DNA from: an uncultured Roseburia sp. | GTDB lineage: Bacteria > Bacillota > Clostridia > Lachnospirales > Lachnospiraceae | Direction: 5' to 3' | DNA length: 64,000 bases | NCBI GenBank assembly: GCA_947383215.1 | Contig: CANDCP010000008.1 | Span: forward strand, 16,738 to 80,737 | In this document: positions 1 through 64,000 of the stretch, in pieces | How positions within the stretch are numbered: position 1 is the first letter of the stretch | Layout: every line of letters starts with the position of its first letter | Program-made: the position numbers and the translations under genes | The notes under the pieces: generated by a model | Databases searched by the model: none | What the model was told of the DNA's origin: nothing | Seen by the model: only the letters and a program-made list of their open reading frames with translations

Positions 1-1
1 G

Positions 2-703
2 GATATCGAAATATTAGAGCGCAGAATTGCGAAGGTAGCAAAGGGAGCCAGAATGGACAAAACGCTGGCAAAGGAACAAAAGCTGTTGGAAGCGATTAAG
101 GCGCATCTCGAAGAGGGAAATATGGCAAAGACATTTGCGCTTGACGGGGACGAGGACGAGCAGGCCTGGTTTGCATCCTATAACCTGTTGACGGCAAAGC
201 CTGTCATTTACGCCGCCAATGTGTCGGAGGAAGATCTTGCAAACGACGGGGCGGATAATGTTCATGTTCAAAATGTCCGTTCCCAGGCGGCGAAGGAGCA
301 CAGCGAGGTATTTGTAATCTGCGCGCAGATTGAGCAGGAGTTGGCAGAGCTTTCTGACGAGGAGAAGGCGATGTTTTTGGACGAGCTTGGGCTTAAAGAG
401 GCGGGGCTTGAGAAGCTGATTAAGGCCAGCTATAAGCTGCTTGGACTGATCAGCTATCTGACGAGCGGCGAGGACGAGACGCGGGCATGGACAATTACGA
501 AGGGAACGAAGGCGCCGCAGGCGGCCGGAAAAATACATACGGATTTTGAGAGAGGATTTATTCGCGCGGAGGTGGTATCCTACGAACACTTGATGGAGTG
601 CGGCACGATGGCAGCCGCAAAAGAGAAAGGGTTAGTTCGTCTGGAAGGCAAAGAGTATGTGGTGCAGGACGGAGATATCATTTTGTTCCGTTTTAACGTA
701 TAG
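2..703 (+). CDS. ychF: Redox-regulated ATPase/GTPase YchF (OLA1 family), C-terminal part
   Basis: The reading frame is open from the first bases of the window, so this is the 3' end of a gene that starts upstream; about 233 residues are visible of a family usually near 365. The visible part covers the helical insert and the C-terminal TGS-like domain unique to YchF/OLA1, ending in the typical run with GKIHTDFERGFIRAEVV and a final DGDIILFRFNV. The P-loop and switch regions lie outside the window. YchF proteins are ribosome-associated ATPases of the Obg-related class that influence translation and stress responses. The identification rests on the highly conserved C-terminal segment and is firm. 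Confidence 0.95.
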   Translation, partial: DIEILERRIAKVAKGARMDKTLAKEQKLLEAIKAHLEEGNMAKTFALDGDEDEQAWFASYNLLTAKPVIYAANVSEEDLANDGADNVHVQNVRSQAAKEHSEVFVICAQIEQELAELSDEEKAMFLDELGLKEAGLEKLIKASYKLLGLISYLTSGEDETRAWTITKGTKAPQAAGKIHTDFERGFIRAEVVSYEHLMECGTMAAAKEKGLVRLEGKEYVVQDGDIILFRFNV

Positions 704-741
704 CGCATATTATAATCTGAGAGCTCTTTTGGAGATACAAT

Positions 742-993
742 ATGCGGTTTTGCGATTTGTGCGAGAAGGAAGTGGTGAATATCTGTGACTGCTGTCGTCT
801 GGGCAATGTCGCCGATTTGGAATTTGACGAATGCAGCGGATGCATCAAGTGCTTGATTGTTCCGGAGTGCAATCATATTTTCGGTATCTTTTCGCCGCCT
901 AAGGAGCTTATTATTCCATGGAAGCAGGTTGTTCGGATCGGTCCGGATATTATTCTGGTTGATATAGGGAAGGAAGGGAAAGGGAAGCGTTAA
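742..993 (+). CDS. YlmC/YmxH family sporulation protein (PRC-barrel)
   Basis: An 83-residue protein with the short beta-rich fold of the PRC-barrel YlmC/YmxH group, common in spore-forming Firmicutes. It carries an N-terminal Cys cluster (CDLCEKEV, then CDCC) and the family signature NVADLEFDECSGCIKCLIVP, followed by PPKELIIPWKQVVRIGPDIILVD. The start has a modest Shine-Dalgarno (TTTGGAGATA). It sits just upstream of nrdR, as it often does in Clostridia. Its biochemical role is not established; the family name comes from sporulation-linked expression in Bacillus. Confidence 0.85.
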   Translation: MRFCDLCEKEVVNICDCCRLGNVADLEFDECSGCIKCLIVPECNHIFGIFSPPKELIIPWKQVVRIGPDIILVDIGKEGKGKR

Positions 994-1028
994 AAGGGGA
1001 CTACGGTTTGTCCGTATTTCAAATTTTA

Positions 1029-1057
1029 TTGACAGAAATTTCCAAAAAAGCTATACT
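1029..1057 (+). promoter_or_regulatory. Sigma-A promoter of nrdR
   Basis: TTGACA at 1029-1034 and TATACT at 1052-1057 with a 17-base spacer, about 45 bases upstream of the nrdR start. Near-consensus housekeeping promoter, seen directly. Confidence 0.8.
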
Positions 1058-1102
1058 TTTAGAAAAGGCGTGGCGTATGTCACAAGGCAGGGAGAGAAGC
1101 GT

Positions 1103-1555
1103 ATGAAGTGTCCGTTTTGCAGCGGTGAAAATACCAGGGTAATTGATTCAAGGCCGGCAGATGATAACAGTTCTATCCGCCGCCGCAGACTGTGCGATGA
1201 GTGCGGTAAGCGTTTTACAACGTATGAAAAGGTAGAGACGATCCCGCTGATTGTTATTAAAAAGGATAACAATCGCGAGCAATATGATCGCTCTAAGATT
1301 GAGGCGGGCATATTGCGGGCGTGCCATAAACGTCCAGTTTCTGCAAATGAGATTAACGAGCTTGTGGACGAGGTCGAGACAGAGATTTTTAACAAAGAGG
1401 AGAAAGAGATCGCAAGCACGCAGATCGGCGAGATTGTAATGGACAAGCTGAAAGATTTGGAGGCGGTTGCTTATGTCCGCTTTGCGTCTGTATATCGTGA
1501 GTTTAAAGATGTCAATACCTTTATGAATGAATTAAAAAAGATGTTAGATAAATAG
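1103..1555 (+). CDS. nrdR: Transcriptional repressor NrdR
   Basis: A 150-residue protein, the normal length of NrdR. It begins MKCPFCSGENT with a zinc ribbon formed by Cys3, Cys6, Cys31 and Cys34 and the RRRR basic patch, followed by an ATP-cone domain (residues about 46-136) with the IVIKKDNNREQYDRSKI nucleotide-binding start. NrdR senses dATP/ATP through the cone and represses ribonucleotide reductase genes by binding NrdR boxes. I chose the ATG at 1103, preceded by GGAGAG, because it starts directly on the zinc ribbon; an upstream extension in frame from 1070 has no family support. It has its own near-consensus promoter and a likely terminator downstream. Confidence 0.95.
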   Translation: MKCPFCSGENTRVIDSRPADDNSSIRRRRLCDECGKRFTTYEKVETIPLIVIKKDNNREQYDRSKIEAGILRACHKRPVSANEINELVDEVETEIFNKEEKEIASTQIGEIVMDKLKDLEAVAYVRFASVYREFKDVNTFMNELKKMLDK

Positions 1556-1644
1556 TGGAAGACAGGGAGGATCCGGCTTTGGCAGTAGTTCATAAGGGAA
1601 CGTTATAGAACTTATGACGAATGCCAGGTAAACAGAAAACGAAT

Positions 1645-1690
1645 AGCTGCGTTGCAAAAGGTTTATCCGATTGCATAGCAGCTTTCTTTT
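1645..1690 (+). terminator. Probable intrinsic terminator after nrdR
   Basis: Stem AGCTGC plus TGCAA pairing with TTGCA plus GCAGCT around a 2-base internal mismatch, followed by TTCTTTT. It lies in the ~220-base gap between nrdR and the HAD gene, where no other feature is seen. Confidence 0.5.
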
Positions 1691-1775
1691 GCTCTTCTAT
1701 TTGTTTTCGTTTTTTTCAGGATCCCAAAGAATATCTTTTAATGGAGCATTTTGCCTGTTTGAAAGGAGATCAGGA

Positions 1776-2552
1776 ATGAAAAAAATTAAAATTATCTTTT
1801 TTGATATTGACGGAACGCTGGTTGATTTCAATACAAAAAGAATTTCAGAAAAAACCTTAGAGACCTTGGTGCGGTTGAAAGAAAAGGGAACGATTCTTTG
1901 TCTTGCTACGGGAAGGTCGCCGATGGCCCTGCCCCATTTCCCGGGAGTGAGATTTGATGCGTTTTTGACGTTTAATGGTTCCTATTGTTTTAATTCAGAA
2001 GAAGTGATTTTCAGTGATCCGATTCCGTCAGAAGATATTCGGCGATTGGTGAAAAATGCAGCGGAAATCGGCAGGCCCGTATCTGTCGCGACAAAAGACC
2101 GCCTGGCGGCAAACGGAACGGATCAGGATTTGAGCGACTACTTTGGAATTGCAGGATTAAAGGTGGAAGTCGCGGATGATTTTGAGAAAATACTCCAGGA
2201 GGAGATTTATCAGATTATGACCGGGTGCTATCCGTCGGAGTATACGTGTATGTTGAAAAATGTAAGGGACGCAAAAATTGCCGCCTGGTGGGACAGGGCC
2301 GTGGATATAATTCCGGCGGATGGCGGAAAAGGAAAAGCAATCGGGAAAGTGTTGGAATACTATCATTTGGATAAATCAGAAGCGCTTGCATTTGGGGACG
2401 GCAATAATGACATTGAAATGCTGCAAAGCGTTGGCATGGGCGTGGCGATGGCAAATGGCTCAGAACAGTTGAAAGCGGCGGCAGACGACGTGTGCGGGGA
2501 TGTCGCGGCGGATGGGATTTATTATTATTGTCTGAACCATGAGCTAATCTAG
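1776..2552 (+). CDS. Cof-type HAD-superfamily IIB hydrolase (sugar-phosphatase-like)
   Basis: A 258-residue cytoplasmic HAD phosphatase with C2B cap. Motif I is FFDIDGTLVDF (nucleophile and acid/base Asp) at about residues 6-16, motif II is LATGRSP, and the C-terminal motif is KGKAIGKVLEYY followed by AFGDGNNDIEML, all typical of the Cof/YidA group that dephosphorylates sugar phosphates, nucleotides or pyridoxal phosphate. The specific substrate cannot be read from sequence. ATG at 1776 follows AAAGGAGAT; a longer in-frame extension from 1671 is AT-rich and lacks family similarity, so it was left out. Monocistronic in appearance. Confidence 0.9.
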   Translation: MKKIKIIFFDIDGTLVDFNTKRISEKTLETLVRLKEKGTILCLATGRSPMALPHFPGVRFDAFLTFNGSYCFNSEEVIFSDPIPSEDIRRLVKNAAEIGRPVSVATKDRLAANGTDQDLSDYFGIAGLKVEVADDFEKILQEEIYQIMTGCYPSEYTCMLKNVRDAKIAAWWDRAVDIIPADGGKGKAIGKVLEYYHLDKSEALAFGDGNNDIEMLQSVGMGVAMANGSEQLKAAADDVCGDVAADGIYYYCLNHELI

Positions 2553-2593
2553 GAAACCAGAGGTATTAGAAAAAACGATAATGGAAAAATCCC

Positions 2594-2621
2594 TTGAAAG
2601 ATGGAACAGTTTTGTTATAAT
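2594..2621 (+). promoter_or_regulatory. Sigma-A promoter of the isochorismatase/DMT/yqeG/rpiB run
   Basis: TTGAAA at 2594-2599 and TATAAT at 2616-2621, 16-base spacer, about 65 bases upstream of the first start codon. The downstream genes are tightly spaced, consistent with one transcript. Confidence 0.7.
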
Positions 2622-2684
2622 AGAGTGCGGAAATAGGGATAATAGTGATAAATGGTGTGAAAAACATGCCGGAAAGAGGAATGT

Positions 2685-3230
2685 ATGAGAATACGACCGG
2701 AAGAGACGAGATGTATTGTAATCGATTATCAGGAAAAAATATTGCCGGCGATGGCGAATAGGGAGGAGCTCTTAAAAAATTCCGTGATTTTGCTGAAAGG
2801 TTTGAGGGAGCTTCAAATACCGATGACGTTGACGGCCCAGTATGCGAAAGGATTGGGACTCAATGTGCCGGAAATTACGCAGGCAGCCGGCACGGAGCAA
2901 TTTTATGATAAAAAATCTTTCAGTTCTTACGCTGTCAGAGAGGTAAGAGAGCTTTTTGATAAAGACGAGCGGAGAAGTAATGTGATTGTCTGCGGGATTG
3001 AAGCGCACGTATGCGTGCTTCAGACCATTATAGATTTGTCGGAGTCCGGCTATCAGCCGATCCTCGTGGAGGATTGCGTATCTTCAAGAAATCCGCACGA
3101 TATGGAGATGGCTGTAAAGCGCGCTGCCGTGGAGGGGGCGCTGATTACGACGAAAGAGGCGCTCTTGTTTGAGTTGACGCAGGGAGCGGATTCGCCGCAT
3201 TTTAAACAAATTTCGGCGTTGATAAAATAA
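2685..3230 (+). CDS. Isochorismatase-family cysteine hydrolase (nicotinamidase-like)
   Basis: A 181-residue alpha/beta hydrolase of the isochorismatase/nicotinamidase superfamily. The catalytic triad is visible: Asp in VIDYQEKILPAM near residue 14, Lys in TAQYAKGLG, and the nucleophilic Cys in IVCGIEAHVCVLQT with the preceding cis-peptide motif. The family hydrolyses nicotinamide, isochorismate, ureidoacrylate or related amides. Sequence alone does not decide the substrate here, and the bacterial YcaC-like group is largely uncharacterised. First gene of a run with the DMT exporter 9 bases downstream. Confidence 0.85.
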   Translation: MRIRPEETRCIVIDYQEKILPAMANREELLKNSVILLKGLRELQIPMTLTAQYAKGLGLNVPEITQAAGTEQFYDKKSFSSYAVREVRELFDKDERRSNVIVCGIEAHVCVLQTIIDLSESGYQPILVEDCVSSRNPHDMEMAVKRAAVEGALITTKEALLFELTQGADSPHFKQISALIK

Positions 3231-3239
3231 AGGTGTGAG

Positions 3240-4154
3240 ATGAAGGAATATAAGAAAAGCGTCGTTTTGGCGGCAAGCCTGGGAATGCTGCTCGCCACTG
3301 CGATTTGGGGCTTCGCGTTTGTAGTCGTCAAGGAGGCCGTAAATGTGGTGCCGCCGCTTTATATGCTCGCATTCCGGTTCACAATCGCAGGCCTTGGAAT
3401 GGCCGCGCTGTTTGCGCGGCGTATCAAAAAGCTGACAAAGACAATTTGCGCGCACGGCGTATGGCTGGGCTTTTGGATGTTTTTGGCGTATGCGCTGCAG
3501 ACATGGGGTTGCAGATATACGACAGCCGGAAAAAACGCGTTTATTACGGTAATGTATGTGATCTTTGTGCCGTTTTTGGCATGGATGCTGTTTCGTGAGA
3601 AACCGAAACTTTACCATCTGACGGCGTCTCTTTTGGCGCTTTTGGGAGTCGGGCTTCTCTCCTTAAACGGCGAGGGAGGAATCAATAAAGGGGATATTTT
3701 GACGCTTGGCTGCAGTGTGTTTTATGCGGTTCAGATTCTGTATGTGGATCGCTATACGAGGAAAGAGGACCCGGTACTTCTGACTTTTGTACAGATTTGC
3801 GCATCGGCGTTGTTTGCGTGGCTGTGCGCGCCATGGATAGAGGGAGCGCTGCCGTTGGCAGAGCTGTCGAAGGATATGACGTTTTGTATGCTCTATCTTG
3901 GCTTCGGAAGCTCTATGGCGGCGTTTCTTCTGCAAAATATCGGGCAAAAGTATGTATCGTCTGTCACGGCGGCGCTGCTTCTTTCGATGGAATCCGTATT
4001 CGGGGTGTTGTCTTCCGTGCTTGTGTTGAAAGAAAAAGTCGTACCCAAAATGTTTGCGGGCTGTGTGATTATGCTTTTTGCGGTTGTTTTGGCGGAGACG
4101 GGATTTGGATTTTTACCGTTTGCAAAGAAGAGGGAGGGAGCGGATGTTTGCTAA
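3240..4154 (+). CDS. EamA/DMT-family transporter
   Basis: A 304-residue integral membrane protein with about ten predicted hydrophobic helices in two repeated EamA halves; the first half starts LLATAIWGFAFVVVKE and the second GDILTLGCSVFYAVQILYVD, both standard for the drug/metabolite transporter superfamily. Members export amino acids, metabolites or small toxic compounds. No substrate can be inferred. The start follows AAGGTGTG. Its 3' end overlaps the start of yqeG by 11 bases, so the two are probably translationally coupled. Confidence 0.9.
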   Translation: MKEYKKSVVLAASLGMLLATAIWGFAFVVVKEAVNVVPPLYMLAFRFTIAGLGMAALFARRIKKLTKTICAHGVWLGFWMFLAYALQTWGCRYTTAGKNAFITVMYVIFVPFLAWMLFREKPKLYHLTASLLALLGVGLLSLNGEGGINKGDILTLGCSVFYAVQILYVDRYTRKEDPVLLTFVQICASALFAWLCAPWIEGALPLAELSKDMTFCMLYLGFGSSMAAFLLQNIGQKYVSSVTAALLLSMESVFGVLSSVLVLKEKVVPKMFAGCVIMLFAVVLAETGFGFLPFAKKREGADVC

Positions 4155-4641
4155 ATTTTATCCGGGAGAATATCTGGATTCTACATATGAGATAGATTTC
4201 GACAGGCTGTACGCCGAAGGCTACCGCGGCGTGATCTTTGATATTGACAATACGCTGGTGCCGCACGGAGCTCCGGCCGACGAGAGGGCGAAGAAGCTGT
4301 TTGCGCATTTGAAGGAACTGGGTTACCGGTGCGTGCTGCTGTCAAACAACAAGGAGCCGAGAGTAAAGATGTTTCATGATGTCGTAAAGGTGGATTATAT
4401 TTTTAAGGCGGGAAAGCCGGCAGTGAAAAATTATGTGAGAGCGATGGAGTTGATGCGCACGGATACGACCAACACGATTTTTGTGGGCGATCAGATTTTT
4501 ACCGATGTCTACGGGGCAAACCGCGCCGGGATTCGTACCATATTAGTAAAGCCGATCCATCCGAAGGAAGAGATACAGATTGTACTGAAACGGTATCTGG
4601 AGAAAATTATATTATTTTTATATTGCAGGAAACGGCGGTAA
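4144..4641 (+). CDS. yqeG: YqeG-family HAD IIIA phosphatase
   Basis: A 165-residue HAD protein of the YqeG group, close to the family's usual 170. Motif I is GVIFDIDNTLVPHG, motif II is LLSNNKE with the following Lys segment, and motif IV is FVGDQIFTDVYGANRAG. The start is ATG at 4144 inside the end of the DMT gene, which gives the N-terminus MFAKFYPGEYLDS typical of the family; the longer upstream frame is only the DMT shadow. Related proteins are described as phosphatidylglycerophosphatase-like in some lineages, but the function in Firmicutes is not settled. Confidence 0.9.
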   Translation: MFAKFYPGEYLDSTYEIDFDRLYAEGYRGVIFDIDNTLVPHGAPADERAKKLFAHLKELGYRCVLLSNNKEPRVKMFHDVVKVDYIFKAGKPAVKNYVRAMELMRTDTTNTIFVGDQIFTDVYGANRAGIRTILVKPIHPKEEIQIVLKRYLEKIILFLYCRKRR

Positions 4642-4671
4642 GCCATGTGACCGGAAAAGAGGAAAACGGAA

Positions 4672-5112
4672 ATGAAAATTGCAATCGGAAATGACCATGC
4701 GGCGGTAGAGATGAAAAGAGAAATTCAAAAGTACCTGGAAGAGCTGGGGCATGAGGTGATTAATTACGGGACAGACGAATGTAAGAGCTGCGACTATCCG
4801 CTGTATGGCGAAAAGGTGGCGCGGGCTGTGGCAGGCGAAGAGGCGGAATGCGGGGTGTTAATCTGCGGGACGGGAGTGGGGATTTCCATCGCGGCAAATA
4901 AAGTCAGAGGCATCCGGGCGGCCGTATGCTCCGATACGGCGACGGCGCGCCTTGTGAAGGCCCATAACAATGCAAATATCATCGCGTTTGGTTCAAGGAT
5001 TGTCGGAACCGAACTCGCAAGGGACATTGTAAAGGCGTATCTGGACGCCGAGTACGAGGGCGGAAGGCATGAAAACCGGATCCGTATGATACATGAAATA
5101 GAAGACCGTTAA
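4672..5112 (+). CDS. rpiB: Ribose-5-phosphate isomerase B
   Basis: A 146-residue RpiB/LacAB-type sugar-phosphate isomerase. It begins [15 protein letters not shown], has the catalytic Cys in [17 protein letters not shown] (about residues 62-78) and the phosphate-binding [12 protein letters not shown]. It interconverts ribose-5-phosphate and ribulose-5-phosphate in the pentose phosphate pathway; some homologues work on allose-6-phosphate. ATG at 4672 lies 31 bases after yqeG, with GAGGAAAACGGA upstream, so it is likely part of the same operon. Confidence 0.93.
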
Positions 5113-5120
5113 AAAAAAGG

Positions 5121-5149
5121 TTGAAATATGTGTGTATTTATTATAAAAT
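5121..5149 (+). promoter_or_regulatory. Probable sigma-A promoter of efp
   Basis: TTGAAA at 5121-5126 and TAAAAT at 5144-5149 with a 17-base spacer, in the 89-base gap upstream of efp. Confidence 0.55.
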
Positions 5150-5201
5150 AGACGGTGTGGGTTACAAAATTTCCCAGACAGAATCTAAGGAGGAATATCG
5201 A

Positions 5202-5759
5202 ATGATTTCAGCAGGAGATTTCAGAAACGGAATAACAATTGAGTTAGAAGGTAATATTTTCCAGATAATTGAGTTTCAGCACGTAAAACCGGGAAAAGGT
5301 GCTGCTTTCGTCAGAACGAAGTTAAAAAATATCAAGAGCGGCGGTGTGGTAGAGAAAACATTCCGTCCAACTGAGAAATGTCCGCAGGCGCGTATTGACA
5401 GAAAGGATATGCAGTATTTGTATTCGGACGGCGGACTGTTCCATTTTATGGATGTTGAGAATTATGAGCAGATTGCGTTAGATTCAGAGACAATCGGCGA
5501 TACGTTAAAGTTTGTAAAAGAGAATGAGATGTGTAAGATCTGTTCCCACAACGGCAATGTGTTTGCGGTTGAGCCGCCGTTGTTCGTGGAGCTGACGATT
5601 ACGGATACGGAGCCGGGCTTTAAGGGAGATACGGCGACGGGCGCTACAAAGCCGGCGGTTGTAGAGACGGGCGCGACCGTATATGTTCCGCTGTTTGTGG
5701 AGCAGGATGATGTGATTAAGATTGATACGAGAACCGGAGAATATCTCTCCAGAGTTTAA
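5202..5759 (+). CDS. efp: Translation elongation factor P
   Basis: A 185-residue EF-P with the three usual domains: an N-terminal KOW-like domain with the modifiable Lys loop [12 protein letters not shown] (about residues 28-39), and two OB domains, the last ending [23 protein letters not shown] relieves ribosome stalling at polyproline stretches. ATG at 5202 is preceded by a strong AAGGAGG, and it gives the standard [10 protein letters not shown] start; an in-frame upstream extension from 5121 overlaps the promoter and is not coding. A strong terminator follows. Confidence 0.96.
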
Positions 5760-5778
5760 GCGCGATAGGGAAATGAAA

Positions 5779-5815
5779 GGGAGATTCAAAACAGGTGTTT
5801 TGAATCTCCCTTATT
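5779..5815 (+). terminator. Intrinsic terminator after efp
   Basis: A perfect 14-bp stem (arms 5779-5792 and 5797-5810) with a 4-base loop, then TTATT. Seen directly. Confidence 0.8.
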
Positions 5816-5890
5816 GTCTATCATAGGAAGCATCCTGCCGCCATGGAGCGCAGTCGTTTATTTGAAATAATCAGGAGGAGAGAGCAGATA

Positions 5891-7681
5891 ATGTCAGAGA
5901 AAATACAATTGGATAAGGAAAAATTAAAAAAGGCGGCCTCTTATGCCGTATTAGTGCTGATACCGGCGCTTTTGTTTTATCTGGAGGCGTACTTTACATA
6001 TCGGCCGTTTGGGCGGACAGGCTGGAGAGCGCAGATATTAAATATCGCTCTGCTGGAGCTTTTTATGCTCGTGTTATTAATGGCGATCGGGAACGCCGTG
6101 TGGGCGCTTCGGATTGAGACCGGGTTTGTGCTTGTGACGGGGCTGGCCAATTATTATGTGATTTCCTTTCGGGGAGCGCAGATTGTGCCGTGGGATTTCC
6201 TCTCCCTAAAGACTGCGGCAAGCGTGGCGGGCGGATACAGCTACGTTCCCGGCGCAAAGCAGATTGTTTTGATCGTGCTTATGCTTGGACTTATCTTTGC
6301 GGAGCGCTATGTGAAGATAAAGATAGACAGACGGCGCTGGATTGGGCGGCTTGTTGCGGGAATATCTTCCCTGTTTGTCATCATTCGCTTGACGACGCTG
6401 CTCTGGCAGGATGCCTATGTGGCAAAGTGGCAGCTTTATCCTTATTTGTTTACGCCGAACGCGATGTATGAGAGAAACGGGTTTGCAGTGACGTTTCTGA
6501 TGGATTTACAGTATCTGGCGGTAGAGAAACCGGAGGAGTACGACAGGGAGGAGGTAAAGAAGCGGCTTGAGGAATACAATACGGGATATTCGTGGACGGA
6601 CGGCAGCGATTTAAAGGAGGGGGAAGACGGGGAATTTCCCAACATTATTGTCGTGATGAACGAGGCGTTTTCGGATTTGAAGGTGCTTGGTGCGTTTGAG
6701 ACAGACAGGGATTATATGCCGTTTGTGCATTCGCTGCAAAACGGCGCCCCAAATACGGTGACCGGAAATTTGCATGTTTCGGTGAAAGGCGGGAATACTG
6801 CGAATACGGAGTTTGAGTTTTTGACCGGGCAGACCATGGCGTTTCTGCCGGCGGGAAGCATACCGTATCAGCAGTATGTGACAGACGAACTGCCTTCTAT
6901 GGCGTCGTATTTAAAGAGGCTTGGGTACACGACGCATGCGCTTCACCCGTATTACGCGACCGGATGGAACCGGGACAAAGTCTACCCGCTGTTCGGGTTT
7001 GATGAGTTTCTCGACCAGAACGCGTATCTGGCGAGCTCGAGAATGCGCGGATATATCGACGATATGGCCTGTACGGAAAAGATCATAGAGCTATATGAAA
7101 AAAGGGAGAGCGGCAGGCCGATGTTTTTATTTCAGGTGACGATGCAGAACCACAGTCCGTATACGGACGGGTATCAGTCGCCGGAGGGCAATATTACCGT
7201 ATCAGGCGGAAATTCCGCCGTGTTGGAGGAGTATTTGACGCTGACGGAGAAGTCGGACGATGCGTTTCGTCAGCTTGTCACATATTTTCAGGGAAAAGAA
7301 GAGAAAACGGTGATCGTGTTTTTCGGGGACCATCAGCCGACGGACAGCGTTGTCTTTCCGATTTACCGTTTAAACGGGAGAGAGCTTTCGGAGGAGGAGA
7401 TCCGCTATGAGGTCCCGTATGTGATTTGGGCCAATTATGAGATAGAGGCGGAATCGGGAGCCGATACCAGCGCAAATTTTTTGGGGGCGGAAGTGTTAGA
7501 GCGGATTAAGATGCCGCTTTCGGATTATCAGAATTATCTGCTCAATTTAAAACAGGAATATGACGCGATTTCGGCGTTAACGCTTACGGACGCGCTTAAG
7601 GAGGAAGAAAAAATAAAAGAATACCAGTCGCTTCAGTATTATCTGTTGTTTGACCGGGATGGAAAGGAACAGGGGAAGTAG
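5891..7681 (+). CDS. LTA synthase family sulfatase-like phosphoglycerol transferase
   Basis: A 596-residue polytopic enzyme: about five N-terminal membrane helices (residues ~15-190), then an extracellular alkaline-phosphatase/sulfatase-fold domain. The domain opens with FPNIIVVMNEAFSDL, has the nucleophilic Thr region GGNTANTEFEFLTGQ equivalent to LtaS Thr300, and the metal-binding end VIVFFGDHQPTDS. LtaS-type enzymes polymerise glycerol-phosphate on lipoteichoic acid or transfer it to glycans. I chose ATG at 5891 after AGGAGGAG. The next gene (9 bases on) is YfhO-like, a known lipoteichoic-acid glycosylation partner class in Bacillus, which supports a joint wall-polymer role. The exact product cannot be told from sequence. 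Confidence 0.88.
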   Translation: MSEKIQLDKEKLKKAASYAVLVLIPALLFYLEAYFTYRPFGRTGWRAQILNIALLELFMLVLLMAIGNAVWALRIETGFVLVTGLANYYVISFRGAQIVPWDFLSLKTAASVAGGYSYVPGAKQIVLIVLMLGLIFAERYVKIKIDRRRWIGRLVAGISSLFVIIRLTTLLWQDAYVAKWQLYPYLFTPNAMYERNGFAVTFLMDLQYLAVEKPEEYDREEVKKRLEEYNTGYSWTDGSDLKEGEDGEFPNIIVVMNEAFSDLKVLGAFETDRDYMPFVHSLQNGAPNTVTGNLHVSVKGGNTANTEFEFLTGQTMAFLPAGSIPYQQYVTDELPSMASYLKRLGYTTHALHPYYATGWNRDKVYPLFGFDEFLDQNAYLASSRMRGYIDDMACTEKIIELYEKRESGRPMFLFQVTMQNHSPYTDGYQSPEGNITVSGGNSAVLEEYLTLTEKSDDAFRQLVTYFQGKEEKTVIVFFGDHQPTDSVVFPIYRLNGRELSEEEIRYEVPYVIWANYEIEAESGADTSANFLGAEVLERIKMPLSDYQNYLLNLKQEYDAISALTLTDALKEEEKIKEYQSLQYYLLFDRDGKEQGK

Positions 7682-7689
7682 GAAAAGAA

Positions 7690-10161
7690 ATGAGAGAAAA
7701 AATTGAGAAACATATAAAAGATAACAGAGAACTTTATCTGGCGTTTTTCATACCGTTTTTGATTATGGCGGCGGTCTGCGTCGCCCATGGGATTTATCCG
7801 TTCGGAAATCAGTGCTTTTTACATATTGATATGTATCATCAGTACTGTCCGTTTACGACGGAATTTTTCAACAAACTGCACAACGGCGGGAGCTTTCTGT
7901 ATTCCTGGAATCTGGGGCTTGGCTCTGATTTTATCGGATTATACGCCTACTATCTGGCAAGCCCGATGAACTGGCTGCTCTTGTTTTGCCCGAAAGGCTT
8001 TGTGATCGAGTTTATGACGGCGCTGATTCTGATTAAAGTCGGACTGTGCGGATATTCTTTCGCATATTATCTGCGCAGCCATTTTAAGACAAGAAGTTTT
8101 GCGATTGTATTGTTTGCGGTTTTTTATGCGCTTTCGGCGTTTACGTGCGCTTATAACTGGAATATTATGTGGATGGACGGCATCTGGCTCGCGCCGCTTG
8201 TCATTTTGGGCCTGGAGCGCCTTGTGGACGAAGGGAAAGGCGGAATGTATTATATTACGCTTGCCTGCTGTATCTTTTCCAATTTTTATATCTCGGTTAT
8301 GCTGTGCTTTTTCCTTGTGCTGTACTACTTTATTCTGATTATAGAGCGGAGGGGAGAGAAGTTTATTGAGACGTCGTTTCGCTTCGGGCTGTATTCGCTT
8401 CTGGCCGGAGGGACGAGCGCAGTCCTTCTGCTGCCGGAAATAAAGATACTTTCCATCAGCGGTTCGGCGGGAATTTCGTTTCCGGCGCTGGTACAGTGGT
8501 ATTATTCCGTTTTGTCCGGAATGGCGCGTTCCTGCATCAATGTGGAGGTGATAGCGACAACCGATCACTGGCCGAATATTTATTGCGGATGCGCGGTATT
8601 TTTGCTTTTTTTCCTCTATCTGCTAAACCGTAATATCTCATGGAAGAAAAAACTTGCGCGCTTTTTGTTTCTGGCGTTCTTCCAGATCAGCTTTGCGAAC
8701 AATATCCTGACGTTTTTCTGGCATGGGCTGGACTTTCCGGACGGAATCCCCGCGAGGCAGGCATACCTGTACGTGTTTTTGATGCTGGCGGTCTGCTTTG
8801 AGACCGTGCATGAGGCGAAGGGGAATACGCCTCTGCATATTTTGATATCGACGCTTTTGGGTGTCGGACTTTTGGCATTGTTTACTGTGTTTACCGATGA
8901 ATCCGTTGTGACGGCGGCTTCCATCGCGATGACCGGAATTCTGCTTCTGACATATGCGGTGATCTATCTGTTTTACATTGGAAAAGACCGGAAATTTTAC
9001 CGGACGGGCGTTGTGTTTGCCTGTATACTTGCGCTCACGGAGGCGACGGTGAATTTAGACGCGACGGGGGTGATCACGACAAACCGGGACGCATATACCG
9101 AGAATCTCGACAGCTATGAAGATTTGGTTGCGTATGCCGAGGGAGAGAACGAGGGATTTTTTCGGATTGATAAGTACAGCAGATTGACAAAAAATGAGTC
9201 TACCCTGAGCGATTACCGCTCCGCGTCGATTTTTTCTACGCTGATTCATATCAAGGTGGCGGATTTCTACAAGGAGCTTGGAATGGAGGGCGGCAAGAAT
9301 TATTACTGCTACAACGGGGCGACGCCGTTTACGGCGGCATTGTTTTCCGTTAAATATCTGATGACGGACAGCGCGCTCGAAGAGAGTCCCGTTCGCTCTC
9401 TTGCGGATGCCTCGGGCGGAATGTATCTTTACGAAAATAAGTATTCGCTGCCGCTTGGCTTTGTGATCGATTCCGGGTTGAAAGAGCGCTGGAATTATAA
9501 GTGGGGAAACGGCTTGGAGGCGCAGGACGCCCTGTGCAGGGAGCTTGGGGCGGTGGAACCGCTGTTTACGGAGACGTCCACAACCGTTGAGACAAAAAAG
9601 ACGACGATTCATGTCAGCGAGGACGCCTATATCGTCGCCTACTATTCGGACAAAGACGCCAAGACGATTACGGCGGATTACGGTATAAAGACGAGAAAAT
9701 TCACAAAATGCGATCACGTATATCTGCTGGATCTCGGCTGGTGCGAGGCCGGTACCGATATCGTTCTGACCTCCCCCGATACGGATTTGCTGAAAATTCA
9801 GGGCTATCAGATGAATCTGGACACGCTTGATACGGCGTATGAAAAATTAAATGAGACTACAATGGAGCTGCTCTCGTTTGACGACACCTCCGTAGACGGT
9901 TCCGTAGAGCTTTTGAAGCCCGGAAATCTGGTTCTCTCGATTCCGGCAGAGGAGGGCTGGAATATTTTAGTTGACGGCGAGGAGGTCGAAACCGATACGT
10001 TTGGGGATTGTCTGATATCCATTCCGCTTGCGGCGGGAACGCATGAGATATCCTTGAGGTACCGGACGCCGGGGCTGGCCGCGGGCGCGATAATTTCCGT
10101 ATTCTGTATCGCAATATTTGTCGGACTGATTCTGGGAAAAAAGAAGTTAAGAAAAAACTAA
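7690..10161 (+). CDS. YfhO family membrane protein (GT-C-like glycosyltransferase)
   Basis: An 823-residue protein with roughly a dozen membrane helices in its first 480 residues and another near the C-terminus, separated by an extracellular domain. Early motifs HIDMYHQYCPF and GSFLYSWNLGLGSDFIGLYAYYLASP match the YfhO family, where the conserved acidic residue after the first helix is typical of GT-C transferases. Bacillus YfhO glycosylates lipoteichoic acid from an undecaprenyl-linked sugar. It follows the LtaS-like gene by 8 bases, so the two probably form one operon. Substrate sugar unknown. Confidence 0.87.
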   Translation: MREKIEKHIKDNRELYLAFFIPFLIMAAVCVAHGIYPFGNQCFLHIDMYHQYCPFTTEFFNKLHNGGSFLYSWNLGLGSDFIGLYAYYLASPMNWLLLFCPKGFVIEFMTALILIKVGLCGYSFAYYLRSHFKTRSFAIVLFAVFYALSAFTCAYNWNIMWMDGIWLAPLVILGLERLVDEGKGGMYYITLACCIFSNFYISVMLCFFLVLYYFILIIERRGEKFIETSFRFGLYSLLAGGTSAVLLLPEIKILSISGSAGISFPALVQWYYSVLSGMARSCINVEVIATTDHWPNIYCGCAVFLLFFLYLLNRNISWKKKLARFLFLAFFQISFANNILTFFWHGLDFPDGIPARQAYLYVFLMLAVCFETVHEAKGNTPLHILISTLLGVGLLALFTVFTDESVVTAASIAMTGILLLTYAVIYLFYIGKDRKFYRTGVVFACILALTEATVNLDATGVITTNRDAYTENLDSYEDLVAYAEGENEGFFRIDKYSRLTKNESTLSDYRSASIFSTLIHIKVADFYKELGMEGGKNYYCYNGATPFTAALFSVKYLMTDSALEESPVRSLADASGGMYLYENKYSLPLGFVIDSGLKERWNYKWGNGLEAQDALCRELGAVEPLFTETSTTVETKKTTIHVSEDAYIVAYYSDKDAKTITADYGIKTRKFTKCDHVYLLDLGWCEAGTDIVLTSPDTDLLKIQGYQMNLDTLDTAYEKLNETTMELLSFDDTSVDGSVELLKPGNLVLSIPAEEGWNILVDGEEVETDTFGDCLISIPLAAGTHEISLRYRTPGLAAGAIISVFCIAIFVGLILGKKKLRKN

Positions 10162-10193
10162 GAAAATCCCCTGTTTTTTTAAGAGTAATTACA

Positions 10194-10222
10194 TTGACGT
10201 TTTCCATAGAATATTTTATTCT
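10194..10222 (+). promoter_or_regulatory. Candidate promoter upstream of the subtilase gene
   Basis: TTGACG at 10194-10199 and TATTCT at 10217-10222 with a 17-base spacer. It lies upstream of the hairpin at 10259-10294, so a transcript from it would carry that hairpin in its leader. Confidence 0.45.
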
Positions 10223-10258
10223 TTTTAAGGACAATTTATTGTCTGTGCTTATTTGGAA

Positions 10259-10294
10259 GCCGGAGTATGCTTTTTATGGGCATATCCGGCTTTT
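10259..10294 (+). terminator. Hairpin with T-tail between yfhO-like and subtilase genes
   Basis: GCCGGA plus TATGC pairs with GCATA plus TCCGGC with one bulged G, loop of about seven bases, then TTTT. It could end the yfhO transcript or act as an attenuator in the leader of the subtilase gene; only 32 bases separate it from the start codon. Confidence 0.6.
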
Positions 10295-10326
10295 AAATTT
10301 AAAAAGGGAAAAGAGAGGTAGAGGTA

Positions 10327-13300
10327 GTGAGAAAATGTTTTAAGTCATGTCTGTCGGTGATAACCGCGGTATGCCTTGCGGCGTCAGTTCCGGCCGAGGC
10401 GGCGGTAAGACCACAGAACGGACAGGTTGCACAGGAAAAGGGGAGTACGAACAATGCAAAATATGAAGAGGGAGAAGCTTTGATTTTGTACGGGGACAAA
10501 AGCGCTGTGGCAAAATCGTTTGGGAGCGCGAATTCCGGCGCGGATATGTGGATTGAACAGACTTACGATTTTGAGGATGCGGGCGAAGCGGTATCGGCAA
10601 AGACAGGCGGCGCGTCTGTGTCTTCGGGGACGATAAAGGTTTCTCTTGTAAAATCTGATCGGTATACGACGCGGGAACTTGTAAAAAAGCTTGGCGCGCG
10701 TGACGACGTGCTTATCGCCGAGCCGAATTATAAAATCAAGGCTCTTGATTTGGGGAACGATACATATGCAAAATATCAGTGGGCGCTCAATAACAGCGGC
10801 CAGAACAACGGAACCGAGGGGTTGGATATGAATGCCGACCAGGAAGTTCTTATGACCGATGTCGATAAAGAGGAGCGTGTCATAGCGCTTGTCGATACGG
10901 GAATCGATTATACACATGAGGATTTGCAGGATGTTGTCTGGAACAATCCGATTGGAACCAACCAGTTAAAAGGGGAGCACGGATACGATTTTATTAATTA
11001 TGACGCGGATCCGATGGATGACAACGGACACGGAAGTCATTGCTCCGGTATTATGGCGGCGGTTTCCGGAAACGGAGTCGGAATCGAGGGCGCTGCAAAA
11101 AGTGAAAATATAAAGATCATGGCGTTGAAGATTTTAAATGCAGACGGAATGGGATACGGCATGGAGTCTGTCGGCGCATATAATTACATTTACCGTGCGC
11201 AGCAGATGGGAGTAAATGTCGTTGCGGTCAATAACTCCTGGGGTGGAGTCGAGGACGAAGAATCCCAGATTTTGAAGGTTCTAATCGACCTGGTGGGAGA
11301 AAATGGAGCGGTTTCAGTCTGCGCAGCGGGCAATGAAGCATCTGACAATGATCTTATAGAGTCCCTGCCTTCGGGGTATGACAGCAAATATGTGATCTCT
11401 GTCGCCGCGTCGAATGAGAACGACGAGCCGGCAGCGTTTACCAATTACGGAAGGGAAACTGTCGATATTGCGGCCCCGGGTACGGATATTCTTTCTACGG
11501 TGTCCTACGACTGTTTTAATCCGGGAATCTATGAGAACCGCGACGAGCTCTGCTCCGTATTTGAAGACTTTTCGGACGGAAATTTGGTGCGGACGGTCGG
11601 CGCGGGGGATCTGGAGCAGGCCGGTGAAGGCGATATTGCTTACGGGTTTGGAGAAAACGAAGGGGAAGCCGAGGTATCGCTTGCGCTTACGGACGAGGCG
11701 TATTTTGGTTTGAAAGGAGCGAATGAAAAATCGCTGAAGTGGAGTTTGAGCGGCGCGCAGGCCGGAGAGACTTATAAGTTGTACCTTCCGTATAAGGCCG
11801 GAGAGACGCAGACGCCGCTGTTTGGCAGCATTATGGTAAAGGCGGTGGGACCGGCGTATGTGGAGCCGGATTCTGAAGAATTTTTCTTTCCTTCTATCGT
11901 ATCGGTAGGAGAGGCCGGTGTGTCTGAGGACGGCAGCGTGCAGGAAGAGTTAAATGAGTTGGGCATTGTTGGAGTAGACCCCGGAAACTATTGGAACCAT
12001 GTCAGCGCCCAGGGCGTATGGGAGACAGAAGCAGAAGAAACGCGCACCCTTGTGATAAGTCTTGAAGCTGCGGTAGAGGGCGATTATGAGATTTATCTGG
12101 ATCATATGGGAATCAGCAAGGAAAACGTTGAGTCGGACGCGTTTGGAAAATATGATTTCTATAACGGAACCTCTATGGCCACGCCGTATGTGACGGGGGC
12201 GGTTGCGGCGCTTGCAAACGCATTTCCTCAGGAGGATGTGAAGAGACGGATCTCTCATCTGCTCGGGTGTACAAGGAGCAGCGACGCCTTTACGGATCTT
12301 GTCTCAACGGGCGGCGTGCTGGATCTCTCGATGATCGAGAAGCCGAATCCGACGTTAGACGGCATGGAGCTCGACGACGATAAAAATATCCGTGTGGGGG
12401 GAAGTTTTTTAGAAGATGTGCTTGTCTATGTCAATGGCGAGCAGGTGACGCCGCTGCAGCAGACGGAAAATATGCTGGTGTTGGATTCCACCGGTTTACT
12501 GAATAGAGAAATCAACATTATGGTTGAGAAGGACGAGCGTTACCGGTATCTGTTCGGTTATCTCTCGGACGGAAAAGAGTTTGATTTTGCGGGCCGCGTG
12601 GGAGGATATATCTATGGGGGAAAAGTCACGTCAGACGGAGAACACATTTACCACATAGGTTCCGACGGTATGGTAACGACCTTTGACCCGAGAAATGTCA
12701 ACGAGAGCGGAGGTATCTCTTGTACATTCGGAGATTACGGGTTTACGACAGATATTTTCGGCGTAAATAACGATCTTATATTAGATTATGAGCTTGCGAA
12801 CCAGACGGATGTGGTTTCTTTAGACGGCAGGCTGTGGACGGTTTTAAAGCTGGATTTAAGATATGCGCAGGAAAGTATTTTGGTTTCTTATGATCCGCAG
12901 ACAGGATGGAATAAGGCGGCCGATTTGCCGGAAGAGTTTGCGGGGCTTGACGGAATGTCGCTTTCGGTTTATCAGGGAAAACTTGTTCTTCTGGGAGGAT
13001 ATGATGTTTCTACCGGAAATTCCATAACGGGCACGGCATATTTTGATCCCGCGGCGTTAACCTGGGAGAAGGGGCAGGAGCTGCCGGAGGGACGGGCGTT
13101 TTCGAAAGCCGTTCAGACGGGAGGTAAGCTCGTGGTGACTCTTGGAAGGAACAACGAGGAGACGGTTCCGAAGACGCTTGTATTCGACGGAGAGACATGG
13201 AAGATTTCTGCGGCGGATATCGGTTCGATTGAAAAATGCGAGACATTCTATTACTTTGAAGATGAAATAAGTATAATGGGAGTGGATTACTATACCGCGC

Positions 13301-14475
13301 AGATTGGGGCGGTAAAAGGCGGCATTGTCTATGCGGGAGTCGAAGTAGAGAATCTGGGCGATACCCTGTTTTATCGGGCGGATACCGATGAATATGTTCC
13401 GGGAGGCTATTGTATGCCGAAATTTGACGAAGAGGAAACAATTCTTGCCGCATGTTTGCAGGATAAGCTGTATGTATTCAAGAACAGTACGGAAGCCGAC
13501 GAAGAAATGCAGAGCTTTCGGGCGCTTTCTATGCCGGTACAAAGCGGATGCGTGACCGTGAAAGGTACGGTTTCTGACGGCGGTATTGTAGAGGGCGTCC
13601 GCAGCTATCAGCCGGGAGACGTTGTTACGCTCACGGCGGCGGCAAAGGAAGGCTGTTATACAAAGGCGTTTACGGTAAACGGCGTAACCGTCAAAGAGGA
13701 TGCGAGCGGAGCATACCGCTGCCGGTTTGTTGCAGGGACAACCGGAGATGAGGTTACGGTTTCCTTACAGGTCGGCGTACATGTGACAAAGCTTTCGATG
13801 GACGCTGCGTTAGAGCTTGCGCCGGGCGGTACGTTTAAGCTGAAGGCGAGCGCGTATCCGGAGAATGCCGACGACAAAAAAATAACGTTCCAATCCGAAA
13901 ACCCTGGCGTTGTGTCGGTAGATGCGAACGGAACCATTACAGTTGCCAAGAATGCGAAGTCCGGTACAAAAGCGGTGATTACGGCGACTGCGGCAGACCG
14001 GGGAACGGTTTGGGCGAAATGTACAGTGACGGTTGTCGACGCTCCGCTGCCGCAAAAAGGCGAGAAGGCGGACGCCGGCGCGCTTCGCTATGTGGTGACG
14101 AACGCGACGGCACAGAAACGGACAGTCTCCTGCGCGGGATTTGCACAGAAGGTTTCCGCAAAGGTAACGATACCGTCAACCGTTGAGATAAACGGATACA
14201 CGTTTAAAGTGACGGCGGTCGCAAAAAATGCTTTTGCGAAAAAGAAGATAAAGAGCGCGACAGTTGGAAAGAATGTAACGTCCATCGGTTCAGGCGCATT
14301 TAAAAACTGTAAATCCTTAAAGACGCTTACCATCAAAGGAACGTCCTTAAAGACAGTCGGAAAGAATGCGCTCCGCGGCACAGCGAAAAAATTGACGGTC
14401 CGCGTTCCGAAAAAACAAAAGAAAGCGTACGCTTCGAAATTAAAAAAAGCGGGGTGCGCGGGAAAAATAAAATAA
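10327..14475 (+). CDS. Secreted S8 subtilisin-like protease with Kelch-like, Big2 and LRR modules
   Basis: A 1,382-residue exported protease. The start is GTG at 10327 after GAGGTAGAGG, giving a basic-hydrophobic signal peptide that ends near AEAA (residue ~26). A propeptide (~30-145) precedes the catalytic domain: Asp190 in ALVDTGIDYTHEDL, His235 in DNGHGSHCSG, oxyanion Asn336 in CAAGNEA, Ser616 in YNGTSMATPYVTG. An insertion of about 210 residues separates the Asn and Ser blocks; it looks like a beta-rich prepeptidase/P-domain-like module. Residues ~700-1060 contain Kelch-like beta repeats, then a Big2 domain (~1155-1240) and a short BspA-type LRR with a Lys-rich tail (KKLKKAGCAGKIK-like). 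No LPXTG or SLH anchor is visible. A strong terminator follows. Natural substrate unknown. Confidence 0.9.
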   Translation: MRKCFKSCLSVITAVCLAASVPAEAAVRPQNGQVAQEKGSTNNAKYEEGEALILYGDKSAVAKSFGSANSGADMWIEQTYDFEDAGEAVSAKTGGASVSSGTIKVSLVKSDRYTTRELVKKLGARDDVLIAEPNYKIKALDLGNDTYAKYQWALNNSGQNNGTEGLDMNADQEVLMTDVDKEERVIALVDTGIDYTHEDLQDVVWNNPIGTNQLKGEHGYDFINYDADPMDDNGHGSHCSGIMAAVSGNGVGIEGAAKSENIKIMALKILNADGMGYGMESVGAYNYIYRAQQMGVNVVAVNNSWGGVEDEESQILKVLIDLVGENGAVSVCAAGNEASDNDLIESLPSGYDSKYVISVAASNENDEPAAFTNYGRETVDIAAPGTDILSTVSYDCFNPGIYENRDELCSVFEDFSDGNLVRTVGAGDLEQAGEGDIAYGFGENEGEAEVSLALTDEAYFGLKGANEKSLKWSLSGAQAGETYKLYLPYKAGETQTPLFGSIMVKAVGPAYVEPDSEEFFFPSIVSVGEAGVSEDGSVQEELNELGIVGVDPGNYWNHVSAQGVWETEAEETRTLVISLEAAVEGDYEIYLDHMGISKENVESDAFGKYDFYNGTSMATPYVTGAVAALANAFPQEDVKRRISHLLGCTRSSDAFTDLVSTGGVLDLSMIEKPNPTLDGMELDDDKNIRVGGSFLEDVLVYVNGEQVTPLQQTENMLVLDSTGLLNREINIMVEKDERYRYLFGYLSDGKEFDFAGRVGGYIYGGKVTSDGEHIYHIGSDGMVTTFDPRNVNESGGISCTFGDYGFTTDIFGVNNDLILDYELANQTDVVSLDGRLWTVLKLDLRYAQESILVSYDPQTGWNKAADLPEEFAGLDGMSLSVYQGKLVLLGGYDVSTGNSITGTAYFDPAALTWEKGQELPEGRAFSKAVQTGGKLVVTLGRNNEETVPKTLVFDGETWKISAADIGSIEKCETFYYFEDEISIMGVDYYTAQIGAVKGGIVYAGVEVENLGDTLFYRADTDEYVPGGYCMPKFDEEETILAACLQDKLYVFKNSTEADEEMQSFRALSMPVQSGCVTVKGTVSDGGIVEGVRSYQPGDVVTLTAAAKEGCYTKAFTVNGVTVKEDASGAYRCRFVAGTTGDEVTVSLQVGVHVTKLSMDAALELAPGGTFKLKASAYPENADDKKITFQSENPGVVSVDANGTITVAKNAKSGTKAVITATAADRGTVWAKCTVTVVDAPLPQKGEKADAGALRYVVTNATAQKRTVSCAGFAQKVSAKVTIPSTVEINGYTFKVTAVAKNAFAKKKIKSATVGKNVTSIGSGAFKNCKSLKTLTIKGTSLKTVGKNALRGTAKKLTVRVPKKQKKAYASKLKKAGCAGKIK

Positions 14476-14508
14476 ATCCGTTTTGTAAAAAATAGAAACG
14501 GGAAATAG

Positions 14509-14570
14509 AGCATAGTCACACAGACCGGAATTTCATATTCCGCGAATGTCTGTGGGGACTATGCTTTTTT
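14509..14570 (+). terminator. Strong intrinsic terminator after the subtilase gene
   Basis: Long hairpin: AGCATAGTC and CACAGAC on the left pair with GTCTGTG and GGACTATGCT on the right, with a smaller inner stem, followed by six T residues. Confidence 0.85.
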
Positions 14571-14629
14571 GCGTAATTCTGTTATAATAATTGGCACAAA
14601 GAAGAAACCGGATGAGAGAAGGAGGAAGT

Positions 14630-16348
14630 ATGGCGGCAATAGGAATTGATCTTGGGACGACAAACAGCCTGGCGAGCGTTTGGCGCGACGGAAAGATTCA
14701 GTTGATACCGAATGTCTTCGGCGAATTTCTGACCCCCTCCGTTGTAGCTTTTGGCGAGGACGGGGAAGTGTTTGTGGGGAAAATAGCGCGTGAAATGCTG
14801 ATAACAAAGCCGGAGCGCGCGTTTTGTGAATTTAAGAGAAATATGGGTACGGATTTTACATATACGGTTGGAAGAAAGAGCTACCGTGCGGAGGACTTGT
14901 CCGCATTTGTGATCAGACGCCTTAAAGAGGATGCGGAGAGATTTTTGGGAGAGCCTGTGACCGAGGCGGTCATCAGCGTGCCGGCATATTTTGACGATGA
15001 CAAAAGATGCGCGACGAAGAATGCCGGGAAGCTGGCGGGGCTTTCGGTGGAGCGGCTGATTAATGAGCCGTCGGCGGTCGCTTTAAAATACCACATGAAC
15101 TCGGACGAGCCGGAGAGCTTTCTGGTATTTGATCTGGGAGGCGGAACGCTCGACGTTTCTCTTGTGGATGCGTTTGACAATATGGTTGAGATCAAAGCCG
15201 TTGCCGGCGATAATCATCTGGGCGGAAAGGATTTTGACGAGGCGATAGAGCAGGATTTTTATGACAAAAGCGGGATACGGAGGGCATTTTTGCCGGGGGC
15301 GGAGCTTGGAATTGTAAAGAAAGAAGCCGAGCGCTTGAAGAAAATGCTTTCAGAGGGCAATGAGGCAGAGCTTACCGTTCGCCTGGGCGGGAACGATTAT
15401 GCGATGCGTATGACAAATCAGGAGCTGATTCACATATCGGCCGGGTTGTTCCGGCGGATTTCGGAGCCGATTAAGCGTGTCATGAATGACGGCGGCGTGA
15501 CATGGGATGAGATTGACAAGGTGATTCTTGTGGGAGGTTCATCCAGGATGCCCGTGATAGAGCAGTATATCAAAAGTCTGGTCGATATTCCGATCGTCAG
15601 GGATGAGGAGCCGGATGAGGGCGTTGCGCTTGGCGTCGGCATTGCGGCCGCCATCAAGCAGCGGGACGGCGGGGTAAAGGATCTGGTGCTTGCCGATATC
15701 TGCCCGTTTTCGCTCGGAACGGCATTGTATGACGGAACATTTTCGCCGATTATAGAGCGGAACGATACGCTGCCGTGCAGCCGGACGAGGTATTACGTTA
15801 CGGTGAACGATTATCAGACGGAGCTGACATTTCCGATTTATCAGGGAGAGAACCTGGTTGCGGAAGATAATCATCTGCTTGGCGTCTTAAAAATCAAGGA
15901 TTTGCCGAGGATGCCGAAAGGGCAGGCGGGAGCGAGCGTGACATTTCTGTACGATATCAACGGGATTTTGGATATAAAAATTGTCAGCGATAAGCAGTCG
16001 GTACATAAGGTGATGGTAAATAAAAAGATGGGCCTGACCGAAACGGCATTGGAACATCGGTTAGACGAGCTTAAGCAGATGACGCTGCATGCGGCGGAGA
16101 AGGAGGAGAACCGCCTGCTGATAGAAAAGGCCAAACGGTTATATCAGGAAAGCAGCATTCTGGTGAGAGAATATATTGCGGAGCAGCTGCGTCATTTTAC
16201 GCAGACGCTGAATTTTGGGAGCGACAGAGAAATTCGCGAAGAGTACATTCGTTTTACAATGTATCTGGAAGCGATCGAGCAGAATAAGTTTGATATCGGA
16301 GAATTCACGGAAGAATTCTGGAAAGAAAACGACAGGGAAGAAGAGTAG
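14630..16348 (+). CDS. Hsp70-family chaperone, HscC-like
   Basis: A 572-residue Hsp70, shorter than DnaK (about 610-640), with the actin-type ATPase signatures GIDLGTTNSLASVW, VFDLGGGTLDVSLV and VILVGGSSRMPVIEQ, and a substrate-binding beta domain starting near DICPFSLGTALYDG. The C-terminal lid is short and lacks the acidic EEVD-like tail. This fits the HscC group of specialised Hsp70s that work with dedicated J-proteins; the next gene, 5 bases on, is such a J-protein. ATG at 14630 follows GGAGGAAGT. A TATAAT lies at 14583-14588 but its -35 box is poor. Client proteins cannot be inferred. Confidence 0.88.
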   Translation: MAAIGIDLGTTNSLASVWRDGKIQLIPNVFGEFLTPSVVAFGEDGEVFVGKIAREMLITKPERAFCEFKRNMGTDFTYTVGRKSYRAEDLSAFVIRRLKEDAERFLGEPVTEAVISVPAYFDDDKRCATKNAGKLAGLSVERLINEPSAVALKYHMNSDEPESFLVFDLGGGTLDVSLVDAFDNMVEIKAVAGDNHLGGKDFDEAIEQDFYDKSGIRRAFLPGAELGIVKKEAERLKKMLSEGNEAELTVRLGGNDYAMRMTNQELIHISAGLFRRISEPIKRVMNDGGVTWDEIDKVILVGGSSRMPVIEQYIKSLVDIPIVRDEEPDEGVALGVGIAAAIKQRDGGVKDLVLADICPFSLGTALYDGTFSPIIERNDTLPCSRTRYYVTVNDYQTELTFPIYQGENLVAEDNHLLGVLKIKDLPRMPKGQAGASVTFLYDINGILDIKIVSDKQSVHKVMVNKKMGLTETALEHRLDELKQMTLHAAEKEENRLLIEKAKRLYQESSILVREYIAEQLRHFTQTLNFGSDREIREEYIRFTMYLEAIEQNKFDIGEFTEEFWKENDREEE

Positions 16349-16353
16349 GAAGT

Positions 16354-17289
16354 ATGGATATATGGGAAACGCTCGGAATAGGAGCGACAGACGATATTAA
16401 GCAGATAAAGGCGGCCTACGCCGCGAGGGCGAAGGAGCGGCATCCGGAGGAATATCCGGAAGAATTTAAGCGTTTGCAGCAGGCGTATAAATCTGCCGTG
16501 CAATATGCGAAATTTCAAAAGGAGCGCGAACAGAGCCAGGGCGTTATTGTAACGCTAAATACCGAAAAACAAAAGGACATTGACGACGGGCAGTTTAACT
16601 ATGAGGAGGTTGAACAGACCGACTGGCAGGAATGTTTTTTCCGCGAGTTTTTCTGCGTTGCATGGAACCCCTATCTTATGAATAATCTTATCTGCTGGGA
16701 ATATATATTAGGGCGGCCGGCATATCGGGATTTACTGTTCGACGCGGAGTTTTGCAGAAATTTTATTATGACGGTCTGCGCGCTCTCGGGGTGGAAAAGA
16801 GATACGATTTTATTATTCGACAGCTGGGTTAAATCGGGCGGGGCAGACGGCGACAGGGGAGTAGAGCTGTATCGATGGAGGAGGAGAAAGAGGAGACGCT
16901 TTTCGGGTTTTGCGTTGCCGGTGAAAAGCAGCGTGACGAGAGAGCAGAAAAAAATGCACGACGTACTTTTGGCCCGGATGGTAAAGTCGGGAGGAAAGGA
17001 TCTAAGCAGCGAGGAAAATATCAGGTGCTACCTGGCGTTTTATCTGCCGTATGCGATGAAGAATCAGACCAAAATAGAAAAAATGTACGGCGAGAACCGG
17101 CAGGGAGGACAGGCGCTTGCGGCACTTATTGTCGGCGGGGCGGCCGCGCTTTTGGTTATGGCGGCAATCTATCTTTTTGCGCCGGATAAGGGGGAAGTTC
17201 AGAGAGAGAAAAATATAAAAGCGGCTTCGGAGGAAATCAGGCGGTACAATGAGAAGTTAAAAAGAGAGGATATTATAGAGCGGACATGA
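16354..17289 (+). CDS. J-domain co-chaperone with C-terminal membrane segment, HPE variant
   Basis: A 311-residue protein with an N-terminal J domain: MDIWETLGIGATDDIKQIKAAY, loop RHPEE, then FKRLQQAYKSA. The canonical HPD tripeptide that stimulates Hsp70 ATPase reads His30-Pro31-Glu32, a conservative Asp-to-Glu change. The middle (residues ~60-245) is helical and unassigned. One hydrophobic segment near residues 253-275 is followed by a charged tail, so the protein is likely a tail-anchored membrane J-protein. It follows the HscC-like Hsp70 by 5 bases, like the DjlB/DjlC-HscC pairs of enterobacteria. Whether HPE works is an open question. Confidence 0.8.
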   Translation: MDIWETLGIGATDDIKQIKAAYAARAKERHPEEYPEEFKRLQQAYKSAVQYAKFQKEREQSQGVIVTLNTEKQKDIDDGQFNYEEVEQTDWQECFFREFFCVAWNPYLMNNLICWEYILGRPAYRDLLFDAEFCRNFIMTVCALSGWKRDTILLFDSWVKSGGADGDRGVELYRWRRRKRRRFSGFALPVKSSVTREQKKMHDVLLARMVKSGGKDLSSEENIRCYLAFYLPYAMKNQTKIEKMYGENRQGGQALAALIVGGAAALLVMAAIYLFAPDKGEVQREKNIKAASEEIRRYNEKLKREDIIERT

Positions 17290-17322
17290 GAAAGAGCGCC
17301 TGAGTAAAAAGGAGGAGCGGAC

Positions 17323-20300
17323 ATGAGAAAAATGCGAAAAGCCATTCATTTGCTGTTAGTCGTTACATTGACACTGGGGCTTGCGTGGACGCCGCAATGC
17401 GCGGCAGATACGGTTTTTGCCGCAGAAGAGAAACCTGTTTCGGGGACGTTTGGGGAGCTGAACTGGGAGCTTACTAAAGATGATACATCGGACTGGGATT
17501 TGGCGCAGGGAACGCCGTACAGGCTGACGCTGACGGGAAGCGGCGAGATGAAGGGGGGCGTTGTGCCGTGGAGCGCTTACCGGGCCACGATTACATCCGT
17601 GTCGATCGCAGAAGGGATTACGACCGTCGGGAACAACGCGTTCTATCAGTGCGTCAGCCTCAAATCGATTACGATTCCGGACAGTGTGACAAAGATCGGC
17701 GGCGACGCGTTTAAGGGCTGTACGCTTTTGGAAAACGTAAATTTCGGAAATAGCGTAGAAGAAATCGGGCTTTGCGCTTTTGAAAACTGCATCAGTCTCA
17801 AATCGATTGCGATTCCGGACAGCGTTACCATAATCGGAGGCAGCGCGTTTAAAAGCTGTCGCGCTTTGGCGACGTTTGTATGCGGGGCCGGTTTAAAAGA
17901 AATCGGAAGCTTTGCGTTTAACGATACGGGGATTTCGGGAATTTGCTTTCAAGACGGTCTCGAGGTTGTCGGTGACAACGCGTTTTACAATTCCGGGCTG
18001 AAAACGATTTCGCTTCCGCCGACAGTCACATACCTGGGCAGAATGGCGTTTGCCGACACTTCATTGTCGGAGCTTACCATACCGGAGAGTGTGACGGAGA
18101 TCGGGGGCGGAATTTTGTACAACGTGAATACGTTAAAGAGGATCCTCGTTGAAGAAAACAATCCCGTTTTTTTTGTGCAAGACGGCGCTCTGTATGAACA
18201 AAAGGGAGATCATCCTTACCGGGTTCTCGCCTATGCGGGCGCGTCTGGCCCGGATGCGATAAAAATTGCGGACGGTACGGAAATCATAGACGAATATGCC
18301 TTTGCCCGGGCGTCGAATCTTACGTCCGTCCAGCTGCCGGATACCTTAAAGACCATCGGGAACACGGCGTTCTCGCATTGTTCCGGTATTGAGGAGATCT
18401 CGATTCCGGACTGCGTAGAAAAAATCGGGCTTTATGCCTTTTCCTATAATACGTCTTTAGCCTCGGTAAGCGTTGGGAAGGGACTTGAAAAATGTCCGGG
18501 GACGGTTTTTTCCGGATGCAGAAGCATCAAAACGTTTACCGTCTCGCAGGAAAATCCGTTTTTAGAATCCGTGGATCACGTTGTCTATAATAAGTCGCAT
18601 ACGGAGCTGTATTTTTATGCGCCGGCCAAAGAGGAGAAGGAATATCATATTCTTGATACCGTGGAACAGATATTTTCGAGCAGTATATGTATGACTGCAA
18701 TGCTTGAAGAGTTGTTTATGCCGGAAAATCTGACGCAGATATACAGCCAGTCGATCTCCGATAACCGCGGTTTGCGGGCGATTTATTTTCCGGGGAACGC
18801 TCCGGATAACAAGGGGAACGCGATTGGAAGCTGTTCTCCGGATCTTGTCTGCTACCGGACGGAGGGATCGGTCGGATGGGAACATCCCTCATGGGCTTCC
18901 TATACATTTGCGGATTGGAGACCGGAAGATCATACAAAGTCCGAGGGGGAATTCGGAGAGCTTGCGTGGAAATATGAGGGCGAAACCGGCCGGATGTTAT
19001 TTATGGGAGCCGGGGCGATTCCTGATTTTACCGAGAACGAACCGGCACCGTGGAGCGCTTATATGGGTGAAATTCAGACGATTGAGGCGCAGGGGGTTAC
19101 GGCCGTCGGAGACTATGCGTTCTATCGGGCGGGAAAACTGATTCTCCTCAGAGCAGGGGATACGTTGCGCGAAATCGGCGACTTTGCGCTTGCAGGCTGC
19201 GGCGGATTGTCGCTTGTGGATTTTGGCGGGCTGGAGGTTATCGGGGCGTCGGCGTTTCAAAACAATGCGTCGTTAAAGGGAGACGTGGCGTTGGAGAGAG
19301 CGGCCGTTGTCGGAGAAGGGGCTTTTAAGGGCTGTGAAGGGATTACGGGCGCGACGCTCGGGACTGCGCTTACATCGCTGGAGCGGGAAGCGTTCTCGGA
19401 TTGTACTTCATTAAGGCGTTTCCTTGTGCCGCAGAGCGTTTCCGTGATCCGCGAGGGGGCGTTGAGCGGATGCGTAAGTCTTCGAACCGTCAATATTCCG
19501 TCCGGTGTGACGACGATCGGCGCGCAGGCGTTTGCGGGAGATTCTGCCCTGGAAAGAGTATATTTTTACGGAGACGTTCCAAAAAATTGGGCGGCGGACA
19601 GCTTTGCGGATTGCGGCGAGGCGCTGACGCTGTGTTACCGCGCGTCGAAAACGGAGTGGGAGCGCTTTGACGGCCTGTGGAATGCGCTGCCGCTTGTCGG
19701 GTTGGAGCGATTTTATACCGAAGGGAGGGATCATTATTCCTTCGGAAATACAATGTCTTCCTTTGGGTATACGCCGGGCTACCGTTTTTTGAGACAGCGT
19801 TATGTGGATGTGCTTGAAAGTATTATAGCGGGGACATATTATTATGCGATTAATAAGAAATGGAACGGTTCCTGCTACGGCATGGCAGTCTCCACCCTGG
19901 AATTTTACGAAAATTCCAGATTTAATGTGAAAGATTATGACAGGGCGGCGGAATGGCTTTACGATATCGAAGCGCCGGGGAACAGGGATTCTGCGCTTAC
20001 CAGGCTGATCGAGGAATATCAGATTTCACAGTATAAGACTGAAATTGCAGGGTATGGGGGCGGCTTTAGCAGAAACAGGGACGCATACCGTGAGATGATC
20101 TGGAAGGTAGAAGAGTTTGAGCGCTCCGGCGGCCTTTCGGGCGATGCGCAGGCGGAGCCGATTGTGATGCTTGTCGGCGCAAAAAACAGTGCGCACGCGG
20201 TGATACCGGTTTCGGTCGATCAGGATGCGAACGGAGATTTCCTGCTTCAGGTATACGATCCGAATAAACCGGCGGGACTGCAGACGCTGAGAATTTATAA

Positions 20301-22308
20301 AGATTTTCGGGGAATTTCGTACGGTTCATGTTTTGAGGCTTCCTATATAGAATATTCAGAGATTGCGAAAGCGATGGCGGGCGCTGCGCCGCATCAGGAC
20401 AGGGACCATGGTACGCTGTATCTGTCGATTGACAAGGAGACGGGAAAGGTTGTAGACGAAGACGCAAGAGAACTCGATCAGATAGAAGGGGCGTATGAGC
20501 AGAAGCCGTTTGCGGCGGATGGCGACGATAATTTTTCCGGAATAAAAAGTTTTGTCCTGCCGGGCGGAAACTATCAGCTCTTCGCCGAAGAGACGCAAAA
20601 AGAGGAAAATGTGACGTTTTATCTGGCGACGGACGAGAGCTTTGCACAGATTACGTCCACGGATGCAGACGCGGCGCTTACTGTGAATCAAAAGGGAACC
20701 GGGAGCGGCGGCCTGGAAATTTCGCTGCAGTCAGAGTCCACAGAGAAAGAGACAGTGGAAATTACCGTTATGAACCGGCTGGGAATGGAGCGCGCCATAG
20801 AGATTTCGGGGGCGAACGCATCCGTTGCGATTCCCGACGATAATACGATAACCGTAGAAGTTTTGCAGGGAGAGGAAGTCTTGATTGACAAAAAGCCTGT
20901 TGAATTAAAGGAACAAAAGGCGGTATCTTCTTTTGCGGCTTCGGATGGGGAAAATCCCTGGAAGACAACGGATTTTGAAGCAGGAGCAGTTTGCAATGAA
21001 AGGAACGAATTAAGCGGGACGGCGAATGTGACAGTGATTTGCGGCGATGTTTCCGGGAGGGACGCGGCGGTCGCAGTGGAATATTTTGACGCGGACGGAA
21101 GAAAGATAGCTTCGTATACGGAGGACAAACGTTTGAATGCAGGATGGAATACCGTTGCGCTATCTTATGAAAATCTGCCGACGGACTTTCAAGAGCAGGA
21201 GGGGGAGGCGGCGCTGTCCTGTGTTTTGACCGTAAGCGATAAAGAGGGAAACGCCGTCACAGCGACAGCGGGCGGGGTAGCGGTTTCACTGACAAAGCAG
21301 CCAGAAGAACCAGGGACGGAGGAACCGGGAACCGAGGAGCCAGGAACGGAAGAACCGGGAACCGAGGAGCCAGGAACGGAAGAACCGGGAACCGAGGAGC
21401 CGGGAACGGAAGAACCAGGAACAGAAGAACCAGGAACGGAAGAACCGGGGACCGAGGAGCCGGGAACAGAAGAACCAGGAACAGAAGAGCCGGGGACAGA
21501 GAAACCCGGAACACAGCAGCCGAAGCCGCCGGCCGATATTGCCGTGACAGAGGTTGCCGTGGAAGAGGAGAAGCTGACGTTTGGAGCAGGTGAGAAGTAT
21601 AAACTGAACGCGTCGGTGATACCGGGGAACGCTTCGGATAAAACGCTTAAATTTGCAGCGTCAGGCGCCGCCGCGACAGTTGACGCTGCGGGAAATATTA
21701 CGGCAAAAAAGCCGGGAACGGCGTATATAACCGTAAGCTCTGCAAACGGTAAAAAAGCGGTTATCACGGTAATTGTAAAAAAGGCTCCGAAAAAAATCAC
21801 ATTAAAGACGACGAAGAAAACGTTGAAGGCGGGAAAGACATTTCGGATCAAGGTAAAACTTCCAAAAAATACGGCAAGCCGTAAGATCACGTATTCCTCG
21901 AGCAAAAAATCTGTGGCGGACGTCTCTTCTGACGGTGTGATAACCGCAAAGAAGAGGGGAACGACGACAATTACGGTGAAGACATTCAACGGAAAGAAAG
22001 CAAAATTAAAGCTGACGGTAAAAGGGGAGATCGCGGTAAAAAAGGTGGTTGTATCGACGAAGACGCTGACGCTTGGGATCGGCGAGATAGTCTGGCTAAA
22101 CGCTGCCGTTTATCCTCAAAACGCATCCGATAAAAAGCTTACTTTCCGGGCGTCAAACAAGACGGTGAAGGTAGACTCGAAAGGAAAGGTAACGGCAGTA
22201 CGCGAGGGAACCTGTACGGTTACGGTAAAGGCCAAAAACGGAAAAAAGGCCGTAATAAAAGTGATTGTGAAAAAGGCGGCGAACGCTCTGCCCGCAGTAT
22301 ATAATTAA
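17323..22308 (+). CDS. Giant BspA-type LRR surface protein with papain-like peptidase signature and Big2 repeats
   Basis: A 1,661-residue exported protein. Signal peptide ends near residue 33. Two blocks of BspA-type leucine-rich repeats (~40-520 and ~530-800, units like LKSITIPDSVTKIGGDAF) each begin with the module GTFGELNWELT or GEFGELAWKY. Residues ~805-1020 hold a papain-like signature: Cys851 in NGSCYGMAV, His958 in NSAHAVIPV and Asp979/Asn981 in VYDPNKP. A beta region follows, then a 14-unit EPGTE linker (21307-21516) and three Big2-like domains ending in Lys-rich strands. No LPXTG, SLH or cohesin is present. RBS AAAAAGGAGGAG precedes the ATG. BspA LRR proteins bind host matrix or other bacteria; the peptidase role here is inferred only. 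Confidence 0.87.
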   Translation: MRKMRKAIHLLLVVTLTLGLAWTPQCAADTVFAAEEKPVSGTFGELNWELTKDDTSDWDLAQGTPYRLTLTGSGEMKGGVVPWSAYRATITSVSIAEGITTVGNNAFYQCVSLKSITIPDSVTKIGGDAFKGCTLLENVNFGNSVEEIGLCAFENCISLKSIAIPDSVTIIGGSAFKSCRALATFVCGAGLKEIGSFAFNDTGISGICFQDGLEVVGDNAFYNSGLKTISLPPTVTYLGRMAFADTSLSELTIPESVTEIGGGILYNVNTLKRILVEENNPVFFVQDGALYEQKGDHPYRVLAYAGASGPDAIKIADGTEIIDEYAFARASNLTSVQLPDTLKTIGNTAFSHCSGIEEISIPDCVEKIGLYAFSYNTSLASVSVGKGLEKCPGTVFSGCRSIKTFTVSQENPFLESVDHVVYNKSHTELYFYAPAKEEKEYHILDTVEQIFSSSICMTAMLEELFMPENLTQIYSQSISDNRGLRAIYFPGNAPDNKGNAIGSCSPDLVCYRTEGSVGWEHPSWASYTFADWRPEDHTKSEGEFGELAWKYEGETGRMLFMGAGAIPDFTENEPAPWSAYMGEIQTIEAQGVTAVGDYAFYRAGKLILLRAGDTLREIGDFALAGCGGLSLVDFGGLEVIGASAFQNNASLKGDVALERAAVVGEGAFKGCEGITGATLGTALTSLEREAFSDCTSLRRFLVPQSVSVIREGALSGCVSLRTVNIPSGVTTIGAQAFAGDSALERVYFYGDVPKNWAADSFADCGEALTLCYRASKTEWERFDGLWNALPLVGLERFYTEGRDHYSFGNTMSSFGYTPGYRFLRQRYVDVLESIIAGTYYYAINKKWNGSCYGMAVSTLEFYENSRFNVKDYDRAAEWLYDIEAPGNRDSALTRLIEEYQISQYKTEIAGYGGGFSRNRDAYREMIWKVEEFERSGGLSGDAQAEPIVMLVGAKNSAHAVIPVSVDQDANGDFLLQVYDPNKPAGLQTLRIYKDFRGISYGSCFEASYIEYSEIAKAMAGAAPHQDRDHGTLYLSIDKETGKVVDEDARELDQIEGAYEQKPFAADGDDNFSGIKSFVLPGGNYQLFAEETQKEENVTFYLATDESFAQITSTDADAALTVNQKGTGSGGLEISLQSESTEKETVEITVMNRLGMERAIEISGANASVAIPDDNTITVEVLQGEEVLIDKKPVELKEQKAVSSFAASDGENPWKTTDFEAGAVCNERNELSGTANVTVICGDVSGRDAAVAVEYFDADGRKIASYTEDKRLNAGWNTVALSYENLPTDFQEQEGEAALSCVLTVSDKEGNAVTATAGGVAVSLTKQPEEPGTEEPGTEEPGTEEPGTEEPGTEEPGTEEPGTEEPGTEEPGTEEPGTEEPGTEEPGTEEPGTEKPGTQQPKPPADIAVTEVAVEEEKLTFGAGEKYKLNASVIPGNASDKTLKFAASGAAATVDAAGNITAKKPGTAYITVSSANGKKAVITVIVKKAPKKITLKTTKKTLKAGKTFRIKVKLPKNTASRKITYSSSKKSVADVSSDGVITAKKRGTTTITVKTFNGKKAKLKLTVKGEIAVKKVVVSTKTLTLGIGEIVWLNAAVYPQNASDKKLTFRASNKTVKVDSKGKVTAVREGTCTVTVKAKNGKKAVIKVIVKKAANALPAVYN
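21307..21516 (+). repeat. In-frame 15-bp tandem repeat (EPGTE linker)
   Basis: Thirteen 15-base units each encode Glu-Pro-Gly-Thr-Glu, plus one diverged last unit (Lys-Pro-Gly-Thr-Gln). Neighbouring units alternate in codon choice, giving a 30-base higher-order period. It forms an extended acidic Pro/Gly/Thr linker between the peptidase/beta region and the Big2 domains and is a likely site of length variation. Confidence 0.95.
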
Positions 22309-22321
22309 GCGTAAGTTTTCA

Positions 22322-22350
22322 TTGAAGAAGCATCGGAAAAGAAGTATAAT
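22322..22350 (+). promoter_or_regulatory. Sigma-A promoter of the Fn3-type secreted protein
   Basis: TTGAAG at 22322-22327 and TATAAT at 22345-22350 with a 17-base spacer; a second TATAAT lies at 22355-22360. The start codon is 30 bases downstream. Confidence 0.7.
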
Positions 22351-22379
22351 ATTATATAATGTTGAGCGGAGGTAATTAT

Positions 22380-24893
22380 ATGAAGAAGAAAAAAAGCGCC
22401 GTATTTCTCGCGGCGCTGTCGGCGCTTGTTCTAACTGTCACGGATTTTTCTTCTGCCGCGCAGGCGTTTGGGGGAACGTATGCATCGACAGAGGATTTGC
22501 AGACGGAGGATATATCGTCGGAGGAGGATACGGAAGCCGGGACGGAAGACGAGTCAGCGACAGAGCCGAAAGATGAGCCGGAGTCGACGGAGGGAGAGAC
22601 GGAAGACGAAACGCAGACGGATTTCCCTGATAGTGGAGAGGCTGCCATCGACCAGGTAGAGGTGTCGTATGATCTGGAGAGACAGAAGCTGTCCGTCTCA
22701 TGGTTCGGAAGGAATATTGCGGCGGTGGATATATACCAGGATGGAGAGCAGATTGCGGATAAAATCGTGGGAGATATATTTACGATGAAAATCGCTTTGC
22801 AGGCAGGGGGCGAGTACACCTATAAGATTGTCTCCTTTAATGAAGAGATGGAAGAAGGAGAAATCAAGACGCTGGATCTTAGCGTGGGCAATTATGTGGC
22901 CAGGATTGAAAGCCTTGAAGCGGAGTATGACGAGAGTAAGAGGCAGATTTGTCTGGAATGGACAAGTGCGCATACGGAGTATGTAGATATTTATCTGAAC
23001 GGCGAAGCGGTAGTGACAGAATACAAGAAAAACGCGTATGTGATAAATTATGCGCTTCAGCCGGGAGCCGATTACCAGGTGAGCGTGCTGCCGCATAATT
23101 CTAAACGGGAGATGGGCGCGGGGCGGGAGGAGAGACTGTCCGTCGGAGAATTCGAAGTTCCGGAAACGCCCGATTTGCAGAGGATCAGTATCGATATCAA
23201 AGATTCGAACGGAAATTATACGGGATTTTGCCGGCCGGCCATAGAGGTGAAATGGGAGGCGCAGGCAAATGCGTGTTACGAGATTTACCGAGCAAAAGAC
23301 GACAGGCAGAGCTCCTATGTCTGGATTGCAAATGTAAAAGCGAATGCCGACGGGGAGTACACCTATACGGATAAAAGCATTGTTCCGGGAGATTATTATT
23401 ATAAGGTCCGCCGGAAAATCGAAGAGGATACCTATACGTTTCAGGAATTGTTTTCGTCGCTGTCGGACTCGGAATGGATCGATGCGTCGGTTCCGCGGGC
23501 GACGGTAAGGACAGCGCTGTCTGAGGACGGAGGCGTTTTGCTGACGCTTGGCGCGAGCAGGGATTATGTTTCCGGTTATGAAATATACAGAAAGGTGACC
23601 GGAGGAAACTACAAAAAAATCGGGGAAGTGACCGGAAATACATATGAGGACACGAATGTAACATTTGGGATTATGTATTACTACAAGGTAAGAGCTTATT
23701 ATTATGATTCCAAGAGCAGGAAAAAGATGTACGGTTCCTATTCTATGACGTCCAGGGCGAGGAATACGGTGGGGCCCGTAAAGGCACAGGTAAAGGCGGT
23801 TTCTTCGGATAAGGTGAAGCTTACATGGTCAAAGGTAAGCAATGCAAAGCGATACGAGGTATACTGCAAATCTGCCCTGCCGGGAGATTCTTATGAGTTG
23901 ATTAAGGAGACCGATAAGCTGAGCATAACAAAACAACTGAAAACCGGAAGAAAGTATACGTTTTTAATAAAGGCATACGGGACCGACCGGAAGGGAAACA
24001 CATATTTTTCCAGCGCTGAGATTACGTTTCGAACAGGATTTTCGACGCCGAAAGACTTCGCGGTTTCGAAGACGACATACGACTGGGATCAGGCGGCAAA
24101 GAAGCTGACGCAGCACGACAGGCTTACCTGGAGCCGGGTGTACGGCGCAGACGGATACTATATTGAGCGCTATAATAAAGACACGGGGGGATATGATACG
24201 GTAATGCGTATAAAGAAAGGCTCGATTACGGGCTATACCGTATCCAATCCCGTGACAGCGGATGAATCGGCGATCGTATACAGAGTCGGCGCATATCTGG
24301 GCGGGAAGATTTTATATGGAGATACCGTATCGGTTACGCCGAAGCTTGGCACGGTGAAAAATGTCAGGGTGAGAAGCCAAAAATCAAAGATAACGGTAAG
24401 CTGGCAGCAAGTGGCGGCGGCGGAGCGTTATGCGGTGTATCGCTCGAACGGGCGTACAATGGTGCAGGTGGGGGAGACGGACGGCCTTTCTTTTGTGGAT
24501 CAGGGACTCGATGTCGGAGCTCCTTATACATATTATGTGCGCGCGGTTAATTCGTCGTGCGGATATCTGGGAGATTACAGTGAGCCGGTTGCGTTTCTGC
24601 TGCTCCCGCAGACAGTGACAAAGGTTTCCGGCGTAAGTGCGAATACGCAGAAAGCGGTGCTCAAGTGGCGCGCGGTGACAAAGGCGAAGTATTATATCGT
24701 CTATTATGCAAAGGAGAAGGGCGGAGAGTATAAAAAGCTTGCTACGGTAAGAGGGGGCGAAAAATATACACATAAAAATCTTGAGAAGGGGACAGTCTAC
24801 TATTATAAAGTGACCGCAGTACAAAAAAATCGTCTGAAAATGAAAGTAGAATCCCTGGGATCCACTCCGGTACGGGTGAAGATTGTGAAGTAA
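22380..24893 (+). CDS. Secreted fibronectin type III-like repeat protein
   Basis: An 837-residue exported protein; ATG at 22380 follows GCGGAGGT. The signal peptide (MKKKKSAVFLAALSALVLTV) ends near the AAQA at residue ~28. An acidic Glu/Asp/Thr-rich linker (~35-85) precedes about seven beta-sandwich repeats with the Fn3 pattern, for example VKLTWSKVSNAKRYEVY and YYYKVRAYYYDSKSRKK, the last being KAVLKWRAVTKAKYYIVYY near residue 765. There is no catalytic motif, LPXTG or dockerin. It is probably an adhesive or structural surface protein. Its position after the giant BspA protein suggests related roles, but it has its own promoter. Confidence 0.82.
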   Translation: MKKKKSAVFLAALSALVLTVTDFSSAAQAFGGTYASTEDLQTEDISSEEDTEAGTEDESATEPKDEPESTEGETEDETQTDFPDSGEAAIDQVEVSYDLERQKLSVSWFGRNIAAVDIYQDGEQIADKIVGDIFTMKIALQAGGEYTYKIVSFNEEMEEGEIKTLDLSVGNYVARIESLEAEYDESKRQICLEWTSAHTEYVDIYLNGEAVVTEYKKNAYVINYALQPGADYQVSVLPHNSKREMGAGREERLSVGEFEVPETPDLQRISIDIKDSNGNYTGFCRPAIEVKWEAQANACYEIYRAKDDRQSSYVWIANVKANADGEYTYTDKSIVPGDYYYKVRRKIEEDTYTFQELFSSLSDSEWIDASVPRATVRTALSEDGGVLLTLGASRDYVSGYEIYRKVTGGNYKKIGEVTGNTYEDTNVTFGIMYYYKVRAYYYDSKSRKKMYGSYSMTSRARNTVGPVKAQVKAVSSDKVKLTWSKVSNAKRYEVYCKSALPGDSYELIKETDKLSITKQLKTGRKYTFLIKAYGTDRKGNTYFSSAEITFRTGFSTPKDFAVSKTTYDWDQAAKKLTQHDRLTWSRVYGADGYYIERYNKDTGGYDTVMRIKKGSITGYTVSNPVTADESAIVYRVGAYLGGKILYGDTVSVTPKLGTVKNVRVRSQKSKITVSWQQVAAAERYAVYRSNGRTMVQVGETDGLSFVDQGLDVGAPYTYYVRAVNSSCGYLGDYSEPVAFLLLPQTVTKVSGVSANTQKAVLKWRAVTKAKYYIVYYAKEKGGEYKKLATVRGGEKYTHKNLEKGTVYYYKVTAVQKNRLKMKVESLGSTPVRVKIVK

Positions 24894-24960
24894 CTGTTGA
24901 AGAAATAATTTCACTGTGATAAAATATAATGTCAAAGTTTTTTGGGAAGGGGTCTTATTT

Positions 24961-25428
24961 GTGAAAGATACAAGAGTTGATATTTACAGTGGTTTACAGA
25001 ACGTAAAGATAAAACCGTATGAGCATCATGTGAAATATTACGAGACAGATCAGATGGGGATTGTGCATCACTCCAATTATATTCGCTGGATGGAGGAAGC
25101 CCGGATGGATTTGATGGAGCAGATGGGTTACAGCTATAAAATGATGGAGGAGGCCGAGATTGTCAGCCCGGTGATCTCGGTAAAATGCGAATATAAGAGC
25201 ATGGTCCGCTTTAGCGATACGGTAATCGTTGAGGCGAAAATTGCTTTTTACAACGGAGTAAAGCTGACGATCCATTACCGTATGACAGACAAAGAAACCG
25301 GAGAGTTAAGAACATTGGCGGTCAGTGAGCATTGTTTCCTCAATCGAAGCGGAAAGCCGATTTCGCTGAAACGTTCTTATCCAGAGATCGATACAAAATT
25401 TTTTGAAATGATGGATGAGGAAGAATAG
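24961..25428 (+). CDS. Acyl-CoA thioesterase, 4HBT/YbgC-like hotdog fold
   Basis: A 155-residue hotdog-fold protein. The motif YYETDQMGIVHHSNYIRWMEEAR carries the catalytic Asp and the HxxY segment of the 4-hydroxybenzoyl-CoA thioesterase/YbgC group, and VSEHCFLNRSGKPISL closes the domain. It hydrolyses acyl-CoA or acyl-ACP thioesters of unknown chain. I prefer the GTG at 24961, preceded by GGGAAGGGGT, over an in-frame start at 24916 that lacks a good RBS. Its stop codon is directly followed by the polA start (TAGATG), so the two genes are likely coupled. Confidence 0.87.
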   Translation: MKDTRVDIYSGLQNVKIKPYEHHVKYYETDQMGIVHHSNYIRWMEEARMDLMEQMGYSYKMMEEAEIVSPVISVKCEYKSMVRFSDTVIVEAKIAFYNGVKLTIHYRMTDKETGELRTLAVSEHCFLNRSGKPISLKRSYPEIDTKFFEMMDEEE

Positions 25429-28074
25429 ATGAGTGATAAACTGGTTTTGATAGACGGCCACAGCATTTTGAACAGGGCGTTTTTCGGACTTCCGGATTTG
25501 ACGAATGCACAGGGAATTCATACCAATGCGGTTTATGGATTTTTAAATATCATGTTTAAAATCCTTGAGGAGGAGAAGCCGCAGTACCTGACCGTTGCAT
25601 TTGACGTACACGCGCCGACGTTTCGCCATAAAATGTACGATGCGTACAAGGGGACGAGAAAGCCGATGGCCGAGGAGCTTCGCCAGCAGGTTCCGCTGAT
25701 GAAGGAAATGCTTACGGCAATGGGGGTTCTTGTGGTCGAGCGTGAGGGATATGAGGCGGACGATATCTTAGGTACGATTGCAAAACAGAGCGAGGCCGCA
25801 GGGCTGACGGTTTCCGTGGTATCGGGGGATCGCGATCTGTTGCAGCTTGCGACGGAGAAGATCAAAGTCCGTATTCCAAAGACAAAAAGGACGGGCACAG
25901 AGATAGAGGATTACTATGCGGCCGACGTGAAGGAGCGCTATCTGGTGACGCCGTCGGAGTTTATTGATGTGAAGGCGCTTATGGGGGATACCGCGGACAA
26001 TATCCCGGGCGTGCCGGGAATCGGAGAGAAGACGGCTACGAATTTGATAACCGCTTATGGCAGCATTGAATCCGCATATGAGCATGTGGAGGAGATAAAG
26101 CCGGCCAGGGCAAGGGAAATGTTAAAGGAGCATTATGACATGGCGCAGCTGAGCAAAGAGCTTGCGACGATTAAGTTGGACGTGCCTGTCGAATATGCGC
26201 TTGCGGACGCCAGGATGGAACAGATATCGGATTTGTATACGCCGCAGGCGTATCTTTTGTGCAAACAATTGGATTTGAAGCAGATCTTAAGCAGATTTCA
26301 GATTGAGATGCCGCAGAACCGGGCACAGAGCCATTTTGAGCTGATAGAGGACCGTTCCAAAGCGGACGAATTTTTTTGCGGGGCAAAGAGCGCGGAATGC
26401 GTCGGATTTGAAGCTGTCTGTCAGGATGGGAGAACCCTTGGACTTGCGCTTGCGGATTCTAAAGATCACGTCTGCTTTCTGAGGACGGGAGAGTTTTTGC
26501 CGGAAGCGTATCTGGCGGGAAAACTGAAGGAGCTGTTTGCGGGGGGAGTTTTGGGCGCGACGTTCGACCTCAAAAGCCAGCTCTCATTTTTAGATGACGA
26601 GACGGCGGAGCATTACTTTGACGTCAAGATTGCTTCCTATCTTTTAAATCCGCTGGAAAATGATTATACCTACGAAAATGTGGCGAAGAATCATTTAAAT
26701 GAGATCCTTCCTTCTAAGACGGAGCTGCTTGGCAAACTGACGTGGGAGGAGGCCATAGAGCGTCAGCCTGACAATTTTTTGAAATGCGTCTGCTATATGG
26801 CCTATGTCAATCTGAAATCGTTTCCACGGCTTGCAGAGCAATTAAAAAAAGAAGGGATGGAGAGCCTTTTTCGGGAAATAGAAATGCCGCTGATTTTTAC
26901 GCTGTACGATATGGAGCAGGCGGGGATCGCAGTTGACGCGGACGCGCTGAAAGAGTATGGCAGAGAGCTTGGAGAAAAGATTGCGCAGCTGGAGCAAAAA
27001 ATCTATGACAGCGCCGGAGAGACGTTTAATATTAATTCGCCAAAGCAGCTGGGAGTTATTTTATTTGAGAAGCTTCAGATGCCGAACGGAAAAAAGACAA
27101 AGACGGGATATTCCACGGCGGCGGATGTATTAGAGAAGCTGGCGCCCCAGTATCCGATTGTATCTCAGATATTAGAGTACAGACAGCTTGCGAAATTAAA
27201 ATCTACTTACGCGGACGGGTTGGCGAATTATATTGATAAGGACGGGCGAATCCGCAGCACGTTTAACCAGACGATCACGGCAACCGGAAGGATCAGCAGC
27301 ACGGAGCCGAATTTGCAGAATATTCCGATTCGGATGGAGCTTGGACGACTGATTCGCAAGGTGTTTCTCCCGGCCGAGGGTTACATTTTCATGGACGCCG
27401 ATTATTCGCAGATAGAGCTTCGCGTGCTTGCGCATATGTCGGGGGACGAGATGTTAATCGAAGCGTACAGGCAGGCGCAGGATATTCATGCGATGACAGC
27501 GTCGCAGGTTTTCCATGTGCCGTTTGAGGAAGTGACGCCGCTGCAGAGGCGCAATGCCAAGGCCGTCAACTTTGGAATCGTGTACGGAATCAGTTCTTTC
27601 GGGCTGAGCCAGGATTTAAGCATCACGCCTGCGGAGGCCAAGGCCTACATTGAGAGTTATTTTAAGACGTATCCGGGCATAAAGGCGTTTTTGGACGGGC
27701 TTGTCGCGCAGGCAAAGCGGGACGGGTATGTAACCACCATGTTTCACAGAAAACGCCCGACGCCGGAGCTTGCCTCAAGCAATTTCATGCAGCGTTCGTT
27801 CGGCGAGCGGGTGGCGATGAATTCTCCGATCCAGGGGACCGCGGCGGATATTATTAAGATCGCCATGGTCAGGGTTCACAGGCGTCTCAAGCGCGAAAAT
27901 TTAAAGTCGCGCCTGATTTTGCAGGTGCATGACGAGCTTTTGATTGAGACGGCAAGGGAGGAAGAAGAGCGGGTGGCGTCGATACTTGAGGAGGAAATGA
28001 GGCATGCCGCGGATCTTGCGGTTACGCTGGAGATTGATTTGCACACGGGAACAAACTGGTATGAGGCGAAATAA
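25429..28074 (+). CDS. polA: DNA polymerase I
   Basis: An 881-residue PolI. The 5'-3' exonuclease domain (1-~290) shows DGHSILNRAFF, GYEADDILGT and the HhH segment VPGIGEKTATNLI. The middle 3'-5' exonuclease domain (~310-490) is degenerate: the usual DxE pair reads as FEA in VGFEAVCQDG, so proofreading is predicted to be lost, as in many Gram-positive PolI. The polymerase domain has motif A DADYSQIELRVLAH, motif B RRNAKAVNFGIVYGIS and motif C QVHDELLIE. It fills gaps and removes Okazaki primers. Overlaps no gene but begins at the thioesterase stop and is followed by coaE after 16 bases. Confidence 0.97.
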   Translation: MSDKLVLIDGHSILNRAFFGLPDLTNAQGIHTNAVYGFLNIMFKILEEEKPQYLTVAFDVHAPTFRHKMYDAYKGTRKPMAEELRQQVPLMKEMLTAMGVLVVEREGYEADDILGTIAKQSEAAGLTVSVVSGDRDLLQLATEKIKVRIPKTKRTGTEIEDYYAADVKERYLVTPSEFIDVKALMGDTADNIPGVPGIGEKTATNLITAYGSIESAYEHVEEIKPARAREMLKEHYDMAQLSKELATIKLDVPVEYALADARMEQISDLYTPQAYLLCKQLDLKQILSRFQIEMPQNRAQSHFELIEDRSKADEFFCGAKSAECVGFEAVCQDGRTLGLALADSKDHVCFLRTGEFLPEAYLAGKLKELFAGGVLGATFDLKSQLSFLDDETAEHYFDVKIASYLLNPLENDYTYENVAKNHLNEILPSKTELLGKLTWEEAIERQPDNFLKCVCYMAYVNLKSFPRLAEQLKKEGMESLFREIEMPLIFTLYDMEQAGIAVDADALKEYGRELGEKIAQLEQKIYDSAGETFNINSPKQLGVILFEKLQMPNGKKTKTGYSTAADVLEKLAPQYPIVSQILEYRQLAKLKSTYADGLANYIDKDGRIRSTFNQTITATGRISSTEPNLQNIPIRMELGRLIRKVFLPAEGYIFMDADYSQIELRVLAHMSGDEMLIEAYRQAQDIHAMTASQVFHVPFEEVTPLQRRNAKAVNFGIVYGISSFGLSQDLSITPAEAKAYIESYFKTYPGIKAFLDGLVAQAKRDGYVTTMFHRKRPTPELASSNFMQRSFGERVAMNSPIQGTAADIIKIAMVRVHRRLKRENLKSRLILQVHDELLIETAREEEERVASILEEEMRHAADLAVTLEIDLHTGTNWYEAK

Positions 28075-28090
28075 AAGCGGGTGAAAACAC

Positions 28091-28693
28091 ATGAAATTTA
28101 TAGGGATTACAGGCGGAGTGGGGGCCGGTAAGTCGGCGGTTCTTGCGTATCTTGCGTCTCTGTCAGAGGTCTGTACCTTGTTTGCCGACGATATTGCCGC
28201 TAAGCTGACGGCGCCCGGGGGAGCCTGCTATGACGAGGTGAAGGCCGTCTTTTCGGGCGAGAAGGTTTATCTTGAGGATGGACAGATAGACCGCCCGGCG
28301 ATGGCGCAGTCTATGTTTGCGGATGAAGAAAAACGAAAAAAGGTAAACGCTATCGTGCACCCGGCGGTAAAGCAATACGTTCTGAGGCAGAAAGAGGCGG
28401 AGGAGAAGCGGGGAAAGACAAAGTTTCTTTTTTTGGAGGCGGCGCTCTTGATCGAAGAGGGGTATGATAAGATTTGTGACGAGATATGGTATGTTTATAC
28501 CTCAAAAGAAACGCGCAGGCAGCGTCTTGCGCGCAGCCGGGGTTACAGCGGGGAGAAGATAGACAGGATATTTGCCAGTCAGCTTGAGGAGGCGGAATAT
28601 TTAAAAGTCTGCTCGGAGGTGATCGACAATAACCGGACGGTGGAAGAGACAATTGAGAGCGTAGCAAAACTTTTAAAGAGTAAGGGAGAATAA
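28091..28693 (+). CDS. coaE: Dephospho-CoA kinase
   Basis: A 200-residue P-loop kinase with Walker A GITGGVGAGKSAVLAYL at the N-terminus, the substrate segment FADDIAAKLTAPGG, and the lid region with YVYTSKETRRQRLARSRGYS. It phosphorylates dephospho-CoA in the last step of coenzyme A synthesis. Position directly after polA is the common arrangement in Firmicutes. The next start is 3 bases after its stop, suggesting one operon with the FtsA-like gene. Confidence 0.95.
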   Translation: MKFIGITGGVGAGKSAVLAYLASLSEVCTLFADDIAAKLTAPGGACYDEVKAVFSGEKVYLEDGQIDRPAMAQSMFADEEKRKKVNAIVHPAVKQYVLRQKEAEEKRGKTKFLFLEAALLIEEGYDKICDEIWYVYTSKETRRQRLARSRGYSGEKIDRIFASQLEEAEYLKVCSEVIDNNRTVEETIESVAKLLKSKGE

Positions 28694-28696
28694 CGG

Positions 28697-30883
28697 ATGG
28701 ATAACGCGAATGACACCAACGTACAGCTTGTATTTGGTCTGGATATCGGTACCCGGAATGTAGTCGGGACGGTGGGATACAGGGACGATAAAAACTTTTA
28801 TGCGGTTGCGCAGAGTATAAGAGAGCATGAGACGAGAGCGATGCTGGACGGTCAGATACATAATATCGGAAGGGTTGGGCGCACCATCGGAGATGTAAAA
28901 AGGGAGTTAGAGGCGCAGATCGAGCAGCCCTTGACCGAGGTGTGCATAGCGGCTGCCGGACGCGTTTTAAAGACGGTGACGACGCTGGTGGAGTATGAAT
29001 TTTCCGAAGAGACGGTGGTGGATCAGGAGCATCTTCATACGCTCGACCTGCTCGGAATCGAGAAGGCGCAGGAAATTTTGAAAGAAAAAAACGATACAAA
29101 ATATAAATTTTACTGTGTCGGTTATTCCGTTGTTAAATATTATTTGAACGATGAAATTTTTTCGAGCCTTGAGGGTCACAAGGCGGAGAAAATCAGCGAA
29201 GATATTATTGTGACATTTTTGCCGGAGGATGTTGTAGACGGTTTGTATTCCGCGGTAGGACAGGCCGGGCTTGAGGTTGCCAATATGACGCTCGAGCCGA
29301 TTGCGGCGATGAATGTCGCAATTCCGGAGGCGTTTCGCATGTTAAACATTGCGCTTGTGGATGTAGGGGCGGGCACAAGCGATATCTGTATCACGAGAGA
29401 CGGAAGCATTGTCGCTTACGGTATGATTCCGTATGCGGGGGACGAGCTTACGGAGCTGATTGTACAGCATTATCTTGTTGATTTTAATACCGCGGAAAAT
29501 ATAAAGCTCGATTCCGGAATGAAAGAGGAAGTAGAATTTTCAGATATTATGGGGCTTGAGCATACGGTCTCGGCAAAGGAGATATGGGATTTGACCGAGC
29601 CGACCGTGGACAAAATTGCGTCTGAGGTGGCCGAAAAGATAAAAGAATTAAACGGAGGAAAATCGGTCAGCGCGACTTTTGTGGTCGGCGGCGGCGGAAA
29701 AATACACGGGTTTACAGAGATGCTGGCCGACAAGCTGGAAATTCCTTACGAGCGCGTCGCGCTTCGCGGCGAAGAAGTAATGAAAAATATACATTTTATA
29801 CAGGAAGAGGTGCGCAAGGATCCGCTGCTTGTGACGCCGATTGGAATCTGCCTGAACTATTATGAGCAGAAAAATAATTTTATTATGGTACATTTTAACG
29901 GGGAACGGATTAAATTGTATGATAATAATCGGCTGACGGTTGTAGACGCGGCGCTTCAGGCCGGTTTTCCGAACGAGAAATTGTTTCCGCGCCGGGGAGC
30001 GGCGATTCATTTTATCGTCAACGGAAAATCGAGAATTGTGAGGGGCGAGCCGGGAGAGTCCGCCGTTGTCGAGGTAAACGGCAAACCGGCAAGCATCAAC
30101 ACGCCGCTTGAGCCGAACTGTTATATTACGATTTCGCCGTCCACGGAGGGAACAGAGGCAGTCTATACGATCGAACAGTTAGACGAATACAGCTCGTCGA
30201 CGATTACCTTTGTGGTCAACCGGAAAGAAATTACGTGCGCGAAATTTGTGGAAGTCAACGGAAGCTTAGAACCGCCGTCCTATCAGATTGCGGAGAATGA
30301 CGTTATTGAGACGCGCAATTATTATACGCTTGGACAGCTTGCGGAATTTATGGATGTGGAGGTTGACAAAAATCAGGATATCTTTGTGAACAACCGTCCG
30401 GCCGATATGCAGACGCTCGTCTATGAGAATTTTGAGATCGAGTGGAGCGTAATCTCCTACGCGAGCGCGCCGATTGCGCCGAAGGAGGAACCTGACGCAC
30501 AAGGCGAGGAGCCGGCGGATGATGGGGAGGCGGTTGCGTGGGCGCAAGCCTCCGGGGAGGAAAGCGGGGACCGGTCGGACGAGAGGGAGCAGAATGAACC
30601 GGTTGAGCAGGACGATGCCGCAGCGCATGTAAAAGAGCCGATACGGCAGACGGCGGCCGGGGGGATGAGAAAACTGCTGGTTTTTGTGAACGGAAGACCG
30701 GTGCGCTTGGAGAACAAGGAGAATTATGTGTTTGTGGATATATTTGATTATATCGACTTTGATCTGTCGCAGTCAAACGGAAGAGGGATTGTGACAAAGG
30801 TAAACGGGGCGGACGCCCAGTACACGCAGCCGTTGTTTGACGGGGATCGGATTGATATTCACTGGAAAGAGATAGAATTATGA
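28697..30883 (+). CDS. FtsA/PilM-like actin-fold ATPase with long C-terminal extension
   Basis: A 728-residue protein, far longer than FtsA (about 420). The N-terminal actin/Hsp70-type ATPase (residues ~10-380) has the phosphate-1 loop FGLDIGTRNVVGTV, an SHS2-like region, phosphate-2 LVDVGAGTSDICI and the adenosine motif FVVGGGGKIHGFTEML. After that come repeated beta modules with VNG turns (INGKPASI-like), an acidic low-complexity stretch (~595-655) and a last VNGRPVRL domain. Clostridia often carry this gene beside coaE and polA. A role in cytoskeleton, division or envelope assembly is likely from the fold, but the true function is not known to me. Its stop overlaps the next start. Confidence 0.78.
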   Translation: MDNANDTNVQLVFGLDIGTRNVVGTVGYRDDKNFYAVAQSIREHETRAMLDGQIHNIGRVGRTIGDVKRELEAQIEQPLTEVCIAAAGRVLKTVTTLVEYEFSEETVVDQEHLHTLDLLGIEKAQEILKEKNDTKYKFYCVGYSVVKYYLNDEIFSSLEGHKAEKISEDIIVTFLPEDVVDGLYSAVGQAGLEVANMTLEPIAAMNVAIPEAFRMLNIALVDVGAGTSDICITRDGSIVAYGMIPYAGDELTELIVQHYLVDFNTAENIKLDSGMKEEVEFSDIMGLEHTVSAKEIWDLTEPTVDKIASEVAEKIKELNGGKSVSATFVVGGGGKIHGFTEMLADKLEIPYERVALRGEEVMKNIHFIQEEVRKDPLLVTPIGICLNYYEQKNNFIMVHFNGERIKLYDNNRLTVVDAALQAGFPNEKLFPRRGAAIHFIVNGKSRIVRGEPGESAVVEVNGKPASINTPLEPNCYITISPSTEGTEAVYTIEQLDEYSSSTITFVVNRKEITCAKFVEVNGSLEPPSYQIAENDVIETRNYYTLGQLAEFMDVEVDKNQDIFVNNRPADMQTLVYENFEIEWSVISYASAPIAPKEEPDAQGEEPADDGEAVAWAQASGEESGDRSDEREQNEPVEQDDAAAHVKEPIRQTAAGGMRKLLVFVNGRPVRLENKENYVFVDIFDYIDFDLSQSNGRGIVTKVNGADAQYTQPLFDGDRIDIHWKEIEL

Positions 30884-31680
30884 TGGAATTATGCAGTATA
30901 GCCAGCGGCAGCAGCGGCAATTGTATTTACGTCGGCACGGACGACACGCACATTATGATTGACGCCGGAATCAGCGGAAAGAGAATCGAAAACGGATTGA
31001 ACTCAATCGGACTTAAGACGTCGGAGCTGCAGGGGATTTTGATTACCCACGAGCACTCCGACCATATTTCAGGGCTTGGAGTTGTGGCAAGGCGCTATGG
31101 GATTCCGATGTACGCGACGCCGGGGACGGTGGAGGCAATCAGGAGGATTCCGTCCGTGGGAAAAATTGACGAGTCTTTGTTTCGCTTAATTGAAGCGGGG
31201 GAGGATTTTACAATCGGCGATATGAGGATCGAGCCGGTCGCAATCTCTCACGACGCGGCGGAGCCGGTCGCGTATATTATGCGCAAGGGGACAAGGTCTA
31301 TGGGTGTGATTACGGATCTTGGCAAGTATGATGAAAATATCGTCGAAAAACTTCAGGGGCTCGACGTTTTGCTGCTGGAGGCCAATCACGACGTACATAT
31401 GCTTCAGGCCGGCAGATATCCGTATCCTTTGAAACAGCGCATTTTATCGGAGCGGGGACACTTGTCGAATGAGAGCAGCGGCAGGCTTTTGGGAAGGGTG
31501 CTGCACGATGATTTTCAGGCGGTTGTGCTTGGGCATTTAAGCCAGGAAAATAATTATGCGTCGCTGGCCTATGAGACGGTGCGTCTTGAGATTTCGCTGG
31601 GAGATAATCCTTATAAGGGAGATGATTTTCCGATTTATGTGGCCGACAGAAAGGAAGTATCAGAGGTTATCGCAATATAG
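30880..31680 (+). CDS. MBL-fold metallo-hydrolase, YycJ/WalJ-like
   Basis: A 266-residue metallo-beta-lactamase-fold protein. It begins with the YycJ-type MELCSIASGSSGNCIYVG and carries the metal motif ITHEHSDHISGL, with further ligands in SHDAAEPV, ITDLG and LLEANHD, and the late His in VLGHLSQENN. In Bacillus the homologue lies in the WalRK operon and has been linked to nuclease or DNA-repair coordination. Here it is in a different context, overlapping the FtsA-like gene by 4 bases. ATG at 30883 is an alternative start one codon on. Confidence 0.88.
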   Translation: MMELCSIASGSSGNCIYVGTDDTHIMIDAGISGKRIENGLNSIGLKTSELQGILITHEHSDHISGLGVVARRYGIPMYATPGTVEAIRRIPSVGKIDESLFRLIEAGEDFTIGDMRIEPVAISHDAAEPVAYIMRKGTRSMGVITDLGKYDENIVEKLQGLDVLLLEANHDVHMLQAGRYPYPLKQRILSERGHLSNESSGRLLGRVLHDDFQAVVLGHLSQENNYASLAYETVRLEISLGDNPYKGDDFPIYVADRKEVSEVIAI

Positions 31681-31697
31681 AAAAAGAGGAGAACGAC

Positions 31698-31982
31698 ATG
31701 GAAAAGGCAGTTGACAAGACGATTATAACCGTAGTTGGAAAAGATACGGTCGGAATAATTGCAAAAGTGTGCACATATCTTGCGGATCATCATATCAACG
31801 TGTTAGATATTTCACAGACAATTATTCAGGGATTTTTTAACATGATGATGATTGTAGATTTAAATACGTCTCAGAAGCCGTTTGCGGAGTGCGCAAAAGA
31901 GCTGGAGGAATTAGGCGGGAAAATCGGCGTGACGATCAAGTGTCAGAGAGAAGAAATTTTTGATATGATGCATCGTATATAG
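31698..31982 (+). CDS. ACT domain-containing protein (UPF0237)
   Basis: A 94-residue single ACT-domain protein, full family length. It begins with TIITVVGKDTVGIIAKVCTYLADHHINVLDISQTI, the typical ligand-binding face, and ends in a second beta-alpha-beta half. ACT domains bind amino acids and regulate partners. It lies 19 bases upstream of the UPF0210 gene, a pairing conserved across many Firmicutes and archaea, so it likely regulates or complexes with that protein. Confidence 0.9.
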   Translation: MEKAVDKTIITVVGKDTVGIIAKVCTYLADHHINVLDISQTIIQGFFNMMMIVDLNTSQKPFAECAKELEELGGKIGVTIKCQREEIFDMMHRI

Positions 31983-32001
31983 AGACGGCAGGAGATGAAA
32001 T

Positions 32002-33366
32002 ATGATCAATATATGGGAAGTACATGAAACAAATAAGATGATCGAGCATGAAAATCTGGACGTCCGCACGATTACGATAGGCGTCAGCCTATTAGACTGC
32101 ATCGACTCAGATTTGAAAACGCTCAATGACAAAATATATAAAAAAATTACGTCGACGGCGAAGGATCTTGTAAAAGTCGGCGAAGAGATTGAGCGTGAGT
32201 TTGGGATTCCGATTGTAAATAAGCGCATCTCGGTAACGCCGATTGCGCTGATCGGGGGAGCGGCGTGTAAAACGCCGGATGATTTTGCAACGATTGCGGC
32301 GACGATGGACGCGGCGGCAAAGGAGGTCGGCGTGAATCTGATCGGCGGTTACTCCGCGCTCGTGTCAAAGGGGATGACAAGGGCGGACGAGATGTTGATC
32401 CGCTCCATTCCCGATGCGCTTTGCGGGACGGAGCGCGTCTGCAGTTCGGTAAATCTGGCTTCGACAAAGACCGGCATCAACATGGACGCGGTGAAGCTGA
32501 TGGGGGAAATTTTATTGGGAGTAGCCGAGAAGTCGAGAGAGCGGGATTCCGTCGACTGCATGAAGCTGGTGGTATTTTGCAACGCCCCGGATGACAATCC
32601 GTTTATGGCGGGCGCGTTTCACGGCGTGACGGAGGCGGACGCGGTGATCCATGTGGGCGTCAGCGGTCCCGGCGTTGTAAAGACGGCGCTTGAAAAGGTG
32701 AGAGGGGAAAATTTTGAAACGCTGTGTGAGACGATCAAAAAGACGGCTTTTAAAGTGACGCGCGTCGGGCAGCTCGTGGCGAGAGAGGCTTCCCGCCGTC
32801 TTCAGATTCCGTTTGGCATTGTCGATCTTTCCTTAGCGCCGACGCCGGCGATCGGAGACAGTGTCGCGGATATTCTAAGAGAGATCGGTCTGGAGTATGC
32901 GGGGGCGCCGGGGACGACGGCCGCGCTTGCGCTCTTAAATGACCAGGTGAAAAAGGGCGGCGTTATGGCGTCCTCTTATGTGGGAGGATTAAGCGGCGCG
33001 TTTATTCCGGTCAGCGAGGATCAGGGGATGATTGACGCCGTGAAGGCCAATGCCATTACGCTTGAGAAGTTAGAGGCGATGACATGCGTCTGTTCCGTGG
33101 GACTTGACATGATCGCGATACCGGGAGATACAAAGGCGTCGACGATATCGGGCATTATTGCAGATGAGATGGCGCTCGGGATGGTGAATCAGAAGACGAC
33201 GGCGGCGCGTCTGATTCCCGTAATCGGAAAGGGCGTCGGCGATACGGTGGAGTTTGGAGGCCTGTTTGGCTATGCGCCGATTATGCCGGTAAACCCATAT
33301 TCCTGCGAAGCCTTTATCAACAGGGGAGGGAGGATTCCGGCCCCGATTCACAGCTTTAAAAATTAA
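32002..33366 (+). CDS. UPF0210 (PFL-like) family protein
   Basis: A 454-residue protein of the UPF0210/DUF711 family, at its usual length, with conserved blocks such as [65 protein letters not shown] and the C-terminal [10 protein letters not shown]. Structures show a pyruvate-formate-lyase-like barrel, but no glycyl-radical motif is seen here and the catalytic activity is unknown. Pairing with the ACT protein just upstream suggests amino-acid-responsive control. Confidence 0.92.
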
Positions 33367-33386
33367 CTTGTAAGACGAGGACGAAT

Positions 33387-34574
33387 ATGGTAGAAAAGCT
33401 GGTTATGTTTGAAAACGCGGTGGAGACGCTTGGATATTTTTCCAGGCAGCTCGCGGCGTATTTTGAGAAAAAGGGATATCGTATCTTTTTTGTGGATTAT
33501 GAGAGGCTTGACGACAGCGTGAAGCTGGTGAAGCGTTTTATTCGTCCGGAGGTGACGGCGCTGTTGACCTTTAATTTTATCGGTCTTAGCAAGGAAAATT
33601 ACTGCATGGAGACGGACGGGAGAAGTATTTGGGAGACAAGAGGTCTGAGATGCTACTGTATTATGGTAGATCACCCGTTGTACTACTACAAGGAGCTTTG
33701 CCGGACGAGAGAGAATCTGACGACGTTTTGTGTGGACCGCACGCATGTGGCGTATATGCGCCGTTTTTTTCCGGAAATACCGTGTTACTTTCTTCCGCTT
33801 GCGGGAAATCTTCTGCCGGAAAGCGTGAGAAGACGGGAGCCACTAGGAAGGCCGTTTCGCGAACGGGAATACGAAATTGCGTTTATAGCAAATTATGTGC
33901 CGCTGCCGGATATCGCCACGCATTTTCGGGGACAGACGCAGGAATATATAGATTTTTATAATGAAATTTTTTCCGATCTTCGCAGGAATCCGGGACAGCA
34001 GTTTGATACGACCATGGAGAGGTTTATTCTGCGGGAGATTCCGGAGGCGACGCCGGCGGAGGTTGCGTCTGCGCAGGCCGGAATGCTGTTTCTCGATCTG
34101 TATATCCGTACTTTTTACAGGGAACAGGTCGTGCGGACGCTGGCAGACGCCGGGTTTAAGGTTCATATGTTCGGAAAGGGATGGGAGAAGCTAAAATGCG
34201 CCAATCCCGATAACCTGATTCAAAACGGACGGCTGATCGATTCTGCCGCCTGCGTCCGCGTGATTCAAAATACGAAGATTGCCTTAAACGTAATGCCGTG
34301 GTTTAAGGACGGCGCGCATGACCGGATTTTTACCGCGATGTTAAACGGGGCGGTAAGCCTGACGGACGATTCCGTTTATCTGAACGAAATCTTGACGGAG
34401 TGGGAGAATGCGGTCTTTTATCATCTGGAAAATATGTCGGAGCTTGCGGAAAAGGCGCGTCTTTTGTTGCGTGAAGAAGACGCCGCGGCGGAGTACGCAA
34501 AAGAGGCGTATGCGTTCGCGAGCGCAAATCACACATGGGAGAACCGTGCGGGACGGTTGGAGGAGTTTTTTTAG
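33387..34574 (+). CDS. CgeB/DUF3880-type glycosyltransferase
   Basis: A 395-residue cytoplasmic protein of GT-B form. The N-terminal half resembles DUF3880 (VTALLTFNFIGLSKENYCME, then CYCIMVDHPLYYYKEL), and the C-terminal half looks like a glycosyl_transferase_1-type nucleotide-sugar domain with KVHMFGKGWEKLKC, NVMPWFKDGAHDRIFTAMLNGAVSLTDDS, similar to CgeB spore-coat proteins. Donor and acceptor are not predictable. It follows UPF0210 by 20 bases and is separated from the purine genes by a fresh promoter. Confidence 0.75.
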   Translation: MVEKLVMFENAVETLGYFSRQLAAYFEKKGYRIFFVDYERLDDSVKLVKRFIRPEVTALLTFNFIGLSKENYCMETDGRSIWETRGLRCYCIMVDHPLYYYKELCRTRENLTTFCVDRTHVAYMRRFFPEIPCYFLPLAGNLLPESVRRREPLGRPFREREYEIAFIANYVPLPDIATHFRGQTQEYIDFYNEIFSDLRRNPGQQFDTTMERFILREIPEATPAEVASAQAGMLFLDLYIRTFYREQVVRTLADAGFKVHMFGKGWEKLKCANPDNLIQNGRLIDSAACVRVIQNTKIALNVMPWFKDGAHDRIFTAMLNGAVSLTDDSVYLNEILTEWENAVFYHLENMSELAEKARLLLREEDAAAEYAKEAYAFASANHTWENRAGRLEEFF

Positions 34575-34580
34575 AATGGA

Positions 34581-34609
34581 TTGCGTTCTCTGCCGTTTGC
34601 GCTTATAAT
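34581..34609 (+). promoter_or_regulatory. Sigma-A promoter of the IMP synthesis pair
   Basis: TTGCGT at 34581-34586 and TATAAT at 34604-34609 with a 17-base spacer; start codon 45 bases on. No purine riboswitch is visible in the short leader. Confidence 0.7.
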
Positions 34610-34653
34610 AGGTACAGATAATTTTACCAGAGAAAACAAAAGGAGAAGAAAGA

Positions 34654-35367
34654 ATGGAAAAAATTTCATTAGAGCAGGAGTTAAAGGGGAATTCGTATCC
34701 CGGAAGAGGGATTGTAATCGGTAAGTCGGGCGACGGCAAATATGCGGTCACCGCGTATTTTATTATGGGAAGAAGCGAGAACAGCAGGAATCGCGTTTTT
34801 GTTGAGGAGGGCGAGGGTATCCGCACGCAGGCGTTTGATCCGTCGAAGCTGAGCGACCCAAGCCTGATTATTTATGCGCCGGTGCGCGTCCTTGGGAACA
34901 AAACGATTGTGACGAACGGGGATCAGACCGATACCGTTTATGAGCTCATGGATAAACAGCAGACGTTTGAGCAGGCGCTTCGCACCAGGGAGTTCGAGCC
35001 GGACGCGCCGAACTATACGCCGCGAATCTCGGGAATTATGCATGTCGAGGACGGAAATTATAATTATGCAATGTCTATTTTAAAGAGCGGAGACAAAAAT
35101 CCGGACAGCTGCAGCCGTTATACCTTCGCGTATGAGAATCCGGCAGCGGGAGAGGGGAGATTTATCCATACGTATATGGGCGACGGCAATCCGCTTCCAA
35201 GCTTTGAGGGGGAGCCGAAATTAATCGGAATCGACGGCGATATAGACGAATTTACGGATAAAATCTGGGAAAGCTTAAATGAGGATAACAAGGTTTCCCT
35301 CTTTGTCAGATATATCGAGATTGCAACAGGGAAATACGAGACGCGCATTGTAAATAAAAATAAATAG
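34654..35367 (+). CDS. purO: IMP cyclohydrolase (PurO-type)
   Basis: A 237-residue Ntn-fold IMP cyclohydrolase of the type first known from archaea (PurO), not the N-terminal half of PurH. Family marks include GNSYPGRGIVIGKS near the N-terminus, AYFIMGRSENSRNRVF, LIIYAPVRVLGNKTIVTNGDQTD and PNYTPRISG. It closes FAICAR to IMP, the last step of purine synthesis. Strong RBS AAAAGGAGAAG. The AICAR formyltransferase follows by 12 bases, so the two single-domain enzymes together replace bifunctional PurH. Confidence 0.88.
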   Translation: MEKISLEQELKGNSYPGRGIVIGKSGDGKYAVTAYFIMGRSENSRNRVFVEEGEGIRTQAFDPSKLSDPSLIIYAPVRVLGNKTIVTNGDQTDTVYELMDKQQTFEQALRTREFEPDAPNYTPRISGIMHVEDGNYNYAMSILKSGDKNPDSCSRYTFAYENPAAGEGRFIHTYMGDGNPLPSFEGEPKLIGIDGDIDEFTDKIWESLNEDNKVSLFVRYIEIATGKYETRIVNKNK

Positions 35368-35379
35368 GAGAGTCATACG

Positions 35380-36558
35380 ATGAATGAATTAGAATTAAAA
35401 TACGGCTGTAACCCGAATCAGAAACCGTCGAGAATTTATATGCAGGACGGAGAGCTCCCGATTAAAGTGTTAAACGGTAAGCCGGGCTATATCAATTTTC
35501 TGGATGCGTTTAACGGCTGGCAGCTTGTAAAGGAATTAAAGGCGGCCACGGGGCTTGCGGCGGCGACCTCTTTTAAACACGTATCTCCGGCAGGCGCCGC
35601 GGTGGGGCTTCCGCTTACGGAGGTGGAGCGAAAGATTTACTGGGTTGATGATCTTGACATGGAGTTTACGCCGCTGGCCAACGCATATGCGAGGGCGAGG
35701 GGAGCCGATCGAATGTCCTCCTTTGGCGACTTTATTTCGCTGTCGGATGTCTGCGACGTGGCGACCGCGAAGATTATCAAACGCGAGGTTTCGGACGGTG
35801 TGATTGCGCCGGGATACGAGCCGGAGGCGCTTGAAATCTTAAAGGCGAAGAAAAAGGGGAATTACAATGTCATTGAGATTGATCCGGACTATGTTCCGGC
35901 TCCGGTTGAGCGCAAAGAAGTATTCGGCATCACATTTGAGCAGGGCAGGAACGAGCTGAAAATAGACGACGATTTCTTTTCCGACATTGTAACGGAGAAT
36001 AAAGAGATTCCAAAGAGCGCAAAGATCGACCTCGCAATCTCCATGATTACTTTGAAATATACGCAGTCTAATTCCGTATGCTATGCGAAAGGCGGACAGG
36101 CAATCGGAATCGGAGCGGGCCAGCAGTCGAGAATCCATTGTACGCGCCTTGCGGGAAGCAAAGCGGACAACTGGTTTTTGCGTCAGTCTCCGAAGGTATT
36201 AAACCTTCAGTTCGTGGACGGCATCGGAAGAGCGGACAGGGATAATGCCATTGATTTATATATCGGCGAGGATTACATGGACGTGCTTGCCGACGGCGCA
36301 TGGCAGAATATATTTAAGGAAAAGCCGGAGGTGTTTACGGCGGAGGAGAAGCGCGCATGGCTGAATCAAAACACGGATGTGGCGCTGGGCTCCGATGCGT
36401 TTTTCCCGTTTGGGGATAATATTGAGAGGGCGCATAAGAGCGGCGTCAGATATGTGGCGGAGCCGGGCGGTTCGATCCGCGACGACAATGTAATTGAGAC
36501 ATGCAACAAATACGGAATGGCGATGTGCTTTACGGGAATTCGCCTGTTCCATCATTAA
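35380..36558 (+). CDS. purH: AICAR formyltransferase (stand-alone)
   Basis: A 392-residue enzyme matching the formyltransferase part of PurH with no IMP cyclohydrolase domain. Motifs include KYGCNPNQKPSRIY, TSFKHVSPAGAAVG (catalytic His-containing loop), YTQSNSVCYAKGGQAIGIGAGQQSRIHCTRLAG and SDAFFPFGDNIERA. It transfers a formyl group from 10-formyl-THF to AICAR, giving FAICAR for the upstream cyclohydrolase. The symbol is given for the reaction; some databases call this form by other names. Followed by a terminator shared with the convergent tmcAL gene. Confidence 0.92.
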   Translation: MNELELKYGCNPNQKPSRIYMQDGELPIKVLNGKPGYINFLDAFNGWQLVKELKAATGLAAATSFKHVSPAGAAVGLPLTEVERKIYWVDDLDMEFTPLANAYARARGADRMSSFGDFISLSDVCDVATAKIIKREVSDGVIAPGYEPEALEILKAKKKGNYNVIEIDPDYVPAPVERKEVFGITFEQGRNELKIDDDFFSDIVTENKEIPKSAKIDLAISMITLKYTQSNSVCYAKGGQAIGIGAGQQSRIHCTRLAGSKADNWFLRQSPKVLNLQFVDGIGRADRDNAIDLYIGEDYMDVLADGAWQNIFKEKPEVFTAEEKRAWLNQNTDVALGSDAFFPFGDNIERAHKSGVRYVAEPGGSIRDDNVIETCNKYGMAMCFTGIRLFHH

Positions 36559-36571
36559 TCCGGAAAATACC

Positions 36572-36603
36572 GGCCCGCGGACATCGGTTCGCGGGCCTTT
36601 TGT
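36572..36603. terminator. Intrinsic terminator between purH and convergent tmcAL
   Basis: GGCCCGCG pairs with CGCGGGCC across a ~10-base loop, then TTTTG on the plus strand. It sits between two converging genes. Confidence 0.75.
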
Positions 36604-36622
36604 CAATGCGTTTTCCGTAATG

Positions 36623-37897
36623 TTATTTTAGAACAAGTCCCTGGTTGTATTCGTTTTTCACAGGCGTTTCAGAAAGCGCGGCTATGACTGAGGCATAGAT
36701 ATCGGCCGCGAAAAGATCGAGAGAGAGCATGCGGTGGGCAAAGGAGGCTGCGGGATAATATTTTTTCAGTACCGCGTCTGCGTCCGCCATCTTTGTGAGA
36801 ATCGGAACCGGGCTTTTTAATTTCAGTTCGTGGAGCGCCAAAGCGGCCGATTTACGGAAGCCGAGCAGCCGAAGATACGGGATGTAATCTAATTGGCGTC
36901 CAAGAACGTAATCGTCTTTTTTGATATCCAGAAGGATATGCGTAAAAATGCGCATCAGCCTGTTGTACGTCACTTCGCGGCTTTTGAGCGCGCGGCAGAA
37001 ATTTGACAGCGTAGTATATTCGTTCAGAGATTTTAAAATCCGGTTGGACAGCGGTTTGTTACAGTCCGCAAACTCCTCGTAACCCGTCGGTGCGGCGCAC
37101 AAAAGCTTGTACTTTACCACGGACGAAAAGGCATCCTCGCTTAACGTCGGATACTTTTTCATATAGCGGGAAAGAATCGAATATGCGGGAGCCGGCATGG
37201 CCGAAGCGATTTTTTTTTGCTCTTTTTTCCCGAAAAGCAGCGCTTTTCGTATTCCGCCCGCGGAGGAGAGCGTTTTGATTGCGGTATCGTGATACCCCGC
37301 TCCGCGGCGCAGAATCGGATGGGGGAGAATTGCGCTGTTTCTCCGCTTTAACTCTTTGAGGTATTCCACAGCAAGGATATTATTTGGCGTTGTCAAAACG
37401 GCGGCAAGCTCCCCGGGGGAGGTATGGCATGCGCCCTGCGCGGAAACGTATTCAAGGACGGCCCCGGCGCGCGCCGCGGGAAAAGAAAATCCCTTCTTTA
37501 AATTTTCATTTAACGTCTGCCGGTATATAGCCGGCTGCGTCAACAGAATGTCGGCGGCTTGAGAGAGCGGCGCGATATCCCGGCATTCCGTACCGAAACA
37601 GACCGTATTGACAATTCCGAGTTTATCTAACAAGGCAATGCCTGCAGCCGCAAAATATTCTGCGCTTGCGCTCGCCCACAAAACGGGAAGCTCAAAGACG
37701 AGATCCGCGCCGCAGGCAAGAGCCATACGGGTTCTTGCGTACTTGTCCACGACGGCAGGCGCGCCGCGCTGCACGAAATCTCCGCTTAAGACAATTGCAA
37801 TGCAGTCTGTGCCGGTTTCCTGTTTTATTTTTTCGATTTGATAGAAATGTCCGTTGTGAAACGGATTGTATTCTGCAATAATTCCGGTAACATTCAT
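36623..37897 (-). CDS. tmcAL: tRNA(Met) cytidine acetate ligase TmcAL
   Basis: A 424-residue nucleotidyltransferase-fold protein (YlbM group). It begins MNVTGIIAEYNPFHNGHFYQIEKIK with the HxGH-type ATP-binding motif and continues SGDFVQRGAPAVVDKYARTRMAL and GADLVFELPV. TmcAL makes acetyladenylate and forms N4-acetylcytidine at the wobble position of elongator tRNA-Met. The start is the ATG at 37897; the frame runs 13 codons farther upstream, but that part belongs to a decayed neighbouring gene. On the opposite strand from its neighbours. Confidence 0.92.
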   Translation of the reverse strand: MNVTGIIAEYNPFHNGHFYQIEKIKQETGTDCIAIVLSGDFVQRGAPAVVDKYARTRMALACGADLVFELPVLWASASAEYFAAAGIALLDKLGIVNTVCFGTECRDIAPLSQAADILLTQPAIYRQTLNENLKKGFSFPAARAGAVLEYVSAQGACHTSPGELAAVLTTPNNILAVEYLKELKRRNSAILPHPILRRGAGYHDTAIKTLSSAGGIRKALLFGKKEQKKIASAMPAPAYSILSRYMKKYPTLSEDAFSSVVKYKLLCAAPTGYEEFADCNKPLSNRILKSLNEYTTLSNFCRALKSREVTYNRLMRIFTHILLDIKKDDYVLGRQLDYIPYLRLLGFRKSAALALHELKLKSPVPILTKMADADAVLKKYYPAASFAHRMLSLDLFAADIYASVIAALSETPVKNEYNQGLVLK

Positions 37898-37904
37898 ATG
37901 ATTA

Positions 37905-38174
37905 TCCAATCCATACCTCTTTCCTGCGAAAAGCAAACCCGTATTTTTGTTTCGGTCTTTTAGAGCGCTCTGTGCGATGAAGTATGCGGCGTAGTTTTTT
38001 CAATCTGATATAGCGCCGCCGTGTCTTTTAACTCAGTTCCTCTCACTTATCTATCACCTTTAATTCCAGTATAATCGCGTCGTCTGTTGTTGAAATTTTC
38101 GGTTCTGACATCACATCATATTGTCCGGAGCCGCTGTTTTGCCATTCACTTATAAAGTTTCTCCTTCTTTTCAT
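37905..38174 (-). pseudogene. C-terminal remnant of an AAA-ATPase/PD-(D/E)XK (DUF1703) gene
   Basis: Read on the minus strand, short pieces in shifting frames match the C-terminus of the abundant Clostridia AAA_ATPase_like plus DUF1703 nuclease proteins: SGQYDVMSEPK, then DDAIILELKVIDK before a stop, ELKDTAALYQIEK with a further frame change, and KNYAAYFIAQ ending LLFAGKRYGL. These correspond to the family's YDVML-PK, AIILEFK (catalytic E-x-K), QI-KK-YA and GFAF-GK blocks. The N-terminal ATPase is gone. It fills the otherwise gene-free ~400 bases between tmcAL and the recombinase. Identification is by remembered family pattern. Confidence 0.55.
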
Positions 38175-38309
38175 GTGGCGAGGCTTTGAGTTTAGTATAT
38201 CGGATTTGCGGAGAAAAAACAATGTAAAGAGACGGTCCTTTTATATGCTGCAGAAGTTAGGGCAGACTTATTTATTAGAAAGTAAAAAAATTTTTGTGTG
38301 GAGGATGAT

Positions 38310-38999
38310 ATGGGAAATGTTTATGGATATGTGCGTGTCAGCACAAGGGAGCAAAATGAGGACAGACAGCTCATCGCATTAAATGAGTTTCATGTTCCAA
38401 AAAGAAATATTTATATGGATAAGCAGTCGGGGAAGGATTTTAACCGCCCTATGTATCATCGCTTGATTCGGACAGTCAGGCCGAATGATCTGCTCTATGT
38501 AAAAAGCATTGACCGGCTGGGCAGAAATTATGAGGAAATTTTAGAACAGTGGAGAGTTTTAACAAAGGAAAAAAAGATTGATATTGTCGTGATCGATATG
38601 CCTCTTTTAGATACCAGAAAGGGAAAAGATTTGATGGGGACATTTCTCAGCGATATTGTGCTGCAGGTCTTGTCCTTTGTAGCGGAGAATGAAAAGAAAA
38701 ATATCAGACAGAGGCAACGGGAGGGAATTGAGGCCGCCAAGCTGCGAGGCGTGGAGTTTGGCAGGCCAAGACGGCAGATGCCAAAAAATTTTAAACAAAT
38801 CTGCAACCGCTGGGTGAAAAAAGAAATTACAAGCAAAGAGGCCGCCAAACTATGCAATATTTCAGTTTCAACATTTTACAGACGGGCAAAAACGGTAAAA
38901 GAGGAAACGGGGATATCTGTCGAATCGTCAGATAATGAAGGGCGTTTGACTGTCAAAAAGTGTACTTTTTGCAAAAGATTGTCAAATACATACTTTTGA
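38310..38999 (+). CDS. Small serine recombinase (resolvase/invertase family)
   Basis: A 229-residue serine recombinase. The resolvase catalytic domain has the nucleophile Ser11 in GYVRVSTREQNEDRQ, the motif YVKSIDRLGRN and the helix E segment FVAENEKKNIRQRQREGIEAAKLRG; a short DNA-binding HTH follows (SKEAAKLCNISVSTFYRRA, ~170-190). ATG at 38310 has GGAGG five bases upstream; an in-frame GTG at 38298 is less likely. The last ~28 residues go beyond the family core and their codons run into a 25-bp inverted repeat (38951-38975) that may be its own recombination site. Resolvases, Hin-type invertases and stand-alone Clostridia recombinases share this fold; the neighbouring crossover-like sites favour an invertase. 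Confidence 0.85.
   Translation: MGNVYGYVRVSTREQNEDRQLIALNEFHVPKRNIYMDKQSGKDFNRPMYHRLIRTVRPNDLLYVKSIDRLGRNYEEILEQWRVLTKEKKIDIVVIDMPLLDTRKGKDLMGTFLSDIVLQVLSFVAENEKKNIRQRQREGIEAAKLRGVEFGRPRRQMPKNFKQICNRWVKKEITSKEAAKLCNISVSTFYRRAKTVKEETGISVESSDNEGRLTVKKCTFCKRLSNTYF
38951..38975 (+). repeat. Left inverted repeat, candidate crossover site
   Basis: A 25-base site matching the complement of 39075-39099 at 23 positions. Its core is a perfect dyad, CAAAAAGT-GT-ACTTTTTG, with a central asymmetric GT at 38962-38963, the layout of Hin/Gin-type sites. It lies within the 3' end of the recombinase gene. Confidence 0.75.
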
Positions 39000-39006
39000 A
39001 TATAGT
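38979..39006 (+). promoter_or_regulatory. Candidate promoter inside the invertible segment, now facing the cohesin genes
   Basis: TTGTCA at 38979-38984 and TATAGT at 39001-39006, 16-base spacer, each box one base from consensus. It lies between the inverted repeats and reads rightward toward the triple-cohesin gene, whose start is about 120 bases after the expected transcription start. Inversion would point it back into the recombinase gene. Confidence 0.6.
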
Positions 39007-39074
39007 TTACATTAAAAACGATAAAAAATCAATTGAAATGTTATCTTTTTGGCAGTTTTTATAACAAAAAAACA

Positions 39075-39099
39075 TTTTCAAAAAGTACACCTTTTGACA
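39075..39099 (-). repeat. Right inverted repeat, candidate crossover site
   Basis: Inverted partner of 38951-38975 with two mismatches. Core reads CAAAAAGT-AC-ACCTTTTG; the central AC (39087-39088) is the complement of the left GT, so recombination between the two would invert, not delete, the ~123 bases between the centres. Confidence 0.75.
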
Positions 39100-39134
39100 A
39101 AAATGCAAAAGTGCGTCACAGAAAGGGGATGAAA

Positions 39135-40943
39135 ATGGATATGTTTGGCAAAAAGCGCGTTGCGTTTGTTCTGACAGTCGTCATTATGTTTTCTGGCTTG
39201 TACGATCTGTTACAAGTTGTGAATGCAAATGGCATCGCGCAAATTGTGACGGAAAATATGCAGGCAGAGAGGGGGGAGACGGTTACGATTCCGGTATCGG
39301 TTGAAAACAATCCGGGATTTATGGGATTTGTAATCAATGTTGATTATGATTCGAGGTATCTTGAACCGGCGGGAGTGGAAAAAGGAGCGGCATTGAGCGG
39401 AACGTTTGACGATAATTCCGGCATAAATGTGGGGGCATTTGAAGTGCTATGGTCCGGAACATCGGATATGGTTGCGGACGATAAGCTGTTTGAACTCAAA
39501 TTTAGAGTAAAAGAGAGAGCGCCCGGGGGGAGCACTGTCGTAAATTTGTCATACAATCAGGCTGATACGTTTAATGAAAATTATGACAATATTATTTTCG
39601 AGTGCAAGAATTGTATCATTACGGTTTTGGGCGAAGAGTTGGAGGGGAGGAAAGAAAACGCGGTTCGTATGGAGGATTGCTCCAAAACTGTGGGCCAGAA
39701 CGTGAGGATTCCGGTTATGATATCACAGAATACGGGAATTATGGGATTTGTCATTCACGTTCAATATGATGTGAACGTGTTAAGACCCGTATCGGTGGAG
39801 AGAGGGGAATTGATTCCGAGCGGTTCTATGTTTGATGACACGGCAGGCGCAAACAGCGGGGAGTTTCGTGTCTTGTGGGCTGGAGATGAAAATATCGTAG
39901 CAGATGGGAGCCTGTTTTATCTGAATTTTGAAATAATCGATTCGCCGGGGGATACGCAGGTGACGTTGGGATACAGCGCGAAGGATACGTTTGACAATAG
40001 GTATCAGGAGGTTGCGCTGACATGTGGTGTGTGTGTGATTCATATAGAGGGGGAAAGTTCGTCGGAAAAACCGACAGAGCAGGAGCCGTCGGAAAGGCCG
40101 ACGGAGGAGAAACCACCGGAAGAGCCGCAGAGTAAAAATGTCGTTTCTATGTCTTTTGTGACGGCATATATCGGTGAAACTGTGAAAATTCCGGTTATGA
40201 TATCGAAGAATACGGGAATCTATTATGCCTGTATGAAAGTTCGGTATGATCCAAATAGATTGAAAGCGGTATCTGTCGACGCGGGAGAACTGTTCGCGGA
40301 TGAGTCAAGTTTCTTGGAGATAGCGGATACAGGTAGTGTGGGTGAGTTAGAGATTAAGTTGAGCGCGTCGAAAAATGTGACAGACGACGGTTGCCTGCTC
40401 TATCTGACATTTGAGGCGGTTGGCTGTGAAGGGGATACGCAGGTCAATTTGGAGTTTGTTTATGGTTATGACAGCGAATATGAGGATATTACGCTTACAG
40501 ACGCTTCCTCTACGGTAAGTGTGTGGGAAAAGCGGACGGAGCAGCAGAAACCGGATTCTTCACGTCCGACCGGAGGCAATTCCAATACGAATAACAGTCA
40601 GCCGGTCGTGCCGGGCAGTAAGCCGGGACAGGATCTAAACGGAAAATTGAAGGCGCCCGCCCGGGTAAAGGTGAAATCTTTGAAGAAAAAAGGTGCAAAA
40701 AAGCTGCAGATTAAATGGAAGAAAATAAAAGGCGTAAGCGGTTATCAGATCCAGTATGCGTTGAATAAAAAGTTTTCGAAGGGAAAGAAAAACAAAAATG
40801 TGGGGAGGTCAAAAACGAGTTATTTAATAAAACGGCTGAAGTCGGAGAAAAAGTATTTTGTCCGTATCCGGGCGTATAAGACAAGCGGCGGGGAGAAGAA
40901 ATATGGAAGGTGGAGTGCCGTCAGAAGTTGTAAGGCGCTTTGA
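39135..40943 (+). CDS. Secreted triple-cohesin scaffoldin-like protein with C-terminal Fn3
   Basis: A 602-residue exported protein. ATG at 39135 is six bases after AGGGG; two codons upstream another ATG is too near the RBS. Signal peptide ends near NANG (~residue 34). Three cohesin-like domains follow (~35-170, ~180-310, ~335-470); each has the opening GETVTIPVSVENNPG- or GQNVRIPVMISQNTG-like strand, F(M/V)I-V-YD and LEP/LRP, and the first two end with an ADTFNENYD- or KDTFDNRYQ-like strand. Pro/Ser/Thr/Glu linkers separate the parts, and a Lys-rich Fn3 domain (~505-602) closes the protein. Cohesins bind dockerins, and a dockerin protein is encoded two genes on. It has no anchor of its own, so retention may use the basic Fn3 end. 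Likely expressed from the invertible promoter. Confidence 0.83.
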   Translation: MDMFGKKRVAFVLTVVIMFSGLYDLLQVVNANGIAQIVTENMQAERGETVTIPVSVENNPGFMGFVINVDYDSRYLEPAGVEKGAALSGTFDDNSGINVGAFEVLWSGTSDMVADDKLFELKFRVKERAPGGSTVVNLSYNQADTFNENYDNIIFECKNCIITVLGEELEGRKENAVRMEDCSKTVGQNVRIPVMISQNTGIMGFVIHVQYDVNVLRPVSVERGELIPSGSMFDDTAGANSGEFRVLWAGDENIVADGSLFYLNFEIIDSPGDTQVTLGYSAKDTFDNRYQEVALTCGVCVIHIEGESSSEKPTEQEPSERPTEEKPPEEPQSKNVVSMSFVTAYIGETVKIPVMISKNTGIYYACMKVRYDPNRLKAVSVDAGELFADESSFLEIADTGSVGELEIKLSASKNVTDDGCLLYLTFEAVGCEGDTQVNLEFVYGYDSEYEDITLTDASSTVSVWEKRTEQQKPDSSRPTGGNSNTNNSQPVVPGSKPGQDLNGKLKAPARVKVKSLKKKGAKKLQIKWKKIKGVSGYQIQYALNKKFSKGKKNKNVGRSKTSYLIKRLKSEKKYFVRIRAYKTSGGEKKYGRWSAVRSCKAL

Positions 40944-41026
40944 GAACAGGAGTGAAGCAGTTAAAAACATAAAGGATAGATTGTTTTTCACGACCCGGTT
41001 TTAATGGGCCAAAAAGGAGTGGAATT

Positions 41027-42826
41027 ATGATGAGAAAAAAAGCGGTTGCAATGATTCTTGCTATTATAATGGCAGTCTGCGGACTTCCGGAAGCTATATG
41101 GGCTGAGGAGGTAAAGGTCGACAGACGGGAGACAGTTTGGGAGGAGGAAGAGGCGAATGAGCAGGTTGGGGATTTGACCAGAGAGCCTGGCGAAATTGTG
41201 GAAAGTGGGAGTTGCGGGGAAAATGCTACATATACGCTTGACGCTGCCGGAATGTTGACGATATCGGGGAGCGGGAGTATAGGATCGAGAGCATTTCCAT
41301 ATAACAAAAACATTAAAAAGTTGCGAATTGGAGAACGGATAACGGGCATAGGAAACGGTGCATTTGAGAATTGTAGTGAGTTGACGGAAGTAGAGATTCC
41401 GGCCGGAGTAACAACAATCGGAGATTTTGCATTTGGCGATTGCGACGGTTTGGCAAGTATTATTGTAGATGAGGAAAATACAGTATATGACAGCAGAGAA
41501 GGCTGCAATGCGATTATAGAGACAGAGAGTAATGAGCTGATAGTGGGTTGTATGGAGACGTGCATTCCTAATAGCGTAACGGGCATCGGGAGGTATGCAT
41601 TTTTGGGATGCAGCGGATTAGAAGAAATTGAAATTCCATCAGGAGTGACTAGGATCGGGAGTTATGCATTTGGGAATTGTAGTAAGTTAACGAAAATTAA
41701 GATTCCTGATCGTGTTACAAGTATTGAGGCTGGTGCATTTTATGGATGCAGCGGATTGACGGGAATCGAAATTCCGGCCGGAATAACGAGCATTGGGCAG
41801 TATTCATTTTATCATTGTATTGGGTTGACAGGAAAAATCAAAATTCCAAGCGGGGTAACGAAAATTGAGTATGGTGCGTTTGCATGGTGCGGCAGATTAG
41901 AGGAAATCGAAATTCCAAGTGGAGTAACAAGCATAGGAGATTTTGCATTTGAAAGTTGTAGTGGGTTGCGTAAAATCGAAATTCCAAGCGGAGTAACAAG
42001 CATCGGGGATGTGGCGTTTCGTGGATGCAGCGGATTGACAGAAATCAAAATTCCAAGCGGAGTAACGACCATCGGAGATGAGGCGTTTTGTGGATGCAGC
42101 GGATTAACGAAAATAGAAATTCCGGCCAGCGTAACGAGCATTGGGGAGGGGGTATTTTGGGGATGTGATGATTTGACCATTTATTGTTATGCCGGTTCCT
42201 ATGCGGAAACATATGTAAAAGAAGAGGGAATACCTTATCACATAATAGTTTCGTCGGATGAATCACCAAGTGGACCTTCAGACGGAGAACCGATTGTGAA
42301 GCCAAGCGAGACGCCAGGGCAGAAACCTACGGACAGTGTGCAGATACAGGATGGAAAAAATACATATGAAATCAAAGACGGAAAGACGGCTGTTTACATA
42401 GGGACAACGGATCGTAAAACAAAAAATGTTAAGATTCCGGATGATATCACGGTGAACGGTAAGAAGTATCCGGTAACGGCGGTCGCTGACAAGGCGTTTC
42501 AGAATATGAATGTGACAGGAGTCACTCTTGGCGGTAGTCTGAAAAGCATCGGGGAGTCGGCATTTGCAGGCTGCCGGAAGCTGAAAAAAATAACGATAAA
42601 AGGGAATGTGACAAAGATTGGGAAGAAAGCGTTTGCAGGCTGTAAGAAGTTAAAGAACGTAGTGATCAAATCGAGGAAGCTGAAAGTCGTCGGGAAAAAT
42701 GCGTTTCAGGGAATAAAAGTGGGAGCAAAGATTCAGGTACCGAAGAAAAAGTTTGCCACGTATAAAAAGTTGCTGAAAAAGAGCGGAGTGGGTAAGAAAA
42801 TAAAGATAATAGGAGAAAAACGGTGA
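41027..42826 (+). CDS. BspA-type LRR surface protein
   Basis: A 599-residue exported protein with signal peptide ending near AIWAEE (residue ~26) and RBS AAAAAGGAG. Residues ~60-390 hold about twelve 23-residue BspA/TpLRR repeats of the type LTKIEIPSGVTSIGDVAF. A linker with PSETPGQKPTD follows, then a second short LRR block (~445-570) and a Lys-rich tail ending KKIKIIGEKR, very like the C-terminus of the subtilase at 10.3 kb. BspA LRRs mediate adhesion. It has no dockerin or cohesin. Its 3' end overlaps the start of the CHAP-dockerin gene by 4 bases, so the two are probably cotranslated. Confidence 0.88.
   Translation: MMRKKAVAMILAIIMAVCGLPEAIWAEEVKVDRRETVWEEEEANEQVGDLTREPGEIVESGSCGENATYTLDAAGMLTISGSGSIGSRAFPYNKNIKKLRIGERITGIGNGAFENCSELTEVEIPAGVTTIGDFAFGDCDGLASIIVDEENTVYDSREGCNAIIETESNELIVGCMETCIPNSVTGIGRYAFLGCSGLEEIEIPSGVTRIGSYAFGNCSKLTKIKIPDRVTSIEAGAFYGCSGLTGIEIPAGITSIGQYSFYHCIGLTGKIKIPSGVTKIEYGAFAWCGRLEEIEIPSGVTSIGDFAFESCSGLRKIEIPSGVTSIGDVAFRGCSGLTEIKIPSGVTTIGDEAFCGCSGLTKIEIPASVTSIGEGVFWGCDDLTIYCYAGSYAETYVKEEGIPYHIIVSSDESPSGPSDGEPIVKPSETPGQKPTDSVQIQDGKNTYEIKDGKTAVYIGTTDRKTKNVKIPDDITVNGKKYPVTAVADKAFQNMNVTGVTLGGSLKSIGESAFAGCRKLKKITIKGNVTKIGKKAFAGCKKLKNVVIKSRKLKVVGKNAFQGIKVGAKIQVPKKKFATYKKLLKKSGVGKKIKIIGEKR
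41563..42183 (+). repeat. 69-bp tandem LRR-coding repeats
   Basis: About nine units of 69 bases (one 72) with high nucleotide identity around ATTCCAAGCGGAGTAAC, especially at 41908, 41977 and 42046. Each unit is one LRR turn. The DNA-level identity suggests recent duplication and possible copy-number change. Confidence 0.8.
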
Positions 42827-45800
42827 TGAAAAAAGGAATGCGAAAAGTTAGGGCATTGGTACTGGTGATTGTAATGTTTGTTTCTCTGTTTCAGGGGATA
42901 CCGGGGATGGGAGAGAAGCAAGTGACGGAGGTAAGTGCGGCATCTAAATCGCAGGCGGAAGCGCTTCAATGGGTAAAGTCACAAGTTGGTAAATCTATTG
43001 ATGCTGATGGCGCTTGTGGAGCGCAATGTGTGGATTTGATTTTGGCTTATTATGATTTTCTTGGCGTTCCAAGGGCGTCCGGAAACGGCGCAGATTATAC
43101 TTATAATGCATTACCAGATGGTTGGCAGAGGCTTCAGGGAGCAACGCCGTAGCCGGGGGATATTTTAGTATATACAGGTGGTCATAATGGTTACGGTCAT
43201 GTTGCTATTTTTGAATCAGAACGCTCGACATATCATCAGAATTTTATTGAGTATGAAGGGGAACGTTCATATGTGAAACATATAACTTATGTATATAATA
43301 GGATAAGTAATCCATATTGGGGTGTGATACGACCAAATTTTAATACACGGCCGGCGGATATGGAGCCACAAGGTTATGTTGACAAAATAGAAGCTTTGCA
43401 CGGACAGGTCAATGTTGTAGGCTGGACATTTGATCGAGATTCGATAAATACATCAATAAAAGTGCACGTTTACGTTGGAGGTCCGGCGGGGTCAGGAGAA
43501 GTTCATGTAATTCGGGCAAATGCAGAGAGGACGGATGTCAATAATGTACATGGAACAGGAAATTATCATGGGTTTAATGTGACGATTCCCACAGAGAAAA
43601 CAGGAATTCAGGATGTTTACATATACGCAATCAATGTTGACAGAAATGGGAATGATAATGGTCTGAATAATCCTCTAATAGGACATGGTAAGGTTAATAT
43701 TTTGCCGAAAATCAATTACAAAGTAAACACTGTAAACGCCGATAAAATTAACAACACGTCCGCCGTAATTTCAGGGTCGCTCTCCCCGGCGGGAACGGCG
43801 GCCTCCTGGGGATTTTATCTGGGCGAAAACGGCACGGATATGAAATATTACACAGTTTCATCTTCTGCCACGCCGTCTGCGGGTATGTCGGCAAGTACCG
43901 CGGCATTTGAAAAGTTAAAACCGGGAACCGCATATTGTTATCAGGTATGGGCCAACGTAAACAATCAGATAAAAAAGGGCGGTATTCAGTTTTTTTGGAC
44001 GACAGCGGTGAAACCGGAAATTCCAGTATTAAGAGTTGACGCGAAAAGCAAAGAAATCGGAATTGCAGATGCGCCCAGCGTATCGTGGAAAGACGTGGAT
44101 CAGGCGGAATATTACAGACTCAGGCTATACGGGCCTGACGGTGAGTTGGTGGAGGAATCAGAGGAAGTAACCGGAACCAAATATGCGTTTAAAGCGGTTG
44201 AGAGGGACGGAACATACACAGCGTCGATTGAAGCGTACAACAGCGTCGGCTCCAAAGGCGAATCGCAGCGGGCGGAAATTGTAGTGCATCCTGATGTCAC
44301 CGTGGAATTCAGGAACGCGGATACGTTTGTTGATGTGGGGGAGGACTATGAGCCTGAGGTGTTGAGCGAGCAGAAGGTGCACTGGGGGAAAGATGCGTTG
44401 AAACCGGCAGAACCGTCGCACACAGGCTATACGTTTACAAAGTGGGACGGCGTATATACAGGCGTTAAGGAAGATACGGTTGTAAAGGCAGTATATACGA
44501 TTAATACATATAATGTCACCTTTATAGATTCACTGACTTCTAAAGAATTGGGCAGACAGAAGGTAGAGTATTACAGCGCGGCGTCTCCGGTAGAGTTTGA
44601 CGTGCCGACCGCGTATAAAAAAACAGGGTACGACGGATGGGATAAAAACTATAAGTGTATTACAGAAGATACTACGCTTTACAGCTGTATCGGCTGGTAT
44701 AATGAAAACTTTCCGATTTATGCCGAGCTATTGTCGGCGGTTCGTGAATATGACGCTGAGGAGAGCGATAACGAGGGGTATACCGTAAGAGTCAGGCTGA
44801 CGAACTGGGATGAAAAAACTACAAAGGGACGGGTGGTAGTTGCGCTTAAAACCGAAAAGGGAAAGCTTTTGACGACGACGGAATCATCTGCGTTTAGTAT
44901 TAAAAAGTCAGTGAAAAAGGAGCTTGAGATTTTTGTACCGTATGATAAAGCCGCATCTGTTGCGGAAATTTATGTGGTCGGACAGTATAAGGACGCGGTG
45001 CCGGTTACAACGACTGCTTCCAATAATGCCTCCGCAAAAATTGACCAGTCTATGACATATACGAATTGGAGCGAGCAGACACCGCCGGTCGACGCGCTTC
45101 ATTCGGAGAGCAGACAGGAATACCGATACCAGGATAAGGATGTGCGGACATCCTATGCCACTTCGCTGCCCGGTTATACGCAGAGCGGAAGTCAGTGGGT
45201 GCAAAGCGGAAGCGGAGCGATCGACTATGTTAATTCCTGGCCGTCCGGGTTTAACCGCAGCAGCGGCTATTTCTCCGCTTATAACCGGGCTCCGTTGACG
45301 CCGTATGAGAACAGCACAGATAAACGTACGGTATCGACGACGATATCGGCGTACATTTACTGGCACTGGTGCAGGGGAACATACACAAACGGCCCGATTA
45401 ACCGACTGGTAAGCGACGGCTGGAGTTCGGAATTTGGCACGTTCCATGCGTACGTGTCCGGTGCGCTCGGTTACAATGCGTCTTCCGGCGCGTTCCAAAA
45501 TTCCAGGCCGGATGTCTGCCGGGATACATTCTGGTGGCTTGGGATGTCTTGCTGGAGCGGGAATTCGCTTCCGGTTTACCGCTGTAATTATACGGATTAC
45601 AGGAAACTGTTCAGCTATTACAAATGGTCGAATTATTCCGATTGGAGTACAACGCCGTATGCCGCTACATCCTCGAGAAACGTACAGATGCGTACCGTAT
45701 ACCGCTATCAGGCGGACGGAATGATGCAGCAGGATGATTCCGGGGAAGAGCGGGTGGTAAAAGGAACGCTCGGCGAAAGCTTTGCGGGAAAGGAAGCCGC

Positions 45801-48573
45801 GTTATTTATTTACAAAGTAGGAGAGGCATCGGATTATACAAATGAGTATGTGGCGCAGACGGTACTGGATGAATCGGGGAACTACGAATTTTGTTTTAAA
45901 CTGCGCGAAGAGCCTACGGCCGAGACCGGAGATTTTACAATTGTATTGGGAGTAGAGGGAACCTCGACGGCAATTTTCCTAGATAAAATTGAAGCGCCGA
46001 AAAAGGAATATACGGTTACGTTCTATGATTACAATGGGGACGTTATTTCCACGGAAACCGTCGTGGAAGGAGAGACGGCTGCGCTTCCGGATGAGGAGGC
46101 GCTTGGGCGGGAAGGATATACGTTTGTCCGCTGGTCAGATACGAACGTCAATATTACGTCGGACAAGGAAATCTATCCGGAATACGAATTAAATAGATAT
46201 CACGTTGTGTTTATCGACTGGGAGGCAAATACCGTAGAAGTAAAAGAATTTGAGTATGGCGCCCAGCTGGTGGCTCCTCAGGCGCAGGAGCCGGAAGCCG
46301 AAAAGACCGTTGAGTGGGATGCAATTGCAGACGGTAAAACGGTTGTCACAGACAACATGATCGTTACGACCAGATATACGACAAAGACTTGCAGGGTGCA
46401 GATCCTTGATTTTGACAACAAAGTAATTTCAGATGAGGCAGTCAGGTACGGTGAGGCGGCAAAGCTGCCGGAAATTGACGTAGACGATTCTAAATATGTA
46501 TTTTTGGGATGGAAAAATGTGGCGAATGGATGCGACGAGGCGGTCGGAGAAAATTTGATAAAACAAAACGTAATTTTGTGTCCGGATTATGTTTATGTAG
46601 ATACGACGCAGGATCCGGTCGCAAGCCTTGCGGGAGGTTCTTATGACGAGGCGAAGGAGGTAACGCTAAGCTGTCCGACGGAGGATGCGGATATTTACTA
46701 TACGCTGGACGGGACTAATCCAAAAGGATATGGAGCGACATTGTACACAGAACCGATTATAATTGACGATGCCGTGGAACTGCGGTTCTATGCGTGCAGT
46801 ATAGGAAGAAATGACAGCGCCGTCCAAAGGAATCTGTATACCGTGAATTATGAGGGTGCAATGAGCCGATGGATGGTTAAAGACGAGCTGCCCGAGGAAG
46901 TGCGTGAAAATATGCAGGCCTACGACCTGTATGCCGAGACGGGCTATACTTACAAAGATAAAAAGACGACGATCTATGCGCAGGAAGCAGCTGCTTTAGA
47001 GAACGGCGGCTGGACGCTTGCGGAAGGCGAGGAGAGTTATACCGATTATTCTGATTGGTCAAAAGAATATCCTGACGATTCGGGAAATTATATTTCAATT
47101 GACGTCGATTCAAAACCGGAATATACGCAGGCATCCAAGTATGTGTATTCCCATTATGCGTATACGGAAGGTACGACAGTAAAGTATGCGTCAGACGAAC
47201 CGGATGGAACGGACAGTGCGTATGAGGAGACCGAAGAATTTGAAAAACCTCTGAATATCGCGGGATTTGGCGAGGATGACAATCCGTACTATGTGTATGA
47301 CGGACAGACATGGTATAACCAAAAGCGGATTACCGGAAATGTTCAGACCGGTACAATGTATCGCTGGCGTTATAAAGAGGCGGTATATGAAAAATGGTCG
47401 GACTATTCCATTGACGAACCGTCGGAAAATGAAGAGCGGGAATATAAAACTACAAATGTATACAGTTATGTGAGACATAAAAAATATGTTGTGAACATTT
47501 ATTCCGATGCGAAAGGGACAGATGAGAAATACAGTTATCTGGCGGAGGAAGGCGATAAGATTGACGCTGTGAAATATGAGGGCGTCACGGGATATACCTT
47601 TGACGGATTTTATTTGGATAAAGATTACAGGGAAAAATGGGATTGCAGCGGCAGGACCGTATCAGGCAGCATGGATTTGTACGCAAAATTTATACCAAAA
47701 AAATATAAGGTGACATTTGTAGATCAGAATGAAGAAGAAATTTTAGTGCAGGAAGTAGATTATCTGGAAGCGGCGGACGCGCCGGAGATGAAAGAGACGG
47801 AAGGGTATCGGTTTGCCGGATGGGATACGCAGGATTATCTGAGCGTTACATACGATATGCAGGTTAAGGCAAAGTATATTCCGGAAAAGGAATATGCGAC
47901 GGTTCGTCTGGATCATGACAATCTTAAAATGTATGTCGGAAGGAGTATGGATTTGACCGCAATTGTAAGGCCTGCCGAAAAGTCTGATACAAAACTGGAA
48001 TGGATATCGGATGATACGAGTGTCGCCGTCGTCTCGGATAAAGGGAGAGTAACGGCGGTGGGAGGAGGAAGCGCGAAAATTACGGTTACGGTAAAAGAAA
48101 CCGGGGAATCGGCGGTCTGTGGCGTCAATGTTTCGGTTGATCTTGAGACTTCAATCGGATTGCTGAAAAATTCCCGTCTGAAAAGGGATTCGTACGGGTA
48201 TCTCCGCGGCATAAAAGCAGGAGCAAATACGGTGTCGGAGCTTGAAAAAGAATTTGAAAATGATACGTTGGTATTCAAGGGTGCCGACGGCAATACGCTA
48301 TCAGGCGACAGTGTAGCGGGAACGGGGGCGAGAGTGATCTTGATGTCCGGCGACAAAGAATTGGACAGTATCACAATAGTTGTGATTGGAGATATTTCAG
48401 GAGACGGCTTGATCACCAACAGGGATGTGAGTATGCTTGCACGCGCGCTGCTCGAGAAGGAGCAGCCGACGTATATACAGATTCTTGCCGGCGATGTGAA
48501 CGGAGACGGAGAAATTAACAATAAAGATATCAGTATGATTTCAAGAGTCAGATTAGGGAAAGAGGCATTTTAA
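42823..48573 (+). pseudogene. Giant CHAP-domain surface protein with C-terminal dockerin, interrupted by one amber codon
   Basis: One frame runs from 42823 to 48573 (about 1,916 codons) broken only by TAG at 43150-43152, where homologous context (GATP-x-PGDILVY) implies an original CAG (Gln). Before the stop: signal peptide and the first half of a CHAP amidase domain with Cys in GAQCVDLILAYYD. After it: the catalytic His in GYGHVAIFES, a beta domain with VDKIEALHGQVNVVGWTFD, Fn3, several InlB/Listeria-Bacteroides repeats, a CHB_HEX_C-type module (DADIYYTLDGTNP), Big2, and a dockerin at 48388-48570 with two calcium loops (GDISGDGLITNRD, GDVNGDGEINNKD). Without readthrough the product is a 109-residue fragment. 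A GTG at 43273 could restart translation but would give no signal peptide. It may be a true mutation, a strain polymorphism or a sequencing error. Confidence 0.82.
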
Positions 48574-48584
48574 AGGGAGAAAAT

Positions 48585-49568
48585 ATGGCGAAAAAAATGT
48601 TTACAGGGGACATCAAAAAATTAAAAGGTTTTCTATTATGCATTCTATTGATATTTTCGCTGACGCTCCCTGTAAAAGCGGCGCAAGAGGCGGCGCAGGT
48701 AAAGTTTGGAGAGCCTTTGGGGGAAGAGGAAAATTTATATAAAATTCCGCTGTGTATCTACGGAAATCGGGGAATTATGGGATATTACATAACAATAACA
48801 AAGACGTCGGGAGCCGCGCTTATTACAGGCGCAGAGCGCGGCCGCCTGACAGAGAAAGGCATATTTGATTTCCGGGTATCGAAAGCGCAGGACACGGTAG
48901 AAATCTTGTGGGCAGGGCTGGATGAGGTATCGCAGGACGGTGAGATGTTGTATCTCATTTTATCCGATTCCTCGGGATTTGAGCAGGCATGCACATTGAC
49001 GGTAAGCTATTCGCAGGCGGATACGTTTGACGAAGAGTATCGGGATGTGAAGCTTGATTGTTACGGCGTATCGGTGAAAGGGGAAAAAGAGCCGAAGGTT
49101 GTCGGAACGTCTTCGGAGCCGGAGAGAGGCGCGCAGGCAGGCGCTTCTGAGAAGAAAGAAAAGCAGGGTGAAAGATCCGAAAAGATTGTTCATGAGCTGA
49201 CGGAAGAACGGAAGGCTTCGGATAATAAAAGCGGGTCAACGGAGCGGATAGAAGAATCGGGAACCGGGAAGAGGCAAATGCTGCCGGAGACTGACCGCAG
49301 GAAGGATGCGCCTGATGAACCGGCCGATAAAGAAGCGGATTCAAAGACGACGGATTTGTATCAAACGGGTGATGACGAGATTGACGGCAGAACGATGAAG
49401 GTCGAGGAGAAACTAAAGAAAGCGGAAGATATAGAGAAGAAAGATAATGCGTGTGCAGTAAAAGTTATCCTTGCGGTATTTTTTCTTCTGCTTTTTGCAG
49501 GCACGATAATAAGAAAGCATAAATTTTCCGTTGGACACATATATAAAGAAAGAATTTTGAAATTTTAA
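48585..49568 (+). CDS. Membrane-anchored single-cohesin protein
   Basis: A 327-residue protein: signal peptide (to about residue 30, LPVKAAQ), one cohesin-like domain (~35-160) with GNRGIMGYYITI and the same SYSQADTFDEEYRD strand seen in the triple-cohesin protein, a charged, disordered Glu/Lys-rich linker (~165-285), and a C-terminal hydrophobic helix (KVILAVFFLLLFAGTII) with a basic tail. This is the layout of an anchoring scaffoldin. It starts 11 bases after the dockerin gene with AAAGGGAG, so it belongs to the same transcription unit and may tether that protein to the membrane. Confidence 0.8.
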   Translation: MAKKMFTGDIKKLKGFLLCILLIFSLTLPVKAAQEAAQVKFGEPLGEEENLYKIPLCIYGNRGIMGYYITITKTSGAALITGAERGRLTEKGIFDFRVSKAQDTVEILWAGLDEVSQDGEMLYLILSDSSGFEQACTLTVSYSQADTFDEEYRDVKLDCYGVSVKGEKEPKVVGTSSEPERGAQAGASEKKEKQGERSEKIVHELTEERKASDNKSGSTERIEESGTGKRQMLPETDRRKDAPDEPADKEADSKTTDLYQTGDDEIDGRTMKVEEKLKKAEDIEKKDNACAVKVILAVFFLLLFAGTIIRKHKFSVGHIYKERILKF

Positions 49569-49626
49569 AACGCAGGAAATTTATGGCGGAAGGTATTATC
49601 ATGCAGTAAAGCGGGGGGACGATCAT

Positions 49627-49881
49627 ATGAGAGACTTAGCGGCATTACACCCGAGATTACAGGCGAAGGCAGCGCTTCTAAAAGACACGTGCAAAAAAGA
49701 GGGGATAGCCATTCTTTTCAGCGAAAGTTTAAGAACGAAGGCAGAGCAGGACGCTTTATACGCCCAGGGGCGGACGGCGTCGGGAAACATCGTCACGAAT
49801 GCAAAGGGCAGTACGTACAGTTCCCAGCACCAATGGGGAATTGCCGTTGACTTTTACCTTGACATGGACGTCGGCCTGTAA
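49627..49881 (+). pseudogene. Truncated M15-family D-Ala-D-Ala carboxypeptidase/endolysin
   Basis: Only 84 residues with the N-terminal half of phage-type M15 peptidases: SLRTKAEQDALYAQGRT and the zinc motif SSQHQWGIAVDFY (His and Asp ligands). The second zinc site (the usual E-W-G-G-x-W ... P-H-F block) is absent, because the frame stops shortly after DMDVGL. Intact relatives are about 130-190 residues. RBS GGGGGGAC is present, so a short product may be made, but it should be inactive. Probably a prophage remnant. Confidence 0.75.
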
Positions 49882-49946
49882 TGCCGACAGGCAGGAACAT
49901 TAAAATTTGCGCATAACGGAAAAGAAATTTTCTGTAACACGAAAAG

Positions 49947-49975
49947 GCCCATGAGCGTTTGCCCATGGGTTTTCT
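49947..49975. terminator. Bidirectional terminator between M15 remnant and tRNA-Ala
   Basis: CCCATG pairs with CATGGG across a ~10-base loop, with AAAA on the left and TTTTC on the right, so it can work on both strands for the converging units. Confidence 0.65.
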
Positions 49976-50034
49976 TCCTGTCCTCAAGCCCCAGCCGCTT
50001 ATTTTTGATAAAGGTTGGAGTGAGAACTTTCCAG

Positions 50035-50107
50035 TGGAGCATACGGGATTCGAACCCGTGGCCTCAACAATGCGAATGTTGCGCGCTCCCAACTGCGCTA
50101 ATGCCCC
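50035..50107 (-). tRNA. tRNA-Ala (anticodon CGC)
   Basis: On the minus strand a 73-base cloverleaf: acceptor GGGGCAT pairs with ATGCTCC with the G3-U70 wobble that marks alanine tRNAs, D arm AGCGCAGTTGGGAGCGC, anticodon stem CAACA/TGTTG with loop TTCGCAT giving anticodon CGC, and T arm with GGTTCGAATCCC. CCA is not encoded; the discriminator is A73. It reads GCG codons. Confidence 0.95.
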
Positions 50108-50280
50108 TGAAACATAAGTCCAGTATAACACAAAATCAGAAAAAAGCAAGAACAAAGTTCGCTTTGCCGCAATTAAAAATAGATTTGGATAACTGACTTG
50201 AACAAAAAAAGAAGTTGAGGTAAAATAAAAATGATATTTTGTCAATGGAAATGTAGGAAGCGACTTTGAGGAGAAGCACC

Positions 50281-51306
50281 ATGGATGTAAAAGATTTTGA
50301 CTATGAGCTGCCAAAAGAGCTGATCGCGCAGGATCCGTTAGACGATCGTTCGGCGTCTAGGCTAATGGTAGTGGATAAAGATACTGGGGAGGTGAAGCAT
50401 CAGACGTTCCGGGAAATTACGGGGCACTTAAGAGCGGGCGACTGTCTGGTTCTCAATAATACCAAAGTGATTCCCGCGAGACTTTTCGGCGTCCGGGAGG
50501 GCACGCAGGCAAAGATTGAAATTCTGTTGTTAAAGCGGATGGAAGGCGATATCTGGGAGACTCTCGTGAAGCCGGGAAAAAAGGCAAAGCCCGGGACAAA
50601 GATAATATTTGCAGAAGGATTGCTTTGCGGAGAAGTGATCGACGTGGTGGAAGAGGGAAATCGGCTGATACAATTCCATTATGACGGAATTTTTGAGGAA
50701 ATTTTAGACCGGTTGGGCCAGATGCCGCTTCCGCCGTACATTACGCATCAGCTGAAGGATAAGAGCCGTTATCAGACCGTATACGCTAAGTATGACGGTT
50801 CCGCGGCGGCGCCGACGGCCGGATTGCATTTTTCGCCGGAGCTGTTAAAAGAAATTGAACAAATGGGGGTTGTGATAGCGGAGGTAACGTTGCATGTGGG
50901 GCTTGGAACGTTTCGTCCCGTGAAAGTGGACAATGTTATGGATCACCATATGCATTCGGAATTTTACAGGATAGAGCAGCGGGAAGCCGACAAAATTAAT
51001 GCGGCGAAGCATTTGGGAAACCGGGTAATTGCCGTCGGGACGACGAGCACGCGCACGCTTGAGGCGGCGTCGGACGAGAGAGGAAGAGTTGTAGCGGGGA
51101 GCGGATGGACTGATATCTTTATTTATCCGGGATATCGCTTTAAGGTGATCGACGGATTGCTTACGAATTTCCATTTGCCGCAGTCCACGCTCTTGATGTT
51201 GGTATCCGCGCTGGCGGGCAGAGACAATATGCTGCGTGCGTACCGCATTGCGGTAAAAGAGAGATATCGATTTTTCAGCTTTGGGGATGCGATGCTTATA
51301 ATTTGA
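50281..51306 (+). CDS. queA: S-adenosylmethionine:tRNA ribosyltransferase-isomerase
   Basis: A 341-residue QueA, normal length. It begins [23 protein letters not shown] and carries [29 protein letters not shown] and the C-terminal TSTRTLEA, then [21 protein letters not shown], ending [11 protein letters not shown]. It adds and isomerises the ribosyl part of SAM to make epoxyqueuosine in tRNA. ATG at 50281 follows GAGGAGAAG; a few upstream codons from 50266 lack support. It is the last clear chromosomal gene before the phage-like region. Confidence 0.95.
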
Positions 51307-51341
51307 CACAAAATGTTACATTTGTGAAGTAAGGAGGTTGC

Positions 51342-51536
51342 ATGGGTAAAACAGAGTTTGCAAGCGGCAAGGAGTATCTGCTGCTGATATACCACACCGA
51401 GAACGGTGTTGTGGATGTGGAGTGGCATGATAATATCGACTCTGCAAAAGAGAGTGTGAGTGAAGCATGGTCTGTTGCAGGATACGAGATATTCCATGTG
51501 AACGATGCTTCACTTGTAGAAAGCAGCATAAAGTGA
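51342..51536 (+). CDS. Small hypothetical protein
   Basis: A 64-residue soluble protein with AAGGAGG nine bases ahead of ATG 51342. It has beta-rich patches (KEYLLLIYHTENGVVDVEW) and an amphipathic helix (DSAKESVSEAW), no Cys and no membrane segment. I do not recognise a family. It lies between queA and the phage integrase, is followed by a strong terminator, and could be an element-edge gene. Confidence 0.65.
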   Translation: MGKTEFASGKEYLLLIYHTENGVVDVEWHDNIDSAKESVSEAWSVAGYEIFHVNDASLVESSIK

Positions 51537-51542
51537 TTATTG

Positions 51543-51574
51543 TCCGGGAGTCAGAACGGCTCCCGGAATTTTTT
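51543..51574 (+). terminator. Intrinsic terminator
   Basis: TCCGGGAG pairs with CTCCCGGA across a nine-base loop, then ATTTTTT. Confidence 0.85.
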
Positions 51575-51606
51575 GCATTTTTCCGAAAAATCTTTCCGTA
51601 AAACTA

Positions 51607-51634
51607 TTGACAACGTAGGTGACAGTGTTAGAGT
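51607..51634 (+). promoter_or_regulatory. Candidate promoter of the 160-residue gene
   Basis: Consensus TTGACA at 51607-51612 and TAGAGT at 51629-51634 with a 16-base spacer; start codon 50 bases on. Confidence 0.5.
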
Positions 51635-51683
51635 ACGAGTACGATAAAACAACGAAACATCGAACCACAAGGAGGTAGAGATT

Positions 51684-52166
51684 ATGGATAACAAGAAAGT
51701 GATTGAGACAATCGAAAAGAAGCTGGAAGTTAAGGTTGAGAAGGTTCTGGAAGTAAAGCAGGATGGCAAGGAAGTCATCGCTGATGTGAAGGTTGGAGAG
51801 ACCAGCTGCCGCAAGGTAGTCCTCAAAGAGTCGAAAAACCAGTATGGTACATATTACAGATTTGTTTCTGCCAGCGAGTATGAGCTGAAGGTCGAAGCTG
51901 AACCGAAGAAAGCAGAGAAGAAGTCATCCGGAAAGCTGAGAACAAAGACAGAGCAGCTTTGCGGTGCAAGAAGGCAGGAGATTATCAGTTTCGCAGAGAA
52001 GACAATCAGCCAGGTGGCAGACGGCTCCGCCCGGATCAAGGAAATTGAAGGCGCCGCACTGGAGAATACGGTTATCCGGTTCGTCCTTCTGATGAATGGT
52101 GATGACAGCCGTTTCAAAGAGGACATCGCAGTCAGCACCATCAGAGAAGCCGTTGCCGGAGCATAA
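51684..52166 (+). CDS. Hypothetical protein in phage edge region
   Basis: A 160-residue soluble protein with ATG at 51684 after ACAAGGAGGTAG. The N-terminal half is a charged alpha/beta region (KKVIETIEKKLEVKVEKVLE, then RFVSASEYELKVE). A Lys/Ser-rich linker near residues 75-88 is followed by a helical half (EIISFAEKTISQVADGSARIKE). I recognise no domain. It faces the integrase and ends at a shared terminator. Its own promoter and terminator make it a candidate gene expressed in the lysogen. Confidence 0.65.
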   Translation: MDNKKVIETIEKKLEVKVEKVLEVKQDGKEVIADVKVGETSCRKVVLKESKNQYGTYYRFVSASEYELKVEAEPKKAEKKSSGKLRTKTEQLCGARRQEIISFAEKTISQVADGSARIKEIEGAALENTVIRFVLLMNGDDSRFKEDIAVSTIREAVAGA

Positions 52167-52209
52167 ATCCCATCTGCAAGAAAAAGGCGAAAATGAGACA
52201 GACAAGAAA

Positions 52210-52241
52210 CCCAGGAGATATACGGTCTCCTGGGTGTTTTT
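52210..52241. terminator. Terminator between the 160-residue gene and the integrase
   Basis: A perfect 9-bp stem (CCCAGGAGA with TCTCCTGGG), seven-base loop, then TGTTTTTG. The plus strand has the stronger T-tract. Confidence 0.8.
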
Positions 52242-52247
52242 GTCTCA

Positions 52248-53969
52248 CTATTGCTTGAAGATGAAAGAATGAGACAGTCCATTTTTGAAAGTGATACGCT
52301 GCACCATGCCGTCCGTTACGATGATGCTGTCAATGATGCTGGTGAGGAAGTTGCGTAGGACTTCGGCATCTACCGACTGAGCCAGCCGCTTGTAGTTGAT
52401 GTAGTTCCGGTCGGTCAGCTTCTGACTGATGATGAACTCGCTCGCTTTGGCAATGAACATTTCATCAGAGACAGATTGCTGCCATTCGTCCGACTGCATC
52501 ATGCCGATCTCGTCATTGATTTCGTCCAACTTTTCAGTAAGAGTTGTCCGCTGGATGATGTATTCCTTCTCAGACATGGCATCCTCAGAATAGAGGTAGA
52601 GGTTGCGGAGTCTGTCTAATGCACGTTCCGTCTTTTGCTTCTCGGCTCTCAGAGAGGCAATTTCGCTGTCCTCACCGTCTTTCGGTTTGATGTTTGCGCC
52701 CTTGCCGAATACCGCTCCCTGGACCTTCCCCGAAGCCAGAATGTCATATAAATCAAGCACTCCATCCGGTTCTATGCTGTCGATATACGAAAAGGTATTG
52801 CCAGTTAGCAGGATAGCCTGCAAGTCATCCGGAGAGGAGACGTTCTCGAAGTTTCTCTGTGCGTTCAGCATATTGAGTATGTAGTTCATGGCAAACTCCC
52901 CAACGATAGGATCAGATGTTGACTTGCCGGTACAAGTGTATGCGTTCTTCCGCCTGGTAGGGCATGAGTATTTCGAGTACCGCCAGCCGTCCGCCCGGAG
53001 AGAAGCCGGGGCAGCACCCATAGGACAGCCGCAGTTTCCACAGAAGCACAGCCCGGAGAATATGTGGGTGTACTTTCCGGATTTGTAATTGTTCTTCTTT
53101 TTGTTTATCCGGGAGTTGGCATCCAGCATGGTGATGACACGCTGCTTTTGCTCCCTGGTGATGATAGGGGGATGATGTTCCTCAATCGTTATCCATTCGG
53201 ACTCGTCCTTGACTTTCTGCCGGTCGCCTTCCTTCAGCACATTGTACCGATAGTCTCCGCAGTAGAAGATATTGTGGAGGATGATGTGGAGGGAGACTGG
53301 GTTCCATTCATTGCCGGCTCTTGTGCGGTATCCTTTGGAGTTCAGTATGCGTGACTCCCGAACCAGGGAGCGTTCCTTTTCGTAAAGGTCATGGATCAGC
53401 TGAACAATAGGCGCTTCCGTTTCGCTCGGAGTGAAGTCATGGGTATCGTAGTCATAGTCGTAACCGTAAGGTATCCTGCCGCCGTTCCACTGACCGTTAT
53501 TCGCCCTGGAAATCATAGTGGCTGTCACACGCTCGGAAGTCATGTTCCGCTCCAGCTCCGCAAAGACCAGGATGATTTTGAGCATTGCCTCGCCCATAGC
53601 GGTAGATGTGTCAAATTGCTCGTTTTTGCTGACGAATATCACGCCCAGGTCCTTCAGTTCGTTATACATGGTTGCGAAGTCCAGAAGGTTCCTGGAGATA
53701 CGGTCAATCTTCCATACCAGGAGGTGAGTGAAGCCGCCTGCCCGGATTTGCGACATCATTTCCTGGAACTTCGGACGGTCAGTGTTCTTGCCGGAGTACC
53801 CTGCATCCTCGAAGATAACGCAGTCCTCAGTACCGAGCATGAGTTTTGCGTATGCCAGCAGGTCCTGCTTCTGCATCGGCAGCGAGTCCTTGTCTACCTG
53901 GTGAAGGGTAGACACCCGGACGTAGATAGCCACCCTCGGATTTGTTTGCTTTAGCTTGGCATAAGCCAT
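52248..53969 (-). CDS. Large serine recombinase (phage integrase)
   Basis: A 573-residue large serine recombinase. Ser20 is in RVAIYVRVSTLHQVDKDS; the catalytic domain continues with WKIDRISRNLLDF and FAELERNMTSERV. A recombinase domain (~175-280, IPYGYDYDYD, then SRILNSKGYRTRAGNEWNP) leads to a zinc ribbon (GLCFCGNCGCPM ... YSCPTRR ... YTCTG) and a coiled coil (~420-500). These enzymes integrate phages at attB with one strand-swap event, and a separate factor is needed for excision. ATG at 53969 follows GGAGGTGG; upstream in-frame codons to 54158 were discarded. Confidence 0.93.
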   Translation of the reverse strand: MAYAKLKQTNPRVAIYVRVSTLHQVDKDSLPMQKQDLLAYAKLMLGTEDCVIFEDAGYSGKNTDRPKFQEMMSQIRAGGFTHLLVWKIDRISRNLLDFATMYNELKDLGVIFVSKNEQFDTSTAMGEAMLKIILVFAELERNMTSERVTATMISRANNGQWNGGRIPYGYDYDYDTHDFTPSETEAPIVQLIHDLYEKERSLVRESRILNSKGYRTRAGNEWNPVSLHIILHNIFYCGDYRYNVLKEGDRQKVKDESEWITIEEHHPPIITREQKQRVITMLDANSRINKKKNNYKSGKYTHIFSGLCFCGNCGCPMGAAPASLRADGWRYSKYSCPTRRKNAYTCTGKSTSDPIVGEFAMNYILNMLNAQRNFENVSSPDDLQAILLTGNTFSYIDSIEPDGVLDLYDILASGKVQGAVFGKGANIKPKDGEDSEIASLRAEKQKTERALDRLRNLYLYSEDAMSEKEYIIQRTTLTEKLDEINDEIGMMQSDEWQQSVSDEMFIAKASEFIISQKLTDRNYINYKRLAQSVDAEVLRNFLTSIIDSIIVTDGMVQRITFKNGLSHSFIFKQ

Positions 53970-54001
53970 AGTACCACCTCCATAAAGAAACGCCCGATTT
54001 C

Positions 54002-54586
54002 TCAGGCGTTCTTTTCCATTACTTTCTGTATTGCCTCCTCTATTCCGTAATAGTCGCACCATACCGGCTCCAGCTTCATAAGCGATGGGAGCGTTATTGT
54101 TTTCTGAACAGGCTTCATCTCGTCCAGTACCGAAGTTGGAAGCACATAGAACTCCCAAAGGTCCAGGTCCAAAGGAGACTCGTCTTTTTCCATAGCCTTG
54201 TATATGCAGAAGATATATACATCTGATTTCCGTTGGAGAGGAGTATCAAGTTTTGGCTTCCCGGAGCTGTCCGGCATCCTGGAAGGAGCTATCTGAAAAG
54301 AAACGTGATCCGGATGCTCCGTATCCCATGACTGGACGTATGCAGCTGATTGGACCTCCAGCTTGTAACCGTCCGGAGATAGCAGACTGTATTGTTTCCA
54401 TGCCGATCTGGATGTATCTGTATCTAAGTGAGCCGCCCCGATGGACGATGCCACGATGAACTCTGCCATCACAGAACGGTTGCGGCTGTCGGCAAGGTCT
54501 GAATAAGCCCACCTCCAGTAATCGTTCATGGTGATGCTTATGGGTTTGCCTCCTACCAGGAATGGCTCGTTTCCGATGTATGTCAA
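54002..54586 (-). CDS. Hypothetical protein, possible PD-(D/E)XK-fold nuclease relative
   Basis: A 194-residue soluble protein between the integrase and the repressor, on their strand. The pattern MAEFIVASSIG (helix with Glu), SPDGYKLEVQSAAYVQSW and SDVYIFCIY, then LDLWEFYVLPTSVLDE, follows a widespread uncharacterised family with a restriction-endonuclease-like core, in which the third position of LEVKS is normally a Lys. Here that Lys is Gln, so activity is doubtful. The RBS is AAAGGAGG and the start ATG is at 54586. The family match is from memory. Confidence 0.6.
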   Translation of the reverse strand: MTYIGNEPFLVGGKPISITMNDYWRWAYSDLADSRNRSVMAEFIVASSIGAAHLDTDTSRSAWKQYSLLSPDGYKLEVQSAAYVQSWDTEHPDHVSFQIAPSRMPDSSGKPKLDTPLQRKSDVYIFCIYKAMEKDESPLDLDLWEFYVLPTSVLDEMKPVQKTITLPSLMKLEPVWCDYYGIEEAIQKVMEKNA

Positions 54587-54611
54587 TATTACCGCCTCCT
54601 TTTGTAATCAC

Positions 54612-54986
54612 TCAGCCGGACAATTTCGCAGCGTCTTCCGTAGAAGCAGATGAAGGCATGGCTGCTAACATTCCTTCGATGTAGCCAGTTGCCTTCAAGC
54701 GGAGTTCCGGAGAGAGCCGATGGAATGACTCCAGCAGCGCATCGTCTTCCGGATTGGAAATTTCCACTATGTTCTGATTTTGATGCTCCTTGCCATAGAC
54801 AAGGTAGTCCAGCGATACATCAAAGTATTCAGCGAACTGCATAACTGCCTTTAGGGAAGGAGAACCCTTGCCTTTGCTCCAGTCCGTAAATGTTGAAGTT
54901 GACATCCCAAGCTGTTTCGCCAGTTGGGTAGGCTTGATGTCATGCTTGTTCATAAGCCGGTAAACACGTTCCAGTAAGTCAGACAT
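54612..54986 (-). CDS. CI-type XRE-family phage repressor
   Basis: A 124-residue protein with an N-terminal HTH (ERVYRLMNKHDIKPTQLAKQLGMSTSTFTDWSKGK, residues ~4-40) and a short C-terminal region with no peptidase motif, so it is not a LexA-like self-cleaving repressor. ATG at 54986 follows ACGAGGTGAT; codons upstream to 55037 lie in the operator region. It faces the early operon and probably keeps it silent in the lysogen by binding the TGGAA-N2-TTCCA-like sites next to the rightward promoter. Confidence 0.85.
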   Translation of the reverse strand: MSDLLERVYRLMNKHDIKPTQLAKQLGMSTSTFTDWSKGKGSPSLKAVMQFAEYFDVSLDYLVYGKEHQNQNIVEISNPEDDALLESFHRLSPELRLKATGYIEGMLAAMPSSASTEDAAKLSG

Positions 54987-55008
54987 AAAATCACCTCGTA
55001 AAATTATT

Positions 55009-55059
55009 TGGAAAATTCCAGTATTCTCTATTGACAAACTCGAATTTTCCAGTTACGAT
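55009..55059 (+). promoter_or_regulatory. Early rightward promoter with repressor operators
   Basis: TTGACA at 55031-55036 and TACGAT at 55054-55059 with a 17-base spacer. Two near-identical sites, TGGAAAATTCCA at 55009-55020 and GAATTTTCCA at 55042-55051, flank the -35 box and overlap the spacer, as expected for CI operators. Confidence 0.65.
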
Positions 55060-55064
55060 GTGTA

Positions 55065-55190
55065 TTGTAAATTACAAAACACTACAACCAATCGTAAGGC
55101 AAAAGCATACTTGGGAAGGTTAGCAAAAAGCCATACGAAAGGCAGTTTACATTTCCATTCTACCAAAAGATTGCGGAAATGTAAATTACA
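55065..55190 (+). promoter_or_regulatory. Second operator set in the early leader
   Basis: The 11-bp palindrome TGTAAATTACA occurs twice (55066-55076 and 55180-55190). An exact 11-bp inverted repeat, TTTACATTTCC at 55146-55156 and GGAAATGTAAA at 55175-55185, overlaps the second copy. Likely binding sites for the small HTH proteins just downstream, or a leader hairpin. Confidence 0.5.
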
Positions 55191-55217
55191 AATCCGTAAC
55201 GGAAGGAGGAAAGCTGA

Positions 55218-55430
55218 ATGGGAAAAGTGTTATCGCCTTGGTGTAAGCAGGCAAAGATAGCGATGATCGAACTGGATATGACGGTTGTGGAGTTGGCTGA
55301 AAAAATCGGTAAATCCAGGGAATACACTTCCGCCGTAGTCAATGGTCGAATTTACGCCGAGCCGGTGGTAAAAGCAATCAGTGATGTGCTTAATATCCCG
55401 GAAACTGCCTGCTCGTTAAATGGTAATTAG
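55218..55430 (+). CDS. Small HTH protein, Cro-like
   Basis: A 70-residue protein made up almost wholly of an XRE helix-turn-helix (MTVVELAEKIGKSREYTSAVVNGR). First gene of the rightward operon, so a Cro-like or early regulator is the likely role. ATG at 55218 follows AAGGAGGAAAG. The palindromes just upstream may be its operators. Confidence 0.8.
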   Translation: MGKVLSPWCKQAKIAMIELDMTVVELAEKIGKSREYTSAVVNGRIYAEPVVKAISDVLNIPETACSLNGN

Positions 55431-55458
55431 ATTATAGCAAGAAAGGCTGGTGACGAAC

Positions 55459-55950
55459 ATGGGAAAAGACTCCACGAAAGGCAATGATAATGTGTACTTT
55501 CGGGCGAGGAAAGAGGCTGCAATATACAATGAGAGGCTATTCAGTAGGGAAGGAGCCGCAGAGCTGCTTGGAATTTCCGTTTCCACCCTGGCTGATTACG
55601 AGTTGGGAAATACGAAGGTAGTTCCGGTAGATAAAGTGGTCTTGATGGCTGATCTGTATAACTGTCCGGAATTGAAGTATGGATACTGCAAGCATGAATG
55701 TCCGATTGGGAAGCAGATGCCGCTCGCAACTGAGGCGAAAGGCATTGAAGGAATTGCATTGCGGATGATACAGAAGTTCGATCCCGAAGGACTGAGCGAA
55801 ATGAAGAACAGCCTGGTGGATATTGCCGCCGATGGAATTATCAGCGATGACGAGAAACCGAAACTGGAAGCCATTCTCCGTAAGCTGGATGATATGGCAG
55901 TTGTCATCAATGAGATGAAGCTCGTTGGCGAGAAAGCATTAAAAGGATAG
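55459..55950 (+). CDS. XRE-family HTH protein
   Basis: A 163-residue protein with an HTH (ERLFSREGAAELLGISVSTLADYELG, ~25-50), a short Cys cluster (YGYCKHECPIGK) and a helical C-terminus (LSEMKNSLVDIAADGIISDDE). Similar proteins are common early in Firmicutes prophages, though their exact job is not known. I chose ATG 55459; an in-frame GTG at 55450 is an alternative. It follows the Cro-like gene by 28 bases. Confidence 0.75.
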   Translation: MGKDSTKGNDNVYFRARKEAAIYNERLFSREGAAELLGISVSTLADYELGNTKVVPVDKVVLMADLYNCPELKYGYCKHECPIGKQMPLATEAKGIEGIALRMIQKFDPEGLSEMKNSLVDIAADGIISDDEKPKLEAILRKLDDMAVVINEMKLVGEKALKG

Positions 55951-55959
55951 GTGTTATCA

Positions 55960-56136
55960 ATGGATGCTGCCAAAATGAAAGAAATTCTGAAAACCGAATA
56001 TGGAATATGCGATGAAGCGGAGTTCAATGCGGCAGTGTCTAAGTCAGCCGGTATCAACCTGGGGATATTCACCATGCCGCTAACCGAAAGGAGTGTCAGA
56101 TGTGAACAGACGAACAAAAAAGTGGCTACGGCGTAA
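55960..56136 (+). CDS. Small hypothetical phage protein
   Basis: A 58-residue protein with a helical N-terminal part (AAKMKEILKTEYGICDEAEFNAAV). No family recognised. A GTG at 55951 three codons upstream is closer to the AAAAGG and could be the true start. Its 3' end overlaps the start of the SleB-like gene by 35 bases, a compact phage arrangement. Confidence 0.6.
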   Translation: MDAAKMKEILKTEYGICDEAEFNAAVSKSAGINLGIFTMPLTERSVRCEQTNKKVATA

Positions 56137-56731
56137 TGCCAAGATACTCGCCGTATGTGGAGGAGTAGTATACCTCACAGCCGGCGTTGCTAAATTGGCA
56201 GCGGAGCCGCAGGAGTCGGAGGTTCCTAGAATGGTGTTTGCACAGATACCGGAAGAAACCGTTGTACCGACAGAAACACCGGAAGTTCCGGAAGAAACAG
56301 CAGAGCCGGTAGAAGCTGGATGCCATACGATTGTGATGTCGAGAGATTGGGATGCCGATGACTCATACCGCCTTGCTAAATTGGCTATGGCTGAAGCGGA
56401 AGGCGAAGATACTGAAGGAAAAGCACTTGTGGTTATGGTAGTTCTGAACCGGGTGTGGAGCGATGATTTCCCCGGAACGATTGAGGAAGTCATCATGGAA
56501 GAACATGGCGGAGTCCATCAGTTCAGTGTCACGCAGAAAGAAGGAAGATGGTGGAAAGTAGAGCCGGATGCCGATTGCTATGAAGCAGTCGAGATGGTGA
56601 TGACCGGATGGGATGAAAGCCAGGGAGCGTTGTACTTTGAAAGCAGGAGCGACTCTGTATGGCATCAAAAGAACCTGGACTTCCTATTTCAGCATGGCAG
56701 CCACTTTTTCTACAAGGATAAGGAGGAGTAG
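56102..56731 (+). CDS. SleB-like cell wall hydrolase with N-terminal membrane anchor
   Basis: A 209-residue protein. GTG at 56102 lies eight bases after AAAGGAG. A basic start (NRRTKKWLRRN) and one hydrophobic helix (AKILAVCGGVVYLTAGVAK) give a signal anchor; a Glu/Pro/Thr linker follows, then a Hydrolase_2/SleB-type domain (~85-205) with the catalytic-Glu region RLAKLAMAEAEGE and VVLNRVWS, ending FHF-like GSHFFY. SleB-type enzymes are lytic transglycosylases of cortex or wall peptidoglycan. Its place in the early region, not near lysis genes, is unusual. Confidence 0.8.
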   Translation: MNRRTKKWLRRNAKILAVCGGVVYLTAGVAKLAAEPQESEVPRMVFAQIPEETVVPTETPEVPEETAEPVEAGCHTIVMSRDWDADDSYRLAKLAMAEAEGEDTEGKALVVMVVLNRVWSDDFPGTIEEVIMEEHGGVHQFSVTQKEGRWWKVEPDADCYEAVEMVMTGWDESQGALYFESRSDSVWHQKNLDFLFQHGSHFFYKDKEE

Positions 56732-56734
56732 GCA

Positions 56735-56995
56735 ATGAAAAAGATGGAGAAGTACATCGTCCGGAATTGGATATGGCTTGTGACTGGATTGATCCTCACT
56801 CGGAAGGCTGTTGAGTTTGCCTATGCTGAGAGAGGATGTGTAGCTTTTGGAGGAGAATGGCTTGTATTGCCGGTAATGATGATGCTGGTCCACATAGTAA
56901 GAGATGTGAGAAGCAGCCTTTTCGCAACATTTGGGGAGGAGGTCGATGCTGGTGACAGAAGAACTTCAAGGCATCATCGCAGAATGGCGAAATAA
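56735..56995 (+). CDS. Small membrane protein
   Basis: An 86-residue protein with a first hydrophobic segment (IWLVTGLILT) and a stronger one (WLVLPVMMMLVHIV), then a basic cytoplasmic tail. No family recognised. It lies 3 bases after the SleB-like gene and overlaps the next gene by 50 bases. Confidence 0.6.
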   Translation: MKKMEKYIVRNWIWLVTGLILTRKAVEFAYAERGCVAFGGEWLVLPVMMMLVHIVRDVRSSLFATFGEEVDAGDRRTSRHHRRMAK

Positions 56996-57215
56996 GGACG
57001 TTCCCATATCAGACGAGGAGGCAGAGTACATCTTGTGGTATTGCAACCGGAAGATGGATGTTTGCAAGACAGAGAACCGGAAGGAGTATCTGCCGCTTTT
57101 GTATGCGGATGAAGTCAAGAATTATCTTTTCCGGAGGGCAGTTAATGCAACAACGATGCTCCGGAAGCTGGAGAAAGAATTGAAGGAGGAAGGCAAATGT
57201 GCAGTATGTGTCTGA
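56946..57215 (+). CDS. Small hypothetical phage protein
   Basis: An 89-residue soluble protein, mostly helical and rich in charged residues (VPISDEEAEYILWYCNRK). ATG 56946 has GGGGAGGAGG just upstream. Overlaps both neighbours, as is usual in compact phage operons. Function not recognised. Confidence 0.6.
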   Translation: MLVTEELQGIIAEWRNKDVPISDEEAEYILWYCNRKMDVCKTENRKEYLPLLYADEVKNYLFRRAVNATTMLRKLEKELKEEGKCAVCV

Positions 57216-57427
57216 GTTCACCTTGCCATCCGAGATGTCCGAACGCTCCGGAACCGGTGGCGATTTTTATGTGTTGCAAATGTGGAGAAGGAGTTTTCGA
57301 GGGTGATAAGTACCTCGATACTTCAGAAGGGCAGATTTGCGAGGACTGCCTGGATGATATGACAGCCGATGAATGGCTGGAATTGTTTGGAGAAAGCCTC
57401 GCAATAGCAGAAAAGGAGGAAATGTAG
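57197..57427 (+). CDS. Small zinc-ribbon protein
   Basis: A 76-residue Cys-rich protein: CSMCLSSPCHPRCP at the start and a probable zinc site formed by CCKCGEG and CEDCLDD. The C-terminus is acidic. Possible nucleic-acid or protein-binding accessory; family unknown. It directly precedes recT with no gap. Confidence 0.65.
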   Translation: MCSMCLSSPCHPRCPNAPEPVAIFMCCKCGEGVFEGDKYLDTSEGQICEDCLDDMTADEWLELFGESLAIAEKEEM

Positions 57428-58354
57428 ATGGCTGAGAATAAGCAGGCACCGGCGGCGCCGCAGCCTAAGAAGGTTCCGGTCGTGAACCAAGTCAAGAGCA
57501 TCCTGGGAGAGGAGAATGTCAAGAAAAGGTTCCAGGAAGTGTTGGGGAAGAAAGCCCCTCAGTTTATGGCATCAATCGTCAATGTAGTAAGTGCCACACC
57601 TGCATTGAAGAAGTGTGAGCCGAACTCTATTATTGCGGCGGCGTTTGTTGCTTCATCATTTGATCTGCCGATTGACAGTAACCTGGGATTTGCTGCGCTG
57701 GTTCCGTATGATAAGAGTTTCAGAAACCCGGCTACTGGAGAATGGGATAAAGTGAAGCTGGCACAGTTTCAAATGATGTATAAAGGTTTTATCCAGCTGG
57801 CAATCAGAACTGGCGAATACGAGAAGATGAACTGTTCTGCGGTGTACCAGGACGAAATCGTAGATTACAACCCTATCACCGGGGAGTGCCAGTTTGTTAC
57901 AGAGTTCAGCGCCTGCGAGCAAAGGAACAATGGAGAAACGGATAAGATTGTCGGATATTACGCATGGTTCCGGCTGAAGTCCGGCTTCACTAAGGAACTG
58001 TATATGAGCAAGAATGAGGTTCTCAATCATGCGAAGAAATACAGTCAGTCATACAGATACGATCTGAATGACAATAAGAATAGCAGCAAGTGGTCTACCG
58101 ATTTCGATGCGATGGCATTAAAGACAGTGATTAAGCTGCTGTTAAGCAAGTGGGGTATCCTCTCCATAGAGATGCAGAAAGCAATCCAGGACGATCAGAA
58201 GACGTTCGATGAAGACGGAAACGAGAGTTATGGAGATAATGAACCGGATTTGGATAACGAGACGGACCCGTTTATAACGCCTGCACTGGAGGACAACCAG
58301 GGAGAGGCTGGATCGCCGGAAGATGAAGTAGAGGAAATAGATATTACGAAGTAA
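57428..58354 (+). CDS. recT: RecT-family single-strand annealing protein
   Basis: A 308-residue RecT-type annealase. Family features include NSIIAAAFVASSFDLPIDSNLGFAALVPYD near residue 60, FQMMYKGFIQLAIRTGEY and GYYAWFRLKSGFTKELYMSKNEVLNHAKKYS, then WSTDFDAMALKTVIKLLLSKWG. The C-terminal 50 residues are acidic and disordered. It anneals ssDNA for phage recombination with the exonuclease encoded next (16 bases on), the classic Exo/annealase pair. RBS AAAAGGAGGAAATG. Confidence 0.95.
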   Translation: MAENKQAPAAPQPKKVPVVNQVKSILGEENVKKRFQEVLGKKAPQFMASIVNVVSATPALKKCEPNSIIAAAFVASSFDLPIDSNLGFAALVPYDKSFRNPATGEWDKVKLAQFQMMYKGFIQLAIRTGEYEKMNCSAVYQDEIVDYNPITGECQFVTEFSACEQRNNGETDKIVGYYAWFRLKSGFTKELYMSKNEVLNHAKKYSQSYRYDLNDNKNSSKWSTDFDAMALKTVIKLLLSKWGILSIEMQKAIQDDQKTFDEDGNESYGDNEPDLDNETDPFITPALEDNQGEAGSPEDEVEEIDITK

Positions 58355-58370
58355 AGGAGGAATGTGGCAC

Positions 58371-59168
58371 ATGGAGTTGTCGGCAGAGAATTATTATAGC
58401 CAGGAAGCGAACCTGGAGTATATGTCAGTCAGCCAGTTCAAGGACTTCGCCGGAACGTATGGGAAGATGCAGTGCGAGTTCTATGGAATGGAAAAGCTGG
58501 CTGGAAGATGGGAAGATGAAGAAACCACCGCATTGCTGGTCGGAAGTTATGTGGATGCTCACTTTGAAGGAAGCATGGAGAAGTTTAAGAAGGAGCATCC
58601 TGCATTATTCAAGAAGGATGGCGGTCTGAAAGCTGATTACGTCAAGGCAGATGAAATCATTGCCCGGATAGAGCGAGATGAATATTTCATGCGGTGTATG
58701 TCCGGGCAGAAGCAGGTCATTATGACCGGCGAAATGTTTGGAACCAAGTGGAAGATAAAGATGGACTCATACCTTCCTGGATCAGCAATAGTCGATTTGA
58801 AGGTGATGGCATCCATTACAGACTTGAAGTGGGTGAGGGACCTCGGATACCTGGATTTTGTGAGGTATTGGGGATATGACGTACAAGGGGCAGTGTATCA
58901 GAAGATTGTTGAACTGAACACTGGAAAGAAACTGCCATTCTTCATAGCAGCCGCCACCAAAGAGAAAGAGCCGGATATTCGAGTGATTAAGATTGAGCAG
59001 AACTATCTCGATGAAGCACTCATTCTGGTGGAGCATAATATCCAGCGCATCCTCAGAGTGAAGAACGGAGAAGAAGCGCCGGATAAATGCGAGCTTTGCG
59101 ATTGTTGCAGACACAGCCGGGTACTGAAAGGCTATATCTCCATCAATGATCTGACTGCAAACATCTGA
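58371..59168 (+). CDS. PD-(D/E)XK exonuclease, RecE/exonuclease VIII-like
   Basis: A 265-residue nuclease partner of RecT. The core motif is Asp132 in KIKMDSYL, then Asp142-Leu-Lys144 in AIVDLKVM, with the QxxxY helix YDVQGAVYQKIVE (Gln172, Tyr176) and a His-bearing N-terminal helix (SYVDAHFEG). The C-terminus has a Cys pair cluster (CELCDCCRHS). Such enzymes resect dsDNA 5' to 3' so that RecT can load. I prefer ATG 58371, ten bases after AAGGAGG, over 58362, which is only one base from it. Confidence 0.85.
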   Translation: MELSAENYYSQEANLEYMSVSQFKDFAGTYGKMQCEFYGMEKLAGRWEDEETTALLVGSYVDAHFEGSMEKFKKEHPALFKKDGGLKADYVKADEIIARIERDEYFMRCMSGQKQVIMTGEMFGTKWKIKMDSYLPGSAIVDLKVMASITDLKWVRDLGYLDFVRYWGYDVQGAVYQKIVELNTGKKLPFFIAAATKEKEPDIRVIKIEQNYLDEALILVEHNIQRILRVKNGEEAPDKCELCDCCRHSRVLKGYISINDLTANI

Positions 59169-59202
59169 TGTACGCAATTTAGGATGGAATGGTGGTGATA
59201 AG

Positions 59203-60012
59203 ATGGCGTGGATAAGCGTACATGAGCAGGTTATTGGAGGGAAGCTGAGAAATCTGGCAAAGGAAATCGGCTGTTCGCAGAATGAGGCGTTGGGTATTTT
59301 GATACGGCTATGGCTGTGGGCGATTAACAATGCCGGGAAGGATGGCTGCATTGTCGGGGCAGACAAAGATGATGTGTCAGAAATCCTTAATATCGGCATC
59401 GACAGAAGATACAGTGCTGATGACGTTGTTGATGCCTTAATCGCTACAAATTGGATTGATATGGAGAACGGCTTGTATATCCATGATTGGGAAGAATGGC
59501 AGGAGCAATGGTACAAGGCAATCGAGGTCAGAGAAAGGGATGCGGCCAGGAAAAGGGAAGAAAGGAAGCGGAAGCGGATGACTAAGCAGATGGCAGAGCA
59601 AAGCGTTCCACCAGCAGAACCGCCGCCGGCGGAAGATATGGAGCATGATTTACCGACTCCGCACCTTAATATTCCACTTGAAGAAGCACCAAAACAGAAA
59701 CCAGCAGAATACTCAAAAGACTTTGAAGCATTTTGGGAAGTATACCCAAGAAAAGTCGGGAAGGGAGAGGCTTATAAGAAATATAAGGCAAGGTTGAATG
59801 ACGGATGGAGTGAAGCAGAACTGTTAGAAGCTGCCAAGAATTATGCCGGAAGAGTTGCCAGAGAAAGGACAGAGCAGAAGTATATCAAACACGCAAAGAC
59901 ATTTCTGTCGGAGAATACTCCGTTTACAGATTTCCTTCCGAAAGACAGAGGCATAGGGCAGAAGGCATCAGCGGATGACGGTGATGATCCATACGCAGAA
60001 TGGAGGAATTAG
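59203..60012 (+). CDS. Phage replisome organiser / DnaD-like initiator
   Basis: A 269-residue protein: an N-terminal winged-helix-like domain (AWISVHEQVIGGKLRNLAKEIG ... EALGILIRLWLW ... GLYIHDWEEWQ), a highly charged Arg/Lys/Glu linker (~108-130), and a C-terminal helical domain FEAFWEVYPRKVGKGEAYKKYK typical of phage replication initiators. It would bind the phage origin and recruit the helicase loader encoded directly after it (start right at the stop). An origin may lie inside this gene, but none was identified. Confidence 0.82.
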   Translation: MAWISVHEQVIGGKLRNLAKEIGCSQNEALGILIRLWLWAINNAGKDGCIVGADKDDVSEILNIGIDRRYSADDVVDALIATNWIDMENGLYIHDWEEWQEQWYKAIEVRERDAARKREERKRKRMTKQMAEQSVPPAEPPPAEDMEHDLPTPHLNIPLEEAPKQKPAEYSKDFEAFWEVYPRKVGKGEAYKKYKARLNDGWSEAELLEAAKNYAGRVARERTEQKYIKHAKTFLSENTPFTDFLPKDRGIGQKASADDGDDPYAEWRN

Positions 60013-60819
60013 ATGGAGACAAATGAGGTTGTTGGAGAAGTAAGTCTCTGTAAAGTCTGCGGCGAACGCACTGAAAGAGAGATAGACTTTCCGATTATGG
60101 ATGGGAAAGGCGGCACCAGGAAAATGAAGGTGCATTGTATGTGCCGGTGTGAAAGAGAGAGGAAGGAGGCGGAAGACCGAAGGCTTGCGTATGAGGAAGA
60201 ACAGAGGCAGATTGATAATCTGAAACAGCTGAGCCTCATTGATGCAAAGTCCAGGAATGTACGCTTCTCAACCTACCAGGTGAATGAGGAAAATGCGAAG
60301 GTGTTTGGAATTGCGAAACGGTATGTGGAGAATTTCCCGGAAATGTATAGCCAGAACCAGGGAATGTTGTTTTGGGGTGATGTCGGAACCGGGAAAAGCT
60401 ACACAGCCGCCGCCATAGCGAATGAGCTGATGGAAAGGCTGCATCCGGTGATTATGACATCCTTTGTGAAGCTGTTGCAGGATATGCAAGGTTTTGACAA
60501 TGACGATGGTGCGTACATGAACCGTCTGAATAGGGCAAAGCTGCTGATTATAGATGACCTGGGAGCTGAAAGGGGAACCGACTTCGCATTGGAAAAGGTG
60601 TATGACATTATCGACAGCAGATACCGAAGCGGAAAGCCGGCAATCTTCACTACGAATTTGACAATGGGGCAGATGAAGGAGTGTACCGACATCCGCTATA
60701 ACCGTATCTATGACAGAATTTTTGAGATGTGCTATCCGGTCAAGTTCAGTGGATTGTCCTGGAGGAAGCGTGAGGCGGCAGGACGGTATGCCAGCATGAA
60801 GAAGATACTGGAGGGTTGA
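60013..60819 (+). CDS. DnaC-like AAA+ helicase loader
   Basis: A 268-residue AAA+ ATPase. A putative zinc site (Cys13, Cys16 and the HCMCRC cluster at 41-46) precedes Walker A GDVGTGKS (122-129), Walker B LLIIDDLG (Asp181-182) and sensor segment PAIFTTNLTMGQM. It loads the replicative helicase at the phage origin with the replisome organiser just upstream. The N-terminal Cys motif is common in Firmicutes phage loaders. Confidence 0.9.
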   Translation: METNEVVGEVSLCKVCGERTEREIDFPIMDGKGGTRKMKVHCMCRCERERKEAEDRRLAYEEEQRQIDNLKQLSLIDAKSRNVRFSTYQVNEENAKVFGIAKRYVENFPEMYSQNQGMLFWGDVGTGKSYTAAAIANELMERLHPVIMTSFVKLLQDMQGFDNDDGAYMNRLNRAKLLIIDDLGAERGTDFALEKVYDIIDSRYRSGKPAIFTTNLTMGQMKECTDIRYNRIYDRIFEMCYPVKFSGLSWRKREAAGRYASMKKILEG

Positions 60820-60821
60820 TT

Positions 60822-61004
60822 ATGGCAGAGGCAATGGAACTGAAGATTTACAGTAAGGAGGACCGACTGAAAGTGGCAGCGATTTTGATTGACAACGGAT
60901 ATACGGTCAGCCAGGGGAAACGGCAGCGAACCCCTACCGGGAAAACGCTGGACTATTTCCTCAAAGTGACAGAGGACGGTGATAATGCAGATACGTCCAA
61001 GTAG
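60822..61004 (+). CDS. Small hypothetical phage protein
   Basis: A 60-residue alpha/beta protein (KEDRLKVAAILIDNGYTVSQGKR) with GGAGGG six bases before ATG 60822. Resembles small phage accessory proteins found next to loaders, but I recognise no named family. Confidence 0.6.
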   Translation: MAEAMELKIYSKEDRLKVAAILIDNGYTVSQGKRQRTPTGKTLDYFLKVTEDGDNADTSK

Positions 61005-61018
61005 GAGGTGAACGGTGC

Positions 61019-61465
61019 ATGGTGAAGCAAGTTAGGTTTACAGTCCTGGGAGAGCCGAAGGGGAAGGGAAGACCCCGGTTCAGCACTCAGACTGGCAGAG
61101 CCTTCACACCGAAGCAGACAGTCAACTATGAGACATTGGTACATACCGAGTATATGGTTCAGTGCAAAGGTTTCCGGTTCCCGGATGATGCGATGCTGGA
61201 TATGAGGATACTGGCGTATTACTCCATACCGAAAAGCGGCAGCAAGAAAGTAAAGGCTCAAAAGCTGGCGAACGTCATCCGCCCGACAAAGAAGCCGGAT
61301 ATGGATAATGTGGTGAAGATGGTGGCGGATGCCCTCAACCAGGTGGCATACAAGGATGACACTCAGATTGTGGATTGCCAGGTCCGGAAGTTCTTTTCAG
61401 AGGAGCCGAGGATCGAGGTAATCATCCGGGAGGTAATTCCAAAGGAGGTGATGGAGGAAGCATGA
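61019..61465 (+). CDS. rusA: RusA-family Holliday junction resolvase
   Basis: A 148-residue endonuclease. It begins with RFTVLGEPKGKGRPRF, and the catalytic acidic residues lie in KKPDMDNVVKMVADAL (Asp94, Asp96, Asp104) and YKDDTQI (Asp113-114). RusA cleaves four-way junctions made during phage replication and RecT recombination. ATG 61019 follows AGGAGGTG. Overlaps the next gene by ATGA. Confidence 0.93.
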   Translation: MVKQVRFTVLGEPKGKGRPRFSTQTGRAFTPKQTVNYETLVHTEYMVQCKGFRFPDDAMLDMRILAYYSIPKSGSKKVKAQKLANVIRPTKKPDMDNVVKMVADALNQVAYKDDTQIVDCQVRKFFSEEPRIEVIIREVIPKEVMEEA

Positions 61466-61599
61466 ACATATTTCTTATGGTTGCTGGCGGCATTTTCGGC
61501 ATCGGAGTGATTGCTGAAAAACATGAAAAGAAGTGTAAGTGTATGCTGGCAGGATTTACAGTGTGTGTTATAGGGCTGGTTGCCCTGCAAATTTTATGA
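61462..61599 (+). CDS. Tiny membrane protein
   Basis: A 45-residue protein with two hydrophobic segments (MNIFLMVAGGIFGIGVIAE and LAGFTVCVIGLVALQIL) split by a basic Lys/Cys loop (KHEKKCKC). It starts by ATGA overlap with rusA. Function unknown. Confidence 0.6.
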   Translation: MNIFLMVAGGIFGIGVIAEKHEKKCKCMLAGFTVCVIGLVALQIL

Positions 61600-61615
61600 T
61601 TAGGAGGAAGAAGAC

Positions 61616-62656
61616 ATGGCTGATGAATTGAGTTTGGTGATTGAGAACCCACACGAAGGGGAGTTCCTCAAACACATCGACTGGAACAAAGAGGAGTTTA
61701 TGGAGTTGGTGGCATCCATAACAGAGCAGTATGAAGGTCTGACTTATACGGAGGATCAGATGAAGTCGGCGAAGGCGGACCGGGCAAAGCTGAACGCCAT
61801 GAAGAAGGCAATATCTGACCGCCGCATCCAGGTGAAGAAGGCTGTCATGGAACCGTACACGAAGTTTGAGGCGGAGGTCTCAGAGGTTACGGCTCTCATT
61901 GATAAGCCTATTGCCATGATTGACGGTCAGATTAAGGAATACGAGGACCGCACCAAAGAGGAGAAAAAGGCGGCGCTGAAGAAGCATTTCGAGGAGATTG
62001 CTGCCGATCTGGAAGGCATCCTCACATTCGACAGAGTATTCGACCAGAGGTATCTGAATGTGTCTGTCAGTCTGAATAAGGCAAAGGCTGACATCCAGGA
62101 GAAGGTTGAACGGGTGCATACGGACCTTAGAAGCCTGGAAGGTTTCTGCGAGGAGAAGTATCTCACCATAGCGAAGGATGCTTATATCCGGACGCTGAAT
62201 GTATCGGATGCTCTGGCAGAGGCAAGGCGGTTGCAGGAGTTTGACCGCAAGGCAGAGGAGGAACGGCTCCGCCGGGAGGAGGAAGCGGAAGAAGCAAGGC
62301 TTGCCGCTGAAGCGAAGGCGGCTGCGGCTAAAGCTGATGAAACCAAAACAGCCGAAAGCGTGACCGAAACCCCGGAAAATGCAACCAAAGAGGCTGAAAA
62401 CGTGACCGAACCGGCGAAAAGTGTATTAGAACCTATCGAAAACGTAACGGAGCAGGCTGAAGTTATTCCTCCTACTGCCCCGGTAGGACCGTCTATTGAT
62501 ACCCCGGATACGTCCGCAGGAAGCAAAAAGGCGGTGGAGGCAGACAGTAAGCCTTGCAAGGCATCCTTCACCGTATACGGCACAAAGGCTCAAATCATGG
62601 CACTCAGAGAGTACATGGTTCAGCATAATATCAAATTTGGAAAGGTGGAAAAGTGA
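61616..62656 (+). CDS. DUF1351-family phage protein
   Basis: A 346-residue, strongly charged protein. Its first ~200 residues match DUF1351 phage proteins (MADELSLVIENPHEGEFLKHIDWN, then RAKLNAMKKAISDRRIQVKKAVMEPYTKFEAEV), probably a long helical coiled coil, followed by a low-complexity Ala/Glu/Thr linker (~215-300) with repeated ENVTE-like units and a small C-terminal domain (ASFTVYGTKAQIMALREYM). The family often sits near recombination genes; its role is not known. Confidence 0.8.
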   Translation: MADELSLVIENPHEGEFLKHIDWNKEEFMELVASITEQYEGLTYTEDQMKSAKADRAKLNAMKKAISDRRIQVKKAVMEPYTKFEAEVSEVTALIDKPIAMIDGQIKEYEDRTKEEKKAALKKHFEEIAADLEGILTFDRVFDQRYLNVSVSLNKAKADIQEKVERVHTDLRSLEGFCEEKYLTIAKDAYIRTLNVSDALAEARRLQEFDRKAEEERLRREEEAEEARLAAEAKAAAAKADETKTAESVTETPENATKEAENVTEPAKSVLEPIENVTEQAEVIPPTAPVGPSIDTPDTSAGSKKAVEADSKPCKASFTVYGTKAQIMALREYMVQHNIKFGKVEK

Positions 62657-62657
62657 T

Positions 62658-63329
62658 ATGGAAGGTTATGAGCAGGAGTTGCATATCAATGATGAACTGT
62701 TCGCCGGCATGAGAGATGATGCAGACAGAGTTTTGCAGAAGCTGCTGAAGAACATGGTCGAGAAGGACAGCCTGGAAGGGAAAGTAACTATCGGAATTGA
62801 TGTAACGCTCGTCCAGGAGTTCATTCCCAATCGTGATCCGAACATCGAAGGAGAGACAAGGCGAGTTTTGACACCTAAGTTTTCTCATAAAGTCGGCTCC
62901 GTAATGCAGATTAAGAATGAGGCGAAGGGTGATCGTAACTGCGATGGCACTGAACTGGTATGGGATGAAGAAAGAGGTGAATATGTCCTCAGACCGATTG
63001 CCAATACCGAGCAGATGACGATTTTCGATGCCGACTTTCGCTGCGTCAACGATGAAACCAGTGAAGCAGGCGGAGGAGATGAAGGAGAAGGACAGCCAGC
63101 CCTCGAAGGGCGGCGTATTGCAGCTTTACCTGGACCTTCTGATACAGAAGGCGATGGAACGGAGGAAGAAGTAGCTGAGGAAGCTCCTGGCGGCGATACG
63201 GAAGACATGGACGGTACTGAAGAAGGTGAGGCAGAAGATATGTCTGGAGCCTTCGATCCGAGTGAAATGTCTTTTGCAGGCGGCGAGGATGACGGATACG
63301 GATATGAAGAACCGGGAGAGGAGGAATAA
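62658..63329 (+). CDS. Hypothetical phage protein with acidic tail
   Basis: A 223-residue soluble protein; ATG 62658 two bases after the DUF1351 stop. The N-terminal 140 residues include ELFAGMRDDADRVLQKLL and KVTIGIDVTLVQEFIPNRDP, then FSHKVGSVMQIKNEAKG; the last 75 residues are Asp/Glu/Gly-rich and disordered. Similar proteins occur in Firmicutes phages, but no function is known to me. Confidence 0.7.
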   Translation: MEGYEQELHINDELFAGMRDDADRVLQKLLKNMVEKDSLEGKVTIGIDVTLVQEFIPNRDPNIEGETRRVLTPKFSHKVGSVMQIKNEAKGDRNCDGTELVWDEERGEYVLRPIANTEQMTIFDADFRCVNDETSEAGGGDEGEGQPALEGRRIAALPGPSDTEGDGTEEEVAEEAPGGDTEDMDGTEEGEAEDMSGAFDPSEMSFAGGEDDGYGYEEPGEEE

Positions 63330-63331
63330 GC

Positions 63332-63496
63332 ATGAGTACAATGAGAAGCCTGGCAAGAACAGTTGCGAGAAATCAGAGCTATAAGAAAAGCCGCACCACC
63401 GATATGTTCCAGTATTTCTTCACGAAGCTGTGGAGGGAGAAGGGACATCCGGCAAGCGGAATTGACAGACCTACCAAGAAGCGGAGGAGGAGATAG
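63332..63496 (+). CDS. Small basic hypothetical protein
   Basis: A 54-residue very basic protein (RSLARTVARNQSYKKSRT, ending PTKKRRRR), with GGGAGAGGAGG before ATG 63332. Could bind nucleic acid. No family recognised. Confidence 0.6.
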   Translation: MSTMRSLARTVARNQSYKKSRTTDMFQYFFTKLWREKGHPASGIDRPTKKRRRR

Positions 63497-63497
63497 C

Positions 63498-63770
63498 ATG
63501 GAGATTAAGAGACCGAACACGCCGCAGGACGGACCTGCTGATGGAGTTATGGGAGTTGTCGAGTGTATCAGAACGGACTTTCTGGAAAATCCGGCGGAGG
63601 GCGAAGCAGCCTTCCAGCAGAGAGACAAGAGCCAGGCACATATTACGGCGAGCGTTGAGATTGGAACCTTCGGGATCAGAGATATGGCAACTGGAGTTAT
63701 GCTGACTGTCAGCCTGGAGGATGCTATGGAGATTATGAAGGAAGCCATTGATGCTTCCAAGAAGGAGTAG
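63498..63770 (+). CDS. Small hypothetical phage protein
   Basis: A 90-residue soluble protein starting one base after the previous stop, with CGGAGGAGG as RBS. It has an alpha/beta pattern (VMGVVECIRTDFLENP, then IRDMATGVMLTVSLEDAMEIMKEAI). No family recognised. Confidence 0.6.
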   Translation: MEIKRPNTPQDGPADGVMGVVECIRTDFLENPAEGEAAFQQRDKSQAHITASVEIGTFGIRDMATGVMLTVSLEDAMEIMKEAIDASKKE

Positions 63771-63773
63771 CTT

Positions 63774-64000
63774 ATGGGAGATGTATCACAATGTAGAAGT
63801 TGCGGCGAGAGGATCATGTTCATCCGCATGAAGTCCGGAAAGAGTATGCCGGTCAACCCTACATTCGTGAATTTCAAGAAGAACCCTGGAGGCAAGGACA
63901 GAATTGTCCTTCCTTCCGGGGATGTAATAGCTTGTGATGCGAATGTGAGTGTTGACGAAGCTGATGGCTACGGCTATGTATCGCACTTCGCCACCTGCCC
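63774..64000 (+). CDS. Zinc-ribbon-like phage protein (N-terminal part)
   Basis: The first 75 residues of a gene cut by the window edge. CRSCGERIMFIRMKSGKSMPVNP at the start forms half of a zinc ribbon, and HFATCP at the right edge may start the other half. Similar small proteins are common in phage genomes. ATG 63774 lies after AAGGAGTAG. Confidence 0.65.
   Translation, partial: MGDVSQCRSCGERIMFIRMKSGKSMPVNPTFVNFKKNPGGKDRIVLPSGDVIACDANVSVDEADGYGYVSHFATC

Follow-up and report, generated by a model that had tools for sequence, protein, structure and literature searches.

The locus raises the question whether a short A+T-rich segment, bounded by inverted repeats and lying between a small serine recombinase gene and a run of surface-protein genes, is turned over by the recombinase, and in which orientation it was assembled. 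It is found in a 64,000-nt stretch of DNA (the window) from an uncultured Roseburia sp., the source genome of which amounts to 2.86 Mb in 77 contigs and is 99% complete. Judged from sequence comparison, the locus is very probably an inversion switch, and a role in phase variation, in which the recombinase would flip a short promoter segment upstream of the surface operon, is highly likely as well.

Anatomy of the locus

The recombinase gene, the two repeats and the genes behind them are arranged as follows.

38310..38999, plus strand: small serine recombinase with 229 aa in the assembled state (E 2.3e-28 to Pfam Resolvase, PF00239)
38951..38975, plus strand: left inverted repeat, with the crossover site at 38954-38971 and the core GT at 38962-38963; the same type of site occurs in the set of 41 switches described below
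38962..39088, no strand: predicted invertible segment, measured from core to core, about 127 bp
39075..39099, minus strand: right inverted repeat, with the crossover site at 39079-39096 and the core AC at 39087-39088
39135..40943, plus strand: target gene 1, secreted protein with three cohesin-type stretches and fn3 (Pfam Cohesin, E 5.6e-37)
41027..42826, plus strand: target gene 2, BspA-type leucine-rich-repeat protein (Pfam LRR_5, E 3.8e-104)
42823..48573, plus strand: target gene 3, large surface protein with a terminal type I dockerin (Dockerin_1, Big_2 and Flg_new in 43273-48573)
48585..49568, plus strand: target gene 4, an ORF of 327 aa in the same tandem run

The recombinase scores 99.6 bits against PF00239 (cut-off 23.3). 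Its top phmmer match among solved structures is Sin (2r0q; 109.8 bits, E 1.4e-30), with gamma-delta resolvase second (72.6 bits); the structures labelled only as DNA-invertase, 3uj3 and 4m6f, which we take to be Gin, fall below both (55.5-56.9 bits). The catalytic motifs RVS and DRLGRN are conserved and align with those of Sin. The alignment to Sin reaches residue 194 of 209, and Pfam reports no separate HTH for the recombinase. Against the NCBIfam model of Mpi, NF009949, the protein scores 53.4 bits, below the cut-off of 272. A search of the source genome gave no further match to the recombinase at E 0.001 or better. An IS607-type element was rejected for this recombinase by domain order, the DNA-binding domain of IS607-type recombinases being N-terminal. 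A relative in the same genus (L013/L016, on G001:C36; 52% identity) has its frame interrupted by an in-frame TAA.

The sites of Hin and Gin, recombinases that serve the phase variation of genes, are about 26 bp long and have a 2-base core. The original prediction drew on Hin/Gin-type invertases, and the sites of the window do agree with this, being dyads of about 26 bp with a 2-base core in inverted orientation; for the protein the label is too narrow, since among solved structures Sin and gamma-delta resolvase outscore the DNA-invertase entries. Both the cores and the outer arms place the sites in inverted orientation, and the directly repeated arrangement of Sin-type res is not found. The 25-nt inverted repeats, with two mismatches, were recovered exactly where they had been predicted, and the repeat search stretches the match to 30 nt (87%). 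Within 38700-39350 the inverted-repeat score peaks at 19, a value that none of 100 dinucleotide shuffles reached (mean 9.2, maximum 12). The left site reads CAAAAAGT-GT-ACTTTTTG and the right site CAAAAAGT-AC-ACCTTTTG, the latter with one mismatch, which bears out the predicted asymmetric core and the one-base deviation of the right copy. The two sites are 125 nt apart, or 11.9 turns of 10.5 bp, and the inner part of the segment is 80% A+T, against 52% for the window. Sites with at most one mismatch occur at just these two places in the whole source genome, on which ground a master-invertase system was rejected.

The recombinase was also said to end inside the left repeat. Its last codons do contain the left site and the ORF overlaps the repeat, but the ORF ends just past it, at 38999; after inversion the computed C-terminus would be 9 codons shorter (220 instead of 229 aa). 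In the orthologous locus of the same genus (L017) the recombinase gene stops upstream of the site. L017 carries the recombinase, the sites, the segment and the cohesin gene in identical order, with the orthologue of target gene 1 behind the same switch. A near-full-length match to the cohesin protein is present in two of eight genomes of the genus, that of the window and G007, and both carry the switch.

Target gene 1 has possible starts at 39135 and 39129, preceded by AGAAAGGGG. For target gene 4 Pfam returned no match; its protein aligns with the cohesin protein, over residues 192-324 of the latter, at 36% identity (E 9.8e-13). The reading frame of target gene 3 is broken by an in-frame TAG at 43150-43152, presumably inside a CHAP-like domain, and the first fragment, before the TAG, has no Pfam match. 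This stop codon, the mismatch in the right site and the fact that the segment has the same orientation in the window and in L017, the only orthologue found, would be expected if the switch had once been active and had since decayed, leaving the lineage locked in the OFF state. Such a decay is unlikely: the recombinase frame is intact and 80% identical to that of L017 over 204 columns, half-sites of the GTGTACCTTTTG type are present in many related switches, and the stop, lying in a downstream gene, may have arisen recently or in assembly.

Recurrence of the module and the position of its promoter

The same arrangement recurs in other genomes, as found both from the DNA side and from the protein side. 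A blind DNA pattern of two facing GTGTAC-type sites, which uses no protein reference, was run on 397 family genomes and picked out 22 pairs, spread over 19 of them, against one match for the reversed control pattern. Leaving aside the window and its orthologue, 18 of the remaining 20 pairs have a relative of the recombinase within 133 nt, and in 16 of these 18 cases the 3' end of the recombinase gene faces the pair. In the class-wide search the pattern matched 8 of 391 genomes, two of which (that of the window and G327) had already been counted, and the control matched 2; a recombinase relative stands beside six of the seven new pairs, within the 1.5 kb that was scanned. Three site pairs (L126, L132 and L142) with spacings in the bands of the family (138, 137 and 146) have no recombinase in the DNA examined, and are perhaps flipped in trans. 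In the viral collection the site pair was found in one stretch and the recombinase at 12 loci.

From the protein side, at least 558 relatives of the recombinase were found, the best 80 of which were taken on. The output of a plain inverted-repeat scan of these was dominated by an N-run in L078, and a stricter site test was used instead. It detected a site pair in 23 of the best 80 relatives, reduced to 22 when L018, the pair of which is degenerate, was dropped, and the row of the window itself (L011) was left out too; the pair of L020 lies 1549 nt away from the recombinase. The window, the 22 protein-anchored loci and 18 DNA-anchored loci make up a set of 41 switches. The core is asymmetric in 36 of them (34 GT/AC and 2 AC/GT). 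The other five (L038, L059, L061, L074 and L080) have an AT core, which is self-complementary, so that the core alone cannot decide between inversion and deletion in these switches.

One promoter motif, cTTGAtt-17-tgnTAaAAT, emerges between the sites of the 41 switches. In 29 of the 41 segments the distance from the end of its -10 element to the near crossover is 38-42 nt, and in nine more it is 27-31 nt, 38 in all; L050, L096 and L125 are kept among these 41 segments. The motif was learnt from the relatives and its position was not used in the fit. In 30 sets of shuffled interiors a mean of 3.5 segments of the 41 fell in these distance bands, with a maximum of 8. Two candidate promoters have to be compared in the window.

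39004..39032, minus strand: conserved promoter, in the putative OFF orientation, with the -35 element TTGATT at 39032-39027, a 17-nt spacer and the -10 element TAAACT at 39009-39004
38979..39006, plus strand: TTGTCA-16-TATAGT, the promoter proposed originally, away from the position kept in the family

The original prediction was that TTGTCA-16-TATAGT is active and that the surface locus is therefore ON in the assembly. The sequence is indeed present, agrees with the consensus at 10 of 12 positions, is among the four best sigma-70 consensus matches in 38100-49900, and has both of its hexamers conserved in L017. It lies, however, 81 nt from the crossover, where the family has about 30 or 40, and the minus-strand match TTGATT-17-TAAACT lies at 41 nt. 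A fit that leaves out the window and L017 gives the minus-strand promoter 10.7 and the plus-strand candidate 3.4; with all 41 switches in the fit the scores are 12.8 and 3.0. The verdict for the minus strand rests on this comparison, because the plain consensus favours the plus-strand candidate, the minus-strand promoter being weak by that measure (8 of 12). A generic sigma-70 score, at 11.9 against 12.0, did not discriminate between the two strands of the window; the motif learnt from the relatives took its place, each fit leaving out the segment to be scored. L020 and L051 retain a TTGTCA-like element but lack a good -10 on the plus strand, whereas the minus-strand TTGATT-17-TAAAAT or TAAACT is conserved, although the strand scores of L051, a near relative, are themselves close and indecisive (8.4 against 7.7). 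An active plus-strand promoter is accordingly improbable.

The conserved promoter of the window is thus aimed at the recombinase, and the surface operon is most likely OFF in the assembly, the reverse of what had been proposed. The arrangement expected of an inverton, a promoter between inverted repeats with a gene reading away from them, was found by comparison, and the operon reads away from 39099. In the inverted state the computed coordinates place the promoter at 39018-39046 on the plus strand, directed toward the cohesin operon. Among the 41 switches the promoter points toward the recombinase in 30 and toward the target in 8; three (L050, L051 and L125) are unsettled. The recombinase gene is reversed in two of the 41, L117 and L125, so that a promoter facing the recombinase does not simply mean OFF there.

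An element resembling TTGTCAAATACATA lies at 38979-38992 of the window, between the minus-strand -10 and the near crossover, and has counterparts in L017, L020 and L051. As it is kept even where a good plus-strand promoter is missing, it is perhaps an additional binding site for the recombinase or for a regulator.

Reversed segments and helical phasing of the sites

Comparison of relatives for a flipped segment had been suggested as a check of the original prediction. In this comparison L017 has the orientation of the window, and the segment is reversed between related modules. One pair of such modules is L130 and L136. Their segments align in reverse with 110 identities, 3 mismatches and 1 gap, while the forward alignment yields only 60 identities; the recombinase sides match forward over 651 of 700 bases. 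On the right the flanks show no relationship, with only 56 identities over the first 100 bases, which implies that the module has moved or that its target has been replaced, and that the pair is not a complete orthologous locus. The near-identical recombinase and segment of L130 and L136 occur in genomes of different families (f1 and f78); this sharing is due to horizontal transfer of the module or to a binning error.

The segments of L074 and L080 are also alike only in reverse (112 against 17, shuffle maximum 33), as are those of L029 and L070 (92 against 19, shuffle maximum 39). The left flanks of both pairs match forward; on the right, L070 and L074 have flanks that are either chimeric or not long enough for comparison. 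Two further pairs, with both flanks matching forward, are barely above the shuffles when reversed: L025/L050 (52, maximum 48) and L038/L050 (50, maximum 47). The contig of L070 continues past the segment into a terminal stretch that matches its own left flank in reverse complement at 91 of 91 bases, which suggests that both orientations were present in the sequenced DNA; an assembly error could have the same result.

Contigs end within 320 nt of the recombinase on the switch side in 14 of the 80 relatives and on the other side in 2 of 80 (binomial p 0.004). A clear site is found in the tail of five of the 14 (L045, L048, L057, L070 and L074), and in L070 and L074 the site pair is still visible despite the contig end. 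Repeats could be part of the cause of these switch-side ends. Comparison across related modules supports the predicted inversion switch well, and for the species of the window itself inversion is predicted from these modules.

The distance between the sites is restricted. From 50 spacing values, seven near-copies (L017, L070, L080, L094, L122, L129 and L136) were removed, and 40 of the remaining 43 fall into four bands with means of 115.0, 126.0, 136.5 and 146.3, which correspond to 10.95, 12.00, 13.00 and 13.93 turns of 10.5 bp. The bands were drawn post hoc; the period test is free of them. At 10.5 bp the resultant R is 0.66, and the mean phase departs from whole turns by -0.14 bp. In 5000 smoothed resamples this R was never reached at 10.5 bp; nor, over periods of 8 to 14, was the best observed value ever attained, a test in which the null was computed on a 0.2 bp grid and the observed value on a 0.05 bp grid, slightly favouring the latter. 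The spacings outside the four bands are those of L125 (131), L020 (159) and L043 (167). L020 is near 15 turns and L043 near 16, so that only L125 is far from an integral turn; it has a long branch and a recombinase gene turned round, and its genome also contains a control match.

On the recombinase tree of 46 rows, 13 of the 43 inner branches of which are weak, the band changes at least 18 times, so that spacings have shifted from band to band on many occasions. Shuffled labels change 23.6 times on average, and in none of 200 shuffles as few times as observed; the labels are thus clustered on the tree, and the spacing values are not fully independent. In our judgement the whole-turn spacing is probably required for function, and we infer the reason to be that, in so short a loop, both sites must lie on one face of the helix.

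Integral-turn spacing is also needed by looping repressors such as LacI, and the helically phased sites, which flank the promoter closely, could be the operators of such a system, in which the recombinase, perhaps catalytically idle, loops the promoter without inverting it; this is very improbable in view of the segments reversed relative to the recombinase in near-identical modules and of the L070 contig, of the asymmetric core in 36 of 41 switches, for which an operator has no need, and of the catalytic motifs that align with Sin.

Proposed mechanism, known systems and the genes behind the switches

The anatomy of the locus, its recurrence, the position of the promoter, the phasing and the segments reversed between related modules are read directly from the sequences, and for catalysis, for ON/OFF expression and for the role of the phasing we infer the following steps. 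The adjoining small serine recombinase would bind the two inverted sites, 125 bp apart, which would synapse via a very short DNA loop; the 2-base cores would be cut and the 127-bp segment rejoined in the flipped orientation. As assembled, the promoter would face the 3' end of the recombinase gene and the cohesin/LRR/dockerin operon would be OFF. Once flipped, it would direct a transcript that presumably starts near 39053 and crosses the right site into the operon. The sites would be kept an integral number of turns apart, mostly 11-14 in the family, and would thus face the same side of the helix. This phasing may replace the Fis/enhancer scaffold of Hin and Gin and make the inversion synapse possible. 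Invertible promoters as such are known, and this one would be a helically phased, short-loop form.

The invertible segments of Hin and Gin are about 1 kb long. The segment of the window is about 127 bp, its recombinase is encoded outside it and its sites have whole-turn spacing, in which it differs from these systems. To judge by the small size of the segment, the module probably lacks a Fis-bound enhancer. Sin, of the Tn552 bin3 group, acts by resolution on directly repeated res sites, in which a second regulatory site takes part. It is the closest solved sequence (2r0q) to the recombinase, but the window has two simple inverted sites, and the product would be an inversion. The likeness to Hin and Gin lies in the serine recombinase and the inverted sites: in these systems, as described in PMC3798978, serine chemistry is used to cut and rejoin inverted sites so that the segment is flipped, Hin uses a Fis enhancer, and a small loop limits exchange to one rotation.

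Mpi of Bacteroides fragilis is described as a serine-type master recombinase acting on at least 13 regions, including polysaccharide loci (PMC5903667). The likeness is that of a serine-type recombinase with invertible promoters; the difference is that the genome of the window has two sites with at most one mismatch and that the recombinase stays below the cut-off of the Mpi model. In Clostridioides difficile the cwpV and flagellar switches have segments of 154-230 bp by surface genes, and RecV, a tyrosine-type recombinase, flips several such sites (PMC5903667). The window resembles these switches in having a clostridial segment near surface genes and differs from them in the enzyme family. The PhaseFinderDC survey of invertons in gut strains reports new repeat motifs in Firmicutes_A groups 125 and 139, with segments beside surface genes and invertase genes nearby, as in the window (PMC11892184). 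Its main text names tyrosine-type recombinases for group 139 and does not contain the word "serine"; the motifs of its groups stand in the supplement, and the family of the window may overlap them. A search of the freely accessible literature found no paper combining an invertible promoter, a serine recombinase and Lachnospiraceae, and none of the titles and abstract openings covered describes this switch family or a rule that ties the length of invertons to whole turns.

The genes behind the other switches are diverse. The longest frame starting at most 900 nt away was listed for 36 loci, and 30 of the 36 were scanned with Pfam; the listed genes are candidate targets, and some frames begin 500-830 nt from the switch. 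A TnpB-like protein stands behind eight of the scanned switches. The others include MBOAT (twice), another acyltransferase, Wzy (below cut-off), Cna_B, Big_2, MmeI, an Eco57I methylase, helicases (two), GGDEF, RES, SPFH, a periplasmic-binding protein and an epimerase. The downstream frames of L020, L051, L075 and L096 have no Pfam match. The switches of L083, L091, L116 and L131 precede PLD-helicase, Eco57I methylase, helicase-associated and MmeI-type genes, and it is possible that the restriction and helicase genes behind switches constitute phase-variable defence.

The TnpB/Cas12f-like proteins (L022, L025, L029, L038, L050, L059, L060 and L080) are 434-489 aa long and match PF07282; the two that were scanned with the NCBIfam model guided_TnpB were below its cut-off. 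An Asp aligned in two solved TnpB relatives, which we take to be the RuvC-III acid, is Lys in the switch-linked proteins. The RuvC-I and -II acids also appear to be replaced. Judged by these residues, the protein looks like a nuclease-dead TnpB under an invertible promoter.

A broader proposal, somewhat short of an even chance, is that these modules form a class of enhancer-free serine invertases of gut Clostridia in which DNA geometry is the control. A planar micro-loop of 11-14 turns would permit only the inversion synapse, the promoter would be helically phased to the site (at about 30 or 40 nt), and one interchangeable cassette would be placed before surface proteins, envelope-modification enzymes, restriction systems and apparently nuclease-dead TnpB-like proteins. 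The signature of site, adjoining recombinase, promoter position and whole-turn spacing could allow ON or OFF to be called from nothing more than an assembly. Through the spacing rule it becomes directly testable how a serine recombinase that has neither Fis nor an enhancer settles on inversion and not on deletion. Among the genes behind the switches, those for restriction enzymes and TnpB-like proteins point to phase variation of defence besides that of the cell surface.
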